Source of the DNA: Capnocytophaga periodontitidis | Lineage (GTDB): Bacteria; Bacteroidota; Bacteroidia; Flavobacteriales; Flavobacteriaceae | DNA length: 64,000 bases | Assembly (NCBI RefSeq): GCF_016126015.1 | Contig: NZ_JAEFDB010000001.1 | Coordinates: 744,001 to 808,000, forward strand | Reading direction: 5' to 3' | Part shown: in pieces, positions 1-64,000 of the stretch | Numbering within the stretch: the stretch's first letter is position 1 | Layout: each line of letters starts with the position of its first letter | The notes under the pieces: model-generated | Told to the model about the DNA's origin: nothing | The model's database searches: none | The model's input: only the letters and a program-made list of their open reading frames with translations | Position numbers and translations under genes: made by a program

Positions 1-40
1 AGAACATAGAAAATAATATTTAATTACTAAATATAAAAAA

Positions 41-71
41 GGCTGTCCGGAATAATCTGGACAGCCTTTTT
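41..71. terminator. Rho-independent terminator downstream of cca
   Basis: An 8-bp perfect stem (GGCTGTCC at 41-48, GGACAGCC at 59-66) is flanked by A6 on the left and T5 on the right, so it can end transcription in either direction. It lies just past the stop codon of the minus-strand CCA-adding enzyme gene. Confidence 0.85.
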
Positions 72-75
72 AATT

Positions 76-1485
76 TTATATCAATTTCATTTTCTTTGCT
101 TTCTCCATCATAAAGGCTTTAGCTGCCTCGTACTCATTGGGGATTTTACCTTCTAAAATTGCTTCTTTTATCGCTTCTTTTAGTACCCCTACAGGTCGCG
201 AAGGAAGTAAATTGAAGGTTTGCATTATTTCTTCACCACTCACCGGAGGTTGAAAATTTCGAATGTGATCTTTTTCCTCTACCTCCACTACTTTCTGACG
301 TACTATTTGAAAATTGTCGTGATATTTCTTAAACTTTTTAGGGTTTTTAGTAGTGATATCAGCTTCACAAAGAGTCATCAAATCTTCAAATTCTTCTCCT
401 GATTCAAATACCAAACGTCGTACTGCCGAATCGGTTACAATATCTTCCGCAATGATAATAGGTCGCGAACTCATTTTTACGATTTTCTGCACGTATTTCA
501 TCTTATCGTTCAGTGGCATTCGCAAGCGTTTGAAAAGGTGATATACCATTTTGCTCCCTACAAACTCGTGTCCGTGAAACGTCCAGCCAATCTTCTTATC
601 AAAACGTTTAGTAGGGGCTTTACCAATATCGTGTAACAATGCCGCCCAACGCAACCATAAGTTATCAGTATGTTCTGAGATATTATCTACAACTTCCAAA
701 GTATGCCAAAAGTTATCTTTATGGCGTTGTCCATCTTGTTCTTGTACTCCTTGCAGCGCAATAAGTTCAGGAAGAATATAATGCAATAAACCTGTTTCGT
801 ATAGCAATTTCAGTCCTACAGAAGGTTTAGGTGATGCTAATATTTTATTCAGTTCTTCTACAATGCGCTCATTAGAAATAATTTTCAAGCGTTCTTTATT
901 ATCAGTAATAGCTTTCAGCGATAGCTCTTCTATCTCAAAATTCAGCTGAGTAGCAAACCTAATTGCACGCATCATACGTAATGGATCATCTGAATAAGTA
1001 ATATCAGGGTCTAAGGGTGTACGAATAAGTTTCCGCTCTAAGTCTCCTAAGCCGTCAAAAGGGTCAATAAGGTCGCCAAAAGTATCTTTGTTCAGTGAAA
1101 AAGCCATCGCATTGATAGTAAAATCACGGCGGTTTTGGTCATCTTGTAGTGTACCACTCTCTACATAAGGTTTGCGAGAATTTGATTCATAACTCTCACG
1201 GCGTGCTCCTACAAATTCTATATCTAATCCATCGGCTTTAATCATCGCTGTACCAAAGTTTTTGAATATAGATACCTTAGGATTATTAGGCAATTGTTCA
1301 GCTACTTTTTCAGCTAATGAAATACCACTACCAATAGACACTATATCAATGTCTTTAGGGAGTTTTTTCTTTAGTAAATAATCGCGTACAAACCCTCCAA
1401 TTACGTAACTTTCAAGCGGTATTTCAGCTGAAATATTACTGATAAGTTCAAAAATAGGATTAGAGAGTGCTTCAGTATAGTTCAT
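76..1485 (-). CDS. cca: CCA tRNA nucleotidyltransferase with HD domain
   Basis: Adds or repairs the 3'-CCA end of tRNAs from CTP and ATP in the cytoplasm. The 469-residue protein has the class II polymerase-beta-like head: GGFVRD near residue 31, then the metal-binding DID near 46, and RRDFTINAMAF near 120. An RNA-binding middle follows, then an HD phosphohydrolase domain with HTLEVV and LLHDIGK (residues about 257-290). Bacteroidota usually carry this HD-containing type. The ATG overlaps the stop codon of upstream kdsA by one base (TAATG), so the two are translationally coupled; a terminator follows. Poly(A) polymerase is the alternative in this superfamily, but the HD domain and the lack of a second copy here favour CCA addition. 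Confidence 0.93.
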   Translation of the reverse strand: MNYTEALSNPIFELISNISAEIPLESYVIGGFVRDYLLKKKLPKDIDIVSIGSGISLAEKVAEQLPNNPKVSIFKNFGTAMIKADGLDIEFVGARRESYESNSRKPYVESGTLQDDQNRRDFTINAMAFSLNKDTFGDLIDPFDGLGDLERKLIRTPLDPDITYSDDPLRMMRAIRFATQLNFEIEELSLKAITDNKERLKIISNERIVEELNKILASPKPSVGLKLLYETGLLHYILPELIALQGVQEQDGQRHKDNFWHTLEVVDNISEHTDNLWLRWAALLHDIGKAPTKRFDKKIGWTFHGHEFVGSKMVYHLFKRLRMPLNDKMKYVQKIVKMSSRPIIIAEDIVTDSAVRRLVFESGEEFEDLMTLCEADITTKNPKKFKKYHDNFQIVRQKVVEVEEKDHIRNFQPPVSGEEIMQTFNLLPSRPVGVLKEAIKEAILEGKIPNEYEAAKAFMMEKAKKMKLI

Positions 1486-2276
1486 TAAAATTCGTTAATT
1501 GTTTTGCGAATGGCAACCAAACGCGTTAAAAGTCCTTCGAGGAGGTCGAGATGTAGCATATTAGCCCCATCACTTTTGGCATTAGCTGGGTCAAAATGGG
1601 TTTCTATAAATAGTCCATCTACATCGTTTACTATGGCTGCACGAGCAATAGTTTCAATCATATCGGGGCGACCTCCTGTTACCCCAGTAGTTTGATTAGG
1701 CTGCTGTAATGAGTGGGTAACGTCCATCACAACAGGAGCAAATTGGCGCATTGTAGGAATTCCTCTAAAATCTACTATCAAATCCTGATAACCAAACATC
1801 GTTCCGCGATCGGTAATCAAAGCCTTTTTATTACTACTATCAAATACCTTTTGGACAGCAAACTGCATACTTTCAGGACTCATAAACTGACCTTTTTTGA
1901 GGTTTACTATCTTACCTGTTTCGGCTGCTGCCACAACCAAATCTGTTTGGCGTACCAAAAAAGCTGGTATTTGCAATACATCTACATACTCAGCGGCCAT
2001 CGTGGCATCACTCACCTGATGAATATCAGTAACGGTAGGTACTCCAAAAGTTTGACCTACTTTTCGGAGTATTTTCAGCGCTTTTTCATCGCCTATACCC
2101 GTAAACGAATCTACACGGCTACGATTGGCTTTCTTAAAACTCCCTTTAAAAGTGTATGGAATATTCAGTTTTTGAGTGATATTCACTATACGTTCTGCAA
2201 TTTTCATCGCCATATTTTCTCCTTCTATGGCACAAGGTCCTGCTAAGAGAAAAAAATTATCTGCTTTATTTAACAT
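1485..2276 (-). CDS. kdsA: 3-deoxy-8-phosphooctulonate synthase KdsA
   Basis: Condenses phosphoenolpyruvate with arabinose 5-phosphate to make KDO 8-phosphate, the committed step to the inner-core sugar of lipopolysaccharide. The 263-residue length is close to that of the family. Recognisable blocks include the N-terminal AGPCAIEG, FKGSFKKANRSR, PTVTDIHQ, QIPAFLVRQTDL and the C-terminal IETHFDPANAKSDG. The enzyme is a soluble TIM-barrel aldolase. It lies between marC and cca on the same strand, 21 bases after marC ends, and overlaps cca by one base. Its presence implies a KDO-containing LPS. Confidence 0.97.
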   Translation of the reverse strand: MLNKADNFFLLAGPCAIEGENMAMKIAERIVNITQKLNIPYTFKGSFKKANRSRVDSFTGIGDEKALKILRKVGQTFGVPTVTDIHQVSDATMAAEYVDVLQIPAFLVRQTDLVVAAAETGKIVNLKKGQFMSPESMQFAVQKVFDSSNKKALITDRGTMFGYQDLIVDFRGIPTMRQFAPVVMDVTHSLQQPNQTTGVTGGRPDMIETIARAAIVNDVDGLFIETHFDPANAKSDGANMLHLDLLEGLLTRLVAIRKTINEF

Positions 2277-2297
2277 TTTATTTAATTTATTAGAGGA

Positions 2298-2879
2298 TTA
2301 GTGAACAAAAAGCATTGCCCTAATATTAGTGGTAAACAAATTTACAGCAATAGCTAAAAGAATGACCCCAAAAAGGTTGTGAAGTACAGTAATACCTTGT
2401 TTGCCTAAGAATTTTTCTATACGTTCCGACGATTTTAGTACTATATAAACAATAACCATATTGATAATTATCGCTACAATAATATTCTCTACATAGAATT
2501 TTGCTCTGAGCGAGAGTACTGTTGTAAGCGCACCTGCTCCTGCCACCATAGGGAACGCTAATGGCACAATAGAAGCACTTTCAGGAGTTGTTCCTTTGTA
2601 GAGGGTAATTCCTAAAATCATCTCTAAGGCGAGAAAAAATAAGATAAACGCTCCTGCTACAGCAAAAGCTTCAACGGTTACCCCAAATAAATTCAGCAAT
2701 TGCTTACCAAGAAATAAAAACACCACTAATAAACTTCCTGCTACAATAGCTGTTTTCTCTGATTGTATACGTCCCGCTTTTTTACGTAGGTTGATAATAA
2801 TTGGCACACTCCCAATGATATCTACCACTGCAAAGAGTACCATAGTAGCGGAGATAATCTCCTTTACATCAAAATTCAT
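2298..2879 (-). CDS. MarC family integral membrane protein (UPF0056)
   Basis: A 193-residue, highly hydrophobic protein with about six membrane segments. The sequence resembles the MarC/YchE family: an N-terminal VDIIGSVPI block, the polar EKTAIV before the second helix, and a C-terminal NLFGVILLAIAVN segment. Despite the family name, a role in multiple antibiotic resistance has not held up, and the function is unknown. A good promoter (TACTTTTG at 2897-2904) lies just upstream of the ATG, and the gene probably begins the marC-kdsA-cca transcript. Confidence 0.85.
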   Translation of the reverse strand: MNFDVKEIISATMVLFAVVDIIGSVPIIINLRKKAGRIQSEKTAIVAGSLLVVFLFLGKQLLNLFGVTVEAFAVAGAFILFFLALEMILGITLYKGTTPESASIVPLAFPMVAGAGALTTVLSLRAKFYVENIIVAIIINMVIVYIVLKSSERIEKFLGKQGITVLHNLFGVILLAIAVNLFTTNIRAMLFVH

Positions 2880-2896
2880 AACTTAAAAAATTTGCG

Positions 2897-2927
2897 CAAA
2901 AGTACAAATTAATTAACAAATTTACAA
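2897..2927 (-). promoter_or_regulatory. Promoter of marC-kdsA-cca
   Basis: Reading the minus strand, TTG (2927-2925), 20 bases, then TACTTTTG (2904-2897), 18 bases before the marC ATG. This is the Bacteroidota housekeeping pattern TTG-N19-TAnnTTTG. The surrounding DNA is a chain of acaaatt-like repeats. Confidence 0.75.
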
Positions 2928-2937
2928 ATTGACAAAT

Positions 2938-2967
2938 TTGGTAATTGATAAATTATTGTTACCTTTG
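2938..2967 (+). promoter_or_regulatory. Promoter of the 2982 membrane protein and ABC-F gene
   Basis: TTG at 2938-2940, a 19-base spacer, then TACCTTTG at 2960-2967, 14 bases before the ATG at 2982. It is back to back with the divergent marC promoter, so about 100 bases serve two transcripts. Confidence 0.75.
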
Positions 2968-2981
2968 CCTCTCATAAGACT

Positions 2982-3491
2982 ATGCTAAACGAAGATTTTA
3001 TCATAAAAGGTAGAAAACTTACCGCTGAAGAGTGGGGAAGTAGACTTCTATTGGTAGCTATCAACCTACCAATAGCCATTATTACCTTTTATACTCTTAA
3101 CTTCAATTCTTCTACTTTCTTTTTCCAATTTATTTTCGGAATAGTCACTGCCTTTTTAGCATTTTTTGCTATTATTATGACCTTTAAAGAATACAAATAT
3201 TCACTACTTACACTTCATTTTTACAATAATCAATTAAAAATACTATACAAAAATAAAATTCTGAAAGATGTAACTCTAAAAGATATTAAATTATTACATT
3301 TTTTTAATTTATCTGAAAAGAAAGATAAAATGTGTAGGCCTTTTTTGGATATTTATGACCATAATAACATTATTATTATACATATACAACTGAATTTTAG
3401 AGACTACAATCAACTAAAAACATATCTTACCTCCTACCCTATTAATATAAACGACGAAGTTATACACAATTATTCTGACATAAAAAAATGA
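2982..3491 (+). CDS. Small membrane protein of unknown function
   Basis: A 169-residue protein not recognised as a named family. It has two hydrophobic segments (about residues 22-40 and 45-66) followed by a basic, lysine/asparagine-rich cytoplasmic tail. The layout (short N-terminus, helical hairpin, soluble domain) resembles PH-like or YcxB-type membrane proteins, but no signature is visible. The last codon overlaps the ABC-F ATG (ATGA), so it is probably co-translated with that ATPase. The sequence is AT-rich even for this genome. Confidence 0.7.
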   Translation: MLNEDFIIKGRKLTAEEWGSRLLLVAINLPIAIITFYTLNFNSSTFFFQFIFGIVTAFLAFFAIIMTFKEYKYSLLTLHFYNNQLKILYKNKILKDVTLKDIKLLHFFNLSEKKDKMCRPFLDIYDHNNIIIIHIQLNFRDYNQLKTYLTSYPININDEVIHNYSDIKK

Positions 3492-5350
3492 ACTTACTAT
3501 CCGTAGAAAACATATCTAAAGCCTTTGGCGAACGTATAATTCTTGAAAACATTTCTTTTGGCATCAATAAAGACCAAAAAATAGCCTTTATAGCCAAAAA
3601 TGGTACTGGAAAAACTACTCTTCTCAACATTATCGCTGGGAAAGATCTCCCTGATAGTGGTCAAGTGGTATTCCGCAAAGGGATACACATTGGTTTTCTC
3701 TCTCAAAATCCTTATTTTAATGAAGATTTAACAATAGAAGAAACTATTTTTGCTACAGATAACCCCATTTTGCGCCTTATCCGAGAATATGAACACGCCT
3801 TGCAACACCCCGAAAATGAAGATGCCTATCAAAAAGCTTTTGAACAAATGGAACGCCATAACGCGTGGGATTTCGAAACACAATACAAACAAATCCTCTC
3901 CCGACTTAAATTGGATAACCTCCATTTGAAAGTAAAAAACCTTTCTGGCGGACAAAAAAAGCGCCTTGCCTTAGCCAATGTACTCATCAGTAAACCTGAT
4001 TTATTGATATTAGATGAACCTACTAACCACCTCGATTTAGAAATGATAGAATGGCTCGAACAATATTTCGCTAAAGAGAACCTTACCCTATTCATCGTTA
4101 CTCACGACCGATATTTCTTAGAACGCGTTTGCAACGAAATATTAGAGTTAGACAACGGTGAACTCTTCAGTTATAAAGGAAACTATTCTTATTTTTTAGA
4201 GAAGAAAGAGCAACGACTCGCACAAGAACAGGCTTCTGTAGAGAAAGCTAAAAACCTATATGTAAAAGAACTCGACTGGATGCGCCGCCAGCCCAAAGCG
4301 CGTACCACCAAATCTAAATCGCGTATCGACGACTTCTATAAAATTAAAGAAGCAGCTCACAAAAGACGCAAAGAGCATTCCGTGCAATTAGAAATCAATA
4401 TGGAACGCTTAGGCAGCAAAACTGTAGAGTTTCACAACGTATGCAAGGCTTTTGATGAGCTCTGCATACTCAATAAGTTTAGCTACAATTTCCTACGAGG
4501 AGAACGAGTGGGGATTATAGGAAAAAACGGCACAGGGAAGTCTACATTCTTAAACCTCCTCACAGGAACGCTCACCCCCGATAGTGGTAAAATAATAGTA
4601 GGCGATACTATCAAATTTGGCTACTATACCCAAGAGGGCATAGAGGTATTACAAGGGCAAAAAGTGATAGAAGTAATACAAAAATACGGCGATTATATCC
4701 CCTTACTCAAAGGTCGTACCCTCTCAGCTGGGCAATTATTAGAACGTTTTCTCTTCGACCGTAAAAAGCAATACGACTATGTAGAAAAACTCAGTGGAGG
4801 TGAGCTCAAACGCTTATATCTCTGCACTGTACTTATACAAAACCCTAATTTCCTAATCCTTGACGAGCCTACAAACGACCTCGACATCGTTACTCTAAAC
4901 GTCTTGGAAGACTTTTTGTTAGACTATCCCGGTTGCTTAGTTGTTGTCTCTCACGACCGCTATTTTATGGATAAAATCGTAGACCACCTTTTTGTATTCA
5001 AAGGCAAGGGTGAAGTAGAAGATTTCCCTGGTAACTATACCGACTATCGTGTATATGAAGAAAGTACCCTACCGGTAGACGAATCTCTTAAAAAAGAAAC
5101 CACCAAAAACACTTGGCGTAAAGACGGAATGAAAGGTCTATCGTTCAATGAACAGAAAGAATATAACCGTTTAGAAAAAGAAATCGCCCAATTAGAAGAG
5201 CAAAAAGCGAGTATTGAAGCTACTTTTGCCGAAGGAACACTTAGCAATGATGAAATACAAACCCAATCAATTGCCTTACAGCAAACGCTCACTGCCATAG
5301 AGGAAAAAACAGAACGCTGGTTTGAGTTAACTGAAAAATTAGAACAATAA
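3488..5350 (+). CDS. ABC-F family ATPase (Uup/EttA-like)
   Basis: A soluble duplicated ATPase of 620 residues with no membrane domain. ABC-F proteins act on the ribosome, in translation-factor, rescue or antibiotic-protection roles. Two nucleotide-binding domains are visible: Walker A KNGTGKTT (about 37-44) with signature LSGGQKKR and Walker B LLILDEPTNHLD; then GKNGTGKST (about 347-355) with signature LSGGELKR and LILDEPTNDLD. The charged linker between them carries the basic MRRQPKARTTKSK segment typical of the P-site-tRNA interaction motif. A C-terminal coiled coil (about 555-620) is the Uup-type tail. In the first domain an alanine precedes the P-loop lysine-asparagine where glycine is usual. 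Confidence 0.92.
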   Translation: MNLLSVENISKAFGERIILENISFGINKDQKIAFIAKNGTGKTTLLNIIAGKDLPDSGQVVFRKGIHIGFLSQNPYFNEDLTIEETIFATDNPILRLIREYEHALQHPENEDAYQKAFEQMERHNAWDFETQYKQILSRLKLDNLHLKVKNLSGGQKKRLALANVLISKPDLLILDEPTNHLDLEMIEWLEQYFAKENLTLFIVTHDRYFLERVCNEILELDNGELFSYKGNYSYFLEKKEQRLAQEQASVEKAKNLYVKELDWMRRQPKARTTKSKSRIDDFYKIKEAAHKRRKEHSVQLEINMERLGSKTVEFHNVCKAFDELCILNKFSYNFLRGERVGIIGKNGTGKSTFLNLLTGTLTPDSGKIIVGDTIKFGYYTQEGIEVLQGQKVIEVIQKYGDYIPLLKGRTLSAGQLLERFLFDRKKQYDYVEKLSGGELKRLYLCTVLIQNPNFLILDEPTNDLDIVTLNVLEDFLLDYPGCLVVVSHDRYFMDKIVDHLFVFKGKGEVEDFPGNYTDYRVYEESTLPVDESLKKETTKNTWRKDGMKGLSFNEQKEYNRLEKEIAQLEEQKASIEATFAEGTLSNDEIQTQSIALQQTLTAIEEKTERWFELTEKLEQ

Positions 5351-6469
5351 TTAAACCGATTTGCGATAAGTACGCCACCAACGATCAGGAACGATACCGC
5401 GAATAGCTTCTTCATAATCTTGTGGTAAACAAGGCACAAGTCCTGAAGGCACATGATTTTGAGGAGAAGAATATTTGTCACCTCCTGGTTTCATCCACCA
5501 ACGTTCAGTTTGGGTACTCTTGAAAAACTCTATTTGTATATCGTCTATAGGCACAATATATTTAGTGTAATTCTCATCGTTGATTACAGGCAATTCCTTA
5601 ATGCGGAAGGTAAAACCTTCATAAAAATACCAAACCATTTCTGCGAGTAATTGGGCAGCTAAATCTGTATTAGGAATATCAAAAATACCCGCTACTTGTA
5701 CATTACTACTAATACCTGCATAACGCGCAATAGCACATATTTCTCTGCTATTAAATCCATTTACGTTACCCATAGCCATCATATCCTTTGCTTGTACTGA
5801 AGTCATATCCACACTCACTATATCAGCATCGCGCATAGCAGGCTCTATAATCTTCAAATCATTCACTATATTACCTAAACGATGCACCTCAAAACACATT
5901 TTCTCAAGCAAATCCAATTCTTCTTGGGCTACATAATACGATTGATAACCTAAATTTGTAAAATCTAATAAGTTTACAGGCGGTTCTGAAATAAGCTTGC
6001 TCATATACGAACTCTCCACAAACAGTTCCTCAGCATTACCAAAATCAAATTTAGAATCCACACATACAAGGTTTACCATCTGTTCAAGGCTATCAAAAGC
6101 ACGATAAAGTGAATAGGTAAAATCTTGCGATCCTCCTAACACTACAGGAATTACCCCCTCCTTAATCAATTCAGCTACAATCTCTTTAATAGCAAAATGC
6201 GTATCTTCTTCAGTAGCTCCTAAAGGCAAGTTTCCTAAATCTGCAATACCAAAATTCCAATTACCCATAAAAAGTGAGTACAAATGTTGGCGAAAACGAT
6301 AAAACGACTGCCCCATCGTTTCTATACAGAAGAAAGCTATTTTTACATCTGTAAGATCTGGCAATCCTAAGGAAGGAAGGTGTTTATGAAGTTGAAAACC
6401 TACTTGTTGTGGCTTGTAATCATCTAAGGTAAAAGACTCATCTATAGGTTGTAAATAGGATAATGACAT
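5351..6469 (-). CDS. Arginase/formiminoglutamase-fold protein with incomplete metal site
   Basis: A 372-residue ureohydrolase-fold protein, similar to entries often annotated as formimidoylglutamase in Bacteroidota. Active arginases bind two Mn ions through GGxH, DAHxD and SxDxDxxDP. Here these positions read G112-G-S-Q-D, D138-S-K-F-D142 and S219-V-D221-M-T, so three of the six usual ligands are replaced (Q for H, K for H, T for D). A catalytic dimanganese centre is therefore unlikely, and a pseudo-enzyme or different role should be considered. The start is set at the ATG at 6469: the in-frame upstream TTG at 6493 lies inside the promoter -7 box. It converges with the ABC-F gene with no gap. 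Confidence 0.75.
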   Translation of the reverse strand: MSLSYLQPIDESFTLDDYKPQQVGFQLHKHLPSLGLPDLTDVKIAFFCIETMGQSFYRFRQHLYSLFMGNWNFGIADLGNLPLGATEEDTHFAIKEIVAELIKEGVIPVVLGGSQDFTYSLYRAFDSLEQMVNLVCVDSKFDFGNAEELFVESSYMSKLISEPPVNLLDFTNLGYQSYYVAQEELDLLEKMCFEVHRLGNIVNDLKIIEPAMRDADIVSVDMTSVQAKDMMAMGNVNGFNSREICAIARYAGISSNVQVAGIFDIPNTDLAAQLLAEMVWYFYEGFTFRIKELPVINDENYTKYIVPIDDIQIEFFKSTQTERWWMKPGGDKYSSPQNHVPSGLVPCLPQDYEEAIRGIVPDRWWRTYRKSV

Positions 6470-6490
6470 AATTTTTTTATTAATAGACGG

Positions 6491-6521
6491 CAAAGGTAGG
6501 AGATAATTAGCAAATTAGCAA
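6491..6521 (-). promoter_or_regulatory. Promoter of the arginase-fold gene
   Basis: On the minus strand, TTG (6521-6519), 20 bases, TACCTTTG (6498-6491). The ATG chosen at 6469 lies 21 bases downstream. The promoter excludes the longer reading from a TTG at 6493. Confidence 0.75.
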
Positions 6522-6556
6522 ATTTGTGATTTAGTAAATTATTTATCTTTCCTCTC

Positions 6557-6585
6557 TTGTAGTTTGTAATTATTTATTAATTTTG
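6557..6585 (+). promoter_or_regulatory. Promoter of the 2-hydroxyacid dehydrogenase gene
   Basis: TTG at 6557-6559, an 18-base spacer, TAATTTTG at 6578-6585. A possible TTG start at 6583 falls within the -7 box, so translation must begin further on, at the ATG at 6646, leaving a leader of about 55 bases. Confidence 0.75.
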
Positions 6586-6645
6586 CCCCAAAATAGTACC
6601 TTTATCAAGTTCCTTATACTTGAAATAAAATACTTTTATCTCAAA

Positions 6646-7587
6646 ATGAAGATATTACATATAGACAAAAATCACCCCTTGATGCTTTCTCAACTCTCTG
6701 CACAAGGTTTTGAAAATGAAGAAGATTACACTAATACTAAAGAAGCTATAGAATCTAAAATTGCTGATTATGATGGCATTATCATCCGCAGTCGTTTTCC
6801 TATAGATAAAACTTTTTTAGACAAGGCTACTCGATTGAAATTCATAGGTAGAGTAGGTGCTGGTCTGGAAAATATAGATGGTGCTTATGCCGAAAGTAAA
6901 GGAATTACTCTTATTGCTGCTCCTGAAGGCAACCGCAATGCTGTAGGAGAACACACTCTTGGTATGCTTTTAGCTCTTTTGAACAAGTTTAAAAAAGCTA
7001 ACAACGAGATTAAAAATGGCAAATGGTTGCGTGAGGAAAACCGCGGTTGGGAGCTTGATGGCAAGACCATAGGTATCATAGGCTATGGCAATATGGGTAA
7101 GAGTTTTGCTAAGAAATTACGAGGTTTCGACTGCAATGTAATTTGCTACGACATTCTTCCTGACAAAGGCGATGAGAATGCTAAACAAGTAACTTTGGTA
7201 GATTTTTTCCGTCAAGCCGATATAGTGAGCTTGCATACCCCTCAAACTCCTCAAACTGAGAAAATGATTAATACAGCGTTTATCAATAGTTTTGCCAAAA
7301 GTTTTTGGTTCCTAAATACCGCTCGCGGCAAGAGTGTTGTTACCGATGATTTAGTGAACGCTCTAAAAAATGGCAAAGTGTTGGGAGCTGGTTTAGATGT
7401 ATTAGAATACGAAAAAGCTTCTTTTGAAGATTTTTTTAGCGACGGCCAGATGCCTGAATCTTTTAAATACTTATTAGATGCTGATAACGTAATTCTCACC
7501 CCTCATATCGCTGGCTGGACACTTGAAAGCAAAGAAAAACTCGCACAAATAATAGTTAACAAAATAATTAGCCAATTTAGAAATTGA
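6646..7587 (+). CDS. D-isomer specific 2-hydroxyacid dehydrogenase (SerA-like)
   Basis: A 313-residue NAD-dependent dehydrogenase of the D-3-phosphoglycerate dehydrogenase superfamily. It has a split substrate domain and a Rossmann domain with GIIGYGNMG (about 146-154). The catalytic triad is visible as R in NTARGKS, E in LDVLEYE and H in LTPHIAGWT. It lacks the C-terminal ACT domain of long SerA forms, so serine synthesis is possible but glyoxylate/hydroxypyruvate or other keto-acid substrates are not excluded. No serC lies beside it here. The start is set at the ATG at 6646 because the promoter covers the earlier in-frame TTG. The acid phosphatase gene follows after 22 bases. Confidence 0.88.
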   Translation: MKILHIDKNHPLMLSQLSAQGFENEEDYTNTKEAIESKIADYDGIIIRSRFPIDKTFLDKATRLKFIGRVGAGLENIDGAYAESKGITLIAAPEGNRNAVGEHTLGMLLALLNKFKKANNEIKNGKWLREENRGWELDGKTIGIIGYGNMGKSFAKKLRGFDCNVICYDILPDKGDENAKQVTLVDFFRQADIVSLHTPQTPQTEKMINTAFINSFAKSFWFLNTARGKSVVTDDLVNALKNGKVLGAGLDVLEYEKASFEDFFSDGQMPESFKYLLDADNVILTPHIAGWTLESKEKLAQIIVNKIISQFRN

Positions 7588-7609
7588 TAAATCAACAAAT
7601 TAAATAGAA

Positions 7610-8425
7610 ATGAAAAAAAATTATTTACTCATTGGGGTAGCCGCTTTATTACTCAGTTGCAACGCTACCAAAAACACTACTACAACACAAACTACTTCTG
7701 GCGAAAGTGCCCTAATTGCTAATGGCAAATTGTGGTCGTCTTATTTTCAACAAAATGCCGCTGAATACGAAGCCTTATGCTTGCAAGCTTTCAATATTGC
7801 TCAACTGCGGTTAGATGAAGCTATCGCTAAAAAAGGAGATAAACCTTTGGCTATTGTTACCGATATAGACGAAACCTTTTTAGACAACTCTCCTTTTGAA
7901 GCCTATTGTGCCAAGCAAGGGATTAGCTATTCACAAAAAGCGTGGGAAGAATGGACTGTTTTAGGCGAAGCTAAACCTCTAACAGGTGCCTTAGAATTTT
8001 TTAAATACGCCGATAGCAAAGGGGTCGCTATTTTTTATGTAACCAATCGTCTTGAGAAAGAACGCGAGGGTACTGCTAAAAACCTAAAAAGATACAACTT
8101 TCCTTTACCTTCTGATAGCCACCTCATTTTGCGTTCTGCCGAAAAAAGTAAAGAAAATCGCCGATTGCAAATCGCTAAGGATTACGACATCGTACTCTTG
8201 ATGGGCGATAACCTTTCCGACTTTTCTAAAGATTTTGATGGGGGTACTCCTCAACAACGCTCCGAGGCAGTTAATAAAAACAAAACAGAGTTTGGCAAAC
8301 GTTTTATTGTACTACCTAACTACTCCTATGGTGATTGGGAAGGTGCTGCGTATGGGCATAAATACAACATTCCTGCCGCTGAAAAAGAAGCGATTATCAA
8401 GAACAATACAAAGGCTTTTAAATAA
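7610..8425 (+). CDS. 5'-nucleotidase, lipoprotein e(P4) family (class C acid phosphatase)
   Basis: A 271-residue outer-membrane or periplasmic lipoprotein of the HAD superfamily. The signal peptide ends in the lipobox LLLSC (Cys near residue 17) and is followed by a threonine-rich spacer. The class C signature is present: TDIDETFLDNS (two catalytic aspartates) and the second motif LLMGDNLSDF. Homologues such as Haemophilus e(P4) dephosphorylate NMN and other nucleotides so the nucleoside can be taken up, a plausible role in nicotinamide-riboside or nucleotide scavenging here. It follows the dehydrogenase closely and probably shares its transcript. Confidence 0.92.
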   Translation: MKKNYLLIGVAALLLSCNATKNTTTTQTTSGESALIANGKLWSSYFQQNAAEYEALCLQAFNIAQLRLDEAIAKKGDKPLAIVTDIDETFLDNSPFEAYCAKQGISYSQKAWEEWTVLGEAKPLTGALEFFKYADSKGVAIFYVTNRLEKEREGTAKNLKRYNFPLPSDSHLILRSAEKSKENRRLQIAKDYDIVLLMGDNLSDFSKDFDGGTPQQRSEAVNKNKTEFGKRFIVLPNYSYGDWEGAAYGHKYNIPAAEKEAIIKNNTKAFK

Positions 8426-8448
8426 GTAACTCCCAACAAATAACTGAA

Positions 8449-8832
8449 ATGGAAAAAGAGTTTGTCATTCCTAAAAGAGAAGTAACTTCTATTGATATAG
8501 ATGAAGTGAATAAATTGTTGGAAGGACACTCGTATTTTGAGCTTTTAACAGAAGCTCCTACGACCACCTAGCAAGCTCAGCTTTTTGACTCCGAAGGTAT
8601 GGGTACATCACTGATGTTCAGGATAGTACTAAGAGAAGATTTTACTTCTTATATCGGTATTCAGATGTTGGGTGCAGGTGAACAACCTAAAGATGATGAG
8701 TGGAGGGCAAAATTTTTCGGACTTTTGCCTAACAAAGATACAATCGAAAAAGAAATAGCCAACGAGATACTTGATCTTCTACGTAAGATTTACAAGTTAG
8801 GAGCTGAGAAGAAAATAGAAAAATCAGTTTAA
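8449..8832 (+). pseudogene. Small unknown gene interrupted by an in-frame TAG
   Basis: A continuous reading frame runs from the ATG at 8449 to the TAA ending at 8832 (127 codons) except for one TAG at 8569-8571, codon 41. Sequence on both sides looks coding: acidic/lysine-rich, with normal codon use, ending in amphipathic helix KEIANEILDLLRKIYKLG. The stop sits in ACC-ACC-TAG-CAA-GCT-CAG, so a single C-to-T change of CAG would explain it. A downstream ATG at 8599 could still give a 77-residue protein, but without an obvious ribosome-binding context. The family is not recognised. It is either a recent pseudogene or a sequencing error; stop-codon readthrough is less likely. Confidence 0.6.
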
Positions 8833-8846
8833 TTGTTCATTGTTAC

Positions 8847-8876
8847 TTGCTAATTGATAATTAATTACTATTTTTG
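8847..8876 (+). promoter_or_regulatory. Promoter of ubiE/menG-porT
   Basis: TTG at 8847-8849, a 19-base spacer, TATTTTTG at 8869-8876, 17 bases before the ATG at 8894. Confidence 0.7.
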
Positions 8877-8893
8877 CCAAAAATTAAGCATAT

Positions 8894-9628
8894 ATGTCTG
8901 AAAACACCGTTACACCCTACCAAGGATCAACAGATGGAAAAAAACAACAAGTAACCAAAATGTTCAACACTATTTCGGAAACTTATGACGGTTTGAATCG
9001 TGTAATTTCGTGGGGTTCAGACGTAAAATGGCGTAAATTCGTCGTCCAAAAAGTAGCCGAAATCAATCCTTCTACAGTATTAGATGTCGCTACAGGAACA
9101 GGCGATTTAGCCATTGCGCTTACCGCTATACCTGAGGCTAAAATTACGGGGTTAGACATCTCTGAAGGAATGCTTGCTGTAGGGCGTGATAAAATTGCAA
9201 AAAAACAACTCTCAAACCGCATTGATTTGGTGCAAGGCGACAGTGAACAATTACCCTTTGCCAATGCTACTTTTGATGCTGTAACTGTTGGCTTTGGAGT
9301 ACGCAATTTCGAGGATTTAGAAAAAGGGCTTTCTGAAATACGAAGAGTACTAAAACCTAACGGACGATTAGTGGTTTTAGAAACTTCTGTACCTGAAAAA
9401 TTTCCTTTCAAACAAGGGTATTATTGCTATACTAATTACGTGATGCCACTTATTGGCAAACTCTTTTCTAAAGACCGATCAGCCTATCGATACTTGTCTA
9501 ACTCGGCAATTCATTTCCCTTACGGAAAAAAATTCCAACAGATATTAGATAAAGTAGGCTATCAACGAACACAGTATTACCCTAAAACCTTAGGAGGGGT
9601 TGCTACCATCTATATTGCTAATAAATAG
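8894..9628 (+). CDS. ubiE: Demethylmenaquinone methyltransferase (UbiE/MenG)
   Basis: S-adenosylmethionine-dependent C-methylation that completes menaquinone, the respiratory quinone of this phylum. The 244-residue protein has the family signatures: FNTISETYDGLNRVISWG (about residues 24-41), the SAM-binding VLDVATGTGDLA (about 62-73), QGDSEQLPFANATFD (about 115-129), GVRNF, and the C-terminal LGGVATIYIANK. Ubiquinone genes are not expected in Bacteroidota, so the menaquinone role is favoured. It is followed after 16 bases by the PorT-like gene, an arrangement I recall as common in flavobacteria. Confidence 0.95.
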   Translation: MSENTVTPYQGSTDGKKQQVTKMFNTISETYDGLNRVISWGSDVKWRKFVVQKVAEINPSTVLDVATGTGDLAIALTAIPEAKITGLDISEGMLAVGRDKIAKKQLSNRIDLVQGDSEQLPFANATFDAVTVGFGVRNFEDLEKGLSEIRRVLKPNGRLVVLETSVPEKFPFKQGYYCYTNYVMPLIGKLFSKDRSAYRYLSNSAIHFPYGKKFQQILDKVGYQRTQYYPKTLGGVATIYIANK

Positions 9629-9644
9629 AATTTTTTAATAAATA

Positions 9645-10367
9645 ATGAATAAAGTAAACTTTAAAAAAATCCTTTTATTTTTGTTCCTTTGTATAGGTTT
9701 TGCTAATTTGTACGCCCAATTTAAACAACCTATGATGAACTTGGAACACTTCGACGAAAAGCGCTACCAATGGGGGTATTACTTTGGGGCTAATACTTTC
9801 GATTTCAAAATCGATTACAAAGATCTCAATTATAGAAACGCAAGTTTACGCGAAATCCAAACTGACCGCAAAGTGGGGTTCAATGTGGGGCTTACGGGTT
9901 CTGCTCGCTTGGTGAACTTCCTCGATTTGCGCATAGAACCAGGATTGGTATACAACAAGCGCGTACTTATCTTCCCTGGTTTTTCCGATAGTAAAGATGC
10001 ACTACGTGATGCTCAATCTACCTACATCTATATTCCTTTATTATTGAAATTCAGTGCAAAACGTTGGTATAACTTCAAACCTTATGTAACCGCAGGAGCT
10101 TCTGTGGTTTTTAACCTCAGTAGTAACGACAAACTTACTATTGATAACTCCGAGAAAACTTTCCGTGCTACTAAAAACGTGTTTTTCTACGAAATGGGTA
10201 TAGGTTTAGATATCTATACTCATTACTTTAGGGTATCTCCTTCTCTTAGAGCCTTGTTCTCTGTAAACAACGAATTAGTCCCCGATAAAGATGCTAATAG
10301 TAGATGGACAGGTAATATCAACGGACTCAAAACACGTGGTTTCTTGTTGAATCTCAATTTTGAATAA
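9645..10367 (+). CDS. porT: PorT/SprT-like outer-membrane beta-barrel protein (type IX secretion)
   Basis: A 240-residue protein with a signal peptide ending in ANLYAQ (about residue 25) and alternating hydrophobic strands typical of an eight-stranded outer-membrane barrel. The mature N-terminus NLEHFDEKRYQWGYYFGANTFDF and the central RIEPGLVYNKR agree with the PorT (SprT) family, needed for the type IX secretion system that exports adhesins, proteases and gliding proteins. Position directly behind ubiE/menG supports the call. No other type IX gene is in this window. A generic outer-membrane barrel is the alternative. Confidence 0.8.
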   Translation: MNKVNFKKILLFLFLCIGFANLYAQFKQPMMNLEHFDEKRYQWGYYFGANTFDFKIDYKDLNYRNASLREIQTDRKVGFNVGLTGSARLVNFLDLRIEPGLVYNKRVLIFPGFSDSKDALRDAQSTYIYIPLLLKFSAKRWYNFKPYVTAGASVVFNLSSNDKLTIDNSEKTFRATKNVFFYEMGIGLDIYTHYFRVSPSLRALFSVNNELVPDKDANSRWTGNINGLKTRGFLLNLNFE

Positions 10368-10369
10368 GT

Positions 10370-10978
10370 ATGAAAAAGATAGTATTTTTTATAGGTATTC
10401 TAATGGGGTGTACCTCTTATGCTCAAAACTTTAGCTACCCAATGGCAAGCCCGCGACAAGTGATTACTCAACAGTTTTCAGTAAGCCAAATAACAGTTGA
10501 TTATGGTCGCCCTAGTGTGAGAGGTAGAAAGATTTTTGGCGAATTGGTTCCTTATGGAAAAGTATGGCGCGCAGGAGCTAATCAAGCTACAAGTATAAGC
10601 TTCTTACAACCTGTAAAAGTAGGAGGGAAATCCGTAAAAAAAGGAGATTATGCCATTTTTATCACTCCCGAACAACACCAATGGAAAATAGTACTAAACT
10701 ACGATGCCGATGCTTGGGGTGCTTATAGTTATGACCCTAATGAAAACGCTATAGAGTTTACAGTACCTGTAATACAAACTAAAGATTTACAAGAATCCTT
10801 AGAATTTTCTTTCGAGAGTCTTTCTAATGAAAAATTGAATCTCATCATCCGTTGGGAATACACCAAAGTAGAAATTCCTATAGAAATTGACAAGAAAGAA
10901 ATTATCGATAAAATTATTGAACAACTCAAAGAAGTAAAACAATTTGAGAGAGATTTAGAAGGTAAAGAACAAAAATAA
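10370..10978 (+). CDS. DUF2911 family secreted protein
   Basis: A 202-residue protein with a short signal peptide ending in TSYAQ (about residue 19). The body contains VDYGRPSVRGRKIFGELVPYGK followed by WRAGANQAT and FITPEQHQWKIVLN, which match the DUF2911 family common in Bacteroidota. No enzymatic activity is known. The gene begins two bases after porT ends and overlaps the next gene by one base (TAATG), so it is part of the ubiE-porT transcript. Lysine/glutamate-rich helices form its C-terminus. Confidence 0.85.
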   Translation: MKKIVFFIGILMGCTSYAQNFSYPMASPRQVITQQFSVSQITVDYGRPSVRGRKIFGELVPYGKVWRAGANQATSISFLQPVKVGGKSVKKGDYAIFITPEQHQWKIVLNYDADAWGAYSYDPNENAIEFTVPVIQTKDLQESLEFSFESLSNEKLNLIIRWEYTKVEIPIEIDKKEIIDKIIEQLKEVKQFERDLEGKEQK

Positions 10979-12030
10979 TGGAAAGAAAACAAGTGCGAAA
11001 ATATAGTATATTAGCTATTTATATAGTAATTTGGCTCGTTTTTCGTTGCTTTCCCTCTGTTACTGAACATATCTACAGTAAAGGTATCTACCCGTATATA
11101 GCCAAAGTATTACACTTTCTATTGGGGTGGATACCTTTTTCTGTGGGCGATATTTTGTACACTTTGCTCATTATAGGTATAGTAGTAACTGTGATAAAAC
11201 ACTACAAAAAACTATGGACAGAACCTCTCAAAACCTTAGATAAAATATTTTCTAAAACTGTATGTCTAATCTTTGTTTTTTTCTTTCTGTGGGGCTTTAA
11301 CTATTTTAGAGTACCTTTGAAAAACTCATTAGGCACCTCCCAACAATATACTGAGACTCAACTGCTCAAAGCTACCCAAGTGTGTATTGATAGAGCCAAT
11401 GCTCTCCATACTCGATTAGCTCCTAACGATAGTACCAAAGTAGATTTTTGGCTTTCACAAAAAGAAATATACCGAATCGCTGCTAAAGGCTACCCCCTAA
11501 CAGTGGAAGGTATTTGTGATTTTAAAGCTATAAAAAGTGTGAAACCCTCTATTTATAGTACTGTACTCACCTATATGGGATATAGTGGATATTTAAATCC
11601 GTTTACTAATGAAGCTCAAGTGAACGGAAAAATGATAGGTTATAGTACCCCTATCACCGCTTGTCACGAAATAGCTCACCAAATGGGCTATGCTGCTGAA
11701 GAAGAAGCTAATTACTTAGGCTATTTAGCTGCAAAAAAAACAAAAAATCCCTATTTTGATTATAGTGCTGAACTCTTTGCTCTCCGTTATTTCTTAAACG
11801 AAGTAGCTGTAGTAGCCCCCATTGAGTACGAAACGCTTCACTCTCAAGTACACAAAGGAATTTTTGAAAATTATAAAGAAGTACATTTATTTTGGAAACA
11901 ATACGAGAACAAAGCTGAACCCGTATTCAAAGCCAGTTACGATGCATTCCTGAAAGCTAACAAACAAAAAGAAGGCATCAATAGCTACGACTTAGTAGTA
12001 GGTCTATTGATACCTCATTATAGAAGTTGA
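10978..12030 (+). CDS. DUF3810 membrane protein with HExxH motif
   Basis: A 350-residue protein with three N-terminal membrane segments (about residues 8-27, 48-72 and 95-112) and a large soluble domain. This matches DUF3810. The segment TACHEIAHQMGY (about 218-229), followed by EEEANYLGYLAA, looks like a gluzincin zinc site (HExxH plus a downstream glutamate), so a membrane-anchored metalloprotease is a reasonable inference, though activity is not established. It is translationally coupled to the preceding DUF2911 gene by a one-base overlap. A stem-loop with a T-rich tail follows the stop codon. Confidence 0.8.
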   Translation: MERKQVRKYSILAIYIVIWLVFRCFPSVTEHIYSKGIYPYIAKVLHFLLGWIPFSVGDILYTLLIIGIVVTVIKHYKKLWTEPLKTLDKIFSKTVCLIFVFFFLWGFNYFRVPLKNSLGTSQQYTETQLLKATQVCIDRANALHTRLAPNDSTKVDFWLSQKEIYRIAAKGYPLTVEGICDFKAIKSVKPSIYSTVLTYMGYSGYLNPFTNEAQVNGKMIGYSTPITACHEIAHQMGYAAEEEANYLGYLAAKKTKNPYFDYSAELFALRYFLNEVAVVAPIEYETLHSQVHKGIFENYKEVHLFWKQYENKAEPVFKASYDAFLKANKQKEGINSYDLVVGLLIPHYRS

Positions 12031-12060
12031 GAGAGTTTAGATTGTTGCTCTCTTATTTTT
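12030..12060. terminator. Probable terminator after the ubiE-porT operon
   Basis: AGAGAG (12030-12035) pairs with CTCTCT (12048-12053) and is followed by TATTTTT. The stem is only 6 bp, so this is a weak call. It lies between convergent genes. Confidence 0.5.
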
Positions 12061-12063
12061 ATA

Positions 12064-12360
12064 TTAAAGAAATTTATTGAGCTCCATTAGTAACACTTCG
12101 CTGTCTTGGAAGCCCTCTGCTCGCCAAATAAGACTGAGTTTATTGAATATAATAACTGTTGGCAAAGCACTTATCTTCAAAGCTTTGCTCAATTCAGCAT
12201 TTTTATTTACATCTATTTTCACTACCTTCACACGCTCTCTAAGTACTGAAGCCACTTCGCGTAACACTGCATTCATATGCAATGAAATCTCTATACCTTC
12301 TGAATAGAAACAAAGGAGCACTGGAGTATTTACATTGATGACATCACCAAATTTCTTCAT
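12064..12360 (-). CDS. Thioredoxin-fold protein lacking the CxxC motif
   Basis: A 98-residue cytoplasmic protein of thioredoxin size. The fold is suggested by VLLCFYSEG (strand beta-3 and start of the active-site helix), VVKIDVNKN and the cis-proline segment ALPTVIIF. The usual WCGPC is absent: after the single Cys the sequence reads FYSEGIEIS, so disulfide exchange is not possible by the normal mechanism. A chaperone-like or binding role is more likely. The start is set at the ATG at 12360; an in-frame TTG at 12393 lies in the promoter. It is convergent with the DUF3810 gene and divergent from ffh. Confidence 0.8.
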   Translation of the reverse strand: MKKFGDVINVNTPVLLCFYSEGIEISLHMNAVLREVASVLRERVKVVKIDVNKNAELSKALKISALPTVIIFNKLSLIWRAEGFQDSEVLLMELNKFL

Positions 12361-12382
12361 ACTTTTGTGTTTAATAATGCGA

Positions 12383-12411
12383 CAAAAGTACAAAGTTTTT
12401 TTGAATTACAA
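12383..12411 (-). promoter_or_regulatory. Promoter of the thioredoxin-fold gene
   Basis: On the minus strand, TTG (12411-12409), 18 bases, TACTTTTG (12390-12383), 22 bases before the ATG at 12360. Confidence 0.75.
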
Positions 12412-12464
12412 ACACATTTTATTTATTTTTTATCTCTTTACTTTTTAGTTTCCACTTTTTTTAC

Positions 12465-12472
12465 TACTTTTG
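12465..12472 (+). promoter_or_regulatory. Promoter -7 box of ffh
   Basis: TACTTTTG lies 24 bases before the ATG at 12497. No clean TTG is seen at the expected -33 distance. The box includes the TTG at 12470 that could be mistaken for a start codon. Confidence 0.6.
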
Positions 12473-12496
12473 CCCAAGTTTTTAAACCAGAAAAAA

Positions 12497-13831
12497 ATGT
12501 TTGATAATTTAAGTGATAAATTAGAAAAAGCCCTACACAACCTAAAGGGACACGGAAAAATTACTGAAATAAACGTCGCTGAAACGCTAAAAGAAGTACG
12601 TCGCGCGTTACTTGATGCCGACGTGAATTATAAAATAGCCAAAGATTTTACAAACAACGTAAAAGAAAAAGCCTTAGGTCAGCAGGTACTCACCACCTTA
12701 CAACCTGGTCAGTTAATGGTGAAAATTGTAAAAGATGAACTCACTCAACTGATGGGAGGTGATGCTGCAGGTGTAAACCTATCAGGAAACCCTACTGTTA
12801 TCTTAATGTCGGGATTGCAAGGTTCTGGTAAAACTACTTTCTCAGGAAAATTAGCTAACTATCTCAAAAATAAAAAAAATAAAAAACCTTTACTCGTCGC
12901 TTGCGACGTTTATCGTCCTGCTGCAATTGACCAATTACACATCGTTGGTGAACAAGTAGGTGTACCCGTATTCTCCGATAAAGACAACAACAACCCCGTA
13001 GACATCGCCAAAAAAGGAGTGCAATACGCCAAAGAAAACCACCTAAACGTCGTGATTATAGATACTGCTGGTCGATTGGCTGTCGATGAGCAAATGATGA
13101 ATGAAATTTCCGACATTCACAAAGCACTAAATCCACAAGAAACTCTTTTTGTAGTTGATGCGATGACGGGGCAAGACGCCGTGAATACCGCTAAAGCTTT
13201 CAACGATGTACTCAACTTCGATGGGGTTATCCTCACCAAACTCGATGGTGACACCCGCGGTGGGGCAGCTATCACTATCAAATCGGTAGTGAATAAACCT
13301 ATCAAATTTGTGGGTACTGGTGAAAAAATGGATGCTATTGATGTGTTCTACCCTGAACGTATGGCCGACCGTATCCTCGGGATGGGTGACGTCATATCAT
13401 TGGTAGAACGCGCTCAAGAACAGTTTGATGAGGAACAAGCACGCAAATTACAAAAGAAAATTGCTAAAAACCAATTTGGCTTCGACGACTTCCTCGAACA
13501 AATTCAACAAATTAAACGTATGGGTAGTATGAAAGACCTACTTGGTATGCTCCCTGGGGTAGGTAAAGCTGTAAAAGATCTCGATATCAAAGACGATGCT
13601 TTCAAACACATTGAAGCTATTATCCACTCAATGACTCCAAAGGAACGCAGTACCCCTGCTATCATCGATTTGAACCGTAAAAAACGCATCGCTAAAGGTA
13701 GTGGTCGCGATATTCAGGAGGTAAACCAACTGATGAAACAGTTCGAACAAATGAGCAAAATGATGAAAATGATGCAAGGTGGAGGCGGTAGAAAGATGAT
13801 GCAGATGATGCAAGGAATGAGACAAAAATAA
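12497..13831 (+). CDS. ffh: Signal recognition particle protein Ffh
   Basis: GTPase that binds 4.5S RNA and the signal peptides of nascent membrane and secreted proteins and delivers ribosomes to FtsY. The protein has 444 residues from the ATG at 12497, close to family length. It shows the N domain, the G domain with GLQGSGKTT (about 106-114), DTAGR, TKLDGD and GTGEK, and a methionine-rich M domain ending in a string of MMKMM/MMQMM helices with a GGGG break. The longer reading from 12470 is rejected because that codon sits in the promoter. It is followed 13 bases later by a DUF2750-like gene. Confidence 0.97.
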   Translation: MFDNLSDKLEKALHNLKGHGKITEINVAETLKEVRRALLDADVNYKIAKDFTNNVKEKALGQQVLTTLQPGQLMVKIVKDELTQLMGGDAAGVNLSGNPTVILMSGLQGSGKTTFSGKLANYLKNKKNKKPLLVACDVYRPAAIDQLHIVGEQVGVPVFSDKDNNNPVDIAKKGVQYAKENHLNVVIIDTAGRLAVDEQMMNEISDIHKALNPQETLFVVDAMTGQDAVNTAKAFNDVLNFDGVILTKLDGDTRGGAAITIKSVVNKPIKFVGTGEKMDAIDVFYPERMADRILGMGDVISLVERAQEQFDEEQARKLQKKIAKNQFGFDDFLEQIQQIKRMGSMKDLLGMLPGVGKAVKDLDIKDDAFKHIEAIIHSMTPKERSTPAIIDLNRKKRIAKGSGRDIQEVNQLMKQFEQMSKMMKMMQGGGGRKMMQMMQGMRQK

Positions 13832-13843
13832 ATTAATACAAAT

Positions 13844-14299
13844 ATGTTAAAAAAATTCATTGAAACTATAGTTAAGAACAAGGAAGTGTTCTACTTAGAG
13901 GTAGACGAATCCTTTGCAATGTGTGGCTCACAAACTTTCTATATTGAGGAAACCAAAGAGGCTATTCCTGTAGCACTCTTTTGGGAAGATGAAAAAAATG
14001 CTGCCGCTTGCAAAGCCGACGAATGGGCTAAAGGAATCGTAAAATCAGCTACCTTAGAAGAGTTTATCGAAATTTGCTTTGGAATGCAAGTAGAAACAAT
14101 GGCCGTAGGTATTGGTTTCAAAGCTGATTTATCAGGAGGAGAAGAACTTGTGCCTGTTGATTTGGTAAAAGCATTGGTAGACGAAATCGACAGAACCAAA
14201 ACAGCCGTTACTTTTAGTGACTCGTTCGAATCATTAGCCCAAGTAAAACAACTCTTAAATCAAATAGAACTCGATATCACCGATGAAGAAGCTCTCTAA
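13844..14299 (+). CDS. DUF2750-like small protein
   Basis: A 151-residue acidic soluble protein without signal or membrane segment. The order of short blocks (EVFYLEVDES, an ALFWEDEKNAAACKADEWA stretch, LEEFIEICF, then DLSGGEELVPVDLVKAL) is that of DUF2750 proteins, which have no known biochemical role. It lies between ffh (13 bases upstream) and folD (21 bases downstream) on one strand and probably belongs to their transcript. The family call is moderate; the gene itself is clearly coding. Confidence 0.7.
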   Translation: MLKKFIETIVKNKEVFYLEVDESFAMCGSQTFYIEETKEAIPVALFWEDEKNAAACKADEWAKGIVKSATLEEFIEICFGMQVETMAVGIGFKADLSGGEELVPVDLVKALVDEIDRTKTAVTFSDSFESLAQVKQLLNQIELDITDEEAL

Positions 14300-14320
14300 C
14301 CACTAAAAACACAATCAATA

Positions 14321-15199
14321 ATGACTATTTTAGACGGGAAAAAAACTTCTGAAGACCTCAAACAAGAAATTGCTGAGGAAGTAAAGCAACTGAAAGCTAA
14401 AGGTAAAAGAGTACCACATTTAGCAGCTGTATTGGTAGGCAACGATGGAGCAAGTCTTACCTACGTGGGGAGTAAGGTGAAAGCTTGTGAACAAGTAGGC
14501 TTTGAGTCTACTTTAGTAAAACTTCCTGCTAACATCAGTGAAGAGGCGTTACTGCAAGAAATTGAAAAGTTAAACGCTAATCCTGAAATTGACGGCTATA
14601 TAGTACAATTACCACTACCTAAACACATCGACGAGCAGAAAATACTTTTAGCCATAGACCCTACAAAAGATGTAGACGGCTTTCACCCTGCTAACTTCGG
14701 TAGAATGGCATTGGATATGGAGGCTTTCATTCCTGCCACTCCTTTCGGTATTATGGAATTGCTAAAACGCTACAAAGTGCCTACCAAAGGCAAACACGTG
14801 GTAGTAGTAGGACGCTCACACATCGTAGGTCGCCCCATCAGCATATTACTCAGCCAAAAGGGAGCCCAAGGCAATGCAACCGTTACCCTCACTCATAGTC
14901 ATACCCCTAACCTCGCTGATCTTACACGTCAGGCAGATATTGTGGTAATGGCATTAGGTATTCCAGAATTCCTAAAAGGCAATATGGTAAAAGAAGGCGT
15001 AACCGTGATAGACGTAGGAATTACACGCCTAAATGACGATAGCAACCCTAAAGGATACCGTATAGTAGGTGATGTAGCATTCAATGAAGTAAAAGAAAAA
15101 GCGAGCTACATTACTCCTGTTCCTGGTGGTGTAGGACCTATGACCATAGCAATGCTACTGAAAAACACACTATTAGCTCACAAATGGTATAGAAATTGA
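14321..15199 (+). CDS. folD: Bifunctional methylenetetrahydrofolate dehydrogenase/cyclohydrolase FolD
   Basis: Converts 5,10-methylene-THF to 10-formyl-THF in two steps in the cytosol, supplying one-carbon units for purines and initiator tRNA. The 292-residue length is normal. Signatures are VGNDGASLTYVGSK with the catalytic Lys (about residues 38-51), GYIVQLPLPKHID, PTKDVDGFHP, the Rossmann VVVGRSHIVGRP and the C-terminal PVPGGVGPMTIAML. It sits in a same-strand run after ffh and DUF2750. Confidence 0.97.
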   Translation: MTILDGKKTSEDLKQEIAEEVKQLKAKGKRVPHLAAVLVGNDGASLTYVGSKVKACEQVGFESTLVKLPANISEEALLQEIEKLNANPEIDGYIVQLPLPKHIDEQKILLAIDPTKDVDGFHPANFGRMALDMEAFIPATPFGIMELLKRYKVPTKGKHVVVVGRSHIVGRPISILLSQKGAQGNATVTLTHSHTPNLADLTRQADIVVMALGIPEFLKGNMVKEGVTVIDVGITRLNDDSNPKGYRIVGDVAFNEVKEKASYITPVPGGVGPMTIAMLLKNTLLAHKWYRN

Positions 15200-15234
15200 T
15201 ACTTTTAAGAATAAACATTTAAATTTAGAATATT

Positions 15235-15561
15235 ATGGCAAAAACAGCAAATGTATTATTAGGTTTGGCAGCAGGTACTGCCATTGGAGTAGGATTAGGC
15301 ATTCTTTTCGCTCCCGACAAAGGTAAAAACACTCGCGAAAAAATTAAAGACTCTGTGAGTGATAAAGCTGAAAAACTAAAAGAACAGCTTGAACGCTTAA
15401 CCGATAGTGTAAAAGAAAAATCAGCTGAGTTTAAAGGTTCTTTAGAAGATAAAGTAGAGTCTTTACTTTCTAAATCAAGCTACAAAGCTGAAGATGTGAT
15501 TACTTTCTTAGAAAAAAAATTAGCTGCCTTAAAAGAAGCTAACGCTAAACTACAGAAATAA
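15235..15561 (+). CDS. YtxH domain protein
   Basis: A 108-residue protein with an N-terminal hydrophobic segment of the form LLGLAAGTAIGVGLGILFAPDKG (about residues 8-30), the hallmark of YtxH/gas-vesicle-like stress proteins. A long charged amphipathic helix follows, with repeated KxKLKEQ-type heptads. It is probably membrane-anchored. It heads a compact three-gene group with a holin-X-like protein and a short helical protein, a set seen in many flavobacteria and thought, without direct proof, to act in envelope stress. Confidence 0.85.
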   Translation: MAKTANVLLGLAAGTAIGVGLGILFAPDKGKNTREKIKDSVSDKAEKLKEQLERLTDSVKEKSAEFKGSLEDKVESLLSKSSYKAEDVITFLEKKLAALKEANAKLQK

Positions 15562-15567
15562 ACACTT

Positions 15568-15936
15568 ATGTCTATCCATTCTATCAAAGAATCTTTTGAG
15601 GAAGTTCCTACAAAAGCAAGTTCCGCCCTCGATTCGCAAATCGCTTACTATAAATTATTTATTTTTAGATTCATAGGTAAATCATCCTATGCTCTCATCA
15701 CTTTTTTTATAGTAGCTTTTGTTAGTTTGTTGGTATTGTTTTTCTTGTCCTTTGCTATAGCCTATGCAGTAGGCGAAGCATTGGGTAGCAACGCCTTAGG
15801 ATTTGCTATTGTAGGAGCTTTCTATATATTAATTGCTATAATAGTATTGGCTTTCCGAAAAAAACTTATTGAAAGACCTCTATTAGAAAAACTCTCCGAA
15901 ATCTATTTTAAAGTAGAACCCGATGACGAAGAATAA
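15568..15936 (+). CDS. Phage holin family (holin superfamily III-like) membrane protein
   Basis: A 122-residue protein with two strong membrane helices (about residues 42-66 and 76-98) joined by a short glycine-rich loop, flanked by a soluble N-terminus and a short charged tail ending EPDDEE. This is the layout of the PF07332-type group called putative actinobacterial holin-X/superfamily III, which despite its name is found in chromosomal stress clusters and not in phages. It lies 6 bases after the YtxH gene and overlaps the next gene by 14 bases. Confidence 0.75.
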   Translation: MSIHSIKESFEEVPTKASSALDSQIAYYKLFIFRFIGKSSYALITFFIVAFVSLLVLFFLSFAIAYAVGEALGSNALGFAIVGAFYILIAIIVLAFRKKLIERPLLEKLSEIYFKVEPDDEE

Positions 15937-16165
15937 AATCTATCACTCTTTTGAAGAAATCGATAACGACCTTAAAATACTGCGTTTAGAAAAGGAAATA
16001 GATCGTTTGTCACTCACCCAACAAGTATCGGTAGCTGCTAAGAGTCTCACTCTTGGAAATCTACTCGCTAATACTTGGTTTTCTTTCTTGACCAACGAAA
16101 AAAGATGGCTTAACTTAGCTATCGAATACACCTTATTTTTCCTTTTTAGAAAAAAACTCAAATAA
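15923..16165 (+). CDS. Short helical protein of the YtxH/holin cluster
   Basis: An 80-residue basic protein with a predicted coiled helix near the N-terminus (IDNDLKILRLEKEIDRLSL) and a more hydrophobic end (LAIEYTLFFLFRK), which suggests a peripheral or single-pass membrane protein. The ATG lies inside the end of the preceding gene (14-base overlap), implying translational coupling. No named family is recognised with confidence; comparable small proteins recur in this three-gene neighbourhood. Confidence 0.7.
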   Translation: MTKNKIYHSFEEIDNDLKILRLEKEIDRLSLTQQVSVAAKSLTLGNLLANTWFSFLTNEKRWLNLAIEYTLFFLFRKKLK

Positions 16166-16179
16166 TCTTATAACTATCA

Positions 16180-17469
16180 ATGAAACATAGCCTTATAAAG
16201 AATCTGGATTGGATTTCGGTAATATTGTATTTATTATTAGTAATGTGTGGGTGGATTGCTATTTTCTCCACTACTTATAGCGACCTAAATGTTACTTCCA
16301 TTTTCGACATCAATCAGTTTTATGGGAAACAGATGCTTTTTATAGGGCTCAGCTTCTTGCTGATTACTTTTATTTTGGCTTTAGACCCAAAAGTGTACTC
16401 TAATTTTGCAGTACTCTTCTATCTCATTGCTATTGTTTTATTGGTAGGGTTATTTATTTTTGGTAAAGAGACCAATGGCGCCAAAGCGTGGTATGCTATA
16501 GGCTCTATCACAGTACAACCCAGTGAATTTGCTAAAGTAGCTACGGCACTTGCTTTTTCTCGCTATGTGAGTGATATTCACACCGATATTCGGCGTACTC
16601 CCGATCTCTTACGCGCTATCGCTATCATTTGTATACCTGCTTTTCTCATCTTGTTACAACCCGATGTAGGGAGTTTATTAGTATTCTTCTCATTAGCATT
16701 TGCACTCTTCCGTGAAGGAATGCCTTCTGCCCTACTCTTCTATCTCTTTTTATCAGGTGTAGTGTTTATCTCTTCGCTGAAATTTGGTACTACTTTCACT
16801 GTTTTAGCCTCTATTATCAGTATTGGGGCTTATGGATTTTGGCATAAAAAGAAAACTAACCGAATTCCTTTTCAGAATATTTTTATACTCTCATTATTGT
16901 GCTTGCTAACAGCTTTCGCTACTCACCCCGTGTATGACAATGTACTGAAACAACACCATCGCAATCGTCTAAACTTGTGGTTACGCCTTGAAACCGACCC
17001 TCAGAAAATTGCAGCTATGAAGCGTGATTTTGCTTATAATACCAATATGGCGGAATCGGCGATTACCTCTGGAGGTGCTTTAGGAAAAGGATTTTTGGAA
17101 GGCACACGTACTAAAGGAAGTTTTATCCCTGAACAACACACCGATTATATTTTCACCACCATAGGCGAAGAATGGGGATTTGTTGGTACAGCTACTGTAG
17201 TAATACTATTCACCTTCTTACTCTTGCGACTCATTGTACTCGCCGAACGACAGAAAACAAAATTCAATAGGGTTTATGGTTATTGTGTAATTTCAATTCT
17301 GTTTGTACACTTCTGTATCAATATAGGTATGGTAATTAGTTTGATACCTACCATTGGTATTCCGTTGCCTTTCTTTAGCTATGGGGGGTCTGGACTTTGG
17401 GCATTTACTATCCTACTTTTTATCTTCTTACGATTAGATGCTAATCGCTTGAATGATTGGATTCGATAA
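16180..17469 (+). CDS. rodA: Rod-shape-determining SEDS glycosyltransferase RodA
   Basis: Polymerises lipid II into glycan strands during lateral cell-wall growth, working with a class B penicillin-binding protein. The 429-residue protein has about ten membrane helices and the SEDS landmarks: GAKAWYAIGSITVQPSEFAK (about residues 100-119), LLQPDVGSLLVF, the extracellular loop with EQHTDYIFTTIGEEWGF (about 312-328) and the C-terminal GIPLPFFSYGGSG. RodA rather than FtsW is favoured by the DVGS motif and the lack of neighbouring division genes, but no mreBCD or pbp2 gene is in view. Confidence 0.92.
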   Translation: MKHSLIKNLDWISVILYLLLVMCGWIAIFSTTYSDLNVTSIFDINQFYGKQMLFIGLSFLLITFILALDPKVYSNFAVLFYLIAIVLLVGLFIFGKETNGAKAWYAIGSITVQPSEFAKVATALAFSRYVSDIHTDIRRTPDLLRAIAIICIPAFLILLQPDVGSLLVFFSLAFALFREGMPSALLFYLFLSGVVFISSLKFGTTFTVLASIISIGAYGFWHKKKTNRIPFQNIFILSLLCLLTAFATHPVYDNVLKQHHRNRLNLWLRLETDPQKIAAMKRDFAYNTNMAESAITSGGALGKGFLEGTRTKGSFIPEQHTDYIFTTIGEEWGFVGTATVVILFTFLLLRLIVLAERQKTKFNRVYGYCVISILFVHFCINIGMVISLIPTIGIPLPFFSYGGSGLWAFTILLFIFLRLDANRLNDWIR

Positions 17470-17487
17470 TAATTACGAATAATAAAA

Positions 17488-19221
17488 ATGACAAACTCAT
17501 ATAAAGAAAAACTCACAGAAGCCACAGCACAATATCAAAAACTCAACAAGCAATACAACCAAATGGGGTTGCTACGATTGACTGATATGTTACTGATTAT
17601 TGGCTTAGTATACCAACTCATCAAAGCCCCCTCTATACTGATGGGGCTCTTTTGTGTATTGGCTATTATCATCTTCTTTTTATTGATTGTAAAACACAAA
17701 AAGATAAGAGCTCGTCGCACAATTGCTAAAACTAAAATGCGCCTCAATGAGCAGGAAATTGCTTTTTTAGAACAACATATTTTCTTCACTGATAATGGTA
17801 GTGCTTTCCAACAAGAGAATCACCCTTACGCTTATGATTTAGATATTTTAGGTGAACGCTCACTTTATCACTACCTCAATCGCACGCATACTTTTTTGGG
17901 GAGAAAACTATTAGCAGAGCGACTTCTCTGCCCTATTCCAGAGCGTATTCTCGATACTCAAAAACAAATACAAGCCCTTACTCCCGACCTTGATTGGCGA
18001 CAAACCTTTACTGCTTATGCCCAACAAATAGACGATAGTGAGGAGTTCTACACCAAACTGAGTGCGTGGGTAAAAGCCCCTGTTAAACTGTTGAGCAATG
18101 CTATGCGCTATATGCTTATAGCTTTACCGATACTGCTCATTGTAAGTATGTTGATAGGTTATGGTGGGGATAACGAACTGCTAAAGACTATAGGAAAGTT
18201 GCTGCTCACTATAAATTTAGTAATTTTCTTTAGTTTTGTAGGTAGAATCTCCAAAGAAAAATTAGGATTTGAGCGCACTTATACAATGTTGTATGCTTTC
18301 AGGGAATGTATAGCCCAAGTAGAAGCCCGTTTTCCTGAGAAAAACCAGCAAGCCAGCACTAAAATAGCCGAGCTTTCGCGCTTGTTAGACGATTTAGACA
18401 GTGTAGGCAATATATTAGTCTCTATACCTCTCAACGCATTTTCTTTCTATCACATACATCGTTACCAACAACTTTTGCAATGGAAAGCTCGTTATGCAGC
18501 CCATATAGAAGAGTGGTTGCAATCGGTGGGGGAGATTGAAGTGTTATGTAGTTTTGCTAATTTTAGCTATAATCACCCCGATTTTGCATATCCTACTCTT
18601 AATAACAAGTACGAAATAGCTTTTGAGGCGGTAGGGCACCCGCTTATTCCTACTGAACACCGCGTTACTAACGATATTACTCTCAATGAGCAGGCTTTTA
18701 TACTGCTTACAGGCTCTAATATGTCGGGGAAGAGTACTTTTTTGCGTACTTTGGGAGTGAATATGTTGCTCACTTTGGTAGGTTTACCAGTTTGTGCGCG
18801 TAAAGCCAATGTATACCCTTTGCGTTTGCTCGTTTCTATGCGTCTCGTTGATTCTCTTAACGATGGCAAATCATATTTCTTTGCCGAAATCAACCGTATA
18901 CAGCAAATTGTAAAAACTTTAGAAAGCGAACGTTGCTTTGTACTCTTAGACGAAGTATTACGCGGTACCAATTCCGAAGATAAACAGCACGGCACTATCA
19001 AAATTGTAGAACGTTTGCTTTCCTTACAGGCTTTAGGAGTACTTGCCACTCACGATATAGAAGTGTGTAACCTCAGCGAACAATATCCGCTGCAATTACA
19101 AAATAAGTGTTTTGAATCAATCATTGAAAATGGGGAACTCACTTTTGATTACAAACTGAGAGATGGGGTGTGCAAAAACAAAAACGCTACCTTCTTGATG
19201 AAGAAATTAGGCATTATATAA
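17488..19221 (+). CDS. Membrane-anchored MutS-like ATPase
   Basis: A 577-residue protein that keeps the MutS core and ATPase but lacks the mismatch-binding domain. Two pairs of membrane helices are visible (about residues 32-68 and 207-253), unusual for a MutS relative. The ATPase has Walker A TGSNMSGKST (about 408-417), Walker B CFVLLDEVLRGTN, and the D-loop/H-loop segment THDIEV. Such proteins are frequent in Bacteroidota and are usually annotated only as MutS-related; their function is unknown. It starts 18 bases after rodA on the same strand. Confidence 0.88.
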   Translation: MTNSYKEKLTEATAQYQKLNKQYNQMGLLRLTDMLLIIGLVYQLIKAPSILMGLFCVLAIIIFFLLIVKHKKIRARRTIAKTKMRLNEQEIAFLEQHIFFTDNGSAFQQENHPYAYDLDILGERSLYHYLNRTHTFLGRKLLAERLLCPIPERILDTQKQIQALTPDLDWRQTFTAYAQQIDDSEEFYTKLSAWVKAPVKLLSNAMRYMLIALPILLIVSMLIGYGGDNELLKTIGKLLLTINLVIFFSFVGRISKEKLGFERTYTMLYAFRECIAQVEARFPEKNQQASTKIAELSRLLDDLDSVGNILVSIPLNAFSFYHIHRYQQLLQWKARYAAHIEEWLQSVGEIEVLCSFANFSYNHPDFAYPTLNNKYEIAFEAVGHPLIPTEHRVTNDITLNEQAFILLTGSNMSGKSTFLRTLGVNMLLTLVGLPVCARKANVYPLRLLVSMRLVDSLNDGKSYFFAEINRIQQIVKTLESERCFVLLDEVLRGTNSEDKQHGTIKIVERLLSLQALGVLATHDIEVCNLSEQYPLQLQNKCFESIIENGELTFDYKLRDGVCKNKNATFLMKKLGII

Positions 19222-19248
19222 TAGAATTTACTTAAAAAAGAAAAACTT

Positions 19249-20394
19249 ATGATTAAAAAACTGTGGCCTCTTGCCATAGGAGGTTTAGCTTTAGGAGCTA
19301 CCGAGTTCCTAATAATGGGATTATTACGTGTAATAGGCGAAGATATACTTTTAGAAGATGCTATTACAGGGCGGCTTATTTCGGCTTATGCCATAGGTGT
19401 AGTTGTAGGTGCACCAACACTCATCGCATTGGCAGCTTCATACAATCCTAAGAAGATACTATTGTTCTTTATGTTGCTCTTCACGCTTTTCAACGGGCTT
19501 TCTGCTTTTTCTCCTAATTATACTACCTTGCTTTTAGCGCGTTTTTTTTCGGGGTTACCCCACGGTGCGTTCTTTGGGGTAGGTGCTATTGTAGCCAAGC
19601 AGTTAGCCCCTAAAGGTAAAGAGGCTTTTGCCATTTCAATTATGTTTGCAGGGCTTACTGTCGCCAATTTGATAATGGTACCTTTGCTTACTTACATAGG
19701 AGCGTGGATAGGCTGGCGAACAGCAATGGGCTGTGTATCGTCGTTAGGATTGCTTACAATGCTATCGATATTCTTTTTCTTACCCAATATAGAAAACAAA
19801 AGAGACCTTGGCATCAAGCGCGAAGTACGTTTATTTTTCAATAGAAGGTCGTTATTAGTTTTAGGTATTACTGCTTTAGGTTGTGGCGGGCTTTTTGCGT
19901 GGTTCAGCTATATACAACCCTTGATGATAGAGACGGCGCATATCAACCCTGATATGAAATCGGTGGTGATGGTAGTAGCAGGTGCGGGAATGGTAGTAGG
20001 TAACCTCTTAGGAGGCTGGATTACTGACCGCCTATTGCCTATCAAAGCGACTATTTACATCTCGTTGATGCTCATCAATGTATTGCTATTAGTCTTCTTT
20101 TTCTCACATATTCAGCCTATAGCGTGGGTACTTACGTTTGTATGTGGAGCGATGTCGATGTCGTTAGGCTCTCCGCTGAATATGCTTATTTTTCGCTGTG
20201 CTCCTCAATCCCAAATGATGGGAGCCGCTTTTATGCAAGCGGGATTCAACACTGCTAATTCTATTGGAGCTTATGTAGGAGGATTGCCGCTGCTCTATGG
20301 ACTCAGCACCAATTACCCGTCGCTTATGGGTGCAGGTTTAGCAAGTTTAGGGTTGCTCTTGACTTTCTACCTTTGGCGTATTCTCAGGTTCTAA
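19249..20394 (+). CDS. MFS transporter (AraJ/YdhP-like drug:proton antiporter family)
   Basis: A 381-residue inner-membrane protein with twelve hydrophobic segments. The early LGATEFLIMGLL block (about residues 16-27) and LPHGAFFGVGAIVAKQLA (about 104-121) are typical of the DHA1 subgroup that includes AraJ and PbuE-type exporters. The substrate cannot be read from sequence; efflux of a sugar, nucleoside or drug is possible. Its 3' end overlaps the convergent acyltransferase gene by 48 bases, with both frames open through the overlap. Confidence 0.88.
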   Translation: MIKKLWPLAIGGLALGATEFLIMGLLRVIGEDILLEDAITGRLISAYAIGVVVGAPTLIALAASYNPKKILLFFMLLFTLFNGLSAFSPNYTTLLLARFFSGLPHGAFFGVGAIVAKQLAPKGKEAFAISIMFAGLTVANLIMVPLLTYIGAWIGWRTAMGCVSSLGLLTMLSIFFFLPNIENKRDLGIKREVRLFFNRRSLLVLGITALGCGGLFAWFSYIQPLMIETAHINPDMKSVVMVVAGAGMVVGNLLGGWITDRLLPIKATIYISLMLINVLLLVFFFSHIQPIAWVLTFVCGAMSMSLGSPLNMLIFRCAPQSQMMGAAFMQAGFNTANSIGAYVGGLPLLYGLSTNYPSLMGAGLASLGLLLTFYLWRILRF

Positions 20395-21141
20395 TTTTTT
20401 TACTTTGAGGAATGATTCGTGTTGTTCGATAGCCATTTCAATTTGAGCTACAATTTCTTCAACTGTATCATTTTCATAATCAATCTGCAAAGGGGGTTTG
20501 ATAATCATTGATTGTTGAACCCCTTTCTTTTTGATATTGATACCTTTCTTATCAAATGAACGGCGGAATCCATCAATTACGATGGGCACTACTACAGGTT
20601 TGTATTGCTTGATAAGGTGTGCCGTACCCTTGCGGATAGGTTTCCAAGGTGATGTAGTACCTTGCGGAAAGGTAATCACCCAGCCATCGGCAAGAGCAAT
20701 CCCTATATTTTCCACATCAACTCGGCGTACTTCACGGTGTACTTCTTTCCCTTTTTCACGCCAAGTTCTATTGACAGGAATAGCTCCCGCATACCCTAAT
20801 ATTTTAGGCAATATTCCCGATTTCATCGTTTCGGAGGCTGCCACATAATAAATATTAAGTTTGGGATTCCACAAATAGCCTATATTATCTAAGGTGTTTT
20901 TGCGCCCTTTTAAGCTGGCGTTGAACACGTGATACATAGCCGTTACATCGGCGAAATACGTTTGGTGATTAGAAATAAACATCACATTTTGTGGAGGCAA
21001 TTCGCGAATAATATCCGAGCCTTCAATCTTCAGTTGATTGAAACCATCATAACGGCTGTGAGTAATGAGTCCAAAAACGCGAATGAGCCATTTCTTTACG
21101 AAAAGGGTGTGTCCGAAAGGGTCTTGTTTGAATAAAGGCAT
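20347..21141 (-). CDS. Lysophospholipid acyltransferase family protein (PlsC-like)
   Basis: A 264-residue acyltransferase of the 1-acylglycerol-3-phosphate acyltransferase superfamily. Motif I is SNHQTYFAD (about residues 57-65), motif II lies near GAIPVNR, motif III is ITFPQGTTSPW and motif IV is VVPIVIDG. In motif I the usual HxxxxD is intact (H58, D63-65 region). It probably acylates a lysophospholipid or a related lipid at the inner membrane. The last 16 codons overlap the MFS gene on the other strand. A MITE-like repeat and a broken pyrophosphatase gene lie upstream. Confidence 0.88.
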   Translation of the reverse strand: MPLFKQDPFGHTLFVKKWLIRVFGLITHSRYDGFNQLKIEGSDIIRELPPQNVMFISNHQTYFADVTAMYHVFNASLKGRKNTLDNIGYLWNPKLNIYYVAASETMKSGILPKILGYAGAIPVNRTWREKGKEVHREVRRVDVENIGIALADGWVITFPQGTTSPWKPIRKGTAHLIKQYKPVVVPIVIDGFRRSFDKKGINIKKKGVQQSMIIKPPLQIDYENDTVEEIVAQIEMAIEQHESFLKVKKLEPENTPKVESQEQP

Positions 21142-21167
21142 TGGTCAATTTATTAATTAGGTAATGA

Positions 21168-21358
21168 GGGGGTCCAAAAAGTTTTTCTTGAGGAGGCATT
21201 TGCAGCACATACCCAGCGATAGCTGGCTTTCCTACATAACACACTCTAAAAGTAATTGATTATCAAGTTTATAGACTTTGTCAAAGTTTTGGGACTTTGA
21301 CAAAGTTTATGACAAAGTTTATGATGCAAAAGTGATTTTGAGACTTTTTGGACAGCGC
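21168..21358. repeat. MITE-like intergenic repeat, copy A
   Basis: The outer ends are inverted: GTCCAAAAAGT at the left (21172-21182) and ACTTTTTGGAC at the right (21343-21353). Inside lie ACTTTGTCAAAGT (21275-21287) and its exact inverse ACTTTGACAAAGT (21294-21306), and the block GCAAAAGTGATTTTGAGAC next to the right end. Related blocks occur in the same order at 27500-27660 and partly at 36330-36450. No coding capacity is present. The right end touches the broken ppa gene. Confidence 0.65.
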
Positions 21359-21365
21359 CATTAGT

Positions 21366-21706
21366 TTAGTTTATTGAAAAATTTTTGCCACTATTAACGT
21401 AGCGTTCTTTACATTCGTGATAAATCTTCACCGATTCCTCAAGATTTCCCCAACCATTGATAGCTACTTTCTTCTTTTCTAAATCTTTATACACGCTAAA
21501 GAAGTGTTCGATTTCTTTGATAAGATGAGGGTTTAGATCGCTAAGGTCGTTCATTTTATTCCATAATCGGCGGGATACATCATCGATGAGAAAATCATAC
21601 GATCGTAACGCACTTTGCGCAACTCAAAATCATACTCGTATTTATTGCGACTCCCCTTGGGAATTTCGATGAGTACATCAAAAGATAGTGATTTGTTTTC
21701 TGACAT
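21366..21706 (-). pseudogene. ppa: Inorganic pyrophosphatase gene with internal deletion and frameshift
   Basis: The first 49 codons from the ATG at 21706 encode the normal N-terminus of a soluble family I pyrophosphatase (DVLIEIPKGSRNKYEY, then SMMYPADYG). The last 65 codons, in another frame, encode its normal C-terminus (WNKMNDLSDLNP, then HFFSVYKDLEKKK). About 60 residues between are missing, including the segment expected to hold the metal-binding DxDPxD signature and the following catalytic aspartates. The junction near 21558-21562 reads TATGG, which fits both PADYG and the W codon, suggesting deletion between short direct repeats. The product would stop after 51 residues and be inactive, so a functional pyrophosphatase must exist elsewhere. 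Confidence 0.85.
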
Positions 21707-21788
21707 TTCTTTTTTATTCAATTAGCGTTTAAGAGGGCAAAAATAGTAAAAAAAGTGATATATACCCCATAAACCCTACTTTTTTGTT

Positions 21789-22709
21789 TTATAGTCTATT
21801 CGGTTTGCTATTGAGATTTGTAAAGTTTATTTTGCCTTCTTTATTTATAAGTTCCTGTCCTGCAGAGAGTTTTCCATACCAAAGACCATCAGATACATAC
21901 CAATTAAGCGTTTTTAAACTTCTATTCGGTTCACCTAAGAGGTGAGAGTAATAAGTAGAATAGCTATCAAACAAAGTATTCCCTTTTTCAAATTCTTCTT
22001 TATAAAGAGCTAAGACATCGGTTATAGGCATTGGCGCATTGAGGGTTACACTTCCAAAAGTAGGTGTTTTAAGGGGGATTTTACTTATACGTGTATTATC
22101 GTCTGACGAAAGGCTTTCCCAAAAAGTAAAGACATCAGTTTGCGGAGCAAGTTCTGGTTTAAACAGATACAGCACGGGCGTTCCTTTGTAAATAGGCAAA
22201 GGGTAATCTTTTAGCATTTTGTTTATATCTACAGGTTCTTTACGGCTGATGAGAGGTTTTCTATTAAGTTCAGGCAGAGCATAATAGCGCACTTTTTGAG
22301 CTCCTACTACGGCATATTCTAAGGTAGTAGTAGAAGTGTTTTTTATCACGAGATAATCGCTCCCTTTAGGCTGATAATCATAATAAGGTTGATTGTAGAG
22401 ATACCACCTATCTCTACCATTAGATTCGTATATACTGTCGTACTTTGCCATCACTTTCTCTCCTCCTATCACAAAAGGAGTAGTTTTGCGCTCGGTTATC
22501 ACAGTATTTTCTTTATTTCCAGCGATATAAGCTGAATAGCTCACCTCAACTTCAGCAGGAGTGCCATCGATAGTATTTACAATGAGATAGTTGTGTTGTA
22601 ACAGAGCACGTTTATGTTCCGTATAAACCTCATCTTCTTTAATACAATCAACCTGAAAGCTAAAAATAATTGCTGTAAAAATGAATAATCTTTTGAAATA
22701 GGTCTTCAT
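21789..22709 (-). CDS. Putative surface lipoprotein of unknown function
   Basis: A 306-residue exported protein not recognised as a named family. The N-terminus is a hydrophobic signal (about residues 8-21) ending in FQVDC, an imperfect lipobox, followed by IKEDE. Lysine at +3 and acidic residues at +4/+5 from the cysteine resemble the lipoprotein export signal described for Capnocytophaga surface lipoproteins. The body is rich in Tyr, Lys and Thr with many beta-strand-like stretches and no catalytic motif. It is transcribed alone, divergently from the repair operon. Confidence 0.7.
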   Translation of the reverse strand: MKTYFKRLFIFTAIIFSFQVDCIKEDEVYTEHKRALLQHNYLIVNTIDGTPAEVEVSYSAYIAGNKENTVITERKTTPFVIGGEKVMAKYDSIYESNGRDRWYLYNQPYYDYQPKGSDYLVIKNTSTTTLEYAVVGAQKVRYYALPELNRKPLISRKEPVDINKMLKDYPLPIYKGTPVLYLFKPELAPQTDVFTFWESLSSDDNTRISKIPLKTPTFGSVTLNAPMPITDVLALYKEEFEKGNTLFDSYSTYYSHLLGEPNRSLKTLNWYVSDGLWYGKLSAGQELINKEGKINFTNLNSKPNRL

Positions 22710-22767
22710 CGTTTTTCTTATTGCGTGACTACAAAAGTAGTATATTCTGTTTGATTAAGCAAATTAT

Positions 22768-22798
22768 TTGTGTAATTATGTGCATTTTGTTACCTTTG
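22768..22798 (+). promoter_or_regulatory. Promoter of the nucleic-acid repair operon
   Basis: TTG at 22768-22770, a 20-base spacer, TACCTTTG at 22791-22798, 15 bases before the ligase ATG at 22814. The element is a strong match to the housekeeping consensus, so constitutive expression is expected rather than an SOS-type or Rtc-type control. Confidence 0.75.
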
Positions 22799-22813
22799 CC
22801 ACAAATTTAAGCG

Positions 22814-23998
22814 ATGGAAGATAAAACACTTATAAAAAAACGTATTGATTGGTTTTGCAAGAACAAAATCAATGCTTTTTCGCCGACTATTTCACCAGCT
22901 CCTAAATCAGTAGGGCGCAATGAAATTGAAAGTCTTTATGAGGGCTTGCGATGGTTCTTTGACAGAGACATCAAAGAGATTTTAATACAGAAGAAATATA
23001 TGGGTTCTTATTGTGATATTTACTTACATAAGAACTTAGAAGATAGTTATTTAGTAAGCCGAAATGGTTATAAAATCAATCATTTAGACCGTTCACAATG
23101 GGTGCCAGCGCTCACTCAGTTGCACGCTAAGTTCAGCTGGGATAATACGACTATTCGCATTATCCAATCGGAATTGATGCCGTGGTCGGCTTTAGGTAAA
23201 GGACTTATTACGAATGAGTTTTCGGCTTATTACATCTCTCATCAAATACATTGCGACTACTTGCAACAGAGCGACTTGTATGAAAAAATAAACGCTATTA
23301 GGGAAAAGCCTGAATACCTTGCTTTTGTGGCTGACGCCAAAGTACTCTCGGGCAAAGAACTGAAAGATAAATACCCTACCCACATCATTCGTCAATACCA
23401 ATCGATACGCGATATGAAGCTACTCGATTTGCCTCACTATGAGAAGAATATTGCTCTGTTTAAAAGACAATTGGACATCTTTGGCAAAGACGCAACTGTT
23501 TACTTCAAACCTTTTAATATTTTAAAGGAAATCTACGACGACGGGACTGAACATTTTGTGAATGACAACCTCAGTTTTGCACGTATTAACAGTGATGAAT
23601 TTTTGCACTACACTTTTACGGATACCGCTGACTTTGAAGCCAAATACCCCGAAATACGCGCTTGGGTAGACCGAATGAACGCCAATGACGAAGAGGGGGT
23701 AGTTATCAAGCCTCGTAAGGCTTTTATGCAAGGCATACCGCCTGCTTTCAAAGTGCGCAACAACGATTACCTCACACTCATTTACGGGGTGGATTTTCAA
23801 GACCGATTAGAAGAACAAATCGCTAAACGCAATATAAAAGGTAAGCTGAAATGTTCTATCAACGATTGGGCTATCAATGCCAAACTTTTGCAAACGCCTT
23901 ATAATGAAATTCACGAGGAGAATTACGAATTTAAAAACTTAGTACTCGACCGCATTTTAGGGGAAGAGGTAGAAAATCAATTAGACAGCAGACTATGA
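22814..23998 (+). CDS. Pnkp-type polynucleotide (RNA) ligase
   Basis: A 394-residue covalent nucleotidyltransferase. Motif I is K61-Y-M-G-S, where K61 would take AMP; this form (K-x-M-G-S) is that of the ligase domain of bacterial Pnkp rather than the KxDG of T4 Rnl1. Supporting motifs are SRNG (82-85), ELMPWS (120-125), EGVVIKP (294-300) and FKVRNNDYLTLIYG (312-325). In classic Pnkp the ligase is fused behind a kinase and a metallophosphatase; here it stands alone, and the kinase/phosphatase is a separate gene starting in its stop codon (ATGA). Together they could heal and seal broken RNA, for example tRNA cut by ribotoxins. The substrate is inferred. Confidence 0.88.
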   Translation: MEDKTLIKKRIDWFCKNKINAFSPTISPAPKSVGRNEIESLYEGLRWFFDRDIKEILIQKKYMGSYCDIYLHKNLEDSYLVSRNGYKINHLDRSQWVPALTQLHAKFSWDNTTIRIIQSELMPWSALGKGLITNEFSAYYISHQIHCDYLQQSDLYEKINAIREKPEYLAFVADAKVLSGKELKDKYPTHIIRQYQSIRDMKLLDLPHYEKNIALFKRQLDIFGKDATVYFKPFNILKEIYDDGTEHFVNDNLSFARINSDEFLHYTFTDTADFEAKYPEIRAWVDRMNANDEEGVVIKPRKAFMQGIPPAFKVRNNDYLTLIYGVDFQDRLEEQIAKRNIKGKLKCSINDWAINAKLLQTPYNEIHEENYEFKNLVLDRILGEEVENQLDSRL

Positions 23999-24906
23999 GT
24001 AAACTTCTTATATTGGTGGGTGCCCCGGGGTCGGGTAAATCTACCTTTGCACGTTATTTTTTACGTACCGAAGACAATTGGATACGCGTGAATCGCGATG
24101 ACTTTCGCTTGATGCAGTTTGGTGATTCACTAATGATTCCGTTCTATGAAGAGCGCATTAGCAAAATGGTAGAAGCCTCGGTGCTCACCTTGTTAAAAAG
24201 CGATACCAATGTGATTATCGATGCTACAAACACATCGTTGCGCACTATTCAGGATATGATTCACACTTATACTGAATACGCTGATATCAGTTTTAAAGTA
24301 TTTGATTTACCTGTAAACGAATTAGTAAAACGCTGCGATAAACGCTATGAAGAAACAGGAAAATTCATATCTAAAAGTGTGGTAGAGAGAAATGTGGCTA
24401 ACCTAAAGCACACTCTCGAAAAATTTGATTTTGCTCCTATTCCTCGCAAAGTACAAGTGGCAACTACCAGCTATGCTACTCAAGATAAGAACCTACCTAA
24501 GGCTGTGATTTGCGATTTAGATGGTACTCTTTCCTTGCTCAATGGTCGTGATCCTTACAACGCGGCGACTTGTGATAACGACTTACTGAACGAACCTGTA
24601 GCTGCTGCTTTGAAAATGGCTAAACAACAAGGTTATCAAGTGATTTTGCTCTCGGGGCGCGAAGATAAATTCCGCGAACCTACAGTGCGTTTTCTCGATA
24701 AACACCAAATAGGTTACGACTTACTGCTGATGCGCACCTCTAACGATTTTCGCAAAGATAACATCATTAAAAGGGAACTTTTTGAGGGAGAAATACAAGG
24801 AAAATACTTTGTAGAATTTCTTTTAGATGACCGCAATCAAGTGGTAGATATGTGGCGTAAGGATTTGCATTTACCTTGCTTTCAAGTGAATTACGGGGAT
24901 TTTTAA
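23995..24906 (+). CDS. Polynucleotide 5'-kinase/3'-phosphatase, T4 Pnkp type
   Basis: A 303-residue end-healing enzyme, collinear with phage T4 Pnkp (about 301 residues). The N-terminal kinase has the P-loop G9-A-P-G-S-G-K-S and NRDD (33-36). A linker leads to a HAD-type phosphatase with D174-L-D-G-T, NGRDPY (183-188), SGRE (220-223) and DDR (278-280), ending in GDF as in T4 Pnkp. It would phosphorylate 5'-OH ends and remove 3' or 2',3'-cyclic phosphates, giving ends suitable for the ligase encoded just upstream with a 4-base overlap. The domain order differs from clostridial-type Pnkp, whose phosphatase is a metallophosphoesterase. DNA repair instead of RNA repair is possible. Confidence 0.93.
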   Translation: MSKLLILVGAPGSGKSTFARYFLRTEDNWIRVNRDDFRLMQFGDSLMIPFYEERISKMVEASVLTLLKSDTNVIIDATNTSLRTIQDMIHTYTEYADISFKVFDLPVNELVKRCDKRYEETGKFISKSVVERNVANLKHTLEKFDFAPIPRKVQVATTSYATQDKNLPKAVICDLDGTLSLLNGRDPYNAATCDNDLLNEPVAAALKMAKQQGYQVILLSGREDKFREPTVRFLDKHQIGYDLLLMRTSNDFRKDNIIKRELFEGEIQGKYFVEFLLDDRNQVVDMWRKDLHLPCFQVNYGDF

Positions 24907-25340
24907 GTTGATTATTTTTTGGGAGAATCGCAGAGAAACTCGGAGAATCGCAGGGTTTTTGGACAAGGTCAGACAAGGCGGACGGGGCGGACGAGGCAGA
25001 CGTGAGTTTGATGTAAGTAATTATTTAACAATCAGTAAAATATTTTAATCTCCCACGAATTACACGAATTTTCACAAAATAGGGAGTGTATAAAAGTCTT
25101 TATTTTTTATTATCTCACGAATTTTCACCTGACGGTGAATTATTTTGTGAATATATTATGTTAAAAAACTGTAAATCAATATTCTGTTACATCGAACTCA
25201 CGTTAATTAATAGCTATTTTATTCATTATCCTATTTTTATTTTGGAGGAATATGTAGAAAGAAGAAAAAGGTAAAGTTTTAGAAATAAAACTTTACCTTT
25301 TATATTTTGAGAAGATATTAGTAACAATACTCTAGAAAAA
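24907..25340. other. Intergenic region with decayed purine-rich repeats and short inverted repeats
   Basis: No convincing gene. Bases 24920-25010 hold a purine-rich patch (agaatcgcag... followed by chained gacaagg/gacgggg/gacgagg units) related to patches at 29400-29560, 39480-39720 and 46920-47030. Bases 25060-25150 contain ACGAATTTTCAC twice and the small hairpin TTCACC-TGAC-GGTGAA. A strong terminator lies at 25266-25301. Confidence 0.6.
25266..25301. terminator. Strong bidirectional terminator
   Basis: A perfect 15-bp stem (AAAAGGTAAAGTTTT at 25266-25280 with its inverse at 25287-25301) around the 6-base loop AGAAAT. A and T runs on either side allow function in both directions. It ends the minus-strand collagen-like lipoprotein gene. 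Confidence 0.9.
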
Positions 25341-26936
25341 TTATGGTTTAGCTTTTATTATTTTTGCATAGGAACTCCAACTTGGTGATTTTTTATATAT
25401 TTCTACACTCTCGGCAGGTACATAAATTGTTTTTAAGGTATTGTCAAATGTTTTAGAACTATATCCTTCATTCAACATAGGAGGAACTTTTGCATTTATT
25501 GTAAGGCTCTCTAATTTTAAACAATTTTTAAAAGCTTCCCTTCCTATATTATTCAGACTACTTGATAAAGTTAAAGAGGTCAATTCAAAACAACCTGCAA
25601 AAGCTTCAGAACCAATTGTTTTAACACTATTTGGAATAACAATTGTTTTTAAAGATTTACAACCAATAAATGCTCGTTCTTCTATATATTTTAAATTATT
25701 AGATAAAACAATAGAAACAAGAGACTCGCAACCTGCAAAAGCTTGTATCCCTATAGTTCTCACTTTATTAGGTATTGTAATAGATGATAAAGATTTACAA
25801 CCATAAAAGGTTTGCATTTTAATAACTTTGATTTCGTTAGATAAAGTCATAGATGTTAAAGATAAACATCTATTAAAAGCATTTTCACCAATACTTGTTA
25901 CACTATTAGGTATTGTAATAGAAGTTAGAGCTTTACAATTACTAAAAGCTTCAATACCTATTTTTATAACAGTATTAGGAATTGTAATAGTTGGTAAATA
26001 GTTACAACCAAGAAAGGCTCTATCACCGATTGTTGTTATGTTATTGTCATTTAAAAATGTAAATGATTTAAAACGACAGCCTCTAAAAGCACCTTCGCCT
26101 ATATGAATTACATTGCTCCACTCTTCATCATAATCATTCATATCTAATTCTTCTAAATGATTATATTTCCACTCTAATAATGTGCGACCATCTCCACTAA
26201 GTTTATATTTATCAGTTTCTATTGGATTAGAAGGTGTAGGGTTTGTATTATCATTGTTTCCTAAAACTATATAAGAAGTTCCCCAACCACTATTTGATTT
26301 AGGTCCATAAAGGCGCTTGTTTTGGGTGTCAATATACCAATCTCCTACTTTACCTATATTAGTAGGAGTTCCTACTCCTGCAAATATTTTAGTTCCATCT
26401 TGCCCTGCAACACCTTGTTCTCCTTTATCGCCTTTTTGTCCAGAGTCACCTTTGTCGCCCTTATCACCTTTGTCGCCTTTTTGACCTGTAGCTCCAGTAT
26501 CTCCTTTGTCGCCTTTCTCTCCTTTTTGTCCTGCTGCTCCAGTATCTCCTTTATCTCCCTTTTGTCCAGCATTTTGAGTATCTCCTTTGTCTCCCTTTTC
26601 TCCTTTGTCTCCCTTTTCTCCTTTGTCACCTTTCTCTCCTTTTTGTCCTGCTGCTCCAGTATCTCCCTTATCTCCTTTATCACCTTGTATTCCTTTTAAA
26701 CTAATAGGAGTTCCCCAACCTTGTGCTGTTTTAGCACCATAAAGATTGGTATTAGAGAGATCAAGGTAGTAATCTCCTATGTTACCAAGATTTTCAGAAG
26801 GAGCTCCTATGCCAGAAAGAATTTGGTTACCTTTCTGTACTTCTACTCTTTCAATAATTTTTTCAGTTTCTTTTCTACAACTGCTAACAGTCAATGCAGC
26901 TAGCATCGCTACTGTTATAAAAATAAAATACTTCAT
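25341..26936 (-). CDS. Lipoprotein with collagen-like region and BspA-type leucine-rich repeats
   Basis: A 531-residue probable surface protein. A signal peptide ends in LTVSSC (Cys near 20). A module of the form GNIGDYYLDLSNTNLYG (about 51-67) leads into some 30 Gly-X-Y triplets dominated by GDK, GEK and GQK (about 82-183), with one break at TQNAG. A second GDWYIDTQNKRLYG module follows, then nine repeats of about 23 residues of the LRR_5 type, each with AFxxCxxLxSxTIPNSVxxI (about 275-500). BspA-like repeats in oral Bacteroidota bind host matrix or partner bacteria, so adhesion is the likely role. A paralogue lies at 51157-52836. The triplet region is repetitive at DNA level and may vary in length. 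Confidence 0.88.
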   Translation of the reverse strand: MKYFIFITVAMLAALTVSSCRKETEKIIERVEVQKGNQILSGIGAPSENLGNIGDYYLDLSNTNLYGAKTAQGWGTPISLKGIQGDKGDKGDTGAAGQKGEKGDKGEKGDKGEKGDKGDTQNAGQKGDKGDTGAAGQKGEKGDKGDTGATGQKGDKGDKGDKGDSGQKGDKGEQGVAGQDGTKIFAGVGTPTNIGKVGDWYIDTQNKRLYGPKSNSGWGTSYIVLGNNDNTNPTPSNPIETDKYKLSGDGRTLLEWKYNHLEELDMNDYDEEWSNVIHIGEGAFRGCRFKSFTFLNDNNITTIGDRAFLGCNYLPTITIPNTVIKIGIEAFSNCKALTSITIPNSVTSIGENAFNRCLSLTSMTLSNEIKVIKMQTFYGCKSLSSITIPNKVRTIGIQAFAGCESLVSIVLSNNLKYIEERAFIGCKSLKTIVIPNSVKTIGSEAFAGCFELTSLTLSSSLNNIGREAFKNCLKLESLTINAKVPPMLNEGYSSKTFDNTLKTIYVPAESVEIYKKSPSWSSYAKIIKAKP

Positions 26937-27023
26937 TTGTTTAATATATTAAGTTAGTTTTTACTGTAATATATTCCCCGTTTAATTCATTTTTACTCAG
27001 TTCAAAGCAATAAAAAACGTGGA

Positions 27024-27165
27024 ACATTCCATTACTTACCGTAGAAGCCCGACCAAAGGCTAAAGTGCAAAGTAAAAGGAATGCCCACGCTCAGAACGTA
27101 GGCATTTCCACTTTCACTTTTCCTGCACTTCTAAAAAATTGGTCGTTTTCTACGGAGGAAAATGT
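27024..27165. other. Long imperfect hairpin upstream of the collagen-like lipoprotein gene
   Basis: Four complementary blocks face each other across a 7-base loop: ACATTCC/GGAAAATGT at the outside, then CCGTAGAA (27039-27046) with TTCTACGG (27147-27154), CGACCAA with TTGGTCG, AAGTGCA with TGCACTT, and innermost GCC-ACG with CGT-GGC. The blocks are separated by unpaired spacers of unequal length. The structure lies 90-230 bases upstream of the lipoprotein ATG, in its leader or promoter. It could be a folded RNA, a small MITE or a recombination site. No open frame covers it. Confidence 0.7.
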
Positions 27166-27499
27166 AAAGCGAAACGCTAATATTTATATTTTTTAATTGT
27201 TATATATTTATTCTTTATTCAATTTTGGTGCATAATTACGATATTTTTTTATCCTATACAAATTTTTTAACTTTTATTTTCCAAAACAATTATGTAAGAT
27301 ATTAATTATCAGTAAATAGTATTTTTAACAACAAAAATATTTAGTAATAAGATAATTTCAAATTTAAAGATTTCAGGAATGGGGTAATCTAATGAAGTAA
27401 AAGTGACAGTATAATATTAATGGGAAATCTTCAACTTTGTTAAAGATACAAACCGTAGGAGCAGGAATTTTTGGTAAAGTATGACCACAAACAAAAGAA
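27166..27499. other. AT-rich intergenic region without recognisable gene
   Basis: This stretch is strongly AT-rich with frequent stops in all frames. A fragment at 27463-27485 (gcaggaatttttggtaaagt) resembles one at 29366-29388, so at least part is decayed repeat DNA. No promoter of the TAnnTTTG type with a gene behind it is seen. Confidence 0.5.
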
Positions 27500-27660
27500 G
27501 GTGTCTAAAAAGTTCTATTTGTATTGGGGTTTTGCAACAGCTATTGCTCGCTTTCCTACACAACATACTATAAAAATAACTGATTATCAGAATAATTAAC
27601 TTTAATCAACTTTGGCAAAGTGTAGCGACGCAAAAGTGATTTTGAGACTTTTCAGATAGT
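27500..27660. repeat. MITE-like intergenic repeat, copy B
   Basis: The left end GTGTCTAAAAAGT (27501-27513) and right end GACTTTTCAGATAGTC (27646-27661) are imperfect inverted partners. Between them lie gctttcctaca, a TAACTGATTATCA block, CTTTGGCAAAG and GCAAAAGTGATTTTGAGAC, in the same order as in copy A at 21168-21358. It sits directly downstream of lipB. Confidence 0.6.
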
Positions 27661-27668
27661 CTCTTTTT

Positions 27669-28367
27669 TTATATAAGTTCAGCTTCAAACATTTCTTTGA
27701 AATGCTTTAGGATATGCGATTTTACTTCGTCTATATCCACTTTATCTTTGGCTAATTCTACATTTAGTGAGGTTACTGCCTTACCGCGAATTCCACAAGG
27801 GATAATATTATCAAAATATCCCAAATCAGTATTTACATTTAGGGCAAATCCGTGCATCGTTACCCAGCGGGAACAGCGGACACCCATTGCACAAATTTTG
27901 CGAGCAAAAGGAGTTCCTACATCGAGCCAAACGCCTGTTTCACCTTCACTGCGCTCTGCTTTGAGACCATAATCGGCAAGAGTGCGAATGATCACTTCTT
28001 CTAAAAAGCGGAGGTACTTGTGAATGTCAGTAAAAAAGTTATCTAAATCTAAAATAGGATAGCCTACAATTTGACCAGGACCGTGATAGGTGATATCCCC
28101 TCCCCTATTAATTTTATAGAAAGTAGCTCCTTTTTTCTTTAATCCTTCTTCATCAATAAGCAAATTCTCTATATGTCCGCTTTTGCCCAAGGTATAGACG
28201 TGAGGATGCTCTACAAAGAGAAAATAATTATCGGTAGGTAAGTGAGTGTTATTAGCTCGGTTATTTGTTTTCTGATCGACAATTTTTTGAAAGAGGTTTT
28301 CTTGGTAGTCCCAAGTTTCTTTATAATCTTTATTGCCTAAATCTCTAACGATTACTTGTTTGTTCAT
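27669..28367 (-). CDS. lipB: Octanoyl-[acyl carrier protein]:protein octanoyltransferase LipB
   Basis: Transfers octanoate from acyl carrier protein to lipoyl domains, the first step of endogenous lipoate formation. The 232-residue protein has the family blocks NRGGDITYHGPGQIVGYPI (about residues 82-100), TGVWLDVG, KICAMGVRCSRWVTMHGFALNV (conserved Lys and nearby His) and IIPCGIRGKAVTSL with the catalytic Cys. It overlaps the start-side neighbour (the YpfJ-like peptidase) by 23 bases. No lipA is in the window. Confidence 0.96.
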   Translation of the reverse strand: MNKQVIVRDLGNKDYKETWDYQENLFQKIVDQKTNNRANNTHLPTDNYFLFVEHPHVYTLGKSGHIENLLIDEEGLKKKGATFYKINRGGDITYHGPGQIVGYPILDLDNFFTDIHKYLRFLEEVIIRTLADYGLKAERSEGETGVWLDVGTPFARKICAMGVRCSRWVTMHGFALNVNTDLGYFDNIIPCGIRGKAVTSLNVELAKDKVDIDEVKSHILKHFKEMFEAELI

Positions 28368-29220
28368 AAATAGTTTGAATATTACCCTGACGGATATCGC
28401 CAGTGGTGTAGCCTTTGGTAAACCAATATTTTCGTTGTTCGGAAGTACCGTGAGTAAAGGAATCGGGGACTACGTGTCCTTGCATACGTTTTTGTATAGC
28501 ATCATCACCTACAGCATTTGCGGCACTAAGTGCTTCGTCGATATCATCGGTATCCAAATATTTTTGATTGTGGTGAGCCCAAACTCCTGCATAGAAATCG
28601 GCTTGCAACTCTTGAGCTACAGACCATTTATTGGCAGCAGCCTTGGAGAGCCCTTGTTGTTTTTGGCGTACTTGCTGAGAGGTACCCAAGAGCGTTTGAA
28701 TATGATGCCCCACCTCGTGAGCCATCACATAAGCGATAGCAAAGTCGCCGCCTTTAGCTCCGAATCGAGTTTTGAGTTCTTCAAAAAAGTCCATATCCAT
28801 ATAGAGCTTTTGGTCGGCAGGGCAATAAAAAGGACCTACGGCTGCCGTAGCATTACCGCAACCGGTGCTGACATTTTCGGTGAAGAGTACTAGGGTAGGT
28901 TTTTTATAGGTACCTAATCCATTTTGAGCAAATACTTTTTCCCAAACATCTTCGGTATCAGCGAGTACTGTAGCCGTAAATTCGCCTATTTTTTTCTGTT
29001 CGGCAGTGAGTTCTACACGTTCTACTGCTTGTTGTGTTTGGTTACCACCTGCTACTTGGTTTACAACAGAGGCTACTTGTTGTCCTGTTTCGCCACCAAA
29101 TAGTTGCAATAATACGACGATGATACCGACGATACCACCGCCAGCGATAAGTCCGCCTTTGCCGCGCATACCACGGCGATCGTCAACATTGCTACTTTGA
29201 CGTCTTCCTTCCCATTTCAT
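28345..29220 (-). CDS. Neutral zinc metallopeptidase, YpfJ family
   Basis: A 291-residue protein with a basic N-terminal tail, one membrane helix (about residues 24-43, GGLIAGGGIVGIIVVLLQLF) and an exterior metallopeptidase-like domain. The zinc motif MAHEVGHHIQ (about 165-174) is preceded by a long conserved segment with FCGNA-like VSTGCGNATAAVGPFYCPAD and followed by ELQADFYAGVWAHH, which supplies a third ligand. This is the pattern of the YpfJ/putative neutral zinc metallopeptidase family, whose substrates are unknown. The last codons overlap lipB. Confidence 0.9.
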   Translation of the reverse strand: MKWEGRRQSSNVDDRRGMRGKGGLIAGGGIVGIIVVLLQLFGGETGQQVASVVNQVAGGNQTQQAVERVELTAEQKKIGEFTATVLADTEDVWEKVFAQNGLGTYKKPTLVLFTENVSTGCGNATAAVGPFYCPADQKLYMDMDFFEELKTRFGAKGGDFAIAYVMAHEVGHHIQTLLGTSQQVRQKQQGLSKAAANKWSVAQELQADFYAGVWAHHNQKYLDTDDIDEALSAANAVGDDAIQKRMQGHVVPDSFTHGTSEQRKYWFTKGYTTGDIRQGNIQTIYEQTSNR

Positions 29221-29249
29221 AGTTTTTTCTTATTTTGAGTTTTCGGGGG

Positions 29250-29280
29250 CAAATGTAGTAATAATTTGTGAATTTGCCAA
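29250..29280 (-). promoter_or_regulatory. Promoter of the YpfJ-like gene and lipB
   Basis: On the minus strand, TTG (29280-29278), 20 bases, TACATTTG (29257-29250), 29 bases before the ATG at 29220. Confidence 0.7.
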
Positions 29281-29302
29281 TTTGCGAGGGAGAATTGTGG
29301 GG

Positions 29303-29360
29303 CATTTGCATTTAAAAGCCTACCCCCGTTCCCCCTTCCGAGAGGAAGGGAGGCAATCCG
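29303..29360. repeat. Pyrimidine-rich hairpin repeat, copy 1
   Basis: The order catttgcattt, aaaagcctaccccc, then the stem CCCTTCC-GAGA-GGAAGGG and aggcaatcc recurs in inverted orientation at 61056-61112. The conserved flanks and compensating differences in the stem mark it as a dispersed repeat and not a simple terminator. A shorter relative with CCCCCGAAGGGGG lies at 39588-39612. Confidence 0.65.
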
Positions 29361-29579
29361 CACAGGCAAGAAATTTTGGTAAAGTGTAGCGATGAGAAGG
29401 GAGGAGGGAGAGACTTAGAGAATCTCGGAGAATCGCTGGGGGAGGCAGACGGGTTGGATGGAGGGAGTGTTGTTTTGAGAAATTAGACGGGTTGGACGAG
29501 TTAGACAAGTCGGACAAATTAGACGGGTTGGACGGGCAGACGGGTTGGATGGAGGGAGTGTTGTTTTGAGAAATTTAAA
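29361..29579. repeat. Purine-rich decayed repeats between ypfJ-like and rlmH genes
   Basis: The stretch includes ggagagacttagagaatctcggagaatcgc and a chain of 9-base units such as gacgggttg, gacgagtta and gacaagtcg. The block gacgggttggatggaggg followed by agtgttgttttgagaaat occurs twice (about 29447-29480 and 29543-29577), a direct repeat of about 35 bases. No gene is supported. Confidence 0.6.
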
Positions 29580-30053
29580 TTACTGATGATGATAGGGTTC
29601 ATTACGGAGAATCGTAAAAGCACGGTAGAGTTGTTCTACAAAAAATAGGCGTATCATTTGGTGTGAAAAGGTGAGTTTGGAAAGTGACAACTTGCCATTA
29701 GCACGGTCGTATACTTCTTTTGAAAAACCATAAGGTCCCCCAATCACAAAAGTGAGCTGCTTGATGCCGGCATTCATTTTCTTTTGCAATTCATCGGCAA
29801 AAGCTACTGAGGTAAACTCTTTGCCACGTTCGTCTAAGAGTATCAGATGATGAGACGAGGCTACATTGCCGAGGATAAGCTCCCCTTCTTTTGCTTTTTG
29901 TTGCTCTTCCGATAGTGATTTGCTATTCTTAATATCGGGCAAGAGTTGCAATTCAAAATTGATGTAATACGAAAGTCGTTTTTCATACATATCAATGAGC
30001 TGTTGCAAAGCAGGATTATCGGTCTTGCCCACCGCGAGAAGTTTGATGTTCAT
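29580..30053 (-). CDS. rlmH: 23S rRNA pseudouridine1915 N3-methyltransferase RlmH
   Basis: Methylates the pseudouridine at position 1915 of helix 69 in 23S rRNA, on assembled ribosomes. The 157-residue SPOUT protein has LILLDERGKEFTS (about 72-84), FVIGGPYGFS (about 102-111), and the C-terminal KLTFSHQMIRLFFVEQLYRAF with the terminal EPYHHQ. All are standard for RlmH. It is probably transcribed alone from the region after the macro-domain gene. Confidence 0.96.
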   Translation of the reverse strand: MNIKLLAVGKTDNPALQQLIDMYEKRLSYYINFELQLLPDIKNSKSLSEEQQKAKEGELILGNVASSHHLILLDERGKEFTSVAFADELQKKMNAGIKQLTFVIGGPYGFSKEVYDRANGKLSLSKLTFSHQMIRLFFVEQLYRAFTILRNEPYHHQ

Positions 30054-30097
30054 TATTTTCCAGGATAAAAGCTAAAAGGTAAAAAATAAAAATAAGG

Positions 30098-30562
30098 TTA
30101 TAAATCACAAACAAATACTTCGATGTTTTTCCTTAAAAGTGTTTGCCTTATAAGTTTCTCAATTCTGTCCCAAGAGCCTCCTGCCAATCCGCAACCTATG
30201 CGAGGCATTTGCACTTTGGCATTTATTTCATAAGCAAAATCGGCTATTTGTTGCAAACCTTTTTCCACTGCCTCATAACGAATAGGGGGATTGCCGTTTT
30301 CATCTCTATATATATTGTGTTGACCAATGAGATTTGCAACCCATATCTTCTCTTCTACCGACACAAATTGTACCTCTCCCAAGGCAAAATTATCACCTTC
30401 TTTATACCATTGTTTGTATTGCTTTTCGGGATATTTCCAGCGTTTGGAAAGTGCTAACACAAATCCCTTCCCCCAAGCGCCTATATCATTACAAATATGG
30501 ACGATAACAATGTTTCCTTCGGCTTGTGGCACCGTAGCATCTGCTTTTAAATAGTGTATCAT
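30098..30562 (-). CDS. Macro-domain protein (TARG1/ALC1-like)
   Basis: A 154-residue single macro domain that should bind or hydrolyse ADP-ribose derivatives. Visible motifs are the N-terminal KADAT, VHICNDIGAWGKGFVLAL (binding loop 1, about 22-39), VANLIGQHN and the second loop MPRIGCGLAGGSWDRIEKLI (about 119-138). The loop with GCGLAGG fits the TARG1/ALC1-like branch, some of whose members remove ADP-ribose from glutamate or from nucleic acid. It has no DarT-like toxin beside it. It is adjacent to a SUKH-like gene on the same strand 15 bases upstream. Confidence 0.88.
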   Translation of the reverse strand: MIHYLKADATVPQAEGNIVIVHICNDIGAWGKGFVLALSKRWKYPEKQYKQWYKEGDNFALGEVQFVSVEEKIWVANLIGQHNIYRDENGNPPIRYEAVEKGLQQIADFAYEINAKVQMPRIGCGLAGGSWDRIEKLIRQTLLRKNIEVFVCDL

Positions 30563-30577
30563 CGCTTAAATCTTTTG

Positions 30578-30949
30578 TTATTCTTTATCTATAAGTTTTG
30601 CCTTTGAAATAATTTCATCAAAACTATCTGCCACTTTATCAGTAGAGTCATCATCAAGCCAATATTCCCATACCGAAAAGTCAGTAAGGTCAAAATACAA
30701 TCGGGCGTCATCGTGCGAGCTGCCCAAAGTAAAAGTATGTTCAGCATTAGGAGCCGAAAAATACTTAAGCAATTCCCATTGATAATAATCTCTGTTTATA
30801 TAAGAAAACAAATTAGCAAAGCTCCAAAGCTCTATTTCTCTACCTTCATATTCATATAAACAAAAAAACTCAAATTGCGTAAGAACTTCCTTATAAGAAT
30901 CAGGAAGATTAAGGTGTTGAATTCTTTTTAATTCAGAAGCTCTACTCAT
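30578..30949 (-). CDS. SMI1/KNR4 (SUKH)-like small protein
   Basis: A 123-residue acidic soluble protein. The N-terminal LNLPDSYKEVLTQFEFF and following YEGREIELWSFANLFSYI resemble the start of SUKH-superfamily domains, which often act as immunity proteins against polymorphic toxins; the DDARLYFDLTDFSVWEYWLDDDS centre is also in keeping. No toxin gene is visible here, so an orphan immunity gene or unrelated cellular role is possible. It is probably co-transcribed with the macro-domain gene. Confidence 0.65.
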   Translation of the reverse strand: MSRASELKRIQHLNLPDSYKEVLTQFEFFCLYEYEGREIELWSFANLFSYINRDYYQWELLKYFSAPNAEHTFTLGSSHDDARLYFDLTDFSVWEYWLDDDSTDKVADSFDEIISKAKLIDKE

Positions 30950-30975
30950 ATATTATGGCTTTAACTATAATGGCA

Positions 30976-31004
30976 CAAAGGTAATATTTTTTCTTATATT
31001 ACAA
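30976..31004 (-). promoter_or_regulatory. Promoter of the SUKH-like and macro-domain genes
   Basis: On the minus strand, TTG (31004-31002), 18 bases, TACCTTTG (30983-30976), 26 bases before the ATG at 30949. The -33 element abuts the 41-base repeat array starting near 31012. Confidence 0.7.
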
Positions 31005-31011
31005 AAATATC

Positions 31012-31216
31012 ACTTCAAGCCGTCACAAGCGGTGAAAGTGAAAAGCAAAACTATTTTAACTCATCACATACGGTGAAAACGAAAAGCAAAACTATTTTAA
31101 TTCATCACATATGGTGAAAACAAAAAGCAAAATGGCTTTACATCGTCGGCATTGGTGAAGAACAAAAGCAAAACTACTTTAAGCCGTCACAATCGATAGC
31201 GAAAAAAACAAAATAA
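31012..31216. repeat. Five-unit tandem array with exact 41-base period
   Basis: The 13-base core TCAC-N5-GTGA occurs at 31023 (TCACAAGCGGTGA), 31064 (TCACATACGGTGA) and 31105 (TCACATATGGTGA), with decayed versions at 31146 and 31187: always 41 bases apart. Each core is followed by AAAAGCAAAACTATTTTAA or a variant. The period is not a multiple of three, so the array is non-coding. It lies between the SUKH-like promoter and the promoter of the gene at 31319. Confidence 0.85.
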
Positions 31217-31263
31217 TTTTGAAATTTTTACATTACAAAATGAAACAGAATGATATTTTTTAT

Positions 31264-31271
31264 TACCTTTG
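31264..31271 (+). promoter_or_regulatory. Promoter -7 box before the frameshifted gene
   Basis: TACCTTTG, 47 bases before the ATG at 31319. No TTG lies at the usual -33 distance. Confidence 0.5.
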
Positions 31272-31318
31272 CCAAAAATAGTCGTGTAAAATCAATTCAA
31301 TATTTATATTAGTAAGAT

Positions 31319-31697
31319 ATGAAAGCATCCAAATTAGTAGTGTTGCACACCGCAAACCTACACAACGCAGAATTTAGTCAGTTTATTGCCCGCTTTTTTG
31401 AAGATTTTTGAGCTGGAAACTTCCAACACGGCATTCAATGAGCTTTTCTCTCATCGTTCGCTCAAAGACCTTCAAAAAGAAGTGTATAGCGTGAAAGGAT
31501 TGCGAAAAGAGCTCACCAATATTTACCAAAAACTTTCGGCTTACATCAATGCCAATGCACAAGTAAAACCCGATGAGTTTTTCGTAAAAACCCTCGAGGT
31601 GCTCAACAACAGTCGTAAATACTACGCCGATGTATTGGCACGCCGTAAGGCAGGTGGGAAAGTTCTCTCCGAACCACCAAAAGAGGAAGGGAAGTAG
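31319..31697 (+). pseudogene. Frameshifted small gene (DUF6261-like?)
   Basis: From the ATG at 31319 the frame reads 30 codons (ending FIARFFEDF) and then hits TGA at 31409-31411. Removing one T from the T5 run at 31405-31409 joins it in frame to the downstream coding stretch, giving FEDFELETS and then a lysine-rich helical protein of about 125 residues ending PPKEEGK. Both parts look coding. The general character, and the LHTANLHNAEFSQFIARF start, recall DUF6261-type proteins, but this is uncertain and the protein would be short for that family. It could be a pseudogene, a slippage-controlled gene or a base-calling error. Confidence 0.6.
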
Positions 31698-31793
31698 AAA
31701 AATTTCCTATTTCTCTGCAGATTGTTTATTTCAGTTGGTAAAAAACGGAGAAAATCCACTTATCAGCGTAGATACTTATAAAAAATAATTGTT

Positions 31794-33305
31794 ATGAACC
31801 TCTCTAACCTTCCCTATCGAACTACTTCTTATGACGAAATTGCCTATGAGCTACCTGAGTCGTCTCTCTACAAAGAGCATTATGACACTCGTTGGCGAAA
31901 TCGCGTAATCGTGATTGACGGCGACTGGATTCTGGACGAACCTTTAGATTTAGACGCTGTCGATGAGCTTTCTCCTTACTACAACCCCGATGACTACGAT
32001 TCTCTGCCCCTTTTTATCCTCGTAAAAGGCAATATGCAGGCTACGAATATCTACAATGGTGAGATAGAAGGTTCTTGCGGATTAGTGGTTTTGGGCAATC
32101 TCACTGCCGAAAACATAGTGGTCGGCGGGCAAGAGATTTTCGTAGGCGGTGATTTGCGCGTTTCGGGATTCTATTGGGGCGATTACAATCACGGAAGCCT
32201 TACCGTGATGGGGCATATCAGCATTTACGTGTTCTTGGAAACTGATTACAATCACGATAACAAGCGTTTTGAAGAAAGACGCAATGCCGATATTACCGAA
32301 TACCTCACCGATGATGATTACGGAGGGCTTTTGTTAGGGGAAAAGATCGTTTTGTACTTAAAACGCGAATTTTCTTTTGCGTTAGACGATATTTTAGATT
32401 ATATCTCTTGGAGCTGGAAATGCTGGATAAACGAAGAAAAATTATTTCCCGCTTTAGCCAAAGGTGAAACTATATTCGTAAGCCCTGAAGAAACACAAAA
32501 ACGTCGCGATGAAATTAGTAAAAAACAAGTGCATCTGTTCCCTAATACCGAAATTTCGATAGAAAATTTACTTCGTTTTACCTATCCGCCTCTCTTCTCG
32601 CTTGTATGTAAGCTAAATAAAAACAATCACCCGCGTTTTGAAATGTGGGACGACAATGATGTGCTTTACCGCGTGCATTACGACCCCGATTACGATGTTC
32701 ATTCTGTTTTTATTCAAAACGATGAAGAATATGGTGTGCTTGCCCAAGTATATAAAGGCGAGTTGCACACCTCAATCAATACTTTTACTGATGAGGATTT
32801 GATAAGTATAACCCCAAGATCACATCCTGCATATTTTGCCTTCTTAGAAAAAGAGTTTGCTTACTTTTGCAGGCGTTATGAAGAGCTCATCAACAGTCGC
32901 ATCTACTATCTTTCAAAAGTGAATGAGGTAAACTTCAAGTCACTTTTAGCTAATGAAAGACTTCAAGATTTCTACGCACAAAAAGGAAAGAATGCTGATG
33001 GCTATGTAACGCTTCAAAAAGATGATTTCATACTAAAAGTAAGTAACGAAGAGGCAACCACTGCGAGAATTAGCCTCGGTGAGCACAGCAAATACAATGA
33101 GGATGGCTCTGTTGCTTATCTGTACTTTCATTATCAGTGGGACGCAGAAAGAAATTGCGTGCTACTCATCAACGAAGACGAAAACGGCGAGGAATATGAA
33201 TTGAATTTTGGCAATATCCCACGATACTATCGCGCAATGATATATTTCAGGAAGTTGCAACTATTATTTCCACCTGTGGAGGAGCAAAGCACTAATGTAA
33301 TATAA
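31794..33305 (+). CDS. Large cytoplasmic protein with short beta-solenoid segment, function unknown
   Basis: A 503-residue acidic protein without signal peptide or membrane segment. Residues about 74-147 form regular short hydrophobic strands with glycine turns (FILVKGNMQATN, LVVLGNLTAENI, IFVGGDLRVSG, GSLTVMGHIS), the look of a bactofilin-like or polymer-forming beta-solenoid. The rest is rich in Asp, Tyr and Trp and is not recognised. Similar solenoid proteins occur near toxin/immunity loci in other bacteria, but no toxin is visible. It lies between the frameshifted gene and a secreted unknown protein; no strong promoter is seen. Confidence 0.7.
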   Translation: MNLSNLPYRTTSYDEIAYELPESSLYKEHYDTRWRNRVIVIDGDWILDEPLDLDAVDELSPYYNPDDYDSLPLFILVKGNMQATNIYNGEIEGSCGLVVLGNLTAENIVVGGQEIFVGGDLRVSGFYWGDYNHGSLTVMGHISIYVFLETDYNHDNKRFEERRNADITEYLTDDDYGGLLLGEKIVLYLKREFSFALDDILDYISWSWKCWINEEKLFPALAKGETIFVSPEETQKRRDEISKKQVHLFPNTEISIENLLRFTYPPLFSLVCKLNKNNHPRFEMWDDNDVLYRVHYDPDYDVHSVFIQNDEEYGVLAQVYKGELHTSINTFTDEDLISITPRSHPAYFAFLEKEFAYFCRRYEELINSRIYYLSKVNEVNFKSLLANERLQDFYAQKGKNADGYVTLQKDDFILKVSNEEATTARISLGEHSKYNEDGSVAYLYFHYQWDAERNCVLLINEDENGEEYELNFGNIPRYYRAMIYFRKLQLLFPPVEEQSTNVI

Positions 33306-33376
33306 TTTCCCGACGGGAGATTTTAATAATACCAATAGAGACAAGAGATACAAATAGCATTTAAAATTGAACTATT

Positions 33377-34633
33377 ATGAAAGCATTTATTTTTTGGCTA
33401 ATACTTGGGATATTCTCAGTGCACGCACAGCAATATCAATTGGATAGTATAAACCATATAGGTTATAGGGTAGATTCGCTCAGTAGTGCCTATCAAGTTA
33501 CAGATTGGCAACATTATAACGCTAAAAAACATTTATTAGTAGTAGGCGATAACCACATTTTCCCCCATCGTTACGCTACCAAAACTGTTATTAAGAATGA
33601 CAAAGAAGGCAATGAGATTTATAATGTTTTTTACCGCCAAGATTCTTTGAGCAAAAGGTGGATAGCAATCCAGAAAGATGAGACTAAGAAAAGAAAAAAT
33701 AAACTCATCAGTATTACTTACCTCAATGAAAATGGCAAAAAGCTATCCCCCAGTAGCAAACGCATTAACAATATAAGAGGTCGCACCACCGAAACTATGT
33801 ATTACAAATATCTCAATAAGCGTTGGTTTAGAGATACTCGCAATACTTATACAGAGAATGAGAAAGGACGTACAGAGCTTTCTGTTGATGAAGTTTGGGA
33901 TAGTGACATCCAGCAGTGGCAAAGCGACAAAAAAATTGTACGAAAGTTTGAGAATGATACGCTCCTTAAAGAAGAAATTACTTATACTTTTGGGAATAAT
34001 GAGTGGTATGAAGACGAAAAAACAGAATATATTGACCCTAATGAGAATGAAAGAACCTCTATACAGTATGTTTATAAAGAGGATGGGTGGCTACCTACGC
34101 AAAAAATCACTTATACAGAAGATAAAACAAACAGAATTTTCACTAATATAGTACAAGTTTGGGATAAAGAGCAAAGCAAATGGCAGAATCAGAGTAGACT
34201 CACTGATATATTAGGCGAAAACAACCAGAGTACCTCTATTACTTCAGAGAATTGGAATAAAAAGACCCAAACATACGAGATATACTACACTAATAAGTAC
34301 CGCTATAACAAAAACAATGAGCTTATTGAGTATTTATTCATCAAACCAAACGAAGAAGAAGGGAGAAGCATTTTTGAGTATGACAGCGAAGGCAATCTGC
34401 TGAAAGAAACGAGATATAAACGCACTTCATTAGTGCAAGAATGGCAACCTACTGACCTTATTGAAAATACGCTATCCTCTATTTTATTTAAGGATATTTT
34501 AGATAAAGGATTTTTAAGCAATTCGGCGGGAAGAATAGGCAAAAAAGCCCTCAGTGAACAAAAACTCTACCGATATATAGATGGCAAATATTTGCTTTAC
34601 AGTCATAAAAAGTTTTATTATTCTAAAAGGTAA
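33377..34633 (+). CDS. Secreted repeat protein of unknown function
   Basis: A 418-residue protein with a signal peptide ending in FSVHAQ (about residue 18). The body is built of short imperfect repeats of about 35-45 residues containing a Trp followed by Y-x-Y or T-Y-T-E strands (for example WFRDTRNTYTE, WYEDEKTEYID, WLPTQKITYTE). This suggests a beta-rich repeat sheet like YD or RHS-type strands, though no RHS core motif is present. No type IX C-terminal signal is recognised. It ends 15 bases before a strong terminator and has normal codon use. Confidence 0.7.
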   Translation: MKAFIFWLILGIFSVHAQQYQLDSINHIGYRVDSLSSAYQVTDWQHYNAKKHLLVVGDNHIFPHRYATKTVIKNDKEGNEIYNVFYRQDSLSKRWIAIQKDETKKRKNKLISITYLNENGKKLSPSSKRINNIRGRTTETMYYKYLNKRWFRDTRNTYTENEKGRTELSVDEVWDSDIQQWQSDKKIVRKFENDTLLKEEITYTFGNNEWYEDEKTEYIDPNENERTSIQYVYKEDGWLPTQKITYTEDKTNRIFTNIVQVWDKEQSKWQNQSRLTDILGENNQSTSITSENWNKKTQTYEIYYTNKYRYNKNNELIEYLFIKPNEEEGRSIFEYDSEGNLLKETRYKRTSLVQEWQPTDLIENTLSSILFKDILDKGFLSNSAGRIGKKALSEQKLYRYIDGKYLLYSHKKFYYSKR

Positions 34634-34648
34634 TTTGTATATTAAAAA

Positions 34649-34686
34649 ATACCCTACACTTTACATTCCGTAAAGTATAGGGTATT
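34649..34686. terminator. Bidirectional terminator between convergent genes
   Basis: ATACCCTA-C-ACTTTAC (34649-34664) pairs with GTAAAGT-A-TAGGGTAT (34670-34685) around loop ATTCC, a 15-bp stem with one mismatch, preceded by an A run and followed by TT. It serves the + strand gene ending at 34633 and the minus-strand protease ending at 34736. Confidence 0.85.
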
Positions 34687-34701
34687 AACATAACCAATTA
34701 C

Positions 34702-34719
34702 AGGGTATCAGCATACCCT
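34702..34719. terminator. Second small hairpin with shared stem sequence
   Basis: AGGGTAT-CAGC-ATACCCT forms a 7-bp stem followed by TT. Its arms are also complementary to the arms of the hairpin at 34649-34686, so the two structures can exchange strands. Confidence 0.55.
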
Positions 34720-34735
34720 TTACCATTTAACCATA

Positions 34736-36151
34736 TTAGAAAAAGAACCTTTCTTTTTCTCCTTTTTCATTCAAGATTTCTAACGAGTTGCGATTGCGTG
34801 AAGAAAGGGTAGACATTATATTTTTCAATTCATCTACATCCTTAATGGTCTTTCCATTCACTGAAAGCAACACTTTTCCTACTATATTGATATTGTTGTA
34901 CTCATAAAACTGACCTGCAGCGGTAACCTTCACACCGTTTTTAGTTTTAAAACGTTTTTGGTCGGCTTCTGAAAGGTTTTTCACTTCCAAACCTAAGGAT
35001 TGTATTACATAAGTAGTATTTTTCTTAAGTGTGATATTAGCAGTGCGTTCTTTACCTTCGCGTACATAAGTTACTTTTAGCATATCGCCAGGACGTTTAG
35101 AAGCGATGTGACCACTAAGGTCAGAGTATTTATGTATCTTCACATTATCGATTTGTTTGATAATGTCACCTTTTTTAAGTCCGGCAGCTCCTGCTCCTGA
35201 GTCATCATCTACAGAATCTACATAGAATCCTTCAGTTTCTTTGATGTTGAGTTTTTTGGCTACTTCGGAGTCTAATCCTTGTCCGCGTACACCCATCACT
35301 CCGCGTTGTACATTTCCGTATTCTATCAAATCCTCTACCACTTTCTTAGCGATATTGCTAGGCACAGCAAACGAGTAGCCCATATATACCCCTGTAGTAG
35401 ATGAGATTGCGGTATTGATACCAATGAGGTCGCCATTGAGGTTTACCAAAGCTCCCCCACTGTTTCCCATATTCACCACGGCATCGGTTTGTATAAACGA
35501 TTCTATTTTATCGCTACCGCGCTCGCTGATATTACGCGCTTTTGCACTGATGATTCCGGCAGTAACGGTAGAATTCAAGTTGAAAGGATTCCCTACTGCG
35601 AGTACCCATTCGCCTACTTGCGTATTATCGGAGTCGGCAAAGGTGAGGAAAGGTAGTTTTTCGTCAGCTTCTATTTTTAGTAAGGCAATATCGGAAGCGG
35701 CATCTGTACCTATGAGTTTAGCTGTATAAGTTTTATTGTTGTTAAGGGTAACCTCCAAAGTAGTAGCATTGGCAATCACGTGATTATTGGTTACTATATA
35801 GCCATCGGGAGTAATGATAACGCCAGAGCCTGTACCTACTTGGGTCTGTTCGCCTCCCCCATTACCGTAAAAAAGGTCGAAGATAGAGGTAACGCCTCCT
35901 TGTGATTTTACAGTGTTCTTTACGTGCACTACGCTATTCACCGTTTTGTTAGCCGCTTCTACAAAGTTGGTTTCGCCTGCTACCGTTCTTTCAGGGGTAG
36001 TGTGATTAGTTTGTACCAAAGCGGGACGTGAGAGCAAATCAAGTGCCTCTTGTTTGGCGTCGTGTTTATCTATAAAGAGTTTATACCCTCCTAAGGTCAT
36101 AGCTCCGCCGAGGAAGGCAGTAGCTATCATCGTTGCATAATTTTTCATCAT
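34736..36151 (-). CDS. htrA: HtrA/DegP-type periplasmic serine protease
   Basis: A 471-residue trypsin-fold protease with two PDZ domains, expected in the periplasm and anchored or exported through the N-terminal hydrophobic segment (about residues 5-26). The catalytic triad is visible: H124 in NNHVIAN, D154 in ASDIALL and S231 in MGNSGGALV. PDZ1 (about 275-365) starts near GVMGVRGQGLD, and a more diverged PDZ2 ends the protein. It degrades or refolds damaged envelope proteins. No TAnnTTTG promoter is evident upstream, which could mean control by an alternative sigma factor. Confidence 0.94.
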   Translation of the reverse strand: MMKNYATMIATAFLGGAMTLGGYKLFIDKHDAKQEALDLLSRPALVQTNHTTPERTVAGETNFVEAANKTVNSVVHVKNTVKSQGGVTSIFDLFYGNGGGEQTQVGTGSGVIITPDGYIVTNNHVIANATTLEVTLNNNKTYTAKLIGTDAASDIALLKIEADEKLPFLTFADSDNTQVGEWVLAVGNPFNLNSTVTAGIISAKARNISERGSDKIESFIQTDAVVNMGNSGGALVNLNGDLIGINTAISSTTGVYMGYSFAVPSNIAKKVVEDLIEYGNVQRGVMGVRGQGLDSEVAKKLNIKETEGFYVDSVDDDSGAGAAGLKKGDIIKQIDNVKIHKYSDLSGHIASKRPGDMLKVTYVREGKERTANITLKKNTTYVIQSLGLEVKNLSEADQKRFKTKNGVKVTAAGQFYEYNNINIVGKVLLSVNGKTIKDVDELKNIMSTLSSRNRNSLEILNEKGEKERFFF

Positions 36152-36590
36152 ATTTTTTGTTTTACTAATTTGTTTTATATCGTAAGACGAATAGGCAACA
36201 ATTGTGCCATTTTAATGGCTAATAATAAGAGCTTCTTTAATCTTTTATGTTTCAAAACAAAATTAGATTGTGAATAAATAAGAGTATTTTTTTGAGGAAG
36301 GTACAAAACATCTCTAACATAATACAATTTAAAATTAATTGATTATCAATACAATCAACTTTTTATAGATATAATCTGCAGAAGCAAAAAACTTCGATAG
36401 AATGTAGTGAAGTAAGTGTTATTTTGAGACTTTTCGGATAACTCTTCAGGAATATTCGTACTAATTTTTATGTTAAATCTCACACCAATTTTAATACGTT
36501 TTTTTCAATTATCAATTATCCAGTTGTATACATACAGATCAGCAACTTTTACTGCTATATTTCGCGAAATAGACACATCAATATAATTAA
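36152..36590. other. Intergenic region with partial MITE-like copy C and a palindrome
   Basis: The block AATTAATTGATTATCA (36335-36350) and the later TTATTTTGAGACTTTTCGGATA (36419-36440, two parts of the family) place a degenerate copy of the 21168/27500 repeat here; the left end is not clear. A perfect 14-base palindrome TATTTCGCGAAATA lies at 36558-36571, just after the stop of the minus-strand gene. No coding region is supported. Confidence 0.5.
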
Positions 36591-37496
36591 CTATTTAACT
36601 AAACTATTATTGATAGCCTTAAAAACTTCACTGTTTTGATGAGGCACACAGTCCTGTACCCAATACCACCAAAAATAACCGCCTACATAGTTCTTTACAT
36701 ATTTAGGCATCGAATAGTAATGTTTAGCTCTTTGTACTTTACTTTGTACAGAGTACTTCTTATAGTCGTTATTGCCACATTCCCCTATGCCTAATTTAAC
36801 ATTTGGAAAGATAGCTTCTAAATTGTTAAATACGTTTTGCCAATTAGGTTGGTAATCATCGTTATCATCTTCGTAATAGCTTACTAACACATAATCCAAT
36901 TGTTTTTTCATATCTTCAGGAATATATTTTTTTAGCCAATCTTCCATTGTTACTTTTTGCTCATCAAGTTTAAAATAGTAGCTCACAAGCACTGTTTTTG
37001 CTTTTTTACTGTGGATAAACTTATAAGCACCATAGGCTTTATTGGCAATAAACTGAGGGTCGTCACCCAACCAACCTTCTCCGTTAATTTCATTGCCCAC
37101 TTCCCAAAAATCTGTATATGCCGATAGCTCTTCATACGAATCCTGAAATCTCTTTACATAACTATCTACGTTAGTGTATTTTTTCATATCTTCGGAATCG
37201 GCAGGTGTTGCCATCACATAAGCTACTTGATGAACAGCCGAAAAAATCGGTTTGTAATTTGCTATCGCTGTACCCTTAGACATCACAATGCGCACCGTAG
37301 GCTTTACAGGCATTGCCTTGATAGCATTTACAATCTGTTGAACAGTAACTCTGGTTTTATCCCAACTGTCATCTATAGTAATACCATACAAATAGGTATT
37401 TGTAGGGGGATTAGGGTTTGATTGGGGAGCTTCATCATTACTTTTATGACAAGTTATAAAAATAATTATCATACATAAATATAATATTCTTTTCAT
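36591..37496 (-). CDS. Glycoside-hydrolase-like lipoprotein of unknown specificity
   Basis: A 301-residue exported protein. The signal ends in IFITC followed by HKSNDE, an imperfect lipobox. The mature part looks like a TIM barrel of glycosidase clan A: FWEVGNEING (about 127-136) carries an Asn-Glu acid/base pair and LGIGECGNN (about 237-245) a candidate nucleophile glutamate at the end of a later strand; aromatic-rich GGYFWWYWVQD follows. No exact family is recognised. The start is the ATG at 37496, because an in-frame TTG at 37526 lies in the TATCTTTG box (37531-37524). It is monocistronic between htrA and pckA. Confidence 0.65.
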   Translation of the reverse strand: MKRILYLCMIIIFITCHKSNDEAPQSNPNPPTNTYLYGITIDDSWDKTRVTVQQIVNAIKAMPVKPTVRIVMSKGTAIANYKPIFSAVHQVAYVMATPADSEDMKKYTNVDSYVKRFQDSYEELSAYTDFWEVGNEINGEGWLGDDPQFIANKAYGAYKFIHSKKAKTVLVSYYFKLDEQKVTMEDWLKKYIPEDMKKQLDYVLVSYYEDDNDDYQPNWQNVFNNLEAIFPNVKLGIGECGNNDYKKYSVQSKVQRAKHYYSMPKYVKNYVGGYFWWYWVQDCVPHQNSEVFKAINNSLVK

Positions 37497-37523
37497 TTTA
37501 TTAATAATTTCATTCTGAGAAAG

Positions 37524-37531
37524 CAAAGATA
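37524..37531 (-). promoter_or_regulatory. Promoter -7 box of the glycosidase-like lipoprotein gene
   Basis: TATCTTTG on the minus strand, 27 bases before the ATG at 37496. A TTG lies 26 bases upstream, wider than usual. Confidence 0.5.
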
Positions 37532-37686
37532 CTATTTTTTTAAAAACTATTCCTAAACAAATTATCTTATAATTTCAAAATCCATACTCACTTTCTATTT
37601 CATTTTTTTAACATACAAAATTATATAGTATAACTCGCATTATAAAATCAACAACAAATATATTCAAAATATAGAAGATAATAATA

Positions 37687-37722
37687 GAAAAAGGCTGCTT
37701 CCAATGGGGAAGCAACCTTTTT
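37687..37722. terminator. Terminator after pckA
   Basis: GAAAAAGGCTGCTTCC (37687-37702) pairs with GGAAGCAACCTTTTTC (37707-37722) around AATG, with A and T runs at the base of the stem. It lies 25 bases past the minus-strand pckA stop. Confidence 0.88.
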
Positions 37723-37746
37723 CAAACTATGTCCTTTAAAGTCAAA

Positions 37747-39330
37747 TTACAATTTAGGAGCACCAGCGAGGACGTCGGCACTTGCACCTTCAGCGAATTT
37801 TTTATCTTTGAAGTTTTGTACAAATGATTCAGCTAATTCTTTGAGTTTAGCGCTGAATTGAGCTTTGTCACTCCAAGTATTTTCTGGGTTCAAGATGCTT
37901 TGGTCAGAAACACCGTCGCAAGATTGAGGCACTTTGAATCCGAAGATAGGCAATTCTTTGTATTCAACGTTGTTAAGTTTTCCGGTAAGAGCCGCAGTGA
38001 TAAGAGCGCGGGTATCTTTCAAGCTACATCTTTTCATTTTACCGTTGTAACCAGTGTTTACCAACCATACATTTACGCCAGTTTCTTTGATTTTTTCAGC
38101 CAAACGTTTACCGTATTCAGCTGGGTGAAGAGGCATAAAGGCAGCTCCGAAGCAAGCAGAGAAAGTTTTTTGAGGAGTAGTGATACCTACCTCAGTACCG
38201 GCAACTTTAGAAGTATAACCAGAAACGAATTGGTAAGCAGCTTGTTCAGGAGTCAATTTAGAGATTGGAGGCAATACACCGTAAGCATCGAAAGTAAGGA
38301 AGAAGATGTTTTTAGGATTGTGCCCTATAGAACCAGGTTGGATATTTGCAATGTGGTAAATAGGATAAGAAACGCGAGTGTTTTCAGTGATATCAGTGCG
38401 AGAGAAATCAACAACACCTTTATCATCCATAATTACGTTCTCAAGGATAGCGCCTTTTTTGATAGCACCGAAGATTTCAGGTTCTTTTTCAGCGGTAAGG
38501 TCAACTACTTTAGCATAACAACCACCTTCGAAGTTGAAAACGGTATTTTCAGGAGTCCAACCGTGTTCGTCGTCACCGATAAGGTGGCGGTTAGGGTCGG
38601 CAGAAAGGGTAGTTTTACCAGTACCAGAAAGGCCGAAGAAGATAGCAGTATCACCGTCTTTACCAACGTTAGCAGAACAGTGCATAGGCATAGTGTTGCG
38701 GAACACAGGCAATTCAAAGTTCATAGCAGAGAAGATACCTTTTTTAATTTCGCCGGTATAACCAGTACCACCGATTAGGGCGATTTTTTTAGTGAAGTTC
38801 AAGATAGCGAAGTTAGCTTGACGAGTACCATCTACAGCAGGGTCAGCTTCAAAACCAGGAGCGTTTACAACTAACCAATCTTCTTTGAAAGAAGGGAGTT
38901 CACTATCATCTATACGCAAGAACATATTGTAAGCGAAAAGGTTGCTCCAAGGAAGTTCAGTAATAGTACGGATATTAGTGCGGTATTTAGGGTCGGCGCA
39001 AACATAGCCATCGTGAACGTAAATTTCTTTACTTGAAAGATAAGCTACTACTTTTTCGTATAGTTTATCGAATTTTTCGGGTTCGAAAGGGATGTTGATA
39101 CTACCCCACCATACGCGATCTTTGGTGATATCATCTTTTACGATGAAGCGGTCTTTAGGAGAACGACCTGTAAATTTACCTGTGTTGATAGCAATAGCTC
39201 CAGAAGAAGCTTCAACGCCTAATTTTTTGTCCAAAGTTTCTTGGTGAAGTTCGTCAGCAGACAATTGGTAACGAACATTAGCGTTTTTAATTCCGTATTT
39301 ATCAACGGAAAGTGTTTTTGGTTTACTCAT
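37747..39330 (-). CDS. pckA: ATP-dependent phosphoenolpyruvate carboxykinase
   Basis: Interconverts oxaloacetate plus ATP and PEP plus CO2. In capnophilic or fermenting Bacteroidota it often runs in the CO2-fixing direction toward succinate, which would suit a CO2-requiring organism. The 527-residue protein has the family blocks GRSPKDRFIV (about residues 54-63), IGGTGYTGEIKKG (about 195-207), the kinase-1a P-loop FFGLSGTGKTTLS (about 231-243), the metal site LIGDDEHGW and FEGGCYAK. The promoter lies about 92 bases before the ATG, leaving an untranslated leader of about 85 bases that could hold regulation. Confidence 0.97.
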   Translation of the reverse strand: MSKPKTLSVDKYGIKNANVRYQLSADELHQETLDKKLGVEASSGAIAINTGKFTGRSPKDRFIVKDDITKDRVWWGSINIPFEPEKFDKLYEKVVAYLSSKEIYVHDGYVCADPKYRTNIRTITELPWSNLFAYNMFLRIDDSELPSFKEDWLVVNAPGFEADPAVDGTRQANFAILNFTKKIALIGGTGYTGEIKKGIFSAMNFELPVFRNTMPMHCSANVGKDGDTAIFFGLSGTGKTTLSADPNRHLIGDDEHGWTPENTVFNFEGGCYAKVVDLTAEKEPEIFGAIKKGAILENVIMDDKGVVDFSRTDITENTRVSYPIYHIANIQPGSIGHNPKNIFFLTFDAYGVLPPISKLTPEQAAYQFVSGYTSKVAGTEVGITTPQKTFSACFGAAFMPLHPAEYGKRLAEKIKETGVNVWLVNTGYNGKMKRCSLKDTRALITAALTGKLNNVEYKELPIFGFKVPQSCDGVSDQSILNPENTWSDKAQFSAKLKELAESFVQNFKDKKFAEGASADVLAGAPKL

Positions 39331-39421
39331 AATGTCTTAAATTTTTTATTTAAAATTCTATAATTTACTAACTTATGTTTTTTTGTTTTACACAGTAGGA
39401 AAGCTCCTCTGAAAAACGCTG

Positions 39422-39452
39422 CAAATGTACGCAAAAAAAATGTAATGAACAA
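39422..39452 (-). promoter_or_regulatory. Promoter of pckA
   Basis: On the minus strand, TTG (39452-39450), 20 bases, TACATTTG (39429-39422). The predicted transcript start is about 85 bases before the ATG, longer than the leaders of neighbouring genes. Confidence 0.7.
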
Positions 39453-39479
39453 ATATTTTTAACATTTTTTTTTGCAAAA

Positions 39480-39720
39480 ATGATGAGGAAGGAGAATCGC
39501 GGAGAGACTCTGAGAATTGAGGAGGGGGAGGTGTGGGAGCGGTGGGAGGTGCGAGCCGCACGGGCAGGAATGGGAGCGGTGTGGGAGATAGCCCCCGAAC
39601 CCCCGAAGGGGGACAAGCTGGAAAAAGATAGTGGGAGGTGTGGGAGTGGTGGGAGCGGTGGGAGCGGTGGGCATGGTGGAAATAGTGGAAATGGTAGGAG
39701 GGGTGGCGATTGTGTTGATT
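39480..39720. repeat. G-rich purine-biased patch with simple repeats
   Basis: This patch is far richer in G than its surroundings. It holds agaatcgcggagagactctgag (as at 24924 and 29408, two parts), a CCCCCGAA-GGGGG hairpin (39588-39612), and a run of gggagcggt/ggtgggagc units at 39640-39675. Frames across it are open only because of composition; no gene is called. Confidence 0.6.
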
Positions 39721-39734
39721 AATAGAATAATTAA

Positions 39735-39782
39735 CTTTGGCAAAGGTCATTGTTTGATAAACTATTAAAACCTTTGCCAAAG
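39735..39782. repeat. 12-base perfect inverted repeat related to the MITE-like family
   Basis: CTTTGGCAAAGG (39735-39746) and CCTTTGCCAAAG (39771-39782) flank 24 bases. The right arm runs into a GTGTGGTGATGCAAAAG segment like that of copies A and B. It lies 37 bases downstream of the DUF4302 gene stop and may act as its terminator structure. Confidence 0.6.
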
Positions 39783-39818
39783 TGTGGTGATGCAAAAGGG
39801 GTATATACAGACGAAGAG

Positions 39819-41132
39819 TTATTTTTTGATGTAAAACCAGACTTCGTCGTTGCGAGCACTGGTGAAGATGTAATAACCATTGTTTTGATCTTCTACCTTA
39901 TAAGGACTATATTTTGCTAATTGCAACAATAGATTTTTTACATCGGAAAAGAAGTAGATGTAGTTATAATAGTCTTCTCCAATGTCTCTAAATAGGATTT
40001 CGACTTGATTAGGTTCGCCAGCTACCCCTACGAAATCGGCTTCGTAATAACAATTATAGCCACTTACATCGGCATATAGTTGAGAAACACTTGTGCCATC
40101 GTTTCCATTAGCCAATGGCATAAAATAAAGCGACTCGGACAGAACAAAATTAGCTCCATACTCACGTGCAACGGCTCTTTTTCTTCTATTGAAATAGTTT
40201 AACAAAATAGGTGATACCCATCCACTACTGAAGTTTATTTGATGAGTGTTATCAGTAGGGATGAAAGGGGAGATTACAAAAGAGGTTGTAATCGTTCCAT
40301 CGGGGGTGGTGAGTCCTGTTTTGGCATTGTTGATATAAAACTCGTTGAAAGTAACACCATTGATGGTTACGGGTTCATAGAGTTTAAAGCCTTTTTCGGT
40401 CATTAGGAAAGCGCGTTGCTCATACTTTTGGTTGTTGTTGTACAAGAAGGCTATCTGTCTATAAGTAGGGAAAAATTTTAGGTTTACTTCTGTTCCGTTT
40501 ACGCTGATAGGAGACAGTGCTTTGTTTTTTAGGGTATTAGTATTTTCTCTCAGTTTGTTTAAGAAAGTTTCTCTATCACCTTCTAATTTTCTGAGTGTCA
40601 TCAGGTTGTTAGAGGTACGACCACGCAAGGTAAATACGCCATTTTCTTCTTTGAGGAAGATAAAATCTATATCGCCACCTCTTCCCTTAGGAAAGCAGTT
40701 GGAGACAAAAGAAAAGTGATGTAATACCTTACTATAGGTGTCAAAACTCAAGGTAGGACCTTCTGTTATGGTATATCTGAAGTAAGAGGTGTCTTCGGTA
40801 TTATCCTTTAAGACTTCAGAGGAGGCTGTTACCTTTCCATCGGCGAACTTCACGATATAGTTATAGCCACCGATACTGCGGTCGAAACGGGGATAGTCTC
40901 TTTCGGTAGCAAAAACAGTAGGATTATAGGGGTATACCCAAAAGCCTACATTGCTTTCGCCAGGGTAACTACTCAAGACCCAATAGGTATTAGGGGCTTC
41001 TAATTGGCTTTTGTACTTTTGAAGGATGCTATTGTTACGTTCGGAAGGTTTTTGAGAGAACACATCGTCTTCTTTGTAACTACAACTGATAAGCATCAAT
41101 GTTGATAGTGCTATATATAGGTATTTTTTCAT
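39819..41132 (-). CDS. DUF4302 surface lipoprotein of the SusCD locus
   Basis: A 437-residue lipoprotein: the signal ends in LMLISC and is followed by SYKEDD, whose K and acidic residues fit a surface-export signal. The body matches the DUF4302 pattern seen beside SusC/SusD pairs: YWVLSSYPGESNVGFWVYPY (about 51-70), a GGYNYIVKF strand and the late LLQLAKYSPYKV. The function is unknown; ligand capture at the cell surface is a fair guess. It is the last gene of the four-gene operon and starts one base after the zinc metallohydrolase gene ends. Confidence 0.8.
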   Translation of the reverse strand: MKKYLYIALSTLMLISCSYKEDDVFSQKPSERNNSILQKYKSQLEAPNTYWVLSSYPGESNVGFWVYPYNPTVFATERDYPRFDRSIGGYNYIVKFADGKVTASSEVLKDNTEDTSYFRYTITEGPTLSFDTYSKVLHHFSFVSNCFPKGRGGDIDFIFLKEENGVFTLRGRTSNNLMTLRKLEGDRETFLNKLRENTNTLKNKALSPISVNGTEVNLKFFPTYRQIAFLYNNNQKYEQRAFLMTEKGFKLYEPVTINGVTFNEFYINNAKTGLTTPDGTITTSFVISPFIPTDNTHQINFSSGWVSPILLNYFNRRKRAVAREYGANFVLSESLYFMPLANGNDGTSVSQLYADVSGYNCYYEADFVGVAGEPNQVEILFRDIGEDYYNYIYFFSDVKNLLLQLAKYSPYKVEDQNNGYYIFTSARNDEVWFYIKK

Positions 41133-41133
41133 T

Positions 41134-42210
41134 TTAATCGTTATTTAATTTTGAAAAATCTTTTGCAGGCACGGCTACGCCATCGAAGGTTTTACCAGCT
41201 ACATAAGGATAACGGCTGCGAATTTCGGCTCTAAACTCATCTAAATTGATGTTCCAAGTCTCAGACAGGTATTTTTTCATAATAGCTATCTTTTGTTCTA
41301 ATTTTTGTTTGCCGGTATAGGTTTCGGTATCTCTTATTTTTACGTCGGCTTCTTTGAGTACTTCTTCCCAAACGCTAGCAGATTCATAGCCTGTTATATC
41401 GCCATAATTCACAAATTTGGCTTTCCAAGCGGTGTACAAACTATCGTCGAAGCCATCACCATCGGTATCTAAGCTGCTATTGGTAGTGGCACAACCGCAA
41501 TCCAAAGAGGCGTTGTAATAGACAATGTAACGGGCTAATAGTTCTACGAAATCTTCGTCGTGGTCGTAACTAGAATAAGCGGTGATGAATCCAGCTTTTA
41601 GGTAGTCGCGAGTGCTACCCCAATGGCTAAAACAGTTTCCCCCTTGATAGTCGTTGAGCGATATTTTCTCGTAATCGGTAGTGTACTGTATTGACTGGTG
41701 CAAGGTATGTGAATTTTCGTGATAGAGAGTAGACAACAAGTTATCGTTCAGCCAGTAGATATTATTAGGCTGGATGTTGTTTATCTCGGTGAGGTGCACT
41801 TTTCTACCTACATTAGCAAGCCCTACGTTCTTAGAGCCATCACTATTGAAAGCAGGTTGCCCCAACAAGATGAGCATATTGAAGGAATGTTCCTTCAAGA
41901 AAGTTGTAGAAGTTATTTTTACATAGGGTTCTACAAATAAGTACTTAAACACATTGACGAACTGTACAGCCTTATCGTATTGGGTGGGAGTATAGGAGTA
42001 CTCACGATTGATGAGCTTGTTATCTTCATACCTATACACTATCTCGATACTATAAGGGGTTGCAATATATTTATCTAAATATCTATCCAGCTCATTTTGA
42101 GGGTTTAAGGTAGAACCGTCACTCTCGGGTGTATCATCACTGAGTTTATCGTGGTTGCTACAACCTAAGAAGAAAAGAGCTGCACAAAGGGGATATAGTA
42201 TTTTTTTCAT
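41134..42210 (-). CDS. Substrate import-associated zinc metallohydrolase lipoprotein
   Basis: A 358-residue lipoprotein with signal ending FFLGC. The zinc site is LYHENSHTLH (H164-E-N-S-H168), and a later EDFVELLARY (about 226-235) may supply the third ligand. This architecture, next to SusC/SusD, corresponds to the family named substrate import-associated zinc metallohydrolase lipoprotein. A peptide or protein substrate, cut at the surface before import through the SusC channel, is inferred. It lies between the SusD and DUF4302 genes. Confidence 0.85.
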   Translation of the reverse strand: MKKILYPLCAALFFLGCSNHDKLSDDTPESDGSTLNPQNELDRYLDKYIATPYSIEIVYRYEDNKLINREYSYTPTQYDKAVQFVNVFKYLFVEPYVKITSTTFLKEHSFNMLILLGQPAFNSDGSKNVGLANVGRKVHLTEINNIQPNNIYWLNDNLLSTLYHENSHTLHQSIQYTTDYEKISLNDYQGGNCFSHWGSTRDYLKAGFITAYSSYDHDEDFVELLARYIVYYNASLDCGCATTNSSLDTDGDGFDDSLYTAWKAKFVNYGDITGYESASVWEEVLKEADVKIRDTETYTGKQKLEQKIAIMKKYLSETWNINLDEFRAEIRSRYPYVAGKTFDGVAVPAKDFSKLNND

Positions 42211-42230
42211 ACGTTGAGTTTTTATTTTTA

Positions 42231-43865
42231 TTATCTTGGGTTTGCTTGCATTCCTGCACCAATAACGGCATCGGGTAGTTGTATGGTGCGTTTCAAATCA
42301 TCAGGAGGCAAGATGGCTTTGATGGTTGAGTTGTTTCGGTTTCTGTTGTCACGCTGATATCTGGCGACCTCTATATTATAACGGCGTATATCTTGCCAGC
42401 GCAATCCTTCGCCAAGGGTGAGGATACGGCGGCATTGCAATAGGTAGTGCAAGAGAGGTTCTTGAATACCATCGTTGGCAATGGCAAAAGATGGAGCGAG
42501 GCGTTTTTTTTGAGTTGCTCCATTATCGGTAGCGGTAGAGGAATAAGCCAAATTGTTGTAAAAGTCTACAATTTCTTGTTGGGTGAATTGGTTTTTAGAA
42601 GTATAACTTCCTATAGTAACATCTTTTTTGATGAATTTACCTGTCCACATATTGAGGTCGTTGATCGCACTTGCATATTGTTGCAGGTGTATTTTAGCTT
42701 CGGCACGTACCAAAAGAGTTTCATCGGTAGTGAAAGGGACAACGATGCTTTTTTTGACGGTAGTACCTTCTTCATTTTTAGCATTGAATTTGGGAAATTT
42801 ATCGACTACTACCCCATCGGCACGGGCGCTGGTAGGGGTAAAAGGTTCGAAATAGTAATAGCCAAACGAGAAGTTGTTATTAGGTTGGCGTTGAGGATAC
42901 CACAAGTTTGCAGTTACGAGTGTTTCCTCACCGTTTGTGCGTTTGTTGTGTACAAAACGTGTATAGGGTGTAAAATAAGTTTCGGATATTTCGGAACTCA
43001 CAGGCAAGAGCAACAAATTGGCATTGATTCGTTCATTGGTGTAATAAATGGCAAACCTACCGAATACTTTTCCTCCTGTTTTCCTCGCATCGGTGAAGTC
43101 GCTCCAATTGCGCAAGAGTCCTTCGGTAGTAGCATCGTTAGTGGAGAGCACTACATTGGCGGCATCTAAAGCTTTTTGCCATTGTTGGTAATACAAATAG
43201 AAGCGTGCCGCAAAAGCATAAGCTGCTTTTTTGTTGAAGTGGTATTTAGGTGTTTGGTAATAACTATCATTAATGAGAGGTAGGCCTGTGGTGAGGTCGG
43301 CATCTATTTTGGCATAGACCTCGGCTACCGTACCTCTTGCGTATTTTCTATTGAGTTCGCTTTCAGGTTGTAGCATATAAGGAATACCCAAATCGGTACT
43401 GCTACTATTGGGATTATAAGGTTTAGAAAAGAGGTTCACCAGCACAAAGTGAGCATAGGCGCGCGCTACTAAGGCTTCTCCTTTACAAGCGTTGAGTTCT
43501 GCTGAAGCGCTCATTTTTTCAATGGCTTCGAGCACGGTATTAGCCGTATTAATTGCTTGGTAATGAGCTGTCCAAACATTCTGTAGTCCGTCGCTATTAT
43601 TATATTCGCGTATTACCTGCCAATAGCTAGCTTCATTGCTCAAGTAGTTAGCGCCTGATATGATAGTACCGTTATCGTCAATATTATCGGAGGAGAGTTC
43701 GCTTATGACAATTTCGCTTGTTTTAGGATAAGCGTTTGTGAGCAATCGGCGTGCTTTTTCGGGGGTATCGATGCGCACTTGGTTGTCAGGCAACTCATCG
43801 AGTAACTGGTTGCAGGCGGTCAAGCTGCATACGGCTATACCTATAAGTATATATATCTTTTTCAT
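42231..43865 (-). CDS. SusD/RagB family nutrient-binding lipoprotein
   Basis: A 544-residue surface lipoprotein with signal ending SLTAC (Cys near 18) and the mature start NQLLDELPDNQ. Tetratricopeptide-like helices (for example GEALVARAYAHFVLVNLF, about 128-145) and the C-terminal RRILTLGEGLRWQDIRRYN block are standard for the RagB/SusD family, which forms a lid over the partner SusC channel. It starts 20 bases after the SusC gene ends. The ligand cannot be read from sequence; the neighbouring metallohydrolase hints at peptides. Confidence 0.93.
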   Translation of the reverse strand: MKKIYILIGIAVCSLTACNQLLDELPDNQVRIDTPEKARRLLTNAYPKTSEIVISELSSDNIDDNGTIISGANYLSNEASYWQVIREYNNSDGLQNVWTAHYQAINTANTVLEAIEKMSASAELNACKGEALVARAYAHFVLVNLFSKPYNPNSSSTDLGIPYMLQPESELNRKYARGTVAEVYAKIDADLTTGLPLINDSYYQTPKYHFNKKAAYAFAARFYLYYQQWQKALDAANVVLSTNDATTEGLLRNWSDFTDARKTGGKVFGRFAIYYTNERINANLLLLPVSSEISETYFTPYTRFVHNKRTNGEETLVTANLWYPQRQPNNNFSFGYYYFEPFTPTSARADGVVVDKFPKFNAKNEEGTTVKKSIVVPFTTDETLLVRAEAKIHLQQYASAINDLNMWTGKFIKKDVTIGSYTSKNQFTQQEIVDFYNNLAYSSTATDNGATQKKRLAPSFAIANDGIQEPLLHYLLQCRRILTLGEGLRWQDIRRYNIEVARYQRDNRNRNNSTIKAILPPDDLKRTIQLPDAVIGAGMQANPR

Positions 43866-43885
43866 CGTTTTTCTGTTTTTTAAGA

Positions 43886-46804
43886 TTAAAGACCTACTCT
43901 TAAAGTAAATATAAGGCGTTTTGGCTGGATAGGAGTTCCATTAGCCAGATAATCGGGGTCGTCGCCGTTGAGTCGTTTATCGGCATATAGCAAGGCGAGA
44001 TTGGTTCCTTGGAGTTTCATACTCAGCTGGCGGATATGGTTTCTTTTCAAGAATTCTTTATCAAAAGTATAACCTATAGAGATTTCTTTTAATCGAATGT
44101 TATCACCTTTGGCTATGCGAATATCGGAATAATCATAGGTGTAGTACGCTTGTATTACATTGGCTCTTTGGTATTGTTCAAACATATAAGAGGTAAAAAG
44201 CGTAGGCATTGTAGTGTTTTTCTCATCGCCTTCTCTCAACCAGCGATTGTTGAGTTCTTTAGGGGCGGTACTATAATCGGTTGCATAAGCATTGGTGATT
44301 TTACGCAAGCGCACCACATTGCCGTAAGAATAGGTAAAGACAACGCCGAGCGAAAGTCCTTTGTAAGTAAATGAGTTGCTGAAACTTCCTTTATCGGTAG
44401 GGATAAGTGTACCCGAATATTTCAAGAAATCAACATTGCGGTTATCAAATCGAATACCACTGACTGTGGTGTTGCCATTGGCGTCCAAGAAAGTGGGTAG
44501 CCCCTTGTCATTCAGTCCGTTGAAAGGAATAGAGAATATAGATTTGAGGGGGTAGCCTTCTTTGGCGAAACCAGCGGGCGAGCTACTGGTGGTAGAGTAG
44601 CCTATCATATCTCTAATGGTAGGGGCGGTAAGCAGTTTGGTTACCTCGTTGGTAGCGCGGGAATAGACGAAAGAAGTTTTCCAAGAGAAATCGGTTGTTT
44701 TTATATTGGTTGTTTCCAAGCCAAGTTCTACGCCTCGTATGCGCATTTCTGCCATATTTCCTTTTTTGGTAATCGTTCCTCCTACGCCTTGGGTTACAAT
44801 ATCGCCAATGAGGTCATAACTCTTTCGGTTGAACCATTCTGCTGATATGTTGATGCGATTGTTGAATAAGCCTAACTGAGTACCGAGGTTGAGTTCTTGG
44901 TTTTTTTCATAGGTAAGGTCGTGGTTGGCAGCATTTTTTATGTGTAAGCCTATCTCACGCTCAGTTGAGTTTCGCCAAGGCATATCAGTATAAATTTGAG
45001 AAAGCGAATTGCTCACAGAAGGGGAAATGGCTGTTATTCCAAAAGAGGCTTTAAACGATAAGAGCGAGAGCGGTTTGAGTTTGCTGAAGAATTTTTCTTC
45101 GGTTACGTTCCACTTTACTCCTGTGTTCCAAGTAGGCATCCATCGTATGTAACGCGATTCGCCGAACTTGTTAGAGGCATCATATCGAAGAGTTCCATCA
45201 AAGGTATAACGTTTCTTAAATGTATAGCTCACATTTCCGTAGAAGGCTTGGTTGTTGTTCACGGTGTTGTTGATGCTGTAATAGTTTTTGTTTTCTTCTT
45301 GTCGTTTTTTAAAGAGGAGATAGCTGTAATAGCTATAATATCCTGAGTTATAGAGGACGCCGTAATTGTCGTTAGAGTCGGTATTGCGCTGTGTATTATC
45401 CATTTCAAAACCGCCAAACAGCGATATGAGGTGCAAACCGTTTTTAAAGCTGTCGTTATAACTTATTGTAGCGCGGAAGTTGTTGCTACGGGTGGTCATT
45501 TCTCGTTTAGAGCGCAAGCCACCTTCGGGCAATACGATGCTGGGGAGAGCAAAAGGGTCGTTAGGGTCTTTATAGAGATTATTATTGCTATCACGGATGA
45601 AGGAGTTTGACATCTCGCGGTAAGACATTGCCTCGTTTGATTTTTCGGTGCGGTCGGTATTTCGGATATAAGACTGGTATCGTATAGCGCCCATTAGAGA
45701 GGCTTCGACTTTAGGGGTAATTTTCCAAGAGAGTTGTGCCTGCAAACGCAAATTGGCGGTATAGCTCTTTTGATAGGCATTATCTATTTCGTTGAAGATA
45801 TTGTAAGGAGTGTATTTTTGGGTGTAGTAGTCCTTAGGGTCTAAGGCACGGGAGTTGTTAAGGGCGTAAGAATATAAATCTTGATAAGGAGAAAGTTGTT
45901 CTCTATAGGACAAGTCGTTGATAACATTCAGGCGTACTTTTCGAGAGAGGTTGTAGTTAGCATTCAGGTTTCCAGAGTATTGATTTAAGTAGCTTCCTTT
46001 CGTCCAACCTGGGTCGCTGAGCACACTCAAAGCGGCGTAATAAGTAGATTTTTCATTTCCAGAGGAGAAAGATAGGGTGTGGTTTTGCATTATACTTGTT
46101 TGAAAGAGCTCGTTGAACCAATTAGTGTTCCTAAGTCCGGCAGCTCTGAGGTAAGCAGCGCGCCCTGCTTCGGTATTAGGTACCATAGGGTTGCCATTGG
46201 CATCCAATATTTTATACAGTTGGTACATTCGCGAGAGCACGCCCGTTTGAGCGTAGATATCATCGACTTTGAAGTGTCCAGCTTGTAAAAACTCTTTGTA
46301 TAGTGCGACTTGGTCTTGCGAGTTCATTATATTATACTCGGCATAGGTAGGGATAAAACGAAAGGTAGATTCATTGGTATAGGTGATGTTGCTACTTCCT
46401 ACATTTCCTTTTTTAGTGGTAATAGCGACAACCCCCCCGATGGCTCGCTGGCCATAGATAGCGGTAGCTGAAGCGTCTTTAAGCACTTTAAAACCTTCTA
46501 TACTTTCGGCGGTAAGGCCAGGTATAGCCGCGGCGATGAGCATTTTAGCGTCGTCGGAGACTAAATCTTCAGGTTTTAAATCTATATCGTCTTCCAATAT
46601 TACCCCATTGAGCACCCATAGGGGTTTGGTATTCCCTGAAATAGAAGTTTCCCCGCGCGTAATGGTGTTCATAGGAGTTTGTGCTGTAGTGGTTTTAGAG
46701 GTAGTAGCAGTAGTAGTTACTGTTTGCGTTTGGGCGGTAGTCCATTGGGTTAGCCATACAAAAACGCACAGTAGTGAGAGAGTTTTAAATTTTAGTACCT
46801 TCAT
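43886..46804 (-). CDS. SusC/RagA TonB-dependent outer-membrane channel, short N-terminus
   Basis: A 972-residue outer-membrane barrel with plug. After the signal peptide (about residues 1-24) comes a Thr-rich stretch and then directly the plug, with PLWVLNGVILEDD (about 60-72) and VLKDASATAIYGQRAIGGVVAITTKKG split over about 105-131. The carboxypeptidase-like regulatory domain that precedes the plug in most SusC proteins is missing, and there is no extended signalling domain. The rest is barrel, ending RLIFTLRVGL. The start is the ATG at 46804; the in-frame TTG at 46831 lies in the -7 box. It heads the operon with SusD, metallohydrolase and DUF4302 and is divergent from the regulator. Confidence 0.92.
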   Translation of the reverse strand: MKVLKFKTLSLLCVFVWLTQWTTAQTQTVTTTATTSKTTTAQTPMNTITRGETSISGNTKPLWVLNGVILEDDIDLKPEDLVSDDAKMLIAAAIPGLTAESIEGFKVLKDASATAIYGQRAIGGVVAITTKKGNVGSSNITYTNESTFRFIPTYAEYNIMNSQDQVALYKEFLQAGHFKVDDIYAQTGVLSRMYQLYKILDANGNPMVPNTEAGRAAYLRAAGLRNTNWFNELFQTSIMQNHTLSFSSGNEKSTYYAALSVLSDPGWTKGSYLNQYSGNLNANYNLSRKVRLNVINDLSYREQLSPYQDLYSYALNNSRALDPKDYYTQKYTPYNIFNEIDNAYQKSYTANLRLQAQLSWKITPKVEASLMGAIRYQSYIRNTDRTEKSNEAMSYREMSNSFIRDSNNNLYKDPNDPFALPSIVLPEGGLRSKREMTTRSNNFRATISYNDSFKNGLHLISLFGGFEMDNTQRNTDSNDNYGVLYNSGYYSYYSYLLFKKRQEENKNYYSINNTVNNNQAFYGNVSYTFKKRYTFDGTLRYDASNKFGESRYIRWMPTWNTGVKWNVTEEKFFSKLKPLSLLSFKASFGITAISPSVSNSLSQIYTDMPWRNSTEREIGLHIKNAANHDLTYEKNQELNLGTQLGLFNNRINISAEWFNRKSYDLIGDIVTQGVGGTITKKGNMAEMRIRGVELGLETTNIKTTDFSWKTSFVYSRATNEVTKLLTAPTIRDMIGYSTTSSSPAGFAKEGYPLKSIFSIPFNGLNDKGLPTFLDANGNTTVSGIRFDNRNVDFLKYSGTLIPTDKGSFSNSFTYKGLSLGVVFTYSYGNVVRLRKITNAYATDYSTAPKELNNRWLREGDEKNTTMPTLFTSYMFEQYQRANVIQAYYTYDYSDIRIAKGDNIRLKEISIGYTFDKEFLKRNHIRQLSMKLQGTNLALLYADKRLNGDDPDYLANGTPIQPKRLIFTLRVGL

Positions 46805-46828
46805 ATTATTTTTTGTGGTATGAGGTCG

Positions 46829-46859
46829 CAAATATACGACATTAAACGAAACGATACAA
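46829..46859 (-). promoter_or_regulatory. Promoter of the SusC-SusD operon
   Basis: On the minus strand, TTG (46859-46857), 20 bases, TATATTTG (46836-46829), 24 bases before the ATG at 46804. Regulator binding is expected upstream of it, within 46860-47140. Confidence 0.75.
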
Positions 46860-46916
46860 ATATTTTGTTAAAAAAATTGGGGGAATGTATTTTAATTAGA
46901 TTGTGAATAAATAATA

Positions 46917-47035
46917 ATCGGAAGTGGAGGAGTGGGATTATTAGACAGTGCGGACGAGTTGGGCGAGGCAGATGGTGATATTAATAGACTTTTTAGTTAG
47001 AGAGAGGCTTGAGAATCTCGGAAAATTGTAAGGAG
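46917..47035. repeat. Purine-rich decayed repeat patch in the divergent intergenic region
   Basis: gaagtggaggagtggg, gacagtgcggacgagttgggcgaggcagatgg (three adjoining short units) and ttgagaatctcgg match the composition and words of the patches at 24920, 29400 and 39480. It is non-coding. Confidence 0.5.
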
Positions 47036-47077
47036 AGTTATTTTTGATAGTTTTTGTGATATTGTTTTTAGGGAAAC

Positions 47078-47135
47078 TTCGTTGTGTGTTCGTTGTGTGT
47101 TCGTTGTGTGTTCGTTGTGTGTTCGTTGTGTGTTC
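47078..47135. repeat. 11-base tandem repeat, five copies, before the regulator promoter
   Basis: The unit CGTTGTGTGTT starts at 47080, 47091, 47102, 47113 and 47124 with no mismatch, and a sixth begins at 47135 (CGACTC) before it decays. The array ends 15 bases upstream of the regulator's TTG element at 47150. Perfect copies suggest recent expansion or selection; the unit is close to one helical turn. Confidence 0.92.
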
Positions 47136-47149
47136 GACTCTGCATTAAA

Positions 47150-47180
47150 TTGGTATATTGACAAATTATTATTATCTTTG
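47150..47180 (+). promoter_or_regulatory. Promoter of the hybrid two-component regulator gene
   Basis: TTG at 47150-47152, a 20-base spacer, TATCTTTG at 47173-47180, 12 bases before the first ATG at 47193. Confidence 0.75.
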
Positions 47181-47192
47181 CACTCCAAATAA

Positions 47193-50100
47193 ATGAGGAT
47201 GAGAATGAGAATACTACCAGCTTTTATATTTATCATATTAAGTTGCTTCCTTTCATTAGTAGGATATAGCCAAAGTTCCACTACTGAATACTATTTTAAA
47301 CGCATTTCTATAGAACACGGTTTGTCGCAATCGGGGGTTACTACTATGGTTCGCGACCATAAAGGGCTTTTGTGGATAGGCACTCGGCAAGGAATCAATA
47401 GAGTGGATAGGAATCACCTTAAGAAGTATATTGACGATTATGTTTACCAGCTCTTGGAAGATGCTCAACAAAACCTTTGGGCTATCACCCCCAAAGGTGT
47501 ATTACGCTACAATTCAGACCAAGATACTTTTCTTCCTATTATCAACCAGCAGTTATTTTCTATCTGTACTACCCAAAAAGGTGTGTACTTTGGAGGTTAT
47601 GCTGCTATCTATCAGTATGATTACGCTACTAAGAAGATTGAGCGTTTACCTCTGCGCAAAGACCCTCTCTCTAAAGATAAAGAATGTCTCATCACACATT
47701 TATTTCCTATAGATAGCGATACACTTTTAGCAGGTACAGAAAGTGATGGTTTGTATCTTTATTCTTTTAAAAATGAATTGCTAAAGGCTTTTATCACTGA
47801 AAATGCCAGTCCGTTGAGCAGTCTTTATTACGATGCTAATCGCAAAGAAGTATTGTTTTCAGTTTTTCAAAAAGGGCTTTTTCGCTATAGTCTTTCAGGA
47901 GCATTTATAGGGCATTACCACACTCAAAACAGTTCCTTACCTAATGATATTATTTTAGATATCAAGCCTTATAAAAATAGAATATGGCTTGCCACTGATG
48001 GCGGAGGGGTATCAGTATTCAATCCTGCTGATCAGCGTTTCTTCAACATACAACACAGTGCGGGTAATGTGCACTCCATCCCTGTAAACTCTATCACTGT
48101 ACTTTACGAAGACCCTAATCACAATATGTGGGCGGGTACTGTGCGCGATGGTGTTTTTCTCTTTAAAGAAACCTATATCAAAACCTATACTGATAGTGCC
48201 TTGGGTAGTAATAATGGACTTTCGGAACGCGCAGTCATCAGCCTTTATGAAGCTCCTAATGGCATACTATGGATAGGTACTGATGGTGGAGGTATCAATG
48301 CTTTTAACCCTCAAACAGAACATTTTACACATCATTTAAACACTTATACCGACAAGGTATCGTCTATCACCTACTTTTCACCTAATGAGCTTTTAGTATC
48401 TCTCTATAGTAAAGGGCTTTTTATATACAACACTAATGCTCGTAAGTACACTCCTTTTCTACTTCGTGATGAAACGACTAACCAGCAAGAATGTCACACT
48501 GGGTTTACTCCTTTTGTATACCGAATTAACAATGATTTAATACTCATTACTGCTAAAAATACTTATCTCTATCAACTAAGTAACAAACAGTTTACTAAAA
48601 TATCTTTTGCCCCAAATATTGCCCCTAAAATAGCTTTACAACTAAAGGCAGAAGTAGGCAATACTCTCTACCTCAGCAAAGGTAACTCTCTTTACCAAAT
48701 GAATGTACAACAGCCTGAACTAAAACCCTTTCTTAGTTTAGAGAATGAGTGTAACATCAGTGCTGTGTGTTATGATCACACTCATAACAGCTTTTGGATC
48801 GCAACAGATAAGGGGCTTTTTAGTTATTCCTTATCCAATAAAAAACTTGAGAATGTAGCTACCGAGAACCTTTTTAGACAAATCAGTTATATGCAATTAG
48901 ATGATGCACAACGCCTATGGATAAACGCTAGCAATGTACTCTTTTCTTACCACATCCCCGACAAAAAAATAATGATATGGGATGATAATGATGGTTTTCT
49001 ACCTAACGATGTGCTTACAGGTTATGTACAGACTAAAGCTTCTCCTTACATCTATATGGCAGGAGTGGGAGGATTAGCAAAAATCAACAAAGCGATACGC
49101 TCAAGTGAGAAAACCTCTCCCTTACTCTTCTTGCAAAACATTGAACTAAATGGCAAAATATACAGTGCTCACAATTTTCCTAAAGAAATACCTCCTTATT
49201 TTAACTCATTGAAAATAAATGTAGGACTTAATGAAAAGGATATGTTCCGCCGTTTGCTTTTCCGTTTCAAAATTAAGAATAAAGAACAGACTTCTGTGAT
49301 TGAAACTTACGACAATCGCCTTGATATCTCTCTTCTATCAGTAGGCAAATATCAAGTTGCAGTAGCTTGTATGACTCAAAATGGATCGTGGACTCCCGAT
49401 ACACCTTTGCTTTCTTTTGAAGTATTACCTGTATGGTATCAACGGACTTGGTTTTTTGTAAGCGTGGGTTTATTGCTGTTAGCTATCACAGCAGGAGTAA
49501 TATGGGGCTATCTGCGCCGCAAAAAGCAACAACTGAAATGGCAAATTGCTCTTCATCAGCAAGAACTGAACGAAGATAAGATTCAGTTTCTCACGAATGT
49601 AAGCCACGAACTACGCACACCTCTGACACTTATCTATGCTCCCTTGAAACGACTGTTAAGTGATAGCAATACCTCCACTCTTCCTCCTGCCCAAAAAACA
49701 CAATTAGAAGGAGCTTTTAGACAAGCCAATACAATGAAAAACATCATCAATTGGATATTAGACTACAATCGCTCTACCTCATTAGAAAATACACTTTCTA
49801 AAACCTATACAGACCTCAATCATCTTATCACTGATTGTAGTAAGGATTTTGAACAAGAATTTGAAAGCAAACATATACAATTTGACCTACAATTAGACAA
49901 AAACTTACCGCCTATAGCTATTGACACAGCTAAAATACGCGTAGTGCTCTCTAATTTACTTATGAATGCCGTAAAATTTAGCAATGAAGGAGCCACTATA
50001 AGACTACGCAGTACTCATACTTCCGAAATAGTACGTTTTCAAGTAGAAAATACAGGTATCGGACTTCAAAATATAGATCCCAACAAACTCTTTAGTCGAT

Positions 50101-51080
50101 TTCAGCAAGGAAAACACCAGCAAGGTGGCAGTGGTATAGGTCTTGCTTATTGCAAAGAATTAGTAGAAAAACACGATGGCAAAATAGGAGCTTATGACGA
50201 AGGAGCACAAACTATTTTTTATGTGGAATTGCCTTACAATAATAGTAATGTATTAGAGAAATTTGATAACGAAGAAACAGATACCCAAGTACCCGAAAAA
50301 ACTGCTGTGAGTGATATGAGTCAATACAGTATACTTTTAGTAGATGACAACACTGATTTCCTCAACTATCTTTATAGTGAAGTACGTCCGTTGTTTAAGA
50401 ATGTACTTAAAGCGGTGAATGGAGAAGAAGCTCTATTGCTTTTAAAAACTCACCAACCCGACCTTATCGTAAGCGATGTGATGATGCCTATAATGAATGG
50501 ATATCAGTTGTGTAAAGAGGTAAAAGAACAGCTCAACATCAGTCATATACCAATAATATTGCTCACCGCTAAGAGTGATGGTGAGAGTCAGAAAATAGGT
50601 TATAAATTAGGTGCTGATGCTTATCTTTCTAAGCCTTTTGACATTGACTTATTGCTATCAGTGATAGGTAATTTGCTCAAACAGAAAGAGCTCATCAAGC
50701 AACGATACCAAAAAGAAGTGCTTCTCCCCTCGCCTGCCCTCACTACCATTAGTAATGCTGACGAACAATTTATGATGAAACTCAACCAGCTCATCAAAAA
50801 ACGCTACAACGAAATTGACCTTGATGCTAATAATATAGCTGAAGCAATGGCGATGAGTCGTGCTAGTTTATACAACAAGATGAAGCAAATCACAGGTTTA
50901 GGTATTGCCGAGTACCTAAATAAGTACCGTATAGAAGTAGCTTGTCAACTCCTCAAAACTACCGACCTTCCTATCAACGATATCGCTACCGACATAGGCT
51001 TCAACTCATCTAAATATTTCAGTACTGCTTTTAAGCAAGCTATGGGAGTAAGTCCACGAGAGTATAGAAACGGCAAATAA
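47193..51080 (+). CDS. Hybrid two-component system regulator (HTCS)
   Basis: A single 1295-residue protein holding sensor and response regulator, as is typical for control of SusCD loci. Signal peptide (about 1-26, ending GYSQ); periplasmic two-component propeller repeats (about 30-700, many GLLWIGTRQGI/ILWIGTDGGG-type blades); Y_Y_Y-like domain; membrane helix (about 758-780); histidine kinase with H-box FLTNVSHELRTPL, N-box NLLMNAVKFS and G-box GSGIGLAYC; receiver domain with ILLVDDN, phospho-acceptor D in LIVSDVMMP and KPF; and a C-terminal AraC-type DNA-binding domain ending GVSPREYRNGK. ATGs at 47193, 47199 and 47205 are all possible starts. It should activate the divergent SusC operon on binding the imported ligand. 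Confidence 0.95.
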   Translation: MRMRMRILPAFIFIILSCFLSLVGYSQSSTTEYYFKRISIEHGLSQSGVTTMVRDHKGLLWIGTRQGINRVDRNHLKKYIDDYVYQLLEDAQQNLWAITPKGVLRYNSDQDTFLPIINQQLFSICTTQKGVYFGGYAAIYQYDYATKKIERLPLRKDPLSKDKECLITHLFPIDSDTLLAGTESDGLYLYSFKNELLKAFITENASPLSSLYYDANRKEVLFSVFQKGLFRYSLSGAFIGHYHTQNSSLPNDIILDIKPYKNRIWLATDGGGVSVFNPADQRFFNIQHSAGNVHSIPVNSITVLYEDPNHNMWAGTVRDGVFLFKETYIKTYTDSALGSNNGLSERAVISLYEAPNGILWIGTDGGGINAFNPQTEHFTHHLNTYTDKVSSITYFSPNELLVSLYSKGLFIYNTNARKYTPFLLRDETTNQQECHTGFTPFVYRINNDLILITAKNTYLYQLSNKQFTKISFAPNIAPKIALQLKAEVGNTLYLSKGNSLYQMNVQQPELKPFLSLENECNISAVCYDHTHNSFWIATDKGLFSYSLSNKKLENVATENLFRQISYMQLDDAQRLWINASNVLFSYHIPDKKIMIWDDNDGFLPNDVLTGYVQTKASPYIYMAGVGGLAKINKAIRSSEKTSPLLFLQNIELNGKIYSAHNFPKEIPPYFNSLKINVGLNEKDMFRRLLFRFKIKNKEQTSVIETYDNRLDISLLSVGKYQVAVACMTQNGSWTPDTPLLSFEVLPVWYQRTWFFVSVGLLLLAITAGVIWGYLRRKKQQLKWQIALHQQELNEDKIQFLTNVSHELRTPLTLIYAPLKRLLSDSNTSTLPPAQKTQLEGAFRQANTMKNIINWILDYNRSTSLENTLSKTYTDLNHLITDCSKDFEQEFESKHIQFDLQLDKNLPPIAIDTAKIRVVLSNLLMNAVKFSNEGATIRLRSTHTSEIVRFQVENTGIGLQNIDPNKLFSRFQQGKHQQGGSGIGLAYCKELVEKHDGKIGAYDEGAQTIFYVELPYNNSNVLEKFDNEETDTQVPEKTAVSDMSQYSILLVDDNTDFLNYLYSEVRPLFKNVLKAVNGEEALLLLKTHQPDLIVSDVMMPIMNGYQLCKEVKEQLNISHIPIILLTAKSDGESQKIGYKLGADAYLSKPFDIDLLLSVIGNLLKQKELIKQRYQKEVLLPSPALTTISNADEQFMMKLNQLIKKRYNEIDLDANNIAEAMAMSRASLYNKMKQITGLGIAEYLNKYRIEVACQLLKTTDLPINDIATDIGFNSSKYFSTAFKQAMGVSPREYRNGK

Positions 51081-51156
51081 AAAGAAACACTCTGGCACAT
51101 TTTTTGATGCTAACCTTTGATTTATATTTTAACATTTATTAGTAATTTAGCATTTT

Positions 51157-52836
51157 ATGAAAAAGATTGTTTTTTTAGCAATGTTTGTAGGTCTTAGTCT
51201 TGTCTCTGTGCAATGTACTAAAATCGTAGAAGAACGCATTGTAGAGCGCGAGCGTACTAATACTATTCTCTCGGGATCTACAGCCCCTACCGCTACTATA
51301 GGTAACGTAGGCGATTATTATATAGATCTTACCTCTGTAAACCTATATGGGCCTAAAACTGCCGAAGGTTGGGGAAACCCTGTAAGCCTTAGAGGACTAC
51401 AAGGACAAAACGGTACTGATGGGCAAAACGGTCAAGATGCTCCTATACCTCACATCGGAGATGATGGCTATTGGTATATAGGCAATACTAAAACTGCTGT
51501 AAAAGCACAAGGGAATAACGGCGCTGACGGTCAAAATGGCGTTACCCCTACTATCTCTGAGGACGGCTATTGGATTGTTAACGGACAAAAAACTAATGTA
51601 AAAGCCAAAGGAGAAAAAGGGGCTGACGGTCAAAATGGCACCAATGGACAAAACGGCATTACACCTACTATTTCTATTGACAACAACGGCTATTGGGTAA
51701 TCAATGGCGTAAAAACTGACATCAAAGCCAAAGGTGAAAAAGGGGAAAAAGGGGAGGACGGTCAAAACGGTACTACACCCTCTATTTCTATCGACAACGA
51801 CGGCTATTGGGTAATCAATGGCGTAAAAACCAATACCAAAGCCAAAGGTGAAAAAGGAGAAAAAGGTCAAAATGGAACCACCCCTACTATTACAATTGAT
51901 AACGATGGTTATTGGGTAATAAATGGCATAAAATCAAACACTAAAGCCAAAGGTGAAAAAGGAGAAAAAGGTAATGACGGTCAAAATGGAGCCGATGCTC
52001 CTAAACCCAATATCAAAGATGGCTATTGGTATATCGGTAATGTAAATACCAACATCAAAGCTCAAGGCGAAAGAGGACTCCCTGGTAAAGACGGATCTAA
52101 AATATACGCAGGTCAAGGGAAACCTAATACACAAGGTGTAGAAGGCGATTACTACATTGATACTGAGGACAAAATATTCTACGGACCTAAAACCAATACT
52201 GGCTGGCCTTCTACTGGTATATCTCTCTCTGCACAACAAATAATCACTACCGATTATGAGCTTAGTTCTGACGGCAAAACACTTCTGAAATGGAAAAACC
52301 CTAACACCCGTTTTATCGATATGAACGCCGACCCTAAACTAAAAGACGTAGAATTTATAGCTGAATTAGCTTTTAATGGAGAGCAAGTGTCATACGAATT
52401 AAGAACTTTTGTCATTGGAAATAAAGTGAAAAGTATAGGTGCTAAGGCTTTCAATGGATGTTTTAGATTAACAACTGTAGAAGCAGATGAAAATAAAACT
52501 ACACAGATTACAGAAATAAAAGAACAAACTTTTGCTAATTGTAATCATCTGCAAAATATAGACATTCCTTCAAATGTTACTACTATTGGTAAAAGGGCTT
52601 TTATAGGTTGTTATAAACTTACAACTATTATACTCCCTGAAAAAGTAAACAAAATAGAAGATCAAGCCTTTATGCAATGTAAGAATTTGCACACTCTAAT
52701 TACACATAACCCTACTGCTTTTAATATAAACAAAAAGGCATTTATTCAAACACACTTACGTAATATTTATGTACCCTCTCAAAAAGCAGACAGTTATAAA
52801 GCACTAAATGCAGATTACAAAGATATTATCAAATAA
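51157..52836 (+). CDS. Second lipoprotein with collagen-like/DGYW repeats and leucine-rich repeats
   Basis: A 559-residue paralogue of the protein at 25341-26936. The signal ends in LVSVQC; a GNVGDYYIDLTSVNLYG module opens the mature part. Six repeats follow (about 95-305), each with T-P-x-I-S-x-D-x-D-G-Y-W-x-I-N-G, a short K-A-K-G-E-K-G run and DGQNG, mixing a small beta unit with Gly-X-Y triplets. A second GDYYIDTEDKIFYG module and about four LRR_5 repeats (about 395-530) end the protein. It is probably a surface adhesin. It lies 76 bases after the regulator gene and could be part of the same locus or independent. Confidence 0.85.
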   Translation: MKKIVFLAMFVGLSLVSVQCTKIVEERIVERERTNTILSGSTAPTATIGNVGDYYIDLTSVNLYGPKTAEGWGNPVSLRGLQGQNGTDGQNGQDAPIPHIGDDGYWYIGNTKTAVKAQGNNGADGQNGVTPTISEDGYWIVNGQKTNVKAKGEKGADGQNGTNGQNGITPTISIDNNGYWVINGVKTDIKAKGEKGEKGEDGQNGTTPSISIDNDGYWVINGVKTNTKAKGEKGEKGQNGTTPTITIDNDGYWVINGIKSNTKAKGEKGEKGNDGQNGADAPKPNIKDGYWYIGNVNTNIKAQGERGLPGKDGSKIYAGQGKPNTQGVEGDYYIDTEDKIFYGPKTNTGWPSTGISLSAQQIITTDYELSSDGKTLLKWKNPNTRFIDMNADPKLKDVEFIAELAFNGEQVSYELRTFVIGNKVKSIGAKAFNGCFRLTTVEADENKTTQITEIKEQTFANCNHLQNIDIPSNVTTIGKRAFIGCYKLTTIILPEKVNKIEDQAFMQCKNLHTLITHNPTAFNINKKAFIQTHLRNIYVPSQKADSYKALNADYKDIIK

Positions 52837-52846
52837 AATTAAAAAT

Positions 52847-52876
52847 AAAAAAAGCTACCAAATGGTAGCTTTTTTT
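52847..52876. terminator. Bidirectional terminator
   Basis: AAAAAAAGCTACC (52847-52859), loop AAAT, then GGTAGCTTTTTT. The stem can extend through the A/T runs to 13 bp. It separates the + strand lipoprotein from the convergent minus-strand ABC ATPase. Confidence 0.92.
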
Positions 52877-52900
52877 GTTACTTTTTATTCACATACCCAG

Positions 52901-53650
52901 CTATGAACTCTCACTGGCTTTACTTGTTACCTGAATAAATACTTCTTCTAAATTGAAAGCTTGTACCTCTTTAATAAGATTTTTAGGAGTATCTTCTTTT
53001 ATCAATTGCCCCTCACTCAATATCCCTATGCGGTCGCAAAAATCCTGCGCCTCCTGCAAATGGTGTGAAGTATACAATACCGACATTCCTCTTACGTTCA
53101 ACTCTTTTAAATAATCAATGATTATATTTTTAGATTGTACATCTACCCCTACAGTAGGTTCGTCCAAAAAAAGAACTTCGGGTGTATGTAATATCCCCGC
53201 TACTAAGTTGATACGGCGTTTCATTCCTCCTGAAAAATGAGCAATTTTCTTATCAGCTACAGTTGATAAAGCAACACGCTCAAGAGCTTCATCTGTTTTT
53301 GCTTTTAGCTCCTTCCCTTTGAGTCCATATAGGCTCCCAAAGTAATGTAAATTCTCTCTCGCGGTAAGTGTGGGATACAAAGCGTATTCTTGTGGTACAA
53401 TGCCTATTTTATATCTCAGTAAAGTATCTTTATAGGTAAGCCCTGCAATAGTAAAACTCCCCATTGTAGGCTTAATACTTCCAAAAAGTATTGACATCAG
53501 GGTCGTTTTCCCTGCTCCATTAGGTCCTAAAATACCATAAACTTCTCCTTTCCTCACCTCAAATGACACATCATTCAAGGCAAGAACTGTAGTTTCTTTA
53601 TATTGTTTGCTGAGGTGTCGTACCTCAATCGCATTTGGGGTTGTATTCAT
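52901..53650 (-). CDS. ABC transporter ATP-binding protein (ABC-2/CcmA-type exporter)
   Basis: A 249-residue single ATPase domain with Walker A GPNGAGKTT (about 43-51), Q-loop PQEYALYPTLT, signature HFSGGMKRR (about 143-151), Walker B VLFLDEPTVGVD and H-loop TSHHL. The VGVD form and the RISM-free signature place it with ATPases of ABC-2-type exporters of drugs, lipids or polysaccharide. No permease gene is adjacent, so its partner is encoded elsewhere. Gliding protein GldA is a possible relative, but nothing here singles it out. Confidence 0.9.
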   Translation of the reverse strand: MNTTPNAIEVRHLSKQYKETTVLALNDVSFEVRKGEVYGILGPNGAGKTTLMSILFGSIKPTMGSFTIAGLTYKDTLLRYKIGIVPQEYALYPTLTARENLHYFGSLYGLKGKELKAKTDEALERVALSTVADKKIAHFSGGMKRRINLVAGILHTPEVLFLDEPTVGVDVQSKNIIIDYLKELNVRGMSVLYTSHHLQEAQDFCDRIGILSEGQLIKEDTPKNLIKEVQAFNLEEVFIQVTSKASESS

Positions 53651-53689
53651 AACATAAAAAACTTAAAAGCGGGGCAAGTTAGCGAAAAT

Positions 53690-53720
53690 TTGTCAATGAG
53701 CAAAGTTTTTTCTATTTTTG
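53690..53720 (+). promoter_or_regulatory. Promoter of the GNAT-trmH operon
   Basis: TTG at 53690-53692, a 20-base spacer, TATTTTTG at 53713-53720, 43 bases before the ATG at 53764. Confidence 0.7.
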
Positions 53721-53763
53721 CCCTCTGTTACCTGCCTTTTGTCACCTGATTATCTAATTGAAT

Positions 53764-54273
53764 ATGACTCAAAAAATACAACTCAAAGTAGCAACTCCAG
53801 CCGATGCTTCTGCCATTTGGACAATCTTATCCGCTGCTATCCAGCGTCGCAAAACCGAAGGTAGCAATCAGTGGCAAGATGGTTATCCTAATGAACAAGT
53901 AATAGCGAATGATATTGCCAAAGGCTATGGCTATGTACTTGTAGAAGACGACGAAATAGTAGGTTATTGTGCCTTGCTTATCAATGATGAACCCGAATAT
54001 GCTCGTATCAAAGGCAAATGGCTCACCTCTGGCGATTTTGTAGTCTTTCATAGGGTAGCAATTGCACCTAATCATTTAGGGAGAGGCTTAGCAAAAATAC
54101 TATTGCAACAAATAGAACAATTCACTTGCGATAATGGTTTTCACTCTCTGCACGCTGATACCAATTTTGACAATACCCCTATGTTGCACCTCTTTGAAAA
54201 ATTAGGTTATCAGTATTGTGGCGAAGTCTCTTTCAGGGGAAGTCCCCGTAAAGCTTTTGAAAAAATATTATGA
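53764..54273 (+). CDS. GNAT family N-acetyltransferase
   Basis: A 169-residue acetyltransferase with the GNAT core: the acetyl-CoA-binding segment VAIAPNHLGRGLAKILLQQI (about 99-118) and the late NTPMLHLFEKLGYQYCGE (about 141-158) typical of this superfamily. The substrate, a small molecule or protein N-terminus, is unknown. It opens a five-gene operon in which four junctions overlap or nearly touch. The ATG at 53764 is chosen over an in-frame TTG at 53758. Confidence 0.9.
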   Translation: MTQKIQLKVATPADASAIWTILSAAIQRRKTEGSNQWQDGYPNEQVIANDIAKGYGYVLVEDDEIVGYCALLINDEPEYARIKGKWLTSGDFVVFHRVAIAPNHLGRGLAKILLQQIEQFTCDNGFHSLHADTNFDNTPMLHLFEKLGYQYCGEVSFRGSPRKAFEKIL

Positions 54274-54932
54274 ACAAAAAAATACTTTCTTACTTAGAAC
54301 GATTTATTACTGAAGAGCGCAAAGAGCGTTTTTTAGAGATTATAGCACAGCGTACCAATCACTTTACGGTAGCGATGGAAGATGTATTCCAAATGCACAA
54401 CACTAGTGCCGTTGTGCGTACCTGTGAAGTATTTGGCGTGCAACAAGCGCATAGCATTGAAGGGCGCTTCGGCAAACGCCTTGATGCCAAAATAGCAATG
54501 GGAGCTCAGAAATGGGTAGACGTATTTCGTTATAACGACACTCAAAGTTGCATTGATACGCTTCGTGCGCAAGGTTACCAAATTGTTGCCACTACTCCAC
54601 ATAAAGATGCCTATTTTCTCAATGACTTTGATATTACTAAAAAAAGTGCTTTTTTCTTTGGCACTGAAAAAGAAGGACTATCAACACAAGTACTTTCACA
54701 AGCCGATACTTTCTTAAAAATACCAATGGTGGGATTTACCGAAAGTTTAAACATCTCGGTAGCTGTGGCTATTGTCTTACAACAACTCACTGATAAACTT
54801 CGGCGCAGCGAGATAGCTTGGCAACTCAGCGATGAAGAACGACTTAATACGCTTATTCACTGGACAAAACAATCAATTCGCAATGTGAATGATGTCCTTA
54901 CACGATATGAAGAAATAAAAGATACCTTATGA
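54270..54932 (+). CDS. trmH: tRNA (guanosine-18-2'-O)-methyltransferase, TrmH-like
   Basis: A 220-residue SPOUT methyltransferase. Motif 1 is HNTSAVVRTCEVFG (about 44-57), motif 2 FFFGTEKEGLS (about 127-137) and motif 3 IPMVGFTESLNISVAVAIVL (about 150-169). Length and the C-terminal helix favour TrmH, which methylates the ribose of G18 in the tRNA D-loop, over rRNA-specific RlmB. The start overlaps the GNAT gene (ATGA) and the end overlaps the phosphatase gene (ATGA). Confidence 0.9.
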   Translation: MNKKILSYLERFITEERKERFLEIIAQRTNHFTVAMEDVFQMHNTSAVVRTCEVFGVQQAHSIEGRFGKRLDAKIAMGAQKWVDVFRYNDTQSCIDTLRAQGYQIVATTPHKDAYFLNDFDITKKSAFFFGTEKEGLSTQVLSQADTFLKIPMVGFTESLNISVAVAIVLQQLTDKLRRSEIAWQLSDEERLNTLIHWTKQSIRNVNDVLTRYEEIKDTL

Positions 54933-55477
54933 AAAAAACACTTCTAATTTACTTTATTTTATTCGCTTTGCTACCTCTGTGGTCACAGCATAAGGCAACA
55001 CTCATTCACGCCGATGCTAATTTGTACAAAGTGGACAGTTTGCTCTACAGAAGCGAACAATTAGTAGCTGAGGATAAGGCTATTATTAAGAATATTCCTA
55101 TCAAATCAATTGTAAATCTACGCTATTTCACCCGTTCAGGCGATAAGAAGATTTTTAACGCTTCCGATAATATCAAGCTCATCAATCATCCTTTGCTCAC
55201 TTGGCGTATCAAAGCCCCTGAAATAGCACAAACACTGAAAATTATACGCGAACACCAAAAACAAGGAGCCGTACTAATTCACTGTTATCACGGTGCCGAT
55301 CGTACAGGTATAATGGTGGCAATGTATCGTATTATTTATCACAATTGGACGATAGAACAAGCTAAAAAAGAAATGCTTAATGGTCCTTATGGCTACCATA
55401 GTGTATGGAAAAACTTAGAAGCATTATTCACTGAAAGCACTGTAAAAGAAGTGCATAAACATTTAGGAATGCAATGA
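54929..55477 (+). CDS. Exported dual-specificity/tyrosine phosphatase-like protein
   Basis: A 182-residue protein with an N-terminal signal peptide (about 1-20, ending PLWSQ), so it acts in the periplasm or outside. The cysteine phosphatase loop is intact: V-L-I-H-C-Y-H-G-A-D-R-T-G (about 115-127), matching HCxxGxxR, and the region with SIVNLRYF supplies the upstream strand. Such exported phosphatases may act on inositol phosphates, lipids or phosphotyrosine. It is translationally coupled to trmH before it and to the Nif3-like gene after it (ATGA at both junctions). Confidence 0.85.
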   Translation: MKKTLLIYFILFALLPLWSQHKATLIHADANLYKVDSLLYRSEQLVAEDKAIIKNIPIKSIVNLRYFTRSGDKKIFNASDNIKLINHPLLTWRIKAPEIAQTLKIIREHQKQGAVLIHCYHGADRTGIMVAMYRIIYHNWTIEQAKKEMLNGPYGYHSVWKNLEALFTESTVKEVHKHLGMQ

Positions 55478-56571
55478 AAATAACAGACATTATTCAAGAA
55501 TTAGAAAAACTTGCCCCTCTGCAATATGCTGAAGGGTTTGACAATGTTGGTTTATTAGTAGGTGATGCCAATGCTGAAGTAAAAGGAGTGCTCATTACCT
55601 TAGATACTCTCGAAGCTGTTGTAGATGAGGCTATTGCCAAAAAATGCAACCTTATTGTGAGTTTTCACCCTATTATCTTTAGCGGACTCAAATCTCTCAC
55701 AGGAAAAAACTATGTAGAACGTGTGGTGATGAAAGCCATTCAGCATCAAATTGCGATCTATAGTATGCACACGGCTCTCGATAATCAGTTCTTAGGAGTA
55801 AATGCATCTATCTGCAATCGTTTAGAATTGCAAAACAGACGTATTCTCATTCCTCAACCTCATACCATTCAAAAACTCATCACCTATGTACCAAAATCCG
55901 ATGCCGAAAACCTTCGCAAGGCTCTTTTTGCAGCCGGTGCAGGCAATATAGGCAACTATGCTGAGTGTAGTTTTAATCTTGAAGGTAAAGGCACTTATAA
56001 AGGAAATGAGGAATCTCACCCTACCATTGGCGAACCTAATGTGTTCCATACTGAAGATGAAACCCAAATAGGAGTGATTTTCCCTAAACACTTACAACGA
56101 CAAATATTGCAGGCTCTTCGTCAAAATCACCCTTATGAAGAAGTAGCTTTTGAGATATATACACTCGAAAATGAACACCAACATATCGGGATGGGAATGA
56201 TAGGTGAACTTAATAAAGCTATGCCCGAAAAAGATTTTTTAGCTTACCTCAAAGAACGTATGCAAGTGAGTGTAGTGCGTCACTCGGCATTGCTTAGTAA
56301 AGATGTGAAAAAAGTAGCAGTTTTAGGTGGAAGTGGCGCTTTTGCTATAGAAAATGCCAAACGTGCAAAAGCTGATGTTTATATAACAGCCGACCTCAAA
56401 TACCACGAATTTTTCAAGGCTGAAGGACAAATTCTCCTTGCCGATATAGGTCATTTTGAAAGTGAACAATACATAAAATCACTTTTATTTGACTATCTTT
56501 CAAAAATTTTTCCTACCTTTGCCCTCTCAATATCAAATGTGGATACCAATCCTATCAAATATTATTCGTAA
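55474..56571 (+). CDS. Nif3-like dinuclear metal centre protein
   Basis: A 365-residue protein of the NIF3/GTP cyclohydrolase I type 2-like superfamily, with an inserted middle domain as in many bacterial members. Visible conserved blocks are AEGFDNVGLLVGD (about 19-31), VSFHPIIFSGLKSLTG (about 62-77), YSMHTALDN (about 94-102) and the C-terminal metal-binding DIGHFESEQY (about 328-337). It forms hexameric rings with two metals per subunit; the physiological reaction is unsettled. It overlaps the phosphatase gene by 4 bases and is followed after 2 bases by the coiled-coil gene. Confidence 0.93.
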   Translation: MKITDIIQELEKLAPLQYAEGFDNVGLLVGDANAEVKGVLITLDTLEAVVDEAIAKKCNLIVSFHPIIFSGLKSLTGKNYVERVVMKAIQHQIAIYSMHTALDNQFLGVNASICNRLELQNRRILIPQPHTIQKLITYVPKSDAENLRKALFAAGAGNIGNYAECSFNLEGKGTYKGNEESHPTIGEPNVFHTEDETQIGVIFPKHLQRQILQALRQNHPYEEVAFEIYTLENEHQHIGMGMIGELNKAMPEKDFLAYLKERMQVSVVRHSALLSKDVKKVAVLGGSGAFAIENAKRAKADVYITADLKYHEFFKAEGQILLADIGHFESEQYIKSLLFDYLSKIFPTFALSISNVDTNPIKYYS

Positions 56572-56573
56572 AT

Positions 56574-57362
56574 ATGGCACAAAAAGTGGATATTACTGTA
56601 GAAGAAAAACTAAGAGCTCTGTACGATTTACAGCTAATTGACTCAAAAATTGACGAGTTGCAATACACTCGTGGCGAACTACCTTTAGAGGTATCTGACC
56701 TTGAAGATGAGGTAGAAGGACTCAAAAAACGTCACGCTAAATTTAAAGAAGAATTAGATGCTTTACAAGCGGGTATCGCTGAGAAAAAAGCAACAATTGA
56801 AGAGGCTAAAGCCCTCATCAAAAAGTACACTACCCAGCAAAAAAATGTTCGCAACAACCGCGAGTACACTTCTTTGTCTAAAGAAATTGAATTCCAAGAA
56901 TTGGAAGTACAGTTGGCTGAAAAACGCATCAAAGAAGGTAAAGCTCAAGTTGACCAAAAGAAAGAGGCTATCAAACAAGTAGACGAACGCAAAGCTCAAC
57001 GCGATGCCCACCTCAAACACAAAAAAGCAGAACTCAACTCGGTATTAGCCGAAACTGAGAAAGAAGAGGCTTTTCTTAAAGAAAAAGCTGAAGAATATGC
57101 TGCTAAAATAGAGGATCGTTTGCTAAAGGCTTACCAACGCATCCGCAGTAGTGTAATGAATAAATTGGCTGTGGTGCCTATCCAGCGTGGTGCTTCTGGA
57201 GGATCTTTTTTCACTATTCCTCCACAAGTGCAAGTGGAAATCGCTTCTCGTAAAAAAATTATCACTGATGAACATAGCGGACGCATTTTGGTTGATGCCG
57301 CTTTAGCCGAAGAAGAAAAAGAAAAAATGGAAGCTCTCTTCAAAAGTTTCAAAGCTTCTTAA
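56574..57362 (+). CDS. Coiled-coil protein with degenerate C4 zinc ribbon (DUF164-like)
   Basis: A 262-residue protein made mostly of a long coiled coil (about 15-180) rich in Glu, Lys and Ala. Its C-terminal part aligns in layout with the zinc ribbon of the C4-type family often paired with Nif3 genes, ending in SGRILVDAAL. The four cysteines that would bind zinc are absent: the region contains no Cys at all. The protein is thus a zinc-free form, as seems common in this phylum. Its role is unknown; linkage to the Nif3-like gene suggests a common process. Confidence 0.85.
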   Translation: MAQKVDITVEEKLRALYDLQLIDSKIDELQYTRGELPLEVSDLEDEVEGLKKRHAKFKEELDALQAGIAEKKATIEEAKALIKKYTTQQKNVRNNREYTSLSKEIEFQELEVQLAEKRIKEGKAQVDQKKEAIKQVDERKAQRDAHLKHKKAELNSVLAETEKEEAFLKEKAEEYAAKIEDRLLKAYQRIRSSVMNKLAVVPIQRGASGGSFFTIPPQVQVEIASRKKIITDEHSGRILVDAALAEEEKEKMEALFKSFKAS

Positions 57363-57395
57363 TAAAGAAATATAAAAATCAAAAATCACAAAATC

Positions 57396-57428
57396 AGCTG
57401 TTTAGTACAACACTAAACAGCTTTTTTC
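57396..57428. terminator. Terminator of the GNAT-trmH-nif3 operon
   Basis: AGCTGTTTAGT (57396-57406) and ACTAAACAGCT (57412-57422) form a perfect 11-bp stem with loop ACAAC, followed by T6. Confidence 0.93.
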
Positions 57429-57471
57429 ACTTCTTATCTCCTATCTTTTACTTCCTATCTATTAAAATCTT

Positions 57472-57502
57472 TTGCTTTTGTGAAAGGAAAGTATTATCTT
57501 TG
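57472..57502 (+). promoter_or_regulatory. Promoter of rsfS-ftsH
   Basis: TTG at 57472-57474, a 20-base spacer, TATCTTTG at 57495-57502. The predicted transcript begins about 45 bases before the rsfS start codon. Confidence 0.7.
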
Positions 57503-57553
57503 CGCGCTTTCAAGAAGCACTTATAAATTTAAACTGTAAAAACAATAAAAACA

Positions 57554-57925
57554 TTGAATAAAGAAATATCATCAAACCAGCTTATTAGCAATATTATTGC
57601 TGGTATAGAAAAAGTAAAAGGCACTGATATCACCATTATGGATTTACGCGAGGTTGAAAATACCGTATGCGATTATTTTATCTTGTGTAATGGTTCTTCT
57701 AACACCCAAGTATCGGCTATTTCAGGAGCTATTCAAAAAATCGTTAGCCAAGCCGATGGACATCAACACCCTTGGCACATTGAAGGCGAAGCCAACGCCG
57801 AATGGATTCTCATCGACTATGTGGATGTAGTCGTTCATATCTTCCAAACAAAAGTACGTGAGCATTACGACCTCGAAGGTCTTTGGGGTGATGCCAAATT
57901 TATCAATTTAGAAACTAACTATTAA
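57554..57925 (+). CDS. rsfS: Ribosomal silencing factor RsfS
   Basis: A 123-residue protein of the RsfS/Iojap family that binds ribosomal protein uL14 and blocks subunit joining when nutrients are scarce. Family blocks are DLREVENTVCDYFILC (about 35-50), SNTQVSAISG, WHIEGEANAEWILIDYVDVVVHIF (two parts, about 78-101) and REHYDLEGLW. The start appears to be TTG at 57554: the frame has no ATG or GTG between there and the in-frame stop at 57530. It is followed after 4 bases by ftsH. Confidence 0.93.
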   Translation: MNKEISSNQLISNIIAGIEKVKGTDITIMDLREVENTVCDYFILCNGSSNTQVSAISGAIQKIVSQADGHQHPWHIEGEANAEWILIDYVDVVVHIFQTKVREHYDLEGLWGDAKFINLETNY

Positions 57926-57929
57926 ATAT

Positions 57930-59897
57930 ATGTCGGATAACAAAAGTAACGGAAATCGCTTTTCAGCCTACTGGCTATACGGCGTATTACTGCTCATTCT
58001 CATAGGCTTCAATTATTATTCAGGAGCGAGCTTTTGGTCTCAACCTAAAGAAATTCCTCAATCTAAATTTGAGGAATACCTCAGCAATGGTGATGTAGCT
58101 AAAATCATCATCTTAAACCGCAAAGAGGCTAATGTATACCTCACCGAGGATGCCCTTAAAAAAGAAGAACACAAAGAGGTAAAACCTACGGGCAATTCTC
58201 TTATGCAGGGGGCTAATGCGGGCGAAGTACCTCAATATCGCTTTGAATTAGGCGACTTGAGCAATTTCGAAAATCGCTTCGACCAAATTGTAAAAGATAA
58301 CAACCTTAGCACTACTCGTGAAAACAAAACCCAACAAAATGTAATTGGCGATTTGCTGTTCACTCTCTTGCCTTTCGTCGTTATTATTGGTTTGTGGATA
58401 TTTGTAATGCGTCGTATGGCAGGTGCTGGTGGACCTGGTGGTATTTTCAGTATAGGCAAGTCTAAAGCGCGGGTGTTTGACGAAAAGAAAGAAACCCGCG
58501 TAACTTTCCAAGATGTAGCAGGCTTAGAAGGTGCTAAAGAAGAGGTACAAGAGATTGTAGACTTCCTCAAAAACCCCGATAAATATACCTCATTAGGAGG
58601 TAAAATACCTCGCGGAGCTCTGCTTGTAGGTCCTCCAGGTACAGGTAAAACACTCCTTGCCAAAGCGGTAGCTGGTGAGGCTCAAGTACCTTTCTTCTCT
58701 CTGTCTGGTTCTGATTTTGTAGAGATGTTCGTAGGGGTGGGAGCTTCTCGTGTGCGCGATCTCTTCAAACAAGCTAAAGAAAAATCTCCATCTATTATCT
58801 TTATCGACGAGATTGATGCTATAGGTCGTGCTCGTGGTAAAAATGCAATGACTGGTGCTAACGATGAGCGTGAGAATACTCTCAATCAATTGCTTACTGA
58901 AATGGATGGCTTTGGCTCTCACACCAATGTAATTGTGCTTGCTGCTACTAACCGCGCCGATATTTTGGATAAAGCCCTAATGCGTGCTGGGCGTTTCGAC
59001 CGTCAAATTTATGTGGAACTTCCAAACTTGAACGAACGCAAACAGATATTCCAAGTACACTTGCGCCCTATAAAAACTGCTGAAACCTTAGATATCGATT
59101 TCTTAGCAAAACAAACTCCTGGTTTCTCAGGTGCTGATATTGCCAACGTTTGTAACGAAGCAGCCCTTATTGCAGCACGTAAAGGTAAAACAGCTGTGAG
59201 CAAACAAGAATTCCTTGATGCAGTAGATAGAATTGTAGGTGGTTTGGAAAAGAAAACTAAAATCCTTACCCCTGAAGAGCGTGAAGCTATTGCTTTCCAC
59301 GAAGCAGGTCACGCTACTGTAAGTTGGTTGTTAGAACACGCCGCTCCATTGGTAAAAGTAACTATTGTGCCACGCGGACAGTCACTCGGTGCAGCTTGGT
59401 ATCTACCCGAAGAGCGACAAATCGTACGCACCGAACAAATACTCGATGAGATGTGTGCTGCCCTTGGCGGTAGAGCTGCAGAAAAAGTAGTATTCAATAA
59501 AATATCTACAGGTGCTCTCAGCGACCTCGAAAAAGTAACCAAACAAGCCCGCGCAATGGTAACTATTTATGGGCTCAACGAGAAAATCGGTAATCTTACC
59601 TACTACGATTCTGCCCAGTCCGATTATAGTTTTACCAAACCATATAGTGAGAAAACAGCTCACCTCATCGATGAAGAAATTTCTAAAATCATAGAAGAGC
59701 AATACCAACGTGCTATTGATATCCTCACCGAGAATAAAGATAAACTCACCACTTTGGCTAACTTGCTCTTAGATCGTGAAGTTATCTTCCGAGATGACCT
59801 TGAGAATATTTTTGGAAAACGCAAGTTTAAAGACCCTCACAATAGTAATGAAGAGGATACTCCTTTAAAAACTGAAAATACTTCTCCAACAGAATAG
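57930..59897 (+). CDS. ftsH: ATP-dependent zinc metalloprotease FtsH
   Basis: A 655-residue membrane-bound AAA+ protease that degrades unassembled or damaged membrane proteins and regulatory substrates. Two membrane helices (about 14-31 and 143-161) bracket a periplasmic domain that is longer than in E. coli. The AAA module has Walker A G234-P-P-G-T-G-K-T, Walker B FIDEID (291-296) and the second region of homology around 338-359. The protease domain has HEAGH (457-461) with the third zinc ligand further on. The C-terminal tail is acidic. It follows rsfS and ends at a hairpin. Confidence 0.98.
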
Positions 59898-59904
59898 AGT
59901 TTTA

Positions 59905-59937
59905 AAGGCTTCCTTTTGCAAAAGGAAGCCTTATTTA
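59905..59937. terminator. Hairpin terminator after ftsH
   Basis: AAGGCTTCCTTTT (59905-59917) and AAAAGGAAGCCTT (59920-59932) form a perfect 13-bp stem with a 2-base tip; only a weak T-rich tail follows. Confidence 0.8.
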
Positions 59938-59948
59938 TATAAAACAAA

Positions 59949-60932
59949 ATGAAAATAACAGCTCAAATAAAAGAACCTATACACGAAGAGATGGAACTTT
60001 TTGAACAGAAGTTCCGCAATTCAATGTCGTCCAAAGTAGCCTTGCTGAATCGCATCACCTATTATATAGTAAATCGCAAAGGCAAGCAAATGCGACCTAT
60101 GTTTGTTTTCTTAGTAGCCAAAATGCTTTCTGATGATAGTAAAGTAAGTGAACGTACCTATAGGGGTGCTTCAGTTATAGAACTCATTCACACTGCTACT
60201 TTGGTGCACGACGATGTGGTAGACGATAGTAACAAACGCCGTGGTTTCTTTTCTATCAATGCACTTTGGAAAAACAAAATAGCCGTATTAGTAGGTGATT
60301 ATCTGCTGTCTAAAGGCTTGCTCCTCTCTATAGACAATGGTGATTTCGACCTATTACGCATTATCTCAGTTGCTGTACGTGAAATGAGTGAAGGTGAGCT
60401 TTTACAAATAGAAAAAGCGCGTCGGTTAGACATCGTAGAGGACGTTTACTACGAAATTATCCGTCAAAAAACAGCAACCCTTATTGCGGCTTGTTGTGCA
60501 ATGGGCGCTTGTTCAGTACAGCCTGAACAACCTGAACTCATAGAAAAAATGCGTCTCTTTGGCGAGTATATAGGAATGGCTTTTCAAATAAAAGATGACC
60601 TCTTCGATTATACCGAAGATGCAATCGGAAAACCTACTGGTATAGACATCAAAGAGCAAAAAATGACCCTCCCTCTTATTTATGTACTCAATACTTGTAC
60701 AGAAAAAGAAAAGCAATGGCTCATCAATTCGGTAAAGAAATACAACAAGGATAAAAAGCGTGTAAAAGAAGTAATTGCCTTTGTAAAAACTCACAACGGA
60801 TTAGAATATGCTACTGCCAAAATGAAAGAGTTTCAACAAAAAGCACTCAATATTCTCAACAATTTCCCTGCTTCCCCTTATAAAGAAGCTCTTACCTTAA
60901 TGGTAAATTACGTAATCGACAGAAAAATTTAG
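59949..60932 (+). CDS. Polyprenyl diphosphate synthase (long-chain, trans)
   Basis: A 327-residue all-helical isoprenoid chain elongase. The first aspartate-rich motif lies in LVHDDVVDDSNKRRG (about 89-103) and the second in QIKDDLFDYTED (about 215-226); GKQMRP and GDYLLSKG are also conserved. It most likely makes the side-chain precursor of menaquinone, consistent with UbiE/MenG earlier in the window; chain length depends on residues ahead of the first motif and cannot be set by eye. The short gap after the ftsH hairpin contains no clear promoter. Confidence 0.93.
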   Translation: MKITAQIKEPIHEEMELFEQKFRNSMSSKVALLNRITYYIVNRKGKQMRPMFVFLVAKMLSDDSKVSERTYRGASVIELIHTATLVHDDVVDDSNKRRGFFSINALWKNKIAVLVGDYLLSKGLLLSIDNGDFDLLRIISVAVREMSEGELLQIEKARRLDIVEDVYYEIIRQKTATLIAACCAMGACSVQPEQPELIEKMRLFGEYIGMAFQIKDDLFDYTEDAIGKPTGIDIKEQKMTLPLIYVLNTCTEKEKQWLINSVKKYNKDKKRVKEVIAFVKTHNGLEYATAKMKEFQQKALNILNNFPASPYKEALTLMVNYVIDRKI

Positions 60933-61135
60933 ACTCTGTATTACATAATTAAATACAGCGGTATTCGCTTTTAAAATAGTAGGCTTATATTTTTAAATAA
61001 ACTCTAGAATAGTAGAAAATATTAAATGTTTTCTCATTAAAAAAGTCACTTTTGTGAATTGCCTCCTTCCCTTTCGGGAGGGAGAGCGAGGGTAGGTTTT
61101 TAAATTCAAATGAGCAAATTTACTCATTACCAAAT
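60933..61135. other. Intergenic region containing pyrimidine-rich hairpin repeat copy 2
   Basis: Bases 61056-61112 are the reverse complement of the repeat at 29303-29360: gaattgcctcc, stem CTTCCCTTTCGGGAGGGAG, then gagggtagg and tttaaattcaaatg. The rest is AT-rich without a gene. Confidence 0.65.
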
Positions 61136-61165
61136 TTGCTAATTTACAAATTATTTGTACCTTTG
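61136..61165 (+). promoter_or_regulatory. Promoter of the DUF2892 gene and ybeY
   Basis: TTG at 61136-61138, a 19-base spacer, TACCTTTG at 61158-61165, 25 bases before the ATG at 61191. Confidence 0.75.
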
Positions 61166-61190
61166 TCCTCAAAATTTAAATAAAAGTGAT

Positions 61191-61403
61191 ATGAAAAGAA
61201 ATATTAGCACTTTAGACAAGAATATCCGCTTACTTATTATCGTGATTACGGCAATTTTAGGGTATTTCAACGAGTTTTCTATAACCATTGCATCGGTGTT
61301 ATCAGGCGTTTCTATCTTGCTATTGGTAACCATTCTTATCAATTTCTCTCCTATTTATGCGCTATTAGGTATCAACACCTATAAGTCTAAAGAAAAAAAA
61401 TAG
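61191..61403 (+). CDS. DUF2892 small membrane protein
   Basis: A 70-residue protein with two membrane helices (about 12-30 and 33-53) of the YgaP-like inner-membrane family DUF2892: DKNIRLLI start, a short turn, and the final FSPIYALLGINTYKSKE, close to the usual FCPLYxxLGISTC but with the Cys missing. The function is unknown. The ATG at 61191 is preferred to an in-frame TTG at 61155 that would overlap the -7 box. ybeY starts 7 bases after its stop. Confidence 0.85.
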   Translation: MKRNISTLDKNIRLLIIVITAILGYFNEFSITIASVLSGVSILLLVTILINFSPIYALLGINTYKSKEKK

Positions 61404-61410
61404 TTAGATT

Positions 61411-61830
61411 ATGACTTCTTTTTTTAACGAAACTCCTTTTGTCTTCCCTTATAATAAGAATTCGGTAAAACGCTGGGTGAAAAGTGTTGCTAAGTGTGAA
61501 GGTAAAGAGGCTGGCAATATCAACTATATTTTTTGTGATGATGACTATTTGCATAAAATAAATGTAGAGTACTTGCAACACGATACACTTACCGATATCA
61601 TCACCTTTGATTATACTGAGGGAAAAGTACTCCATTCAGATATTTATATTTCGGTAGAACGCGTAAAGGAAAACGCCGAAATCTTTAAAGTGCCTTTCCA
61701 AAGAGAATTGTTGCGAGTATTGGCACACGGGTTGTTGCACCTCTGTGGGTATAAAGATAAAACCCCAAAAGACAGTGCGCTAATGCGACAAAAAGAGGAA
61801 GAAATGATGTTGCTGTTTGATCAACTTTAA
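61411..61830 (+). CDS. ybeY: Endoribonuclease YbeY (rRNA maturation)
   Basis: A 139-residue zinc-dependent RNase needed for 16S rRNA 3'-end maturation and ribosome quality control. The metal motif is HGLLHLCGYKDKT (about 111-123): the first two histidines are present, and the usual third His is replaced by Asp, a form I recall as normal in Bacteroidota. The preceding DIITFDYTEG segment and the final MRQKEEEMM helix agree with the family. It shares a transcript with the DUF2892 gene. Confidence 0.93.
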   Translation: MTSFFNETPFVFPYNKNSVKRWVKSVAKCEGKEAGNINYIFCDDDYLHKINVEYLQHDTLTDIITFDYTEGKVLHSDIYISVERVKENAEIFKVPFQRELLRVLAHGLLHLCGYKDKTPKDSALMRQKEEEMMLLFDQL

Positions 61831-61842
61831 CTGCCTATCGTA

Positions 61843-63258
61843 TTATGCTTTTGACCGAAGTGATTTTTGCTTGATTACAAAGCTCGCTAAATAACCATAG
61901 ATAAGCAGAAACAAAACACCTATATAAATGCTATTGCCAAAGGCATAGAAATTTATAAAAGAGAAGAGTACACTCATACCAAGGAAGATTTTTATCTTCC
62001 TTTTTTTGTAGGGTATCGGGTAGTATTTTTGTCCGTAGTAATACGAGATACTCATCATTGCAGCATAGGTGATGAGAGTAGCCAGCGCAGCTCCTCTATA
62101 GCTAAGCCAAGGAATAAGTGCAAAGTTGAACACTACCGTGATAGCCATTCCTATTAAGGATACAATCGCGCCAAAGCTCGTGCGATCGGTTACTTTGTAC
62201 CATACCGAAAGACTGTGATAAATACCCAAACAAAGGTTAGCTAACAAGATAATAGGTACAATCCAGAGGGCATCCCAGTAGGCTTTATTAGGTATCAAAA
62301 TAAGTTTAAAAACATCGGTGAATACGGTAATAAAGAGCAAGATAAAGCCTCCGCACACAATGAAGTATTCAGTGATACGTGCGTAAGTTTTAGGTGCATT
62401 CTTATCTTGAGCACTACTGAAAAAGAAAGGTTCTATACCAAGTTTATAGGCAGTCACAAAAAGATTCATAAATACCCCCATTTTGTAGCAAGCTGAGTAG
62501 ATACCAATCGTTTCATCAGCTGTATCAGCAGGAAGGAGCATTCGCAAAAACACACGGTCAAAACCTTCGTTCACAGCAAAAGCGATGCCCGCCAAAAGTA
62601 CGGGAAAAGCGTAGATCATCATCTCTTTCCAAAGAGGATAGTAGAATTTGAAACGTATTTTGAGGTAGATAGGTAGCAGCACAATAAATGTCGCTAAACT
62701 AGCAATCACATTGGCTAAAAAAATGTAGTATACACCACCGTTTGTTGCGAGATTTTCAGGAGACAAATAATTTAGATAGTAGATATTAAGCGCTAAATTT
62801 AAGGCTGTATTCCCTATCTTTACCATTGCGTAGAGTTTGGCTTTGCCTTTATTTCTGAGCCAAGCAAACGGAATGACCACTAAGGCATCGAGCACCAATA
62901 TATAAATGGCAAAGACAATATATTGCACATCGTAGTTCAGCCAAGAAGCAATAAAGTGTCGCAATAAGTAGGCAATCAGCAGAAAAAACAAAGAGCTGAT
63001 TGTAAGAGAAGTAAGCGCAGTAGATTGCACCTTTTTCTTCTGTTCGCCTTTATTCATAAAGCGGAAGAAAGCGGTTTCCATACCATAAGATAGCAGTACA
63101 TTCCCCAAGATAAGGTAGACAAACAACCCTGAATAGATACCAAAATCGGCAGTATCAAGTTTATTCACGTACAGCCTTGTGAGCAATAGGGTTAACACAC
63201 GAGGAAGTACAGTAGCAATGCCGTAAATAATAGTATCTTTAAAGAGTTTTCTCAACAT
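61843..63258 (-). CDS. Polysaccharide flippase (Wzx-like, MOP superfamily)
   Basis: A 471-residue membrane protein with about 12-14 helices. The N-terminal TIIYGIATVLPRVLTLLLTRLYVN block (two parts, about 9-32) and the loop DTADFGIYSG match the polysaccharide-synthesis branch of the MOP flippase superfamily, which moves lipid-linked sugar repeat units across the inner membrane for O-antigen or capsule. No glycosyltransferases flank it, so it is a stand-alone copy. It starts 12 bases after radA ends on the same strand and is convergent with ybeY. Confidence 0.9.
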   Translation of the reverse strand: MLRKLFKDTIIYGIATVLPRVLTLLLTRLYVNKLDTADFGIYSGLFVYLILGNVLLSYGMETAFFRFMNKGEQKKKVQSTALTSLTISSLFFLLIAYLLRHFIASWLNYDVQYIVFAIYILVLDALVVIPFAWLRNKGKAKLYAMVKIGNTALNLALNIYYLNYLSPENLATNGGVYYIFLANVIASLATFIVLLPIYLKIRFKFYYPLWKEMMIYAFPVLLAGIAFAVNEGFDRVFLRMLLPADTADETIGIYSACYKMGVFMNLFVTAYKLGIEPFFFSSAQDKNAPKTYARITEYFIVCGGFILLFITVFTDVFKLILIPNKAYWDALWIVPIILLANLCLGIYHSLSVWYKVTDRTSFGAIVSLIGMAITVVFNFALIPWLSYRGAALATLITYAAMMSISYYYGQKYYPIPYKKRKIKIFLGMSVLFSFINFYAFGNSIYIGVLFLLIYGYLASFVIKQKSLRSKA

Positions 63259-63270
63259 AAGGCGTTCTTC

Positions 63271-64000
63271 TTATCCAAATAATTCTTGTATCGCATCTTC
63301 TATTTTAGCGACCGTTATAACTTTTATCTTCGTATTTTTGAGAGCTATTTTGTTGTATTTAGAAACAAAAATGGTATTAAATCCTAATTTTTCAGCTTCA
63401 GTAATGCGTTGCTCTACACGTTGTATAGGGCGTATCTCGCCACCTAAACCTACTTCACCAGCAAAACACACATCCTTCTGAATGGCTATATCTTCATTGG
63501 ACGATAGGATAGCCATTGCCACCCCTAAATCGGTTGCAGGGTCGTCGATAGTAATGCCTCCGGTAATATTAAGGAAGACGTCCTTAGCACCTAAGCGGAA
63601 TCCTGCGCGTTTCTCAAGCACCGCCAAAAGCATATTGAGGCGTTTGGCATTGAAGCCCGTAGTACTGCGTTGTGGTGTACCATAGACCGCTGTACTCACG
63701 AGGGCTTGTATTTCAATCATCAGCGGACGCATACCTTCTAAGGTGGCAGCTATAGAAGTACCGCTAATGGTCTCATCAGTTTTGGAAATGAGAATCTCCG
63801 AAGGATTATTTACCTCGCGCAATCCATTACTAAGCATTTCATAAATACCTAATTCGGAAGTAGAACCAAAGCGGTTTTTTAATGAACGCAAGATACGGTA
63901 CACGTGGTTGCGATCGCCTTCAAACTGCAGAACGGTATCCACCATATGCTCTAATATTTTAGGTCCTGCTATTTGTCCGTCTTTAGTGATATGTCCAATA
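63271..64000 (-). CDS. radA: DNA repair protein RadA, 3' part (runs off the window)
   Basis: The C-terminal 243 or so residues of RadA/Sms, a RecA-like helicase that drives branch migration in recombination. The reading frame is open to the window edge; the edge codes for IGHITKDGQIAGPKILEHMVD, part of the RecA-like core. Downstream come the KNRFGSTSELGIYEM signature (the KNRFG motif) and the Lon-protease-like domain (NITGGITIDDPATDL, EVGLGGEIRP). The zinc finger and Walker A lie outside the window. The gene precedes the flippase gene. Confidence 0.95.
   Translation of the reverse strand, partial: IGHITKDGQIAGPKILEHMVDTVLQFEGDRNHVYRILRSLKNRFGSTSELGIYEMLSNGLREVNNPSEILISKTDETISGTSIAATLEGMRPLMIEIQALVSTAVYGTPQRSTTGFNAKRLNMLLAVLEKRAGFRLGAKDVFLNITGGITIDDPATDLGVAMAILSSNEDIAIQKDVCFAGEVGLGGEIRPIQRVEQRITEAEKLGFNTIFVSKYNKIALKNTKIKVITVAKIEDAIQELFG

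Follow-up and report, generated by a model that had tools for sequence, protein, structure and literature searches.

Two overlapping genes in the 64 kb stretch of DNA analysed here (the window) almost certainly encode the Rnl and Pnkp1 proteins of the Pnkp1-Rnl-Hen1 RNA repair system; the gene for the third protein, Hen1, lies elsewhere in the genome on a separate contig, and on the strength of the sequences the function would be the same as in Capnocytophaga gingivalis. This identity rests on near-full-length matches to crystallised proteins, on the conservation of motifs and contact residues, and on the co-occurrence of Rnl with Hen1; no evidence against the identity of Rnl or Pnkp1 was found. 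The gene pair is real and its earlier reading at the domain level is correct, and the system to which it belongs is already known.

The Pnkp1-Rnl-Hen1 system was described in 2015 (Nat Commun 6:6876; PMC4411300), in the work that is the source of structures 4XRP and 4XRU. The C. gingivalis operon consists of genes for a Pnkp-type ligase and a homologue of T4 Pnkp, and the system is called a T4/Pnkp-Hen1 hybrid; the two genes are co-translated, rnl first, and hen1 was distant from the operon in the ten species then known (PMC4411300). The C. gingivalis proteins were shown to form a heterohexamer, and their reactions and structure were established, the activation of Rnl by the N-terminal domain of Hen1 being presumed (PMC4411300). 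In vitro, efficient repair of tRNA cut by colicin D required all three proteins; SAM made ligation at least tenfold faster, and roughly half of the repaired molecules were estimated to carry a 2'-O-methyl group at the joint (PMC4411300). The sequence-only reading of the window had presented the mixture of two designs as a departure from known ones; as PMC4411300 describes this very hybrid, its central idea was already in print.

Identity of the rnl-pnkp1 gene pair

Rnl matched the Rnl chains of 4XRP and 4XRU over its full length of 394 residues (best match 4xru_B, E 3.9e-218) and was 79.2% identical, over 394 residues, to Rnl of C. gingivalis ATCC 33624 (locus L035). It exceeded the cut-off of Pfam PNKP_ligase (E 4.7e-19) and contains the motifs K61-Y-M-G and, at 120, ELMPW; the residues named as contacting Pnkp1 are all identical (4/4; PMC4411300). 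No T4 Rnl1 chain was present among its 15 PDB matches up to E 1. A GST_C match on residues 234-291 (Pfam E 5e-05, 23.9 bits, cut-off 20.7) was treated as spurious, because it lies inside the span of the PNKP_ligase and crystallised Rnl matches.

Residues 2-303 of Pnkp1 matched Pnkp1 of 4XRP and 4XRU (4xrp_A, E 5.6e-164), and residues 1-303 matched both T4 Pnkp (1ltq_A, E 2.3e-38) and PHROG 505, polynucleotide kinase (E 8.1e-79); identity to Pnkp1 of the same C. gingivalis locus was 79.5% over 303 aligned residues. Pfam gave AAA_33 (E 9.6e-16) and then HAD_PNKP (E 5.4e-48), and the protein has a P-loop at 9, DLDGT at 174 and the C-terminal end GDF. The named contact residues are identical (4/4), as are 12 of the 14 named dimer-core residues, the other two being changed from V to I and from V to A (PMC4411300). 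The window's genome contains a single match to Rnl and a single match to Pnkp1. The sole PADLOC match, mad8 on Pnkp1 (E 2.2e-05), was not accepted as membership of a defence system.

These profile searches and PDB matches confirm that the pair combines a Pnkp-type ligase with a T4-Pnkp-type kinase/phosphatase, as the sequence-only reading had claimed from the ligase motifs and from the collinearity of the partner with T4 Pnkp. The overlap that it reported between the two genes was also found: the ORFs, both on the + strand, share 4 bases. Its housekeeping promoter corresponds to a match to TTTG-N20-TACCTTTG, which we take to be the Bacteroidota housekeeping promoter consensus, 15 bases 5' of the rnl start codon; as a pattern match, it is a candidate promoter (Table 1). 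The window contains five occurrences of the TTTG-N18-21-TACCTTTG pattern on the + strand and nine on the - strand, compared with a mean of 1.3 and a maximum of 4 for the + strand in 30 first-order Markov simulations; the pattern also precedes hen1. Sigma-70 consensus promoters were not in excess around the operon (7, compared with a shuffle mean of 8.3).

On its 3' side the operon faces a convergent BspA-like gene, and a 16-pair inverted repeat that is terminator-like on both strands lies between this gene and pnkp1. The product of this adjoining gene, 531 aa long, has repeats of the collagen type and leucine-rich repeats of the BspA type, and its start looks lipoprotein-like when judged by eye.

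Table 1. Coordinates of the gene pair, its surroundings and related loci.
Feature	Position	Strand	Description
rnl	22814-23998	+	394 aa; RNA ligase of the Pnkp1-Rnl-Hen1 complex; motif I lysine K61
pnkp1	23995-24906	+	303 aa; 5'-kinase / 3'-phosphatase, T4 Pnkp type
TTTG-N20-TACCTTTG match	22767-22798	+	candidate promoter of rnl
promoter pattern before hen1	L001 645-676
inverted repeat	25266-25301		between pnkp1 and the BspA-like gene
BspA-like gene	25341-26936	-	531 aa
Hen1-Pnkp1 fusion	L071:6155-8335		vB_VpaM_sm033; 726 aa; Hen1_N, methyltransferase, P-loop kinase, HAD_PNKP
Hen1-Pnkp1 fusion	L072:6119-8272		RYC; 717 aa; Hen1_N, methyltransferase, P-loop kinase, HAD_PNKP
adjacent Hen1 + Rnl	L070:3685-6191		Xanthomonas phage XacN1
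adjacent Hen1 + Rnl	L073:3665-6281		Stenotrophomonas phage RAS14
plasmid methyltransferase and 862 aa protein	L074:1292-5167		Paenibacillus thiaminolyticus
plasmid methyltransferase and 850 aa protein	L075:1381-5173		Enterococcus raffinosus

Comparison with known systems

RNA repair systems were reportedly surveyed by Burroughs and Aravind in 2016. The system studied here shares with that of C. gingivalis all three proteins at near-equal lengths, the rnl-pnkp1 order, the 4-base overlap, a hen1 gene that lies apart and the named contact residues; nothing of substance differs, identities being 73-79% and Pnkp1 being nine residues shorter at the N terminus. Bacterial Pnkp-Hen1 (NCBIfam TIGR04075 / TIGR04074) has a distantly related ligase domain and Hen1, but its kinase, phosphatase and ligase form one protein (model length 851), and the phosphatases of the two systems are from different superfamilies (PMC4411300). 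Against the TIGR04075 equivalog model the window's pair scored 55.9 and 30.5 bits, the cut-off being 750, which places it outside that family. As for phage T4, which has Pnkp with Rnl1, Pnkp1 can be aligned with T4 Pnkp over its entire length, whereas the window's ligase is of the Pnkp type and not Rnl1; in addition, Pnkp1-Rnl-Hen1 adds a methylation step to the three T4 activities (PMC4411300). Ligase type, the adjoining T4 Pnkp-type partner, the divergent Hen1 in the genome and the interface residues all place the pair in Pnkp1-Rnl-Hen1, a putative cluster of which is also named in the Borg paper (PMC11208441).

Hen1 and the proposed function

The hen1 gene is on contig C44 of the window's genome, separate from rnl-pnkp1, and encodes a protein of 437 aa. 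Residues 1-435 matched Hen1 of 4XRP (E 5.8e-223), Pfam Hen1_N, the presumed ligase-activating N-terminal domain, was detected (E 1.3e-59), and identity to the Hen1 of a C. gingivalis genome (G007) was 72.7%. It is the 4XRP and Hen1_N matches, and not the curated model, that identify the protein: the NCBIfam Hen1 model gave one partial match in the genome (62.6 bits, cut-off 340), and it also matches 7 of 14 control genomes, one of them over the cut-off, and is thus little proof alone. What we take to be the catalytic motifs are present in Rnl, Pnkp1 and Hen1.

The sequence-only reading had stated that no Hen1 or Rtc gene was nearby. For Hen1 this is correct in the 64 kb window, where tblastn with the genome's own Hen1 gave a best match of only E 0.89 and no gene or clear remnant, and it does not hold for the genome, the position of hen1 on another contig explaining its apparent lack. 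The statement on Rtc stands, as RtcB matches were confined to another contig (C33, in a frame of 485 aa). Taken by itself, the absence of a Hen1 gene or remnant from the window would favour a new two-protein repair system working without Hen1. This was rejected because a Hen1 of the same subfamily is encoded in the window's genome; furthermore, full-length Rnl without Hen1 was observed in none of the nine Rnl-bearing genomes of the genus and none of the eight relatives outside it, and in vitro repair by the C. gingivalis proteins needed all three (PMC4411300). We therefore hold a Hen1-free system to be highly improbable.

T4 Pnkp-type enzymes act on the ends of DNA as well as RNA, and Rnl has a weak Pfam match to DNA_ligase_A_M (E 0.034, under the cut-off); both observations would suit a DNA repair or nucleotide-salvage pair, with Pnkp1 healing the ends of DNA and Rnl closing nicks. 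However, the family that Rnl matches best is a ligase domain from an enzyme of RNA repair, a 79%-identical relative repairs tRNA (PMC4411300), and the pair co-occurs with an RNA methyltransferase, which leaves very little probability for a role in DNA.

By analogy with the C. gingivalis proteins, the likely role of Pnkp1-Rnl-Hen1 is to mend RNA that a ribotoxin has cut, leaving a 2'-O-methyl group as protection at the joint; the RNA repair role proposed earlier is judged right. Pnkp1, Rnl and Hen1 would most likely form a heterohexamer. Once a ribotoxin had cut tRNA or another RNA, Pnkp1 would phosphorylate the 5'-OH and strip the phosphate from the other end, Hen1 would methylate the 2'-OH at the dephosphorylated end, and Rnl, presumably activated by the N-terminal domain of Hen1, would seal the break. 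The mended joint would then resist the same toxin.

Distribution and gene order

Rnl was found in 9 of 20 genomes of the genus (the window's own included) and Hen1 in the same nine, the other 11 having neither. The adjacency of rnl and pnkp1, on which the sequence-only reading depended, was conserved in all nine and in all eight outside relatives with full-length Rnl; at the nine loci of the genus, the Pnkp1 frame overlaps the end of rnl. In four genomes (G005, G006, G015 and G019) Hen1 ends 3 to 11 bases before rnl, and in the other five (the window's own, G007, G012, G013 and G018) it lies apart: on another contig in four of them, whereas in G013 it shares a contig with rnl at a distance of 1.2 Mb. 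The location of hen1 far away from the operon, as worded in the available text of PMC4411300, thus fails for four Capnocytophaga genomes, including two that their coordinates identify as C. cynodegmi and C. felis.

The Rnl alignment matched 6 of 299 genomes of the family sample at E 0.001 or better: three matches were full-length (the window's own, G005 and G145), and three were weak and partial, in frames of 860 to 870 aa, as a standard Pnkp would give. In the phylum sample, which overlaps the family sample, 8 of 395 genomes matched; the five full-length matches were the window's own genome and four genomes of g127, another genus of the same family, and the best of each of the three weak ones lay in frames of 731 to 868 aa. 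Further g127 genomes had no Rnl match, so the system is patchy in this genus too. A pattern scan of genome contigs, not exhaustive since the g127 genomes were not listed by it, gave 10 loci: six in Capnocytophaga, including C. sputigena (98%), C. gingivalis, C. cynodegmi and C. felis, and four in MAGs labelled Tannerella, Dysgonamonadaceae, Prevotellaceae and Bacteroidetes, labels that may be wrong.

Hen1 and Pnkp1 were sought in 15 chosen genomes (the 10 non-Capnocytophaga sample matches, the four MAGs and G339, a g127 genome without Rnl), the search for Hen1 being confined to these and the 20 genomes of the genus rather than the whole family and phylum samples. Full-length Hen1 and Pnkp1 were present in all eight outside genomes with full-length Rnl, in each case in the order hen1-rnl-pnkp1. 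In the six genomes with weak Rnl matches, Hen1 was matched in part, over its methyltransferase half (51 to 68 bits), and four of the six also gave a weak Pnkp1 match; neither protein was found in G339. The system extends beyond a few Capnocytophaga, and its distribution is wider than in the 2015 text as available (PMC4411300). That hen1 lies next to rnl in all eight relatives found outside the genus is further reason to regard the three proteins as a single functional unit.

Trees were made for the 17 full-length Rnl proteins (nine from the genus, four from g127 and four from MAGs) and for Hen1 of the same genomes; both were midpoint-rooted and gave a long-branch warning for the Bacteroidetes MAG. 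The five genomes with a distant hen1 grouped together in the Rnl tree (97/94) and weakly in the Hen1 tree (70/59). Together with the adjacency of hen1 in the eight outside relatives, this grouping makes it most likely that the three genes began as one operon, which hen1 later left in the distant-hen1 clade; its separate position is probably the derived state. The gene may have moved more than once, since its new neighbours vary between the five genomes.

Relatives in phages and on plasmids

When 50,697 phage records were searched with Rnl by tblastn, five records were obtained at E 0.01 or better, and Hen1 gave the same five; the loci of four were examined (CM1 was left out). Vibrio phages vB_VpaM_sm033 (320 kb) and RYC (158 kb) have an Rnl-type gene followed by a Hen1-Pnkp1 fusion (Table 1), and from their domains these loci appear to be the Pnkp1-Rnl-Hen1 set in two genes. 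The fusion is an addition to the known system; it was not found in the literature searched on the system, a search that did not include the phages by name. In XacN1 and RAS14, Hen1 and Rnl are adjacent, and no Pnkp1 match was obtained up to E 1 within the 11 kb stretch examined. In XacN1, ORF197 has been named PNKP and ORF198 a Hen1 homologue (PMC5852040); for ORF197, Pfam gives only ligase domains. A scan of viral contigs with Rnl alignment patterns gave 81 pattern stretches, none of them a relative; the patterns were from Capnocytophaga only and would miss distant phage relatives.

On balance, we lean slightly towards the following picture. The three-gene operon hen1-rnl-pnkp1 would be the ancestral arrangement of Bacteroidota; within Capnocytophaga, a single clade (the window's species together with C. 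sputigena, C. gingivalis, oral taxon 863 and a fifth member) would have moved hen1, uncoupling the supply of the presumed ligase activator; the wider family, present in large phages, with Hen1 and Pnkp1 sometimes one protein, may answer tRNA-cutting host defences.

Plasmids of Paenibacillus thiaminolyticus and Enterococcus raffinosus carry a Hen1-matching methyltransferase gene followed by a gene for a protein of 862 or 850 aa, respectively. The C-terminal part of these proteins resembles Rnl across 98% of its length (36% and 29%, respectively), with E-values far better than those of Pnkp matches on plasmids of other genera.
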